In this document: piece by piece, positions 1 through 13,689 of the stretch
Position numbering within the stretch: the first letter of the stretch is position 1
Layout of the letters: each line of letters opens with the position of its first letter
Assembly: GCA_022560715.1 (NCBI GenBank)
Contig: JADFSQ010000016.1
Location: 1 to 13,689, forward strand
Source of the DNA: Bacteroidota bacterium
GTDB lineage: Bacteria > Bacteroidota > Bacteroidia > Flavobacteriales > Flavobacteriaceae
DNA length: 13,689 nt
Direction: 5' to 3'
The notes under the pieces: model-generated
What the model saw: the letters and a program-made list of their open reading frames with translations, nothing else
The model's database searches: none
Told to the model about the DNA's origin: nothing
Position numbers and translations under genes: made by a program

Positions 1-644
1 TTTTTATTTTTTAAATTACTTTTTATGAGATGATTTTTTGACTCATTAAAGTAAATGTTTGCTAATTGAATTAATTCAAATCTTATGTCCTTTTCTGCAA
101 AAACAGCGAAATCAAGATATTTAGAAGCCAAACTAAATGCAGTGGTCAAGTCTTTCTTTCTTGAATAATTAATCAATTCTTGTTTCAAAAAAGAAGTATC
201 AAAAGCATAGCGATTAAAAAATAAAGATACGTTTTCAATATATTCATAAGAAATATTAATGTTTAAAATATTTCCATTGACATCCATAATTTTAATACTA
301 TCGTCTGTAAGCTTATTAAAATATTTTGTTCCTCTTGTCTCCTTAATTTGGTGAGATAATTCGGCATACTTTGATTCAGAAATCTTTACAGGAACAAAAA
401 AATTCCAAATTAATCTATTAACATGTTCATCCTTAAACAAATCAGTGACTATTGAATCTCCATTGTCATTATCTATTAGAACAGGATACTGATAATTCAT
501 TGCGTCTTCCCACATCACAAATAACATTTTGTTTTGGATTATCGCTAATCTTTTGGCCACATCAAAAGAAGTAAACCACTCTTGAGCTAGACAAAAATTA
601 AATGAAGTTAGAACAAATACAAAAAGTAATATTGCTTTTTTCAC
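1..644 (-). CDS. Secreted protein with possible CxxC-less thioredoxin-like fold, 3' end outside window
   Basis: The frame stays open from a GTG at 642-644 to the left edge, giving about 214 residues without the C-terminus. GTG is chosen because the next upstream in-frame triplets lead to a TAA at 666-668 with no ATG or TTG between. Residues 1-20 are a signal peptide (KK, hydrophobic core, then CLA before QEW), so export to the periplasm or outer membrane is inferred. After it, an amphipathic stretch VAKRLAIIQNKMLFVMW, and later IKIMDVNGNIL, resemble the helix-strand and the 'fvlDxxG' strand of secreted thioredoxin-like proteins. The position of the usual WCxxC holds WEDA, so thiol redox activity is unlikely. 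The gene lies 31 nt after the stop of the CxxCxxCC protein gene on the same strand, so co-transcription is likely. The coding frame is certain; the fold is a guess and the function unknown. Confidence 0.72.
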   Translation of the reverse strand, partial: MKKAILLFVFVLTSFNFCLAQEWFTSFDVAKRLAIIQNKMLFVMWEDAMNYQYPVLIDNDNGDSIVTDLFKDEHVNRLIWNFFVPVKISESKYAELSHQIKETRGTKYFNKLTDDSIKIMDVNGNILNINISYEYIENVSLFFNRYAFDTSFLKQELINYSRKKDLTTAFSLASKYLDFAVFAEKDIRFELIQLANIYFNESKNHLIKSNLKNK

Positions 645-675
645 AGTTATTATTTTGAGTGAAATTTAAAATTTC

Positions 676-1176
676 TTATTTATAGTTATGTATTCGCTTT
701 TTCATTTCTTCCACAATATTAAAAGCAGCAGGGCAAATAGCAATATTTTTTAAGGTTAAATTAGATATTTGCTGAAACTTTTTTCGGTTTGTATGCGGAA
801 ATTCTCGACATGCTTTTGGTCTTACATCGTAAATTGAACAATAGTTATCTGCTCCCAAAAATGTACAAGGCACGCTTTTTAACACATAGTCATTGTCTTC
901 ATCTATCCTCAAATATTGTTCCACAAATTGTTGTGGTTTTAATCTGAAATATTTTGATATTCTTGCAATATCTTTATCTGTAAATAAAGGTCCTGTGGTT
1001 TTACAACAATTTGCACATTTTAGACAATCGGTACGGGAAAATTCATCATCATGCAGTTCTTGCATCAAATAATCCAATTGCTTAGGTGGCTTCTTTTTTA
1101 GCTTTGCAAAGAAAGATTTGTTTTCCTTATGCTTATCTTTGGCGAGCTTTGGAAGATTATTAATAAATTGTTCCAA
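676..1176 (-). CDS. YkgJ-family CxxCxxCC metal-binding cluster protein
   Basis: The 166-residue protein has the hallmark of the YkgJ/UPF0153 zinc- or iron-chelating family: Cys51-x2-Cys54-x2-Cys57-Cys58, then PC(104)TFL, C(113)SIYDVRP, AC(123)REFP and a late Cys148. Eight conserved-type cysteines suggest a bound metal or Fe-S centre. The family is widespread, cytoplasmic and has no firmly assigned reaction. The first 45 residues are basic and probably helical. Translation starts at TTG (1174-1176). No in-frame ATG or GTG lies between it and the upstream stop at 1219-1221, although ATT or ATA codons exist there. The gene is divergent from the methyltransferase gene and leads a probable two-gene unit with the secreted protein downstream. 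Family assignment is firm; the biochemical role is not. Confidence 0.9.
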   Translation of the reverse strand: MEQFINNLPKLAKDKHKENKSFFAKLKKKPPKQLDYLMQELHDDEFSRTDCLKCANCCKTTGPLFTDKDIARISKYFRLKPQQFVEQYLRIDEDNDYVLKSVPCTFLGADNYCSIYDVRPKACREFPHTNRKKFQQISNLTLKNIAICPAAFNIVEEMKKRIHNYK

Positions 1177-1214
1177 GTTTATGGTTTCGAGTTCAATGTT
1201 ACCATAAAAATAAA

Positions 1215-1250
1215 ACTTTTAAACTTTAAACCTTAAACTTTAAACACTTT
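1215..1250 (-). repeat. 7-nt-period tandem array between divergent genes
   Basis: On the plus strand AAAC-type units start ACT, ACC, ACT and ACA at 1223, 1230, 1237 and 1244, exactly 7 nt apart. A further ACT at 1215 is out of phase by one base. On the minus strand this reads as repeated GTTTAA(A/G) with AGT or GGT every 7 nt. It fills most of the 77-nt spacer between the two TTG starts, so it overlaps the likely promoter or 5' leader of both genes. No clear TAnnTTTG box was found in this spacer; TATTTTTA on the minus strand is the nearest match. Confidence 0.8.
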
Positions 1251-1253
1251 AAT

Positions 1254-1955
1254 TTGAAAGACCTATTCGGAAAAGCTTTATTAGATTATCAAAACGGAAA
1301 TTACACCGAAGACATTATTACGTCTACAAGTATTTCGGAAGACGATGTATTGCCTCTCCCTTATTTGTTTAGAAGCTACAATGAAATGCCTAAATTAGAG
1401 CAAAAAGCTTTGGATCTTGCTCAAGGCAAAACTCTTGATGTTGGCTGTGGAGCTGGAAGCCATAGTTTGTTTTTACAAGAAAAAGGGTTGAATGTTAAAG
1501 CTATTGATATTTCAAAAGGTGCTATTGAAGTGTGCAAAAAACGAAGCCTTATTAATGCTGAAGTAAAAAATATTTTAAATGAAACCGAAACTTTTGACAC
1601 TATATTATTGTTAATGAATGGTACAGGAGTTTTTGAAGATCTGGCCAATGCCCCAAGACATTTAAACCATTTGAAACAGTTACTGAAACCCAATGGGCAA
1701 ATTTTAATTGACTCTTCTGATATTAAATATATGTATGAAGATGATGATGGAAATTATTGCATTAATGCCAATGCCAATTACTATGGCGAACTCGACTATT
1801 ATATTAGCTATAAAAACGAAAAAGAAAACCCTTTTAAAATGCTGTATTTAGATTTTGAAACTTTAAATTCTGCTTGCATTTCGGTTGGGTTACAATGTGA
1901 ATTGGTTTTAGAAGGTAAACATTATGATTATTTGGCGAGGTTAACAGTTGATTAA
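1254..1955 (+). CDS. Class I SAM-dependent methyltransferase
   Basis: This 233-residue protein carries a Rossmann-type methyltransferase motif I, LDVGCGAG (residues 61-68), which binds S-adenosylmethionine. The acidic end of strand 2 follows (KAIDIS, Asp85 contacting the ribose). A post-motif segment FDTILLLMNG fits motif 'post-II', and a strand LKPNGQILIDSSD fits motif III. The substrate cannot be read from the sequence; the 45-60 N-terminal residues before motif I probably form the substrate cap. The start is TTG at 1254-1256, because an in-frame TAA lies at 1227-1229 and the first ATG (1381) would remove 42 residues. A hairpin follows the stop codon directly. It converges with the amidohydrolase gene. 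The class is certain, the methyl acceptor unknown. Confidence 0.9.
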   Translation: MKDLFGKALLDYQNGNYTEDIITSTSISEDDVLPLPYLFRSYNEMPKLEQKALDLAQGKTLDVGCGAGSHSLFLQEKGLNVKAIDISKGAIEVCKKRSLINAEVKNILNETETFDTILLLMNGTGVFEDLANAPRHLNHLKQLLKPNGQILIDSSDIKYMYEDDDGNYCINANANYYGELDYYISYKNEKENPFKMLYLDFETLNSACISVGLQCELVLEGKHYDYLARLTVD

Positions 1956-1980
1956 TTTGTTGGTGAAAAACACCAACAAA
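1956..1980. terminator. Perfect 10-bp hairpin after the methyltransferase stop
   Basis: TTTGTTGGTG (1956-1965) and CACCAACAAA (1971-1980) form a perfect 10-bp stem around an all-A loop of 5 nt. It begins one base after the TAA of the methyltransferase gene and lies between convergent genes. Neither strand has a good T-tract after the stem, so it may act as a bidirectional attenuating or RNA-stabilising hairpin rather than a classic intrinsic terminator. Confidence 0.7.
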
Positions 1981-2000
1981 GGCGAAAATTACTCTAATGG

Positions 2001-2020
2001 ATTCCTGCCTACGCAGGAAT
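2001..2020. repeat. REP-like palindrome, ATTCCTGC/GCAGGAAT type
   Basis: ATTCCTGC (2001-2008) and GCAGGAAT (2013-2020) form an 8-bp stem around CTAC, with flanks TGG before and GACA after. Elements of this 'CAGGAATGACA' type are, as far as I know, scattered in intergenic DNA of many bacteria, where their six-frame translations give spurious peptides such as LRRQES. Here it lies between the convergent methyltransferase and amidohydrolase genes. Confidence 0.75.
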
Positions 2021-2028
2021 GACAACAG

Positions 2029-3642
2029 TTATTGAGCCACACCATCTACAAAAGTTTTTACCACTTTTATATTTGGAATTTCAGAAGTTTCAACTTCCAT
2101 AATATTTTTATCCAAAATGATAAAATCGGCAAATTTTCCAGTTTCTATACTTCCTTTTTCATCCTCTTCAAAATTTGAGTAAGCTGCCCAAATGGTCATT
2201 CCTTTTAAGGCTTCCTTTCTTGTTAATGCGTTTTCAATTTGATAACCTTTTTCTGGATAACCTTTTAAATCTTGTCTTGCTACAGCAGCGTAAAATGTAT
2301 AAAACGGACTCACAAATTCGACAGGAAAATCGGTTCCTAAAGCTACTTTCCCATACTTATTTAGTAAATCCTTAAAGGCATAAGCACCTTTTATGCGTTC
2401 TGCACCTACGCGATCTTCTGCCCAATACATATCGCTTGTGGCATGTGTTGGTTGTACAGAAGGAATTATATCATCAAACAACTCAAAATCTTCAAGCGAA
2501 ACCACTTGCGCATGTTCTATTCGCCATCTTCTATTTGATTTCCCTTTTAAAACTTCCTTATAGGTTTGTAATACAATATGATTTGCAGAATCTCCAATAG
2601 CGTGTGTATTCATTTGAAATTCTGAATTTGCAATTCGTTTTGCTGTTTCCTTTAAATCCTTAAAGCTATTTACTGATAGGCCAAAATGATTTTCTTTATC
2701 ACTATATGAAGCTCTTAACAATGCACCTCGTGAGCCTAAAGCACCATCGACATAATACTTAAACGAGCGAATATTTAATCGATCTGTTTTTATGATTCCT
2801 TTGTCTAAATAATAATCTAAATTTTCTTTCTCGCCAGAAATCATAGCGTAAATACGCATTTTTAAATCGCCTGATTTCTGTAAACTATCTATAATTTGGA
2901 TAGCTACAATACCTAATCCTGCATCATCAACAGTTGTTAATCCATAACCAAAACAAATGTCTTGAGCATCCATTAAGGCTTTTACAATATCTTCTCTTGA
3001 AACTTTTGGCCAATTATTCATCACTAAACTTTCAGCATTATCTACCAAAACACCTGTTAGTTTTCCATCATTAATCACAACTTCACCACCATTAATTTTA
3101 CTCTCTATAGTTACATTTCCCAAATCTAAAGCGGCTTGATTACATAAAATGGCGTGACCATCAATTCGGGTTAATACAATTGGCGTGTCAGGAAATAAGG
3201 CAGTTAATAATTTATTATTTGGAAACTCTTTTAGGTCCCAGTCGTTTTGATCCCAACCTCTTCCTTTAATATATTTTAAATTATTTTTATTCTGAAAATC
3301 GGTAACACGTTTTACAACCTCGTCAAAACTTGTAGTACCCACCAAATCCACAGCTTGCTGATTTAAACCTAATCCGAGAAAATGGCAATGCGCATCAATA
3401 AATCCAGGAACAATGGTTTGTCCATTAGCATCTTCAATAGTTAAAGCTTCATATTTAGCTAAAATAGTTTCTGTTGTCCCAACTTCTAAAAACTTTCCGT
3501 CTTTAACTGCAAAAGCTTGAGCAATTTCAAAGTTGTCATTTACAGTATAAATATTGGCGTTAGTAATAATTAAGTCGGCTTGTTCTTTTTTGGAACAGCT
3601 TACTACTGTTAAGGCTATTAAAAAGATAATTAGTTTTTGCAT
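2029..3642 (-). CDS. Amidohydrolase (Amidohydro_3/YtcJ-type) lipoprotein
   Basis: The 537-residue protein begins with a lipoprotein signal peptide: a hydrophobic core ends at VVSC, with Cys16 the likely lipidated residue and SKKEQ after it. It is therefore probably anchored to a cell-envelope membrane. The rest is a metal-dependent amidohydrolase of the YtcJ/N-substituted formamide deformylase type. Visible motifs are DAHCH (His85, His87), GRGWDQNDW (127-135), RIDGHA (159-164), GLTTVDDAG (234-242), FKYYVDGALGSRG (294-306, Lys295 a candidate carboxylated metal bridge), HAIGD (347-351), RIEHAQ (374-379) and GTDFPVE (436-442, Asp438 the candidate general base). All metal ligands expected for the family are present, so it should be active on an amide, formamide or similar C-N bond. 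The natural substrate is unknown. Start ATG; it lies downstream of the barrel gene across a repeat-filled 230-nt gap. Confidence 0.9.
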   Translation of the reverse strand: MQKLIIFLIALTVVSCSKKEQADLIITNANIYTVNDNFEIAQAFAVKDGKFLEVGTTETILAKYEALTIEDANGQTIVPGFIDAHCHFLGLGLNQQAVDLVGTTSFDEVVKRVTDFQNKNNLKYIKGRGWDQNDWDLKEFPNNKLLTALFPDTPIVLTRIDGHAILCNQAALDLGNVTIESKINGGEVVINDGKLTGVLVDNAESLVMNNWPKVSREDIVKALMDAQDICFGYGLTTVDDAGLGIVAIQIIDSLQKSGDLKMRIYAMISGEKENLDYYLDKGIIKTDRLNIRSFKYYVDGALGSRGALLRASYSDKENHFGLSVNSFKDLKETAKRIANSEFQMNTHAIGDSANHIVLQTYKEVLKGKSNRRWRIEHAQVVSLEDFELFDDIIPSVQPTHATSDMYWAEDRVGAERIKGAYAFKDLLNKYGKVALGTDFPVEFVSPFYTFYAAVARQDLKGYPEKGYQIENALTRKEALKGMTIWAAYSNFEEDEKGSIETGKFADFIILDKNIMEVETSEIPNIKVVKTFVDGVAQ

Positions 3643-3684
3643 GATTCTATGTTTAATTAATTAGGTTTTGGCTGCACTTCGACT

Positions 3685-3706
3685 ACATTTCGACTGCGCT
3701 CAATGT
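3685..3706. repeat. Short hairpin element with TCG(N6)CTC loop, copy A
   Basis: ACATT (3685-3689) pairs with AATGT (3702-3706) around a 12-nt loop TCGACTGCGCTC. Upstream, CTTCGACT at 3678-3685 partly repeats the loop start TTTCGACT (3688-3695). Sequences of the type 'TTCGACTGCGCTCA' are, to my knowledge, common dispersed intergenic elements in marine flavobacteria. It shares its architecture with the element at 3782-3803. Confidence 0.6.
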
Positions 3707-3781
3707 GAAATCTCGACCTGACAAAAAGTAAAAATAAGAAAAGTGTTTCTAAAAGAACTGGTTTTGGTAAAATTTGATGAG

Positions 3782-3803
3782 ATTCTTCGTTTACACTCAG
3801 AAT
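3782..3803. repeat. Short hairpin element with TCG(N6)CTC loop, copy B
   Basis: ATTCT (3782-3786) pairs with AGAAT (3799-3803) around the 12-nt loop TCGTTTACACTC. Stem length, loop length and both loop ends (TCG...CTC) match copy A, although the stem bases differ. It is followed by GACGAG, giving the AATGAC tail also seen after the palindrome at 2001-2020. Confidence 0.6.
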
Positions 3804-3835
3804 GACGAGAATAATGATTTAGCAAATAACATGAG

Positions 3836-3856
3836 ATCCTGAAACAAGTTCAGGAT
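3836..3856. repeat. REP-like palindrome, ATCCTGAA/TTCAGGAT type
   Basis: ATCCTGAA (3836-3843) and TTCAGGAT (3849-3856) form a perfect 8-bp stem around ACAAG, followed by TGAC. It resembles the element at 2001-2020 in outline (GAT-C-CTG stem, TGAC tail). It lies just downstream of the barrel gene's terminator-like hairpin and could act with it in 3'-end formation. Confidence 0.7.
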
Positions 3857-3857
3857 T

Positions 3858-3881
3858 GACTTCTGACTTCCGTCAGAAGTC
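3858..3881 (-). terminator. Hairpin that contains the barrel gene's stop codon
   Basis: GACTTCTGAC (3858-3867) and GTCAGAAGTC (3872-3881) form a perfect 10-bp stem with a TTCC loop on the plus strand. On the coding (minus) strand the 5' arm contains the last Asp and Phe codons and the TGA stop (3873-3875). No T-tract follows; instead the next hairpin (3836-3856) begins after one base. This is probably a terminator or mRNA 3'-end stabiliser. Confidence 0.7.
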
Positions 3882-5609
3882 AAACTTATAAGTAACTCCA
3901 GCTAAAAACTGAATACCTTGAACTGGATAATTCAGCCAACGTTGGTAATCCTGGTTTGCAATATTATTGGCCTTAATATATGTCGTCCATCGATCATTAA
4001 TACGATAGCCTAAATGTGCATTGGCATCAAAATAGCTTTCTAAAGTTATGGTTATTGGTGCTATTGGAATAAAAGGGTCAATAATATCCAACTGGTCTTT
4101 GCGCTCTCCTGTATAATATAAACTAGCTCCAGCAAACCAATGCTCGTCTATTTGAAAATCCATAAATAAGGAGGCTTTAAAATCTGGTAAATTCCAAGCT
4201 TCGGCTTCATCGTCTGTGTTATATGTAAAGTATTCAGCCTTGATACCTAAATTAAAATTTCGGTTTATATCGACATTAATCTCGCCAAAAACGCTAAAGG
4301 TTGTAACATCGTCATAAACCACACCATAAGAATTTCCGTTTTGGTATGGCTCATCTTCTACCAACAAAACCGGATTTGCCTTGAATAATGCCTTATCTCT
4401 ATCCGCATAATAATTTCCTCTAATATTATAACTCATAGTATTAGACAGTTTTCCTTTTAAACCAATATAAGCGTCGTATTGTTGGTCGGTTGGTTTTATA
4501 AACAAGGTTGGTGAAACAAATGGATTTTCTTTAGCAAAATCGTAATATGAATTTTGAATGAGGTCGCCTTCAATTCCGCCGTAAGCAATTAAAATTTCAT
4601 CTACCATTTTGTAAGATGCTGTAAGTTTTGGATAGATGAAGAACTTGTTTTTGCCGCCTTCAGTATCGTTTAAATAATAAGCTGAGACTCCTAAATTTAT
4701 AGTAAAATCGCCTTCTATTATTTGATAACTTGGAGAAACGCCAATCTGAAAATTACCATACTTTAATTCGTTAGTTCCAAAAAAACTTCTGTCGAAAGTG
4801 CCACCAAGATAATCTAATTTTACGCTTGTATTTAGCTTTCCATTTCTCAAAGGAATATCGAAATTTGTTTTCAATACAAATCTGTTTTCTCCAGAATCTA
4901 AATCGTCTGCAAAGCGTCTAAAACGCATACTTCCGTTATTAATTAATTTGTTATCGAACTTAATTTCACCACCAAAATCGAAAGTAAAAAATTTGTGTTG
5001 CGGATTAATAGCGTCGGCTAAAGTTTGGTCGAACAGCGGTTGTGGCAATCCATACCAATTAAAAACCTGATGTTGGTAATTGGCATCGACATTCCATGAA
5101 TAATCGCTTAACATTCTTGCATAATTCACATTAATTTTTGTGTTTGAAAAAGCATCGTCTAACAATAAGTTATCAATTCCACCTTGCGATGAATGATGAC
5201 TAATATAGCCACCAACACTTTCTCTTCTGTTTATAGCGTGATTTAAATAAATTTCGCCTAAAATACTTGTGTAACTCCCAACACCAATAGATGTGTAGTT
5301 ATCGTATAATTTTGCCTTTTTTGCTTTATCTACATCTGCAGCCTTTCCTTTTGAAGGCGTAAAGGTAGAAGCCACAGGAATTGAAAATATATTATACTTA
5401 ATCTCTTTTTTTGTTGCAGTTACCTCGTCATCAATTGATGGGATTTCCTTTACTTTAAAAGCATCAGAAATTTTAGGCGTATAAGGTTTTACCACATTTA
5501 CCACTTCTGTATTTATGGTATCTTTGGTTTGCTTTCGGTTTTGTGAAAATAGTACAGTAGTGGTTAAAACCGTAACTATAAATGATATGCTATTTCTGTT
5601 TAAAATCAT
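3873..5609 (-). CDS. Plug-less TonB-receptor-like outer-membrane beta-barrel protein
   Basis: The 578-residue protein has an N-terminal signal peptide (basic start, hydrophobic core, cleavage near FSQ, residues 20-23). A periplasmic-looking segment of about 70 residues rich in Lys, Thr and Pro follows, including VVKPYTPKISDAFKVKEIPS. The remainder is made of alternating aromatic-hydrophobic strands with loops rich in Asn, Asp and Gly, and it ends KANNIANQDYQRWLNYPVQG...VTYKFDF. The C-terminal 'NNI.N..YQ' stretch and terminal Phe are typical of TonB-dependent receptor barrels. At 578 residues it is shorter than most such receptors, and I see no plug domain or TonB box, so TonB-driven uptake is doubtful. 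It sits 156 nt downstream of the giant TPR gene on the same strand and probably acts with it in the envelope. The barrel assignment is good; substrate and role are unknown. Confidence 0.82.
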   Translation of the reverse strand: MILNRNSISFIVTVLTTTVLFSQNRKQTKDTINTEVVNVVKPYTPKISDAFKVKEIPSIDDEVTATKKEIKYNIFSIPVASTFTPSKGKAADVDKAKKAKLYDNYTSIGVGSYTSILGEIYLNHAINRRESVGGYISHHSSQGGIDNLLLDDAFSNTKINVNYARMLSDYSWNVDANYQHQVFNWYGLPQPLFDQTLADAINPQHKFFTFDFGGEIKFDNKLINNGSMRFRRFADDLDSGENRFVLKTNFDIPLRNGKLNTSVKLDYLGGTFDRSFFGTNELKYGNFQIGVSPSYQIIEGDFTINLGVSAYYLNDTEGGKNKFFIYPKLTASYKMVDEILIAYGGIEGDLIQNSYYDFAKENPFVSPTLFIKPTDQQYDAYIGLKGKLSNTMSYNIRGNYYADRDKALFKANPVLLVEDEPYQNGNSYGVVYDDVTTFSVFGEINVDINRNFNLGIKAEYFTYNTDDEAEAWNLPDFKASLFMDFQIDEHWFAGASLYYTGERKDQLDIIDPFIPIAPITITLESYFDANAHLGYRINDRWTTYIKANNIANQDYQRWLNYPVQGIQFLAGVTYKFDF

Positions 5610-5733
5610 ACTTGTTTTTTGTTTGATGTTTTTTTTTATTAAATTGAATACTTACAATAGAACGCTGATAACACTGATTTTTTATGATAAAATATGATTA
5701 ATAACTATCAACTCTAATTCAAAAACAAATCTT

Positions 5734-5757
5734 ACTGAAGACTGCTTACTGAATACT
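5734..5757 (-). repeat. 7-nt-period array after the TPR gene
   Basis: Plus-strand ACT trinucleotides start at 5734, 5741, 5748 and 5755, exactly 7 nt apart; the minus strand reads AGTNNNC repeated. The array begins 9 nt after the TPR stop codon, in the leader of the barrel gene if the two are co-transcribed. A shorter two-unit match (ACT at 5704 and 5711) lies nearby in another phase. The rest of the 156-nt gap (5610-5765) is AT-rich, with an A/T homopolymer near 5630, and shows no clear promoter box. Confidence 0.7.
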
Positions 5758-5765
5758 CCAATCAT

Positions 5766-8700
5766 TCAATTACCTTCTTCTGTTTCTACAGAAGAATTGG
5801 TTTTGGCTTGTTCGGCTTTTATTATGATTAATTCGGTTTTTGCTTCTGAAATAATATCATCAAACTCAGTAAAATTTTGAATGATGCTTTCTAATATATA
5901 AGTGGCTTGGAAAGCATCCTCTAAAGCATAATAATTCTTTGCCATAAGCACTAATCCTTTTGCTCCATAATATTTATATCCTGAATAATCCTTTGCTAAT
6001 TTTTGGACTACAGTATTAGACGATTTATAATTGCCTTCTTTATTTTTAAAATAGGCATTAAAATATAAGGCTTCGGCAGCCAAAACACCTGAAGCAATTT
6101 GTTCTACTTGTACATAAGCAATTTTTGCTCTTTCTTCATTTCCAGTTTGCATTGCAGAACGTGCAATAATAATATGAGCATCACTTTTTATATTTTTATC
6201 AATTTTTGAACTCAATAATACTTTTTCGGCGTAGGAAACTGCACCTTGATAGCGCTCTAATTGGTAATTTGCTTTCATTAAATTTGATTGTGCAAAAATG
6301 ATATTTTGAGGAAAATCGGCTTCAAGTTCTAAACGCTCTAAAATTGGAATTGCTGTAAACCAATCTCTATCATTCAAATAAATTTCAGCCAAACGTGTTA
6401 AGGCTATTTCGGTATATTCTCCGTTTGGTTTATTTACAACATATTCGTAATGAGGTGTTGCATTAGCTTTTAAATCGTCTTTAAAATATAATTGAGCGAG
6501 ATAAAAATGTGATGGTAAAGTGTGCAATCCATTCGGAAACTCATTTAAATACCCATTAAATAATTTTATGGCTTTGTTGTTGTTTGCCAAATATTGCTTT
6601 TCGGCAGCTTCGTAGGTTGCATTATCTAAATCGGCGTCAGAAACATCAATAAAGTTTAAGGTTTTTACCCAAGATGCGTACTCATTTACGCGACCTAAAT
6701 CTATATAAATTAAACGTGCCGAAGCGACTGCCTGAACAGCTTCGGGCGAACCCGAAAATTTATTAGCAACGTTTTTAAATTTGCTTAAAGCCTGCTCATC
6801 ATTTCCAGAATTATAATGTACAAGCCCTTGTCTTAACAAGGCTTTTGAAATGTACTGGCTCGATTTGTATTCGGTGTTTAAACGATTATACATTTCCATC
6901 GCTTTATCAACTTCGTTGTTTTTTACATACGAATTTCCAAGTTCGTATAAAGCATCATCTCTTAATGAAGATTTTGAAAAAGTGTTTATAAACTCATTTA
7001 ATTCCTTAATTTTTGCAGCACTTTTATTGATATAACCGTAACTTATTGCCTTTTGAAAAGAAGCATAATCTGCTTCAATTTCATTAATATTTATTGCTTT
7101 CTGATACGCTTTTATGGCGTTATTATAATCGCTGGATACGAAATAACCATCTCCCAAACGCAAATAGGCATCATTTAGTCTCACTTTATCTTCTGAAGAA
7201 TTTGAAATATAATTCTGAAAATATTCAGTAGCTTTAGTATAGTTTTTTTGTTTGAAATACGTGTAACCTAAATTGTAATCTATATTTTTATTTTCTTTAG
7301 TTGAAGTCGCTTGGCTGAAACCTTGAAACTGTTTAAAACCGACCAATGCATCATTATAATTTGCCAGATTATAATCGGTTTCTGCTTTCCAAAATGTTGC
7401 TCTTGCTGTGTATTTATCGTCTCTCGGTTCTTTTAACGATTTATCAAAAAACGACTCGGCTTCAAGGTATTTGCTCTCGTTATACAATTCTATTCCTCTA
7501 TAAAATGCTACTTTTTGATAGGCAACTTTGTTCTCGAAACTCTTTCTGCCTTCCAATAATTTTAAAGCCTCTTTGTAGTTTTTTGAAGTAATGTATGAGT
7601 CAATCAACAAGGTTTCAATCTCTTCTTTGTAGCTTGTTTTAGGATATTTATCGAGATATGCCGCCAAAACCTGAGGTACTGATTGGTACGGATTTCCTAT
7701 TTCGTAGCTTATTTTAGCATAGTTTAACCAGGCATCTTCCTGAATTTTCAAATCGAAGTCCATTTGCGAAGCGTTGCGAAATGCGTTTAAGGCTTCTTGT
7801 TTCTTGTTGACATTAATATAGCTTTCCCCGAGATGATAATAGGCATTTTGTGCTACCGAATTGTTGCCATCTATAATTTTATTGAATTCAGAAATAGCCT
7901 TATCGTACTCTTTTTGTTTGTAATACGCATAGCCTAATTGATAATAATCGGTATTGTTCCATCGTCCTCTTTCCCCTTTGTACTCAGCTAAAAACGGAAT
8001 TGCTTCAGCATATTGTTCTAAATTAAAATAACTTTCGCCTATAATTTTAGATAATTCTGATACTTCTTTTTTATCACTTTTTGGTAACTGTTCTTTGGCA
8101 AGCTCAATAGCTTTTTCAAAATTACCCAGTTTAAAATTCAAATCGGCTTGATAATAAGATAATCCTTCTTTGTATTTTTCATTATCACCAATCTGGTCAA
8201 AATACTCCGAAGCCCTCTCGTAGTCATTACCTTCATAAGCCATAAATCCTATATAGTATTTGGCTTGCGAGCCATACTTTTCAGAATTTTCTACTCGCGA
8301 TAAATATTTTTTTGCACCTTGATTATTATTAGTCGCATAAAAACTATAGCCATAATTAAAATTGAATGTTTCGCGCTCTTTTCGTGCCAAAGCATCTTCA
8401 TCTACTTTATCGTACCATTTTCTGGCATAAGCAAATCGGGAATTCTCAAAATAGTAATCTGCAACATCCATAAACGCTGTGTTACGTTTTGTACTTGTTG
8501 GATATTCTTCAACAAATTGTTCAATTAAATCGTCGGCATTTTGTTGGTTTAATCGTACTGCACAATTAGCGATATAATAGGCACAATCCGATTTTAATAT
8601 TTCGTCTTTAGCAGTATTTTCTACTTTTTCGAATAAAGATTGAGCAGCGAGATATTGTTTGCTGTTATATAATGAAAGTGCTTTTTGATATTCTACTAAT

Positions 8701-8789
8701 TCGCTTGTATAAATAGCAGATTGTTGAGCGACAATAGAGACGTTACATAGTATTGCAAAAGCAATAGCTAACAAACATTTTTTTATCAT
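5766..8789 (-). CDS. Giant periplasmic tetratricopeptide-repeat protein
   Basis: The 1007-residue protein has an N-terminal signal peptide (MIKK, hydrophobic core, cleavage near IVAQQ, about residue 21). Nearly all of the rest consists of tandem helical hairpins of TPR type, seen as repeated Y/L-x2-G/A-x3-Y and A-x3-F/Y patterns. Examples are YYQLGYAYYKQKEYDKAISEFNKI, AYYHLGESYINVNKKQEALNAF, AYLRLGDGYFVSSDYNNAIKAY and DALYELGNSYVKNNEVDKAMEMY (each quoted in part). No catalytic domain or membrane anchor is visible. Such superhelices bind other proteins, and several segments (for example EQFVEEYPTS) resemble the BamD/YbgF style of envelope TPRs. The partner is probably the barrel protein encoded downstream. 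A candidate TAnnTTTG box lies 22 nt upstream of the ATG. The TPR assignment is certain; the role in envelope assembly is inference. Confidence 0.9.
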   Translation of the reverse strand: MIKKCLLAIAFAILCNVSIVAQQSAIYTSELVEYQKALSLYNSKQYLAAQSLFEKVENTAKDEILKSDCAYYIANCAVRLNQQNADDLIEQFVEEYPTSTKRNTAFMDVADYYFENSRFAYARKWYDKVDEDALARKERETFNFNYGYSFYATNNNQGAKKYLSRVENSEKYGSQAKYYIGFMAYEGNDYERASEYFDQIGDNEKYKEGLSYYQADLNFKLGNFEKAIELAKEQLPKSDKKEVSELSKIIGESYFNLEQYAEAIPFLAEYKGERGRWNNTDYYQLGYAYYKQKEYDKAISEFNKIIDGNNSVAQNAYYHLGESYINVNKKQEALNAFRNASQMDFDLKIQEDAWLNYAKISYEIGNPYQSVPQVLAAYLDKYPKTSYKEEIETLLIDSYITSKNYKEALKLLEGRKSFENKVAYQKVAFYRGIELYNESKYLEAESFFDKSLKEPRDDKYTARATFWKAETDYNLANYNDALVGFKQFQGFSQATSTKENKNIDYNLGYTYFKQKNYTKATEYFQNYISNSSEDKVRLNDAYLRLGDGYFVSSDYNNAIKAYQKAININEIEADYASFQKAISYGYINKSAAKIKELNEFINTFSKSSLRDDALYELGNSYVKNNEVDKAMEMYNRLNTEYKSSQYISKALLRQGLVHYNSGNDEQALSKFKNVANKFSGSPEAVQAVASARLIYIDLGRVNEYASWVKTLNFIDVSDADLDNATYEAAEKQYLANNNKAIKLFNGYLNEFPNGLHTLPSHFYLAQLYFKDDLKANATPHYEYVVNKPNGEYTEIALTRLAEIYLNDRDWFTAIPILERLELEADFPQNIIFAQSNLMKANYQLERYQGAVSYAEKVLLSSKIDKNIKSDAHIIIARSAMQTGNEERAKIAYVQVEQIASGVLAAEALYFNAYFKNKEGNYKSSNTVVQKLAKDYSGYKYYGAKGLVLMAKNYYALEDAFQATYILESIIQNFTEFDDIISEAKTELIIIKAEQAKTNSSVETEEGN

Positions 8790-8810
8790 TTAGTTCGTTT
8801 TTGATGTTGT

Positions 8811-8818
8811 CAAAGATA
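8811..8818 (-). promoter_or_regulatory. Candidate Bacteroidota -7 box (TATCTTTG) for the TPR gene
   Basis: TATCTTTG on the minus strand matches the Bacteroidota -7 consensus TAnnTTTG exactly and ends 21 nt before the ATG. A second exact match, TATATTTG, lies at 8849-8856. No TTG at the usual -33 distance was found for the nearer box, so either one may be the working promoter. Confidence 0.45.
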
Positions 8819-8886
8819 TTTAATCTTGGTTTTTATAACGTATGAAAACAAATATAATTATAAACGGAGTTATTAAAAGTTTAAGA

Positions 8887-8910
8887 GACGGAAGACAGAA
8901 GACCGAAGAC
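8887..8910 (-). repeat. 7-nt-period GAC array between divergent genes
   Basis: GAC begins at 8887, 8894, 8901 and 8908, exactly every 7 nt, in units of the form GAAGACN. The minus strand reads GTCTTCN. It lies about 100 nt upstream of the TPR start and 73 nt upstream of the FtsE start, within the shared divergent regulatory region. Confidence 0.75.
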
Positions 8911-8928
8911 TTGGAATTTAGTGTTTGA

Positions 8929-8936
8929 TATTTTTG
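8929..8936 (+). promoter_or_regulatory. Candidate -7 box (TATTTTTG) for the ftsE gene
   Basis: TATTTTTG matches TAnnTTTG and lies 46 nt before the ATG. A TTG at 8911-8913 would be the -33 element, but the 15-nt spacer is shorter than usual for this promoter class. In such AT-rich DNA a chance match is quite possible. Confidence 0.35.
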
Positions 8937-8982
8937 ATTTTAAATGATACTTTTACAATACTTTAAAAATCCTTAATAATTT

Positions 8983-9666
8983 ATGTCTGAAATCGTTTTA
9001 CAATTAAAAAACGTTTCTATTTACCAAGGAGATAGCTTAGTGTTGTCTGATGTAAATGTAGAAATGAAAAAAGGTGATTTTGTTTACCTTATTGGAAAAA
9101 CAGGAACCGGGAAAAGTAGTTTTATGAAACTTCTTTATGCCGATTTAGAACTTACCGAAGGAGAAGGCTCTATTGTTGATTTTAATTTGAAAACCCTTAA
9201 AGAAAAAGACATTCCGTTTTTAAGGCGAAAACTTGGTATAGTATTTCAGGATTTTAAACTGCTAAATGACAGAACTGTTAATGGTAATTTAGAGTTTGTT
9301 TTAAGAGCAACAGGTTGGAAAGATAAACAACAAATTAGTGACCGAATAGACGATGTTCTTGGTAAGGTCGATATGAAAACCAAAGGCTTTAAGTTCCCTT
9401 ATCAACTTTCGGGAGGTGAGCAACAACGTATTGCTATTGCAAGAGCATTATTAAACGATCCTGAACTTATACTTGCTGATGAACCAACAGGAAATCTTGA
9501 TCCACAAACAAGTATTGAAGTTATGGAAGTGCTGCAGGAATTAAACAAAAAAGGAAATACTATTTTAATGGCAACTCATGATTATGCCCTACTTTTAAAA
9601 TATCCAAGCAAAACACTTAAATGTGATGAGAATAAAGTGTTTGAAGTTGTGCAACGTAAAGGTTAA
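8983..9666 (+). CDS. ftsE: FtsE-type ABC transporter ATP-binding protein
   Basis: The 227-residue protein is one complete ABC ATPase domain. Visible motifs are Walker A GKTGTGKSS (residues 38-46), Q-loop FQDFKLL (88-94), signature LSGGEQQ (142-148), Walker B LILADEP (162-168), D-loop GNLD (170-173) and the switch His199 in ATHD. The FQDFKLL Q-loop and the size are typical of FtsE, the cytosolic partner of FtsX that controls peptidoglycan hydrolysis at division sites. The LolD/MacB-like ATPases are close relatives. All ATP-binding residues are intact. No ftsX lies next to it within this window: it is divergent from the TPR gene and converges on the beta-helix gene. ABC ATPase is certain; FtsE rather than another small ABC subunit is likely. 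Confidence 0.85.
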   Translation: MSEIVLQLKNVSIYQGDSLVLSDVNVEMKKGDFVYLIGKTGTGKSSFMKLLYADLELTEGEGSIVDFNLKTLKEKDIPFLRRKLGIVFQDFKLLNDRTVNGNLEFVLRATGWKDKQQISDRIDDVLGKVDMKTKGFKFPYQLSGGEQQRIAIARALLNDPELILADEPTGNLDPQTSIEVMEVLQELNKKGNTILMATHDYALLLKYPSKTLKCDENKVFEVVQRKG

Positions 9667-9729
9667 GAGTTAAAAGTTATGAGTTAAAAGTTATGAGTTA
9701 TGAGTTATGAGTTATGAGTTATGAGTAAA
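9667..9729 (+). repeat. Nine-unit heptamer tandem array, GAGTTAT type
   Basis: Nine consecutive 7-nt units start directly after the ftsE stop codon: GAGTTAA, AAGTTAT, GAGTTAA, AAGTTAT, then four exact GAGTTAT, and a last degenerate GAGTAAA. AGT recurs at 9668 and every 7 nt up to 9724 without a slip. The array ends 13 nt before the stop codon of the convergent beta-helix gene and takes the place where a terminator would be expected. The identical units suggest recent copy-number change by slippage. Confidence 0.93.
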
Positions 9730-9742
9730 ATAATTACCTATA

Positions 9743-11338
9743 CTACCAATTAAACAAACGCTCAAAAAAAGATCTCTTTTGTATTTTGAATTCTATAATA
9801 AAAATACCAAAATTATCTAATGTTTTTATAGCCTTGTTATTGTGCAAAGGTTTTTCAAAATCTTTAGGATTCATAGGAAATGTAATTTTTGCATCCTTAT
9901 TAACTTTTCCTGATTTAATCACTTTTTCACGGTTTTCAGTATCAACTATTTTATATGTACTTCCGTTTGGGATATTATATTTAGAAAAATCAACTATAAC
10001 ATCTTTTCCATATTTATTAAACAAAATAACTCTGTAATTATTCTTTTTTGAAGATTTTTCAGTAATCTTTAAAACATTTTTTAAGTTGAATTCTCTAATA
10101 TGCTTTGAGTTACTATTTAAATCAATCATAAATTGAGATTTCCAATCATTAAACGTATAATCTTTATATTTTGATATTCTGAAAGTTCTTGCATTTTTTG
10201 TATAATAAGTGTTGTTGTTAAATTTCCAATTGTTTGCGTTTAAATGGCTCACAACCGATTTATTAAAATGTACATAACCACAATAGGAAATATTGTTTTT
10301 AAAAGTTAGCGTTTTAGCATGTAATATTCGCAAAGCATTATTTCTACCAATAATAATATTGTTTATCACTTTTACATTTTCAATTGGTGCTTTGGCACTA
10401 AAGCCTAAAGTTAATGAGGCTGCATCTCCACCAATCTGGTTTTTGGCAACGTTTGTATTATGATAAAAAACATTGCCTTCTACAATTATATTTTTAGCAA
10501 TATTAATTCCATTCCTGTCATTTGTTCCAATAATTAAATTGTCTTTAAAAACTCCTGAAGGACTTCCGTTATTGAAAATTACGTTATTTGTAAGAGTAAC
10601 ATTTTTAACATATTCGCTGGTTGCTTTCCCATTATCGGACCAAACTTCAATACCTTTATAATAATTATTAAAAATTGTGTTCTTGGTAATCAATCTTATT
10701 TTATTGCTTTCATTTTGAACGTAAATCCCGACTCCACTTCCTCTTCCCTTTTTAGAAATATAGCCATTATTATAGATTAAACAACCATCGATTATTGTTC
10801 CTCCCGTACGTTTCCAAGAGCTAAAGCCAGATCCTGGATTGTTATATACAATCAGATTTATAAATTTGCAATCTGCTCCAGAACTATGACTTATACCACC
10901 AACTAATTTAAAATTTGCATCGTTTTGGTTTCTCGAAAAATCGCCTAACCAAGTAACTTCAAAACCTTTAAAAATCACATTTTTTCCTTTTACTTCAAGT
11001 ACGTACTTTTTGTTTGATTTTACATTTCCGTTAAGTATTACTTTATCGTTTTTGTATGCAGAAACGGTTATAAACTTGTTAGGTTTTGTACTTTTTAATG
11101 AGCTTATATATCTTCCGTTATAAACACCTTTATGAATCCAAATTTTGTCGTCACCATTTACAATGTTTAAGGGTTGACTTAAAGCCGTTTGTAAATCCCA
11201 AGGATTTTTGAGGCTACCGTTTCCAGTATTTGTTCCTAGAGTTTTAGTATGATTTTTTGGAAATACATGGAATTCTTGTTGCGCTTGTATAACCAAAAAA
11301 GATAATAAGAATATTAAAACAAAGTAAAACCGTTTCAT
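9743..11338 (-). CDS. Secreted right-handed parallel beta-helix protein
   Basis: The 531-residue protein starts with a signal peptide (MKRF, long hydrophobic core, cleavage near IQAQQ, about residue 19). Residues 25-100 contain a motif seen at the head of secreted beta-helix proteins: GTGNGSLKNPWDLQTAL, then KIWIHKGVYNG and KFITVSAYKNDKVILNG. From about 110 to 370, short strands repeat every 20-25 residues (VIFKGFEVTWLG, CKFINLIVYNN, TIIDGCLIYNN, RLITKNTIFNN, NVTLTNNVIFNN, NIIVEGNVFYHN, NVKVINNIIIG, LTFKNNISYCG), as in pectate-lyase-like folds. About 100 C-terminal residues look like a separate beta-domain. No catalytic set or type 9 secretion C-terminal domain is evident. Its place beside glycosyltransferase genes suggests a role on extracellular polysaccharide, either as a lyase or as a binding protein. 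The fold is confident, the activity open. Confidence 0.85.
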   Translation of the reverse strand: MKRFYFVLIFLLSFLVIQAQQEFHVFPKNHTKTLGTNTGNGSLKNPWDLQTALSQPLNIVNGDDKIWIHKGVYNGRYISSLKSTKPNKFITVSAYKNDKVILNGNVKSNKKYVLEVKGKNVIFKGFEVTWLGDFSRNQNDANFKLVGGISHSSGADCKFINLIVYNNPGSGFSSWKRTGGTIIDGCLIYNNGYISKKGRGSGVGIYVQNESNKIRLITKNTIFNNYYKGIEVWSDNGKATSEYVKNVTLTNNVIFNNGSPSGVFKDNLIIGTNDRNGINIAKNIIVEGNVFYHNTNVAKNQIGGDAASLTLGFSAKAPIENVKVINNIIIGRNNALRILHAKTLTFKNNISYCGYVHFNKSVVSHLNANNWKFNNNTYYTKNARTFRISKYKDYTFNDWKSQFMIDLNSNSKHIREFNLKNVLKITEKSSKKNNYRVILFNKYGKDVIVDFSKYNIPNGSTYKIVDTENREKVIKSGKVNKDAKITFPMNPKDFEKPLHNNKAIKTLDNFGIFIIEFKIQKRSFFERLFNW

Positions 11339-11407
11339 AAATGATGAATTTACAATTATTATGCCGTTTGAGTTTTAAAGATTAAATTTTAAAACTAAAT
11401 TTAGCAA

Positions 11408-12292
11408 ATGAAAAGTTTAAGTATTTGCATTCCAATCTATAATTTTAATTGTATAGGATCTATTAAGATACTTTGTAAACAGATAAGTAGTTTGAAATTG
11501 AATGCTGAAATACTTGTTATTGATGACGCTTCAGATGTAAAACTTAATGAATTGTCAAATTTCAATAATCCATTTTATACTTATGAAAAACTAAGTAAAA
11601 ATATTGGAAGATCAAAAATTAGAAACTTATTGGTTGAGAAATCCAGATTTGATTATATTCTTTTTTTAGATGGCGATTCTGGTATTCCTGAAAATTTTAT
11701 TAAAAATTATTTACAAAGTATTGAAAGCAATCCTAATTCGGTTATTCGTGGTGGAACAATACATAAATCTGAATATAAAAATACTGGCAGATTAAGATAT
11801 AATTATGGCGTAAAATTTGAAGACACTAAATCTTTTGTACGAAGTAGAAAACCGTATTATAGTTTTACGACAAACAATTTTACATCGCCAAAAGCGATTT
11901 TAAAAAAAATTCCTTTTAATGAAGAACTTACAAAATATGGTCAAGAAGACACTTTTTTTGGTTACGAATTAAAGAATAACTATGTAAACATTATTCATAT
12001 TGATAATCCTGTAATTCACCTTAATTTAGAATCAAACTTAAAATTTATAGAGAAGACAAAACAAAGTATCGAAAATTTAATATTACTTAAAACTAAATAT
12101 CCTGAATTTATTGAGTTTAGCAAATTATTAACTACTATTAATAATTATAAAGTATTCCGATTAAAACCAATTAAAAATATTGCTTCAATTTTATCAAAGT
12201 TTTTTGAGTTTATAACAAAGCATAGTAGCAATGCTTATAGTTTTCAAATGTTTAAACTTTTTTATATAATTTCTCTTAACAGGTTAAAATGA
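11408..12292 (+). CDS. GT2-family glycosyltransferase
   Basis: The 294-residue protein is a GT-A-fold, family 2-type transferase. Visible motifs are the N-terminal strand SICIPIYNFN (5-14), the nucleotide-binding strand EILVIDDASD (34-43), LSKNIGRSKIRN (62-73), the metal- and UDP-binding FLDGDS (86-91, DxD at 88-90) and the candidate catalytic acid pair Glu180-Asp181 in YGQEDTFFGYEL. It should transfer a sugar from a nucleotide donor in the cytoplasm during surface-glycan assembly; donor and acceptor cannot be read. No transmembrane segment is clear. It overlaps the next gene by 4 nt (ATGA at 12289-12292), so the two are translationally coupled. The 69-nt gap to the divergent beta-helix gene holds no clear promoter box. 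Confidence 0.9.
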   Translation: MKSLSICIPIYNFNCIGSIKILCKQISSLKLNAEILVIDDASDVKLNELSNFNNPFYTYEKLSKNIGRSKIRNLLVEKSRFDYILFLDGDSGIPENFIKNYLQSIESNPNSVIRGGTIHKSEYKNTGRLRYNYGVKFEDTKSFVRSRKPYYSFTTNNFTSPKAILKKIPFNEELTKYGQEDTFFGYELKNNYVNIIHIDNPVIHLNLESNLKFIEKTKQSIENLILLKTKYPEFIEFSKLLTTINNYKVFRLKPIKNIASILSKFFEFITKHSSNAYSFQMFKLFYIISLNRLK

Positions 12293-13254
12293 ATCCATCA
12301 ACCAAACATCCTTTCTTTTCTGTTATAATTCCACTTTATAATAAAGAAAATTATATTGAAGACACATTAAAAAGTGTTTTAAATCAAACTTTTAAAGACT
12401 TTGAAATAATTATTGTTAATGATGGTTCTACAGATAATAGTCTTGAAAAAGTAAAAAGTTTTTCGGACACTAGAATACAGATTATTGAATACAAACAAAA
12501 CAAAGGACTATCGGCTGCAAGAAATACTGGAATTAAAGAAGCAAATACCGATTATATTGCTTTTATTGATGCCGACGATTTATGGAAAACGCATCATTTA
12601 GAGCAATTGCACCATCTTATTACGTCTTATCCCAAAAAGGGTTTGTATTGCACAGGGTATACAACACAAAAATCTGCTTTAATTTTTCATAGAGCGCATT
12701 TTAACGATTTGCCTGAAAATTTTAAAGGAGTTATTCCAGACTTTTTTAAGCACTCTCTACAAAATTGTGTAGCATGGATTTCGGCAGTTTGTGTTCCAAA
12801 AAGAATATTTAATGATATTGGTTATTTTGATTCTGAAATATTTTCTGAACAAGACACAGATTTATATATTAGAATTGCACTTAAATACGATGTTGTTTTA
12901 GACAATAGTTCGGCAAGCGCAATTTACAATAGAACTATAAAAGAATGTCTTTCTAATTATTTTGACAAAAAAGATATTCCTAAATTATTTTATAATTACA
13001 AAAACATAGAAGCAAATCATGTAACATTAAAAAAGTACATTGATTATAACAGATTTTCATCAGCTGTTTTTTTTAAACTTTCTTCAAATAATATAAATAG
13101 TAAAAAACTTATTAAAGATATTGATTTCAAAAATTTGAATTCATTTCAAAAACTCATTATTTGGTTGCCTAAAAACGTTATTCAATTTTTATTTTATATA
13201 AAAAATAGCTTGTATTTAAAAAGTTTATTTGTGTATAAGCCTAAAAAAAATTAA
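12289..13254 (+). CDS. GT2-family glycosyltransferase
   Basis: The 321-residue protein is a classic GT2 enzyme. Visible motifs are SVIIPLYNKENYIEDTLKSV (11-30), IIVNDGSTDNS (41-51), NKGLSAARNTGI (71-82), the DxD-type IDADDLW (93-99) and SEQDTDLYIRIAL (from 186, with Glu187, Asp189 and Asp191 as candidate catalytic or acceptor-side acids). The last 60 residues are basic and hydrophobic, with segments that could lie against the membrane (FQKLIIWLPKNVIQFLFYI). It probably adds a sugar to a lipid-linked glycan intermediate. The start overlaps the upstream GT2 stop by 4 nt, and its own TAA overlaps the stop of the convergent GT4 gene. The family is certain, the sugar specificity unknown. Confidence 0.93.
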   Translation: MNPSTKHPFFSVIIPLYNKENYIEDTLKSVLNQTFKDFEIIIVNDGSTDNSLEKVKSFSDTRIQIIEYKQNKGLSAARNTGIKEANTDYIAFIDADDLWKTHHLEQLHHLITSYPKKGLYCTGYTTQKSALIFHRAHFNDLPENFKGVIPDFFKHSLQNCVAWISAVCVPKRIFNDIGYFDSEIFSEQDTDLYIRIALKYDVVLDNSSASAIYNRTIKECLSNYFDKKDIPKLFYNYKNIEANHVTLKKYIDYNRFSSAVFFKLSSNNINSKKLIKDIDFKNLNSFQKLIIWLPKNVIQFLFYIKNSLYLKSLFVYKPKKN

Positions 13255-13689
13255 GTTTCTATTAAATCAATCCATTGTTGAATGATATTTACTTCTGAAA
13301 ACGAACTTGGATTTTGATTGATGTTATTTTTAATTGTATTGTAAAAACGTGTATCTAATAATAATTTATTTAATGCTTGAGTTAACAAATGAGTGTTTTG
13401 ATCTTCTACTAAAAGACCATTAATTTCATTTGTTATTATTTCGTTTGGACCACTTTTACAATCGAAAGATATAATTGGTGTTCCTAATTCTAAAGCTTCA
13501 ATTAAAACCATAGGAAACCCTTCGGATTTACTTGATAACACCAACGCTTTAGAATGTTTAATAAACAAATGTGGATTGTTTTGAAAGCCTTTTAACTTAA
13601 CAAATTCATTTAAATTTGATTCTCTTATTAATTGTTCTAAATTGTTTTTTTCAGGACCTTCACCTAATATTAATAGTTGTATTCCAGCT
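13251..13689 (-). CDS. GT4-type glycosyltransferase, 5' end outside window
   Basis: The minus-strand frame is open from the stop at 13251-13253 to the right edge, giving about 145 residues of a glycosyltransferase of the GT-B fold (Glycos_transf_1 domain). Reading from the edge it shows QLLILGEGPEKNNLEQLI, LNEFVKLKGFQNNP, then LVLSSKSEGFPMVLIEALELG (quoted in parts), TPIISFDCKSGPNEII and INGLLVED. The E-G-F-P-x3-I-E-A stretch is the E(x7)E nucleotide-sugar motif of this family, and GEGP marks the start of the donor domain. The leucine codon TTG at 13566-13568 is internal, not the start, because conserved sequence continues upstream of it. The N-terminal acceptor domain lies beyond the window. 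It is part of the same polysaccharide locus but on the opposite strand from the two GT2 genes. Confidence 0.93.
   Translation of the reverse strand, partial: AGIQLLILGEGPEKNNLEQLIRESNLNEFVKLKGFQNNPHLFIKHSKALVLSSKSEGFPMVLIEALELGTPIISFDCKSGPNEIITNEINGLLVEDQNTHLLTQALNKLLLDTRFYNTIKNNINQNPSSFSEVNIIQQWIDLIET

What the first reader, a model, noticed from the sequence alone, without database searches (positions are those of the whole stretch)
1215..9729. Four intergenic arrays with unrelated units but one common 7-nt period and a phased GT core
The arrays at 1215-1250, 5734-5757, 8887-8910 and 9667-9729 use different units (GTTTAAA, AGTNNNC, GTCTTCN, AGTTATG). Each repeats with exactly 7-nt spacing and keeps a GT-containing core (mostly AGT) at every repeat. 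In each case the GT strand can be the sense strand of an adjacent gene: leader of the YkgJ-type gene, TPR-barrel spacer, leader of the TPR gene, and 3' end of ftsE. A sequence-diverse but phase-conserved pattern suggests selection on spacing, for example a modular RNA- or DNA-binding protein that reads one short core per 7 nt, or a common copying mechanism. Heptamer direct repeats such as TAACTGA have, as I recall, been described in some Beggiatoaceae, cyanobacteria and a few Bacteroidota; the shared phase across different units may be new.
Basis: partly seen in the sequence, partly recalled or inferred. Interest (0 to 1): 0.75.

Follow-up and report, generated by a model that had tools for sequence, protein, structure and literature searches.

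The report
Seven-letter repeat arms of IVP elements
The short seven-base repeats between genes in this marine bacterium look like the arms, or leftover arms, of a small gene-carrying element whose gene codes for a ring-forming protein of unknown function; similar arms flank that gene in unrelated bacteria, which could explain a long-puzzling type of bacterial repeat.

Summary
The four arrays are real. Lag 7 is in excess in this genome and its relatives, and AGT is the strongest phased core. Instead the AGT strand starts near a gene edge and reads away from it, whichever way the gene points (68 of 122 edges within 10 nt on the AGT 5' side, 9 of 123 on the 3' side). Arrays on opposite strands within 600 nt face each other (25 to 0). 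Some such pairs enclose a PF05635 gene (IVP, four-helix bundle) or its remnant. Flanks of 20 IVP genes chosen by HMM rank show lag-7 excess (z 9.4) and inverted complementarity (13 of 20 above the control 95th percentile). Of 13 named plasmid IVPs, 11 have period-7/8 arrays on both sides, 9 inverted. One operon junction shows empty, ORF-less-arm and IVP states. IVP and AGT-array counts correlate over 149 genomes (rho 0.70). Unit number peaks at five; IVP relatives are pentamers. Best reading: the window arrays are solo arms of IVP elements, and an IVP ring reads one core per subunit. That last step is inference. The window holds no IVP gene, and most arrays lie far from one.

The parts
1213..1250 (-).
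   Evidence: TRF period 7; sequence
5734..5757 (-). Array 2: AGT x4 at exact spacing 7, CAGTNNN type; starts 8 nt after the stop of the TPR gene and reads away from it
   Evidence: sister locus L093 has six units at this site
8886..8910 (-). Array 3: GTCTTCN units at spacing 7 in the TPR-ftsE gap; not adjacent to either gene edge
   Evidence: relatives carry other arrays in this gap: L092 five CAGTNNN units, L100 (Gelidibacter gilvus) facing arms
9668..9726 (+). Array 4: AGT x9 at spacing 7 (AGTTATG/AGTTAAA); starts 1 nt after the ftsE stop and reads away from it
   Evidence: the same unit flanks an IVP remnant on own contig C185
5612..5634 (+). Weak TTGTTTT period-7 tract just before the start of the gene at 3873-5609; possible opposing arm to array 2 with another core
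   Evidence: TRF score 32; not tested further
5766..8789 (-). TPR-repeat gene (1007 aa) between arrays 2 and 3
8983..9666 (+).
1254..1955 (+). Methyltransferase-domain gene whose start abuts array 1

Best explanation
The window's arrays are solo (single-arm or decayed) arms of a widespread family of small intergenic elements. A complete element is: inward-reading phased units, then a gene for a PF05635 protein (IVP/S23p, four-helix bundle, about 120 aa), then phased units reading inward from the other side. It sits in short spacers, at several sites inside operons, so its arms touch the neighbouring genes. ORF-less forms keep two facing arms and can fold as a hairpin of 4-bp core stems with 2-3 nt internal loops; solo arms would be a further stage. 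Shown here: the arrays, their phase, outward polarity and facing pairs; the association with IVP genes in several phyla; three states of one junction; four pairs kept by double change in one hairpin; a peak at five units. Inferred: that an IVP pentamer binds an arm with one AG/AGT core per subunit, 7 nt apart, as the TRAP ring reads phased triplets (TRAP recalled, no call), so that core and phase are selected while spacer bases drift. RNA or DNA as ligand, and the way the element spreads, are unknown. My odds: arms of IVP elements about 0.75; ring reading about 0.4.
For: Polarity: 42 of 58 and 26 of 64 gene 3'/5' ends within 10 nt on the AGT 5' side, against 6 of 56 and 3 of 67 on the 3' side. 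Facing pairs 25 to 0 within 600 nt; 15 of 113 array-bearing spacers hold both orientations, all facing. IVP gene or remnant between facing arms: own C170 and C185, G119 by eye. Twenty IVP genes chosen by HMM rank: lag-7 excess .072 against -.006 in controls, z 9.4, lag 8 z 4.4, lags 6 and 9 none; inverted flanks above the control 95th percentile in 13 of 20, direct in 1 of 20; AG core at spacing 7 run 4 or more in 22 of 40 arms, 4 of 764 control arms, 0 of 40 on the other strand (chosen after reading the flanks). Plasmid IVPs: period-7/8 segments on both sides in 11 of 13 against 2 of 382 control genes, inverted in 9. Thiolase junction: arms+IVP in 7 of the 20 loci, four ORF-less, three empty, one short. 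IVP versus AGT-array counts rho 0.70, partial 0.66. Run length 36, 45, 9 at n=4, 5, 6. Fold: 2gsc and 2rld, five chains each. A published IVS has tandem heptamers before its S23p ORF (PMC4990558, passages).
Against: No IVP gene in the window. An HMM search found IVPs only in own contigs (C59 twice, C97, C185) among the held own contigs, the 80 relatives and the stretches of six genomes, although arrays occur in all. 98 of 113 array-bearing spacers have one orientation only and do not fold better than background. Ten of 36 genomes without a PF05635 match have AGT arrays, mostly 1-2 matches, G091 ten. Among the 20 IVP loci a lag-7/8 segment is found on both sides in 5, one side in 10, neither in 5; two plasmid IVPs have direct, not inverted arrays (L420, L425), one has none (L423), and some viral-contig IVPs score higher direct than inverted. 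Strict AGT runs in the 20-IVP set stop at 4; the n=5 peak is not significant in two subsets. The correlation is not corrected for phylogeny. No binding or mobility evidence.
Confidence: 0.7

Rival explanations
1. Ordinary simple-sequence repeats made by replication slippage, with 7 nt favoured by the polymerase (proposal of Mrazek et al. 2007 as reported in PMC4679880, section 3); AGT is incidental.
For: Long perfect arrays (up to 21 units) and 14-mer higher-order repeats show that slippage acts. Heptamers are reported as a common long SSR class.
Against: Spacers vary while AGT stays in phase; outward polarity; facing pairs 25 to 0; peak at five units; arms at IVP genes.
Confidence: 0.12
2. 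Intercistronic RNA hairpins (like REP/BIME in effect) kept for mRNA stability or attenuation; the IVP gene is a passenger that sometimes lands in them.
For: Facing pairs fold strongly (10 of 10 below z -2); 17 of 18 atpD-atpC spacers of 41-100 nt fold below z -2; 4 of 20 pairs kept by double change.
Against: Single arrays fold like background yet keep the core; IVP flanks carry arms far more often than control genes.
Confidence: 0.2
3. Binding sites of another heptad-reading protein, such as a ribbon-helix-helix filament like the omega repressor (7-bp heptads; recalled, only a search listing seen).
For: A 7-bp stacked array read one unit per dimer is known for omega (recalled).
Against: Cores differ between elements while the gene between facing arms is an IVP; no such RHH gene was sought.
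Confidence: 0.06
4. G-quadruplex elements, as proposed for Xanthomonas and Nostoc heptamers (PMC4692102).
For: Some plasmid IVP arms are G-rich.
Against: The window and own-genome arrays hold no G tracts.
Confidence: 0.02

Closest known systems
23S rRNA intervening sequences (IVS) with an S23p/IVP ORF (PF05635)
   Same: Same protein family; ORF between inverted arms; a published IVS has tandem heptamers before the ORF (PMC4990558, passages)
   Different: The elements seen here lie between protein genes, not in 23S rRNA; arms are phased degenerate arrays; the window arrays are solo arms without ORF
Intergenic TAACTGA direct repeats (Beggiatoaceae, Cyanobacteria, some Bacteroidetes; PMC4679880)
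   Same: Heptamer; its complement holds AGT in phase; sets before start codons and one reversed set after a stop fit the outward rule
   Different: That paper treats one fixed unit and a passage search shows no mention of S23 or intervening sequences
GGGAATC heptamers of Xanthomonas and GGGGA(T/C)T of Nostoc (PMC4692102)
   Same: Held unit positions, and 70 and 75 convergent pairs (passages)
   Different: Interpreted there as G-quadruplexes; no link to IVP seen in the passages
Avd proteins of diversity-generating retroelements
   Same: Same fold by Foldseek (4dwl, 8ube); bAvd PF22296 also matches the own C170 IVP
   Different: No reverse transcriptase, template or variable repeat was looked for near these IVPs
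REP/BIME-type intercistronic palindromes
   Same: Hairpins in operon spacers
   Different: Phased 7-nt core and IVP gene; RAYT and the REP consensus were not tested
TRAP ring binding phased triplets (recalled)
   Same: Would work alike: one short core per ring subunit, free spacers
   Different: Unrelated protein; 7-nt step and five cores here; binding not shown

Membership tests
23S rRNA intervening sequence (IVS) | Inserted in a 23S rRNA gene | tested here: not met
   The window arrays lie between protein genes; the IVP loci examined lie beside protein genes where read
23S rRNA intervening sequence (IVS) | ORF of the S23p/IVP family | tested here: not met
   Not met for the window arrays; met for complete elements elsewhere
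23S rRNA intervening sequence (IVS) | Terminal inverted repeats forming a stem | tested here: inconclusive
   Window arrays are single arms; 13 of 20 family IVPs and 9 of 13 plasmid IVPs have inverted flanks above the control 95th percentile
23S rRNA intervening sequence (IVS) | Excision by RNase III | not testable with these tools
   needs RNA work
IVP element (proposed here) | Phased 7/8-nt arrays at a PF05635 gene | tested here: met
   Lag-7/8 segment on one or both sides in 15 of 20 family and 12 of 13 plasmid IVPs, against 25 of 382 control genes; for the window arrays only by unit likeness to own arms
IVP element (proposed here) | Five units per arm | tested here: inconclusive
   Pooled peak p 1.5e-5, own genome p 0.001, two subsets not significant; window arrays have 4 and 9 strict AGT units
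Slippage SSR | Substitutions independent of phase and orientation | tested here: not met
REP/BIME | Conserved palindrome with GTAG foot and RAYT (recalled) | not tested
   no search made

The most novel reading that the evidence does not exclude
IVP proteins are pentameric rings with a readable nucleic-acid code: an arm carries five AG(T) cores, one per subunit, 7 (sometimes 8) nt apart with free spacers. IVP elements and their relics are the common source of bacterial heptamer repeats (Bacteroidota, Cyanobacteria, Xanthomonas, Beggiatoaceae), so two old puzzles, what heptamer repeats are and what S23p/IVP does, share one answer.
Probability: 0.38. Interest if true: 0.9.

Novelty: new variant of a known kind. 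Interest (0 to 1): 0.8.

Why it matters
Heptamers are reported as a common long repeat class in bacteria without an agreed explanation, and the PF05635 protein has no known function (statements in PMC4679880, PMC4692102, PMC4990558). Tying the two gives a cheap test (does the IVP ring bind five phased cores?), explains why unrelated units share a 7-nt phase, and points to an element family that has entered spacers of core operons such as atpD-atpC and the thiolase operon.

Tried and rejected
Sense-strand rule: rejected (42 versus 38). Cis RNA hairpin as the whole explanation: rejected, single-orientation arrays fold like background (medians -0.43 and -0.45). G-quadruplex: rejected for this genome, no G tracts. 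Leading/lagging strand: array strands of the single-contig genome G125 look mixed, but origin and terminus were not located, so this is no test. Rfam at gathering thresholds on the window: no match. AGT skew as plain base composition: absent at gene 3' ends once arrays are removed (own 110 versus 102; relatives 286 versus 258; six genomes 247 versus 240), but a general skew remains at 5' ends, so the 5'-end polarity is weaker evidence. The first lag table was void because 22 of the 40 contigs are withheld and read N; redone. An IVP alignment could not be used for a viral-contig scan; single proteins gave 11 loci (four of them near-identical) and none. One search leaves out the 30 loci fetched with a five-unit pattern. 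The 384 controls still held two own IVPs; they were removed. Two of 30 atpC loci were not resolved.
Full report
OBSERVATION. The window lies in a draft genome (2.38 Mb, 444 contigs, 81.6% complete); the best FtsE matches are to Flavobacteriaceae. The four arrays are present. Three have exact 7-nt spacing; the first has an 8-nt step. AGT is strict in two of four. In 396 kb of own contigs not chosen for arrays lag 7 gives 10 arrays against 0, 3, 1, 1 at lags 5, 6, 8, 9; in 80 named relatives (1.57 Mb) 27 against 0, 8, 5, 3; order-2 Markov sequence gives 1 and 0 at lag 7. AGT/ACT at spacing 7 leads the pooled five-unit scan of 60 trinucleotides.

CORE AND SPACER. AGT(N4) five times in phase occurs in 100 of 149 genomes of the family; at spacing 8 in 34, many of those AGTT tetramers. 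The own-genome matches listed (a capped list) are mostly CAGT plus three free bases, with AGTTAWR as a second type. One array of G013 holds sixteen phased AGT while the spacer runs through AGG, CTT, TTT, AAA, CCT, CAA and AGA. Mismatch phase is uneven at p<0.05 in 16 of 37 arrays found without reference to AGT; 14-mer substructure inflates this.

POLARITY. Of 134 distinct arrays of four or more units, 8 inside an ORF call were left out, as were unknown gene ends. Gene 3' ends lie within 10 nt of the AGT 5' side in 42 of 58 cases and of the 3' side in 6 of 56; gene 5' ends in 26 of 64 and 3 of 67. The 80 relatives alone show it only at 3' ends (6 of 6; 5' ends 0 of 8). Gene calls are a simple ORF rule. 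Lone AGT triplets show no skew at 3' ends once arrays are removed; at 5' ends a general skew exists. So arrays read outward from a gene edge whatever the gene's strand. Opposite-strand arrays (three or more units) within 600 nt face each other, 25 to 0. The published TAACTGA sets before start codons and one reversed set after a stop fit this rule (PMC4679880 section 10); its Microcystis sample is mixed.

HAIRPINS. Of 113 spacers with an array, 15 hold both orientations, all facing. Ten of these of 40-160 nt fold below z -2; 44 single-orientation spacers have median z -0.43 and 150 array-free ones -0.45 (37 below -2). Several facing pairs lie between co-directed neighbours; from the translations I recall these as atpD-atpC, sufC-sufD, a mevalonate pair, a MoxR pair and fadB-fadA. 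atpC was found in 144 of 149 genomes; 30 loci were cut out and 28 spacers resolved. Eight are 11-22 nt. Of 18 spacers of 41-100 nt, 17 fold below z -2; 14 of the 17 have a lag-7 score of 6 or more, with different units in different genera (CAGT, GAGTT, TAGTT, CAATTGT, AAGC), and three are hairpins of other kinds. In seven aligned spacers many invariant columns fall on the cores; the consensus fold pairs CAGT with ACTG across 2-3 nt loops and 4 of 20 pairs are kept by double change.

BETWEEN THE ARMS. Facing pairs about 400 nt apart enclose a PF05635 gene on own C170 and a PF05635 remnant on own C185, whose arms carry the AGTTATG unit of window array 4; G119 has a broken copy recognised by eye. 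Other facing pairs enclose no IVP (e.g. C230). PF05635 has 12 matches in the own genome (9 over cut-off) and occurs in 113 of 149 genomes. To avoid circularity I took the best HMM match from each of the first 20 genomes in rank order and read 350 nt each side. Lag-7 excess .072 against -.006 in control genes (z 9.4), lag 8 z 4.4, lags 6 and 9 none. Inverted complementarity exceeds the control 95th percentile in 13 of 20, direct in 1 of 20; a lag-7/8 segment lies on both sides in 5, one side in 10, neither in 5, against 2, 23 and 357 of 382 controls. In one search, two of the four top control scorers proved to be own IVPs. AG at spacing 7 runs four or more times in 22 of 40 arms, 4 of 764 control arms, 0 of 40 on the other strand (chosen after reading the flanks). 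An HMM search of the held own contigs, the 80 relatives and the six-genome stretches found IVPs only on own contigs, so most arrays there are not next to an IVP.

OTHER PHYLA. Of 26 plasmid records with an IVP match I read 13: 11 cyanobacteria, Azospirillum, Riemerella. Eleven have a period-7/8 segment on both sides, one (Stanieria) on one side, one (Calothrix PCC 7716) none; 9 are inverted above the control 95th percentile, 2 (Pseudanabaena, Nostoc HK-01) direct. Lag-7 excess is .15; other lags up to 13 are at most .025. The controls are Flavobacteriaceae genes, not genes of those plasmids. Eleven viral-contig loci, four near-identical: 6 inverted and 3 direct above the 95th percentile. A published rRNA IVS has three tandem GACAGAT heptamers before its S23p ORF (PMC4990558, passages). 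Xanthomonas GGGAATC heptamers show held positions and 70 and 75 convergent pairs (PMC4692102, passages); the IVP structure 2gsc is from X. campestris.

ONE JUNCTION, THREE STATES. Seven of the 20 IVP loci lie just before the thiolase gene by coordinates, and the own genome has an IVP about 100 nt before its thiolase match. At the window's TPR-ftsE gap Gelidibacter gilvus has facing CAGT arms and relative L092 a single five-unit arm.

FIVE UNITS. Without the loci fetched by a five-unit pattern, AGT runs number 36, 45, 9 at n = 4, 5, 6; a log-linear fall predicts 18 at five (p 1.5e-5). Own genome 16 against 4.7 (p .001), atpC loci p .0055; relatives p .28 and G125/G101/G023 p .21. Of 50 paired arms 25 have exactly five units. 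In the 20-IVP set strict AGT runs stop at four, while AG runs peak at five (11 of 22). 2gsc and 2rld each show five chains and PMC4990558 calls S23p a homopentamer. The model of the own C170 IVP has pLDDT 97 and matches these and Avd. One core per subunit is the natural reading; no binding was tested.

PRIOR ART. The listings showed no paper linking heptamer repeats outside rRNA to PF05635; the library lacks most subscription journals. Known parts: IVS, IVP structures, heptamer repeats, convergent heptamer pairs. New as far as seen: the link, the outward rule, the empty/ORF-less/IVP series and the five-core idea. I do not file the arrays as 23S IVS members (location not met) but as arms and relics of an intergenic variant of that kind.

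VERDICT. Arrays real; shared phase real; arms of IVP elements is the best explanation (overall 0.7); ring reading is a testable inference (about 0.4).

Noticed in passing
window 5655-5700 (read on the minus strand); also own loci L056, L059, L300: A shared spacer sequence like ATCATATTTTATCATAAAAATCAGTGTTATCAGCGTTCTATT recurs beside arrays in several own spacers.
   Followed up: no
own loci L059, L077, L334: The palindrome CCCGATAGCTATCGGG recurs inside or beside arrays.
   Followed up: no
window 2001-2025 and 3859-3886: Short near-perfect palindromes in spacers, a kind different from the heptamers.
   Followed up: no
   Followed up: no
L420, L421, L426 (cyanobacterial plasmids): IVP genes sit between CRISPR genes: cas6 and cas4, and cmr2/cas10 and a Cmr3-family gene.
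   Followed up: no
thiolase junction in many family genomes: IVP genes recur just before or after the thiolase gene, as if this were a favoured site.
   Followed up: partly
L339, L343, L358 (atpD-atpC spacer): Three genomes carry hairpins without heptamers at the same operon spacer.
   Followed up: no
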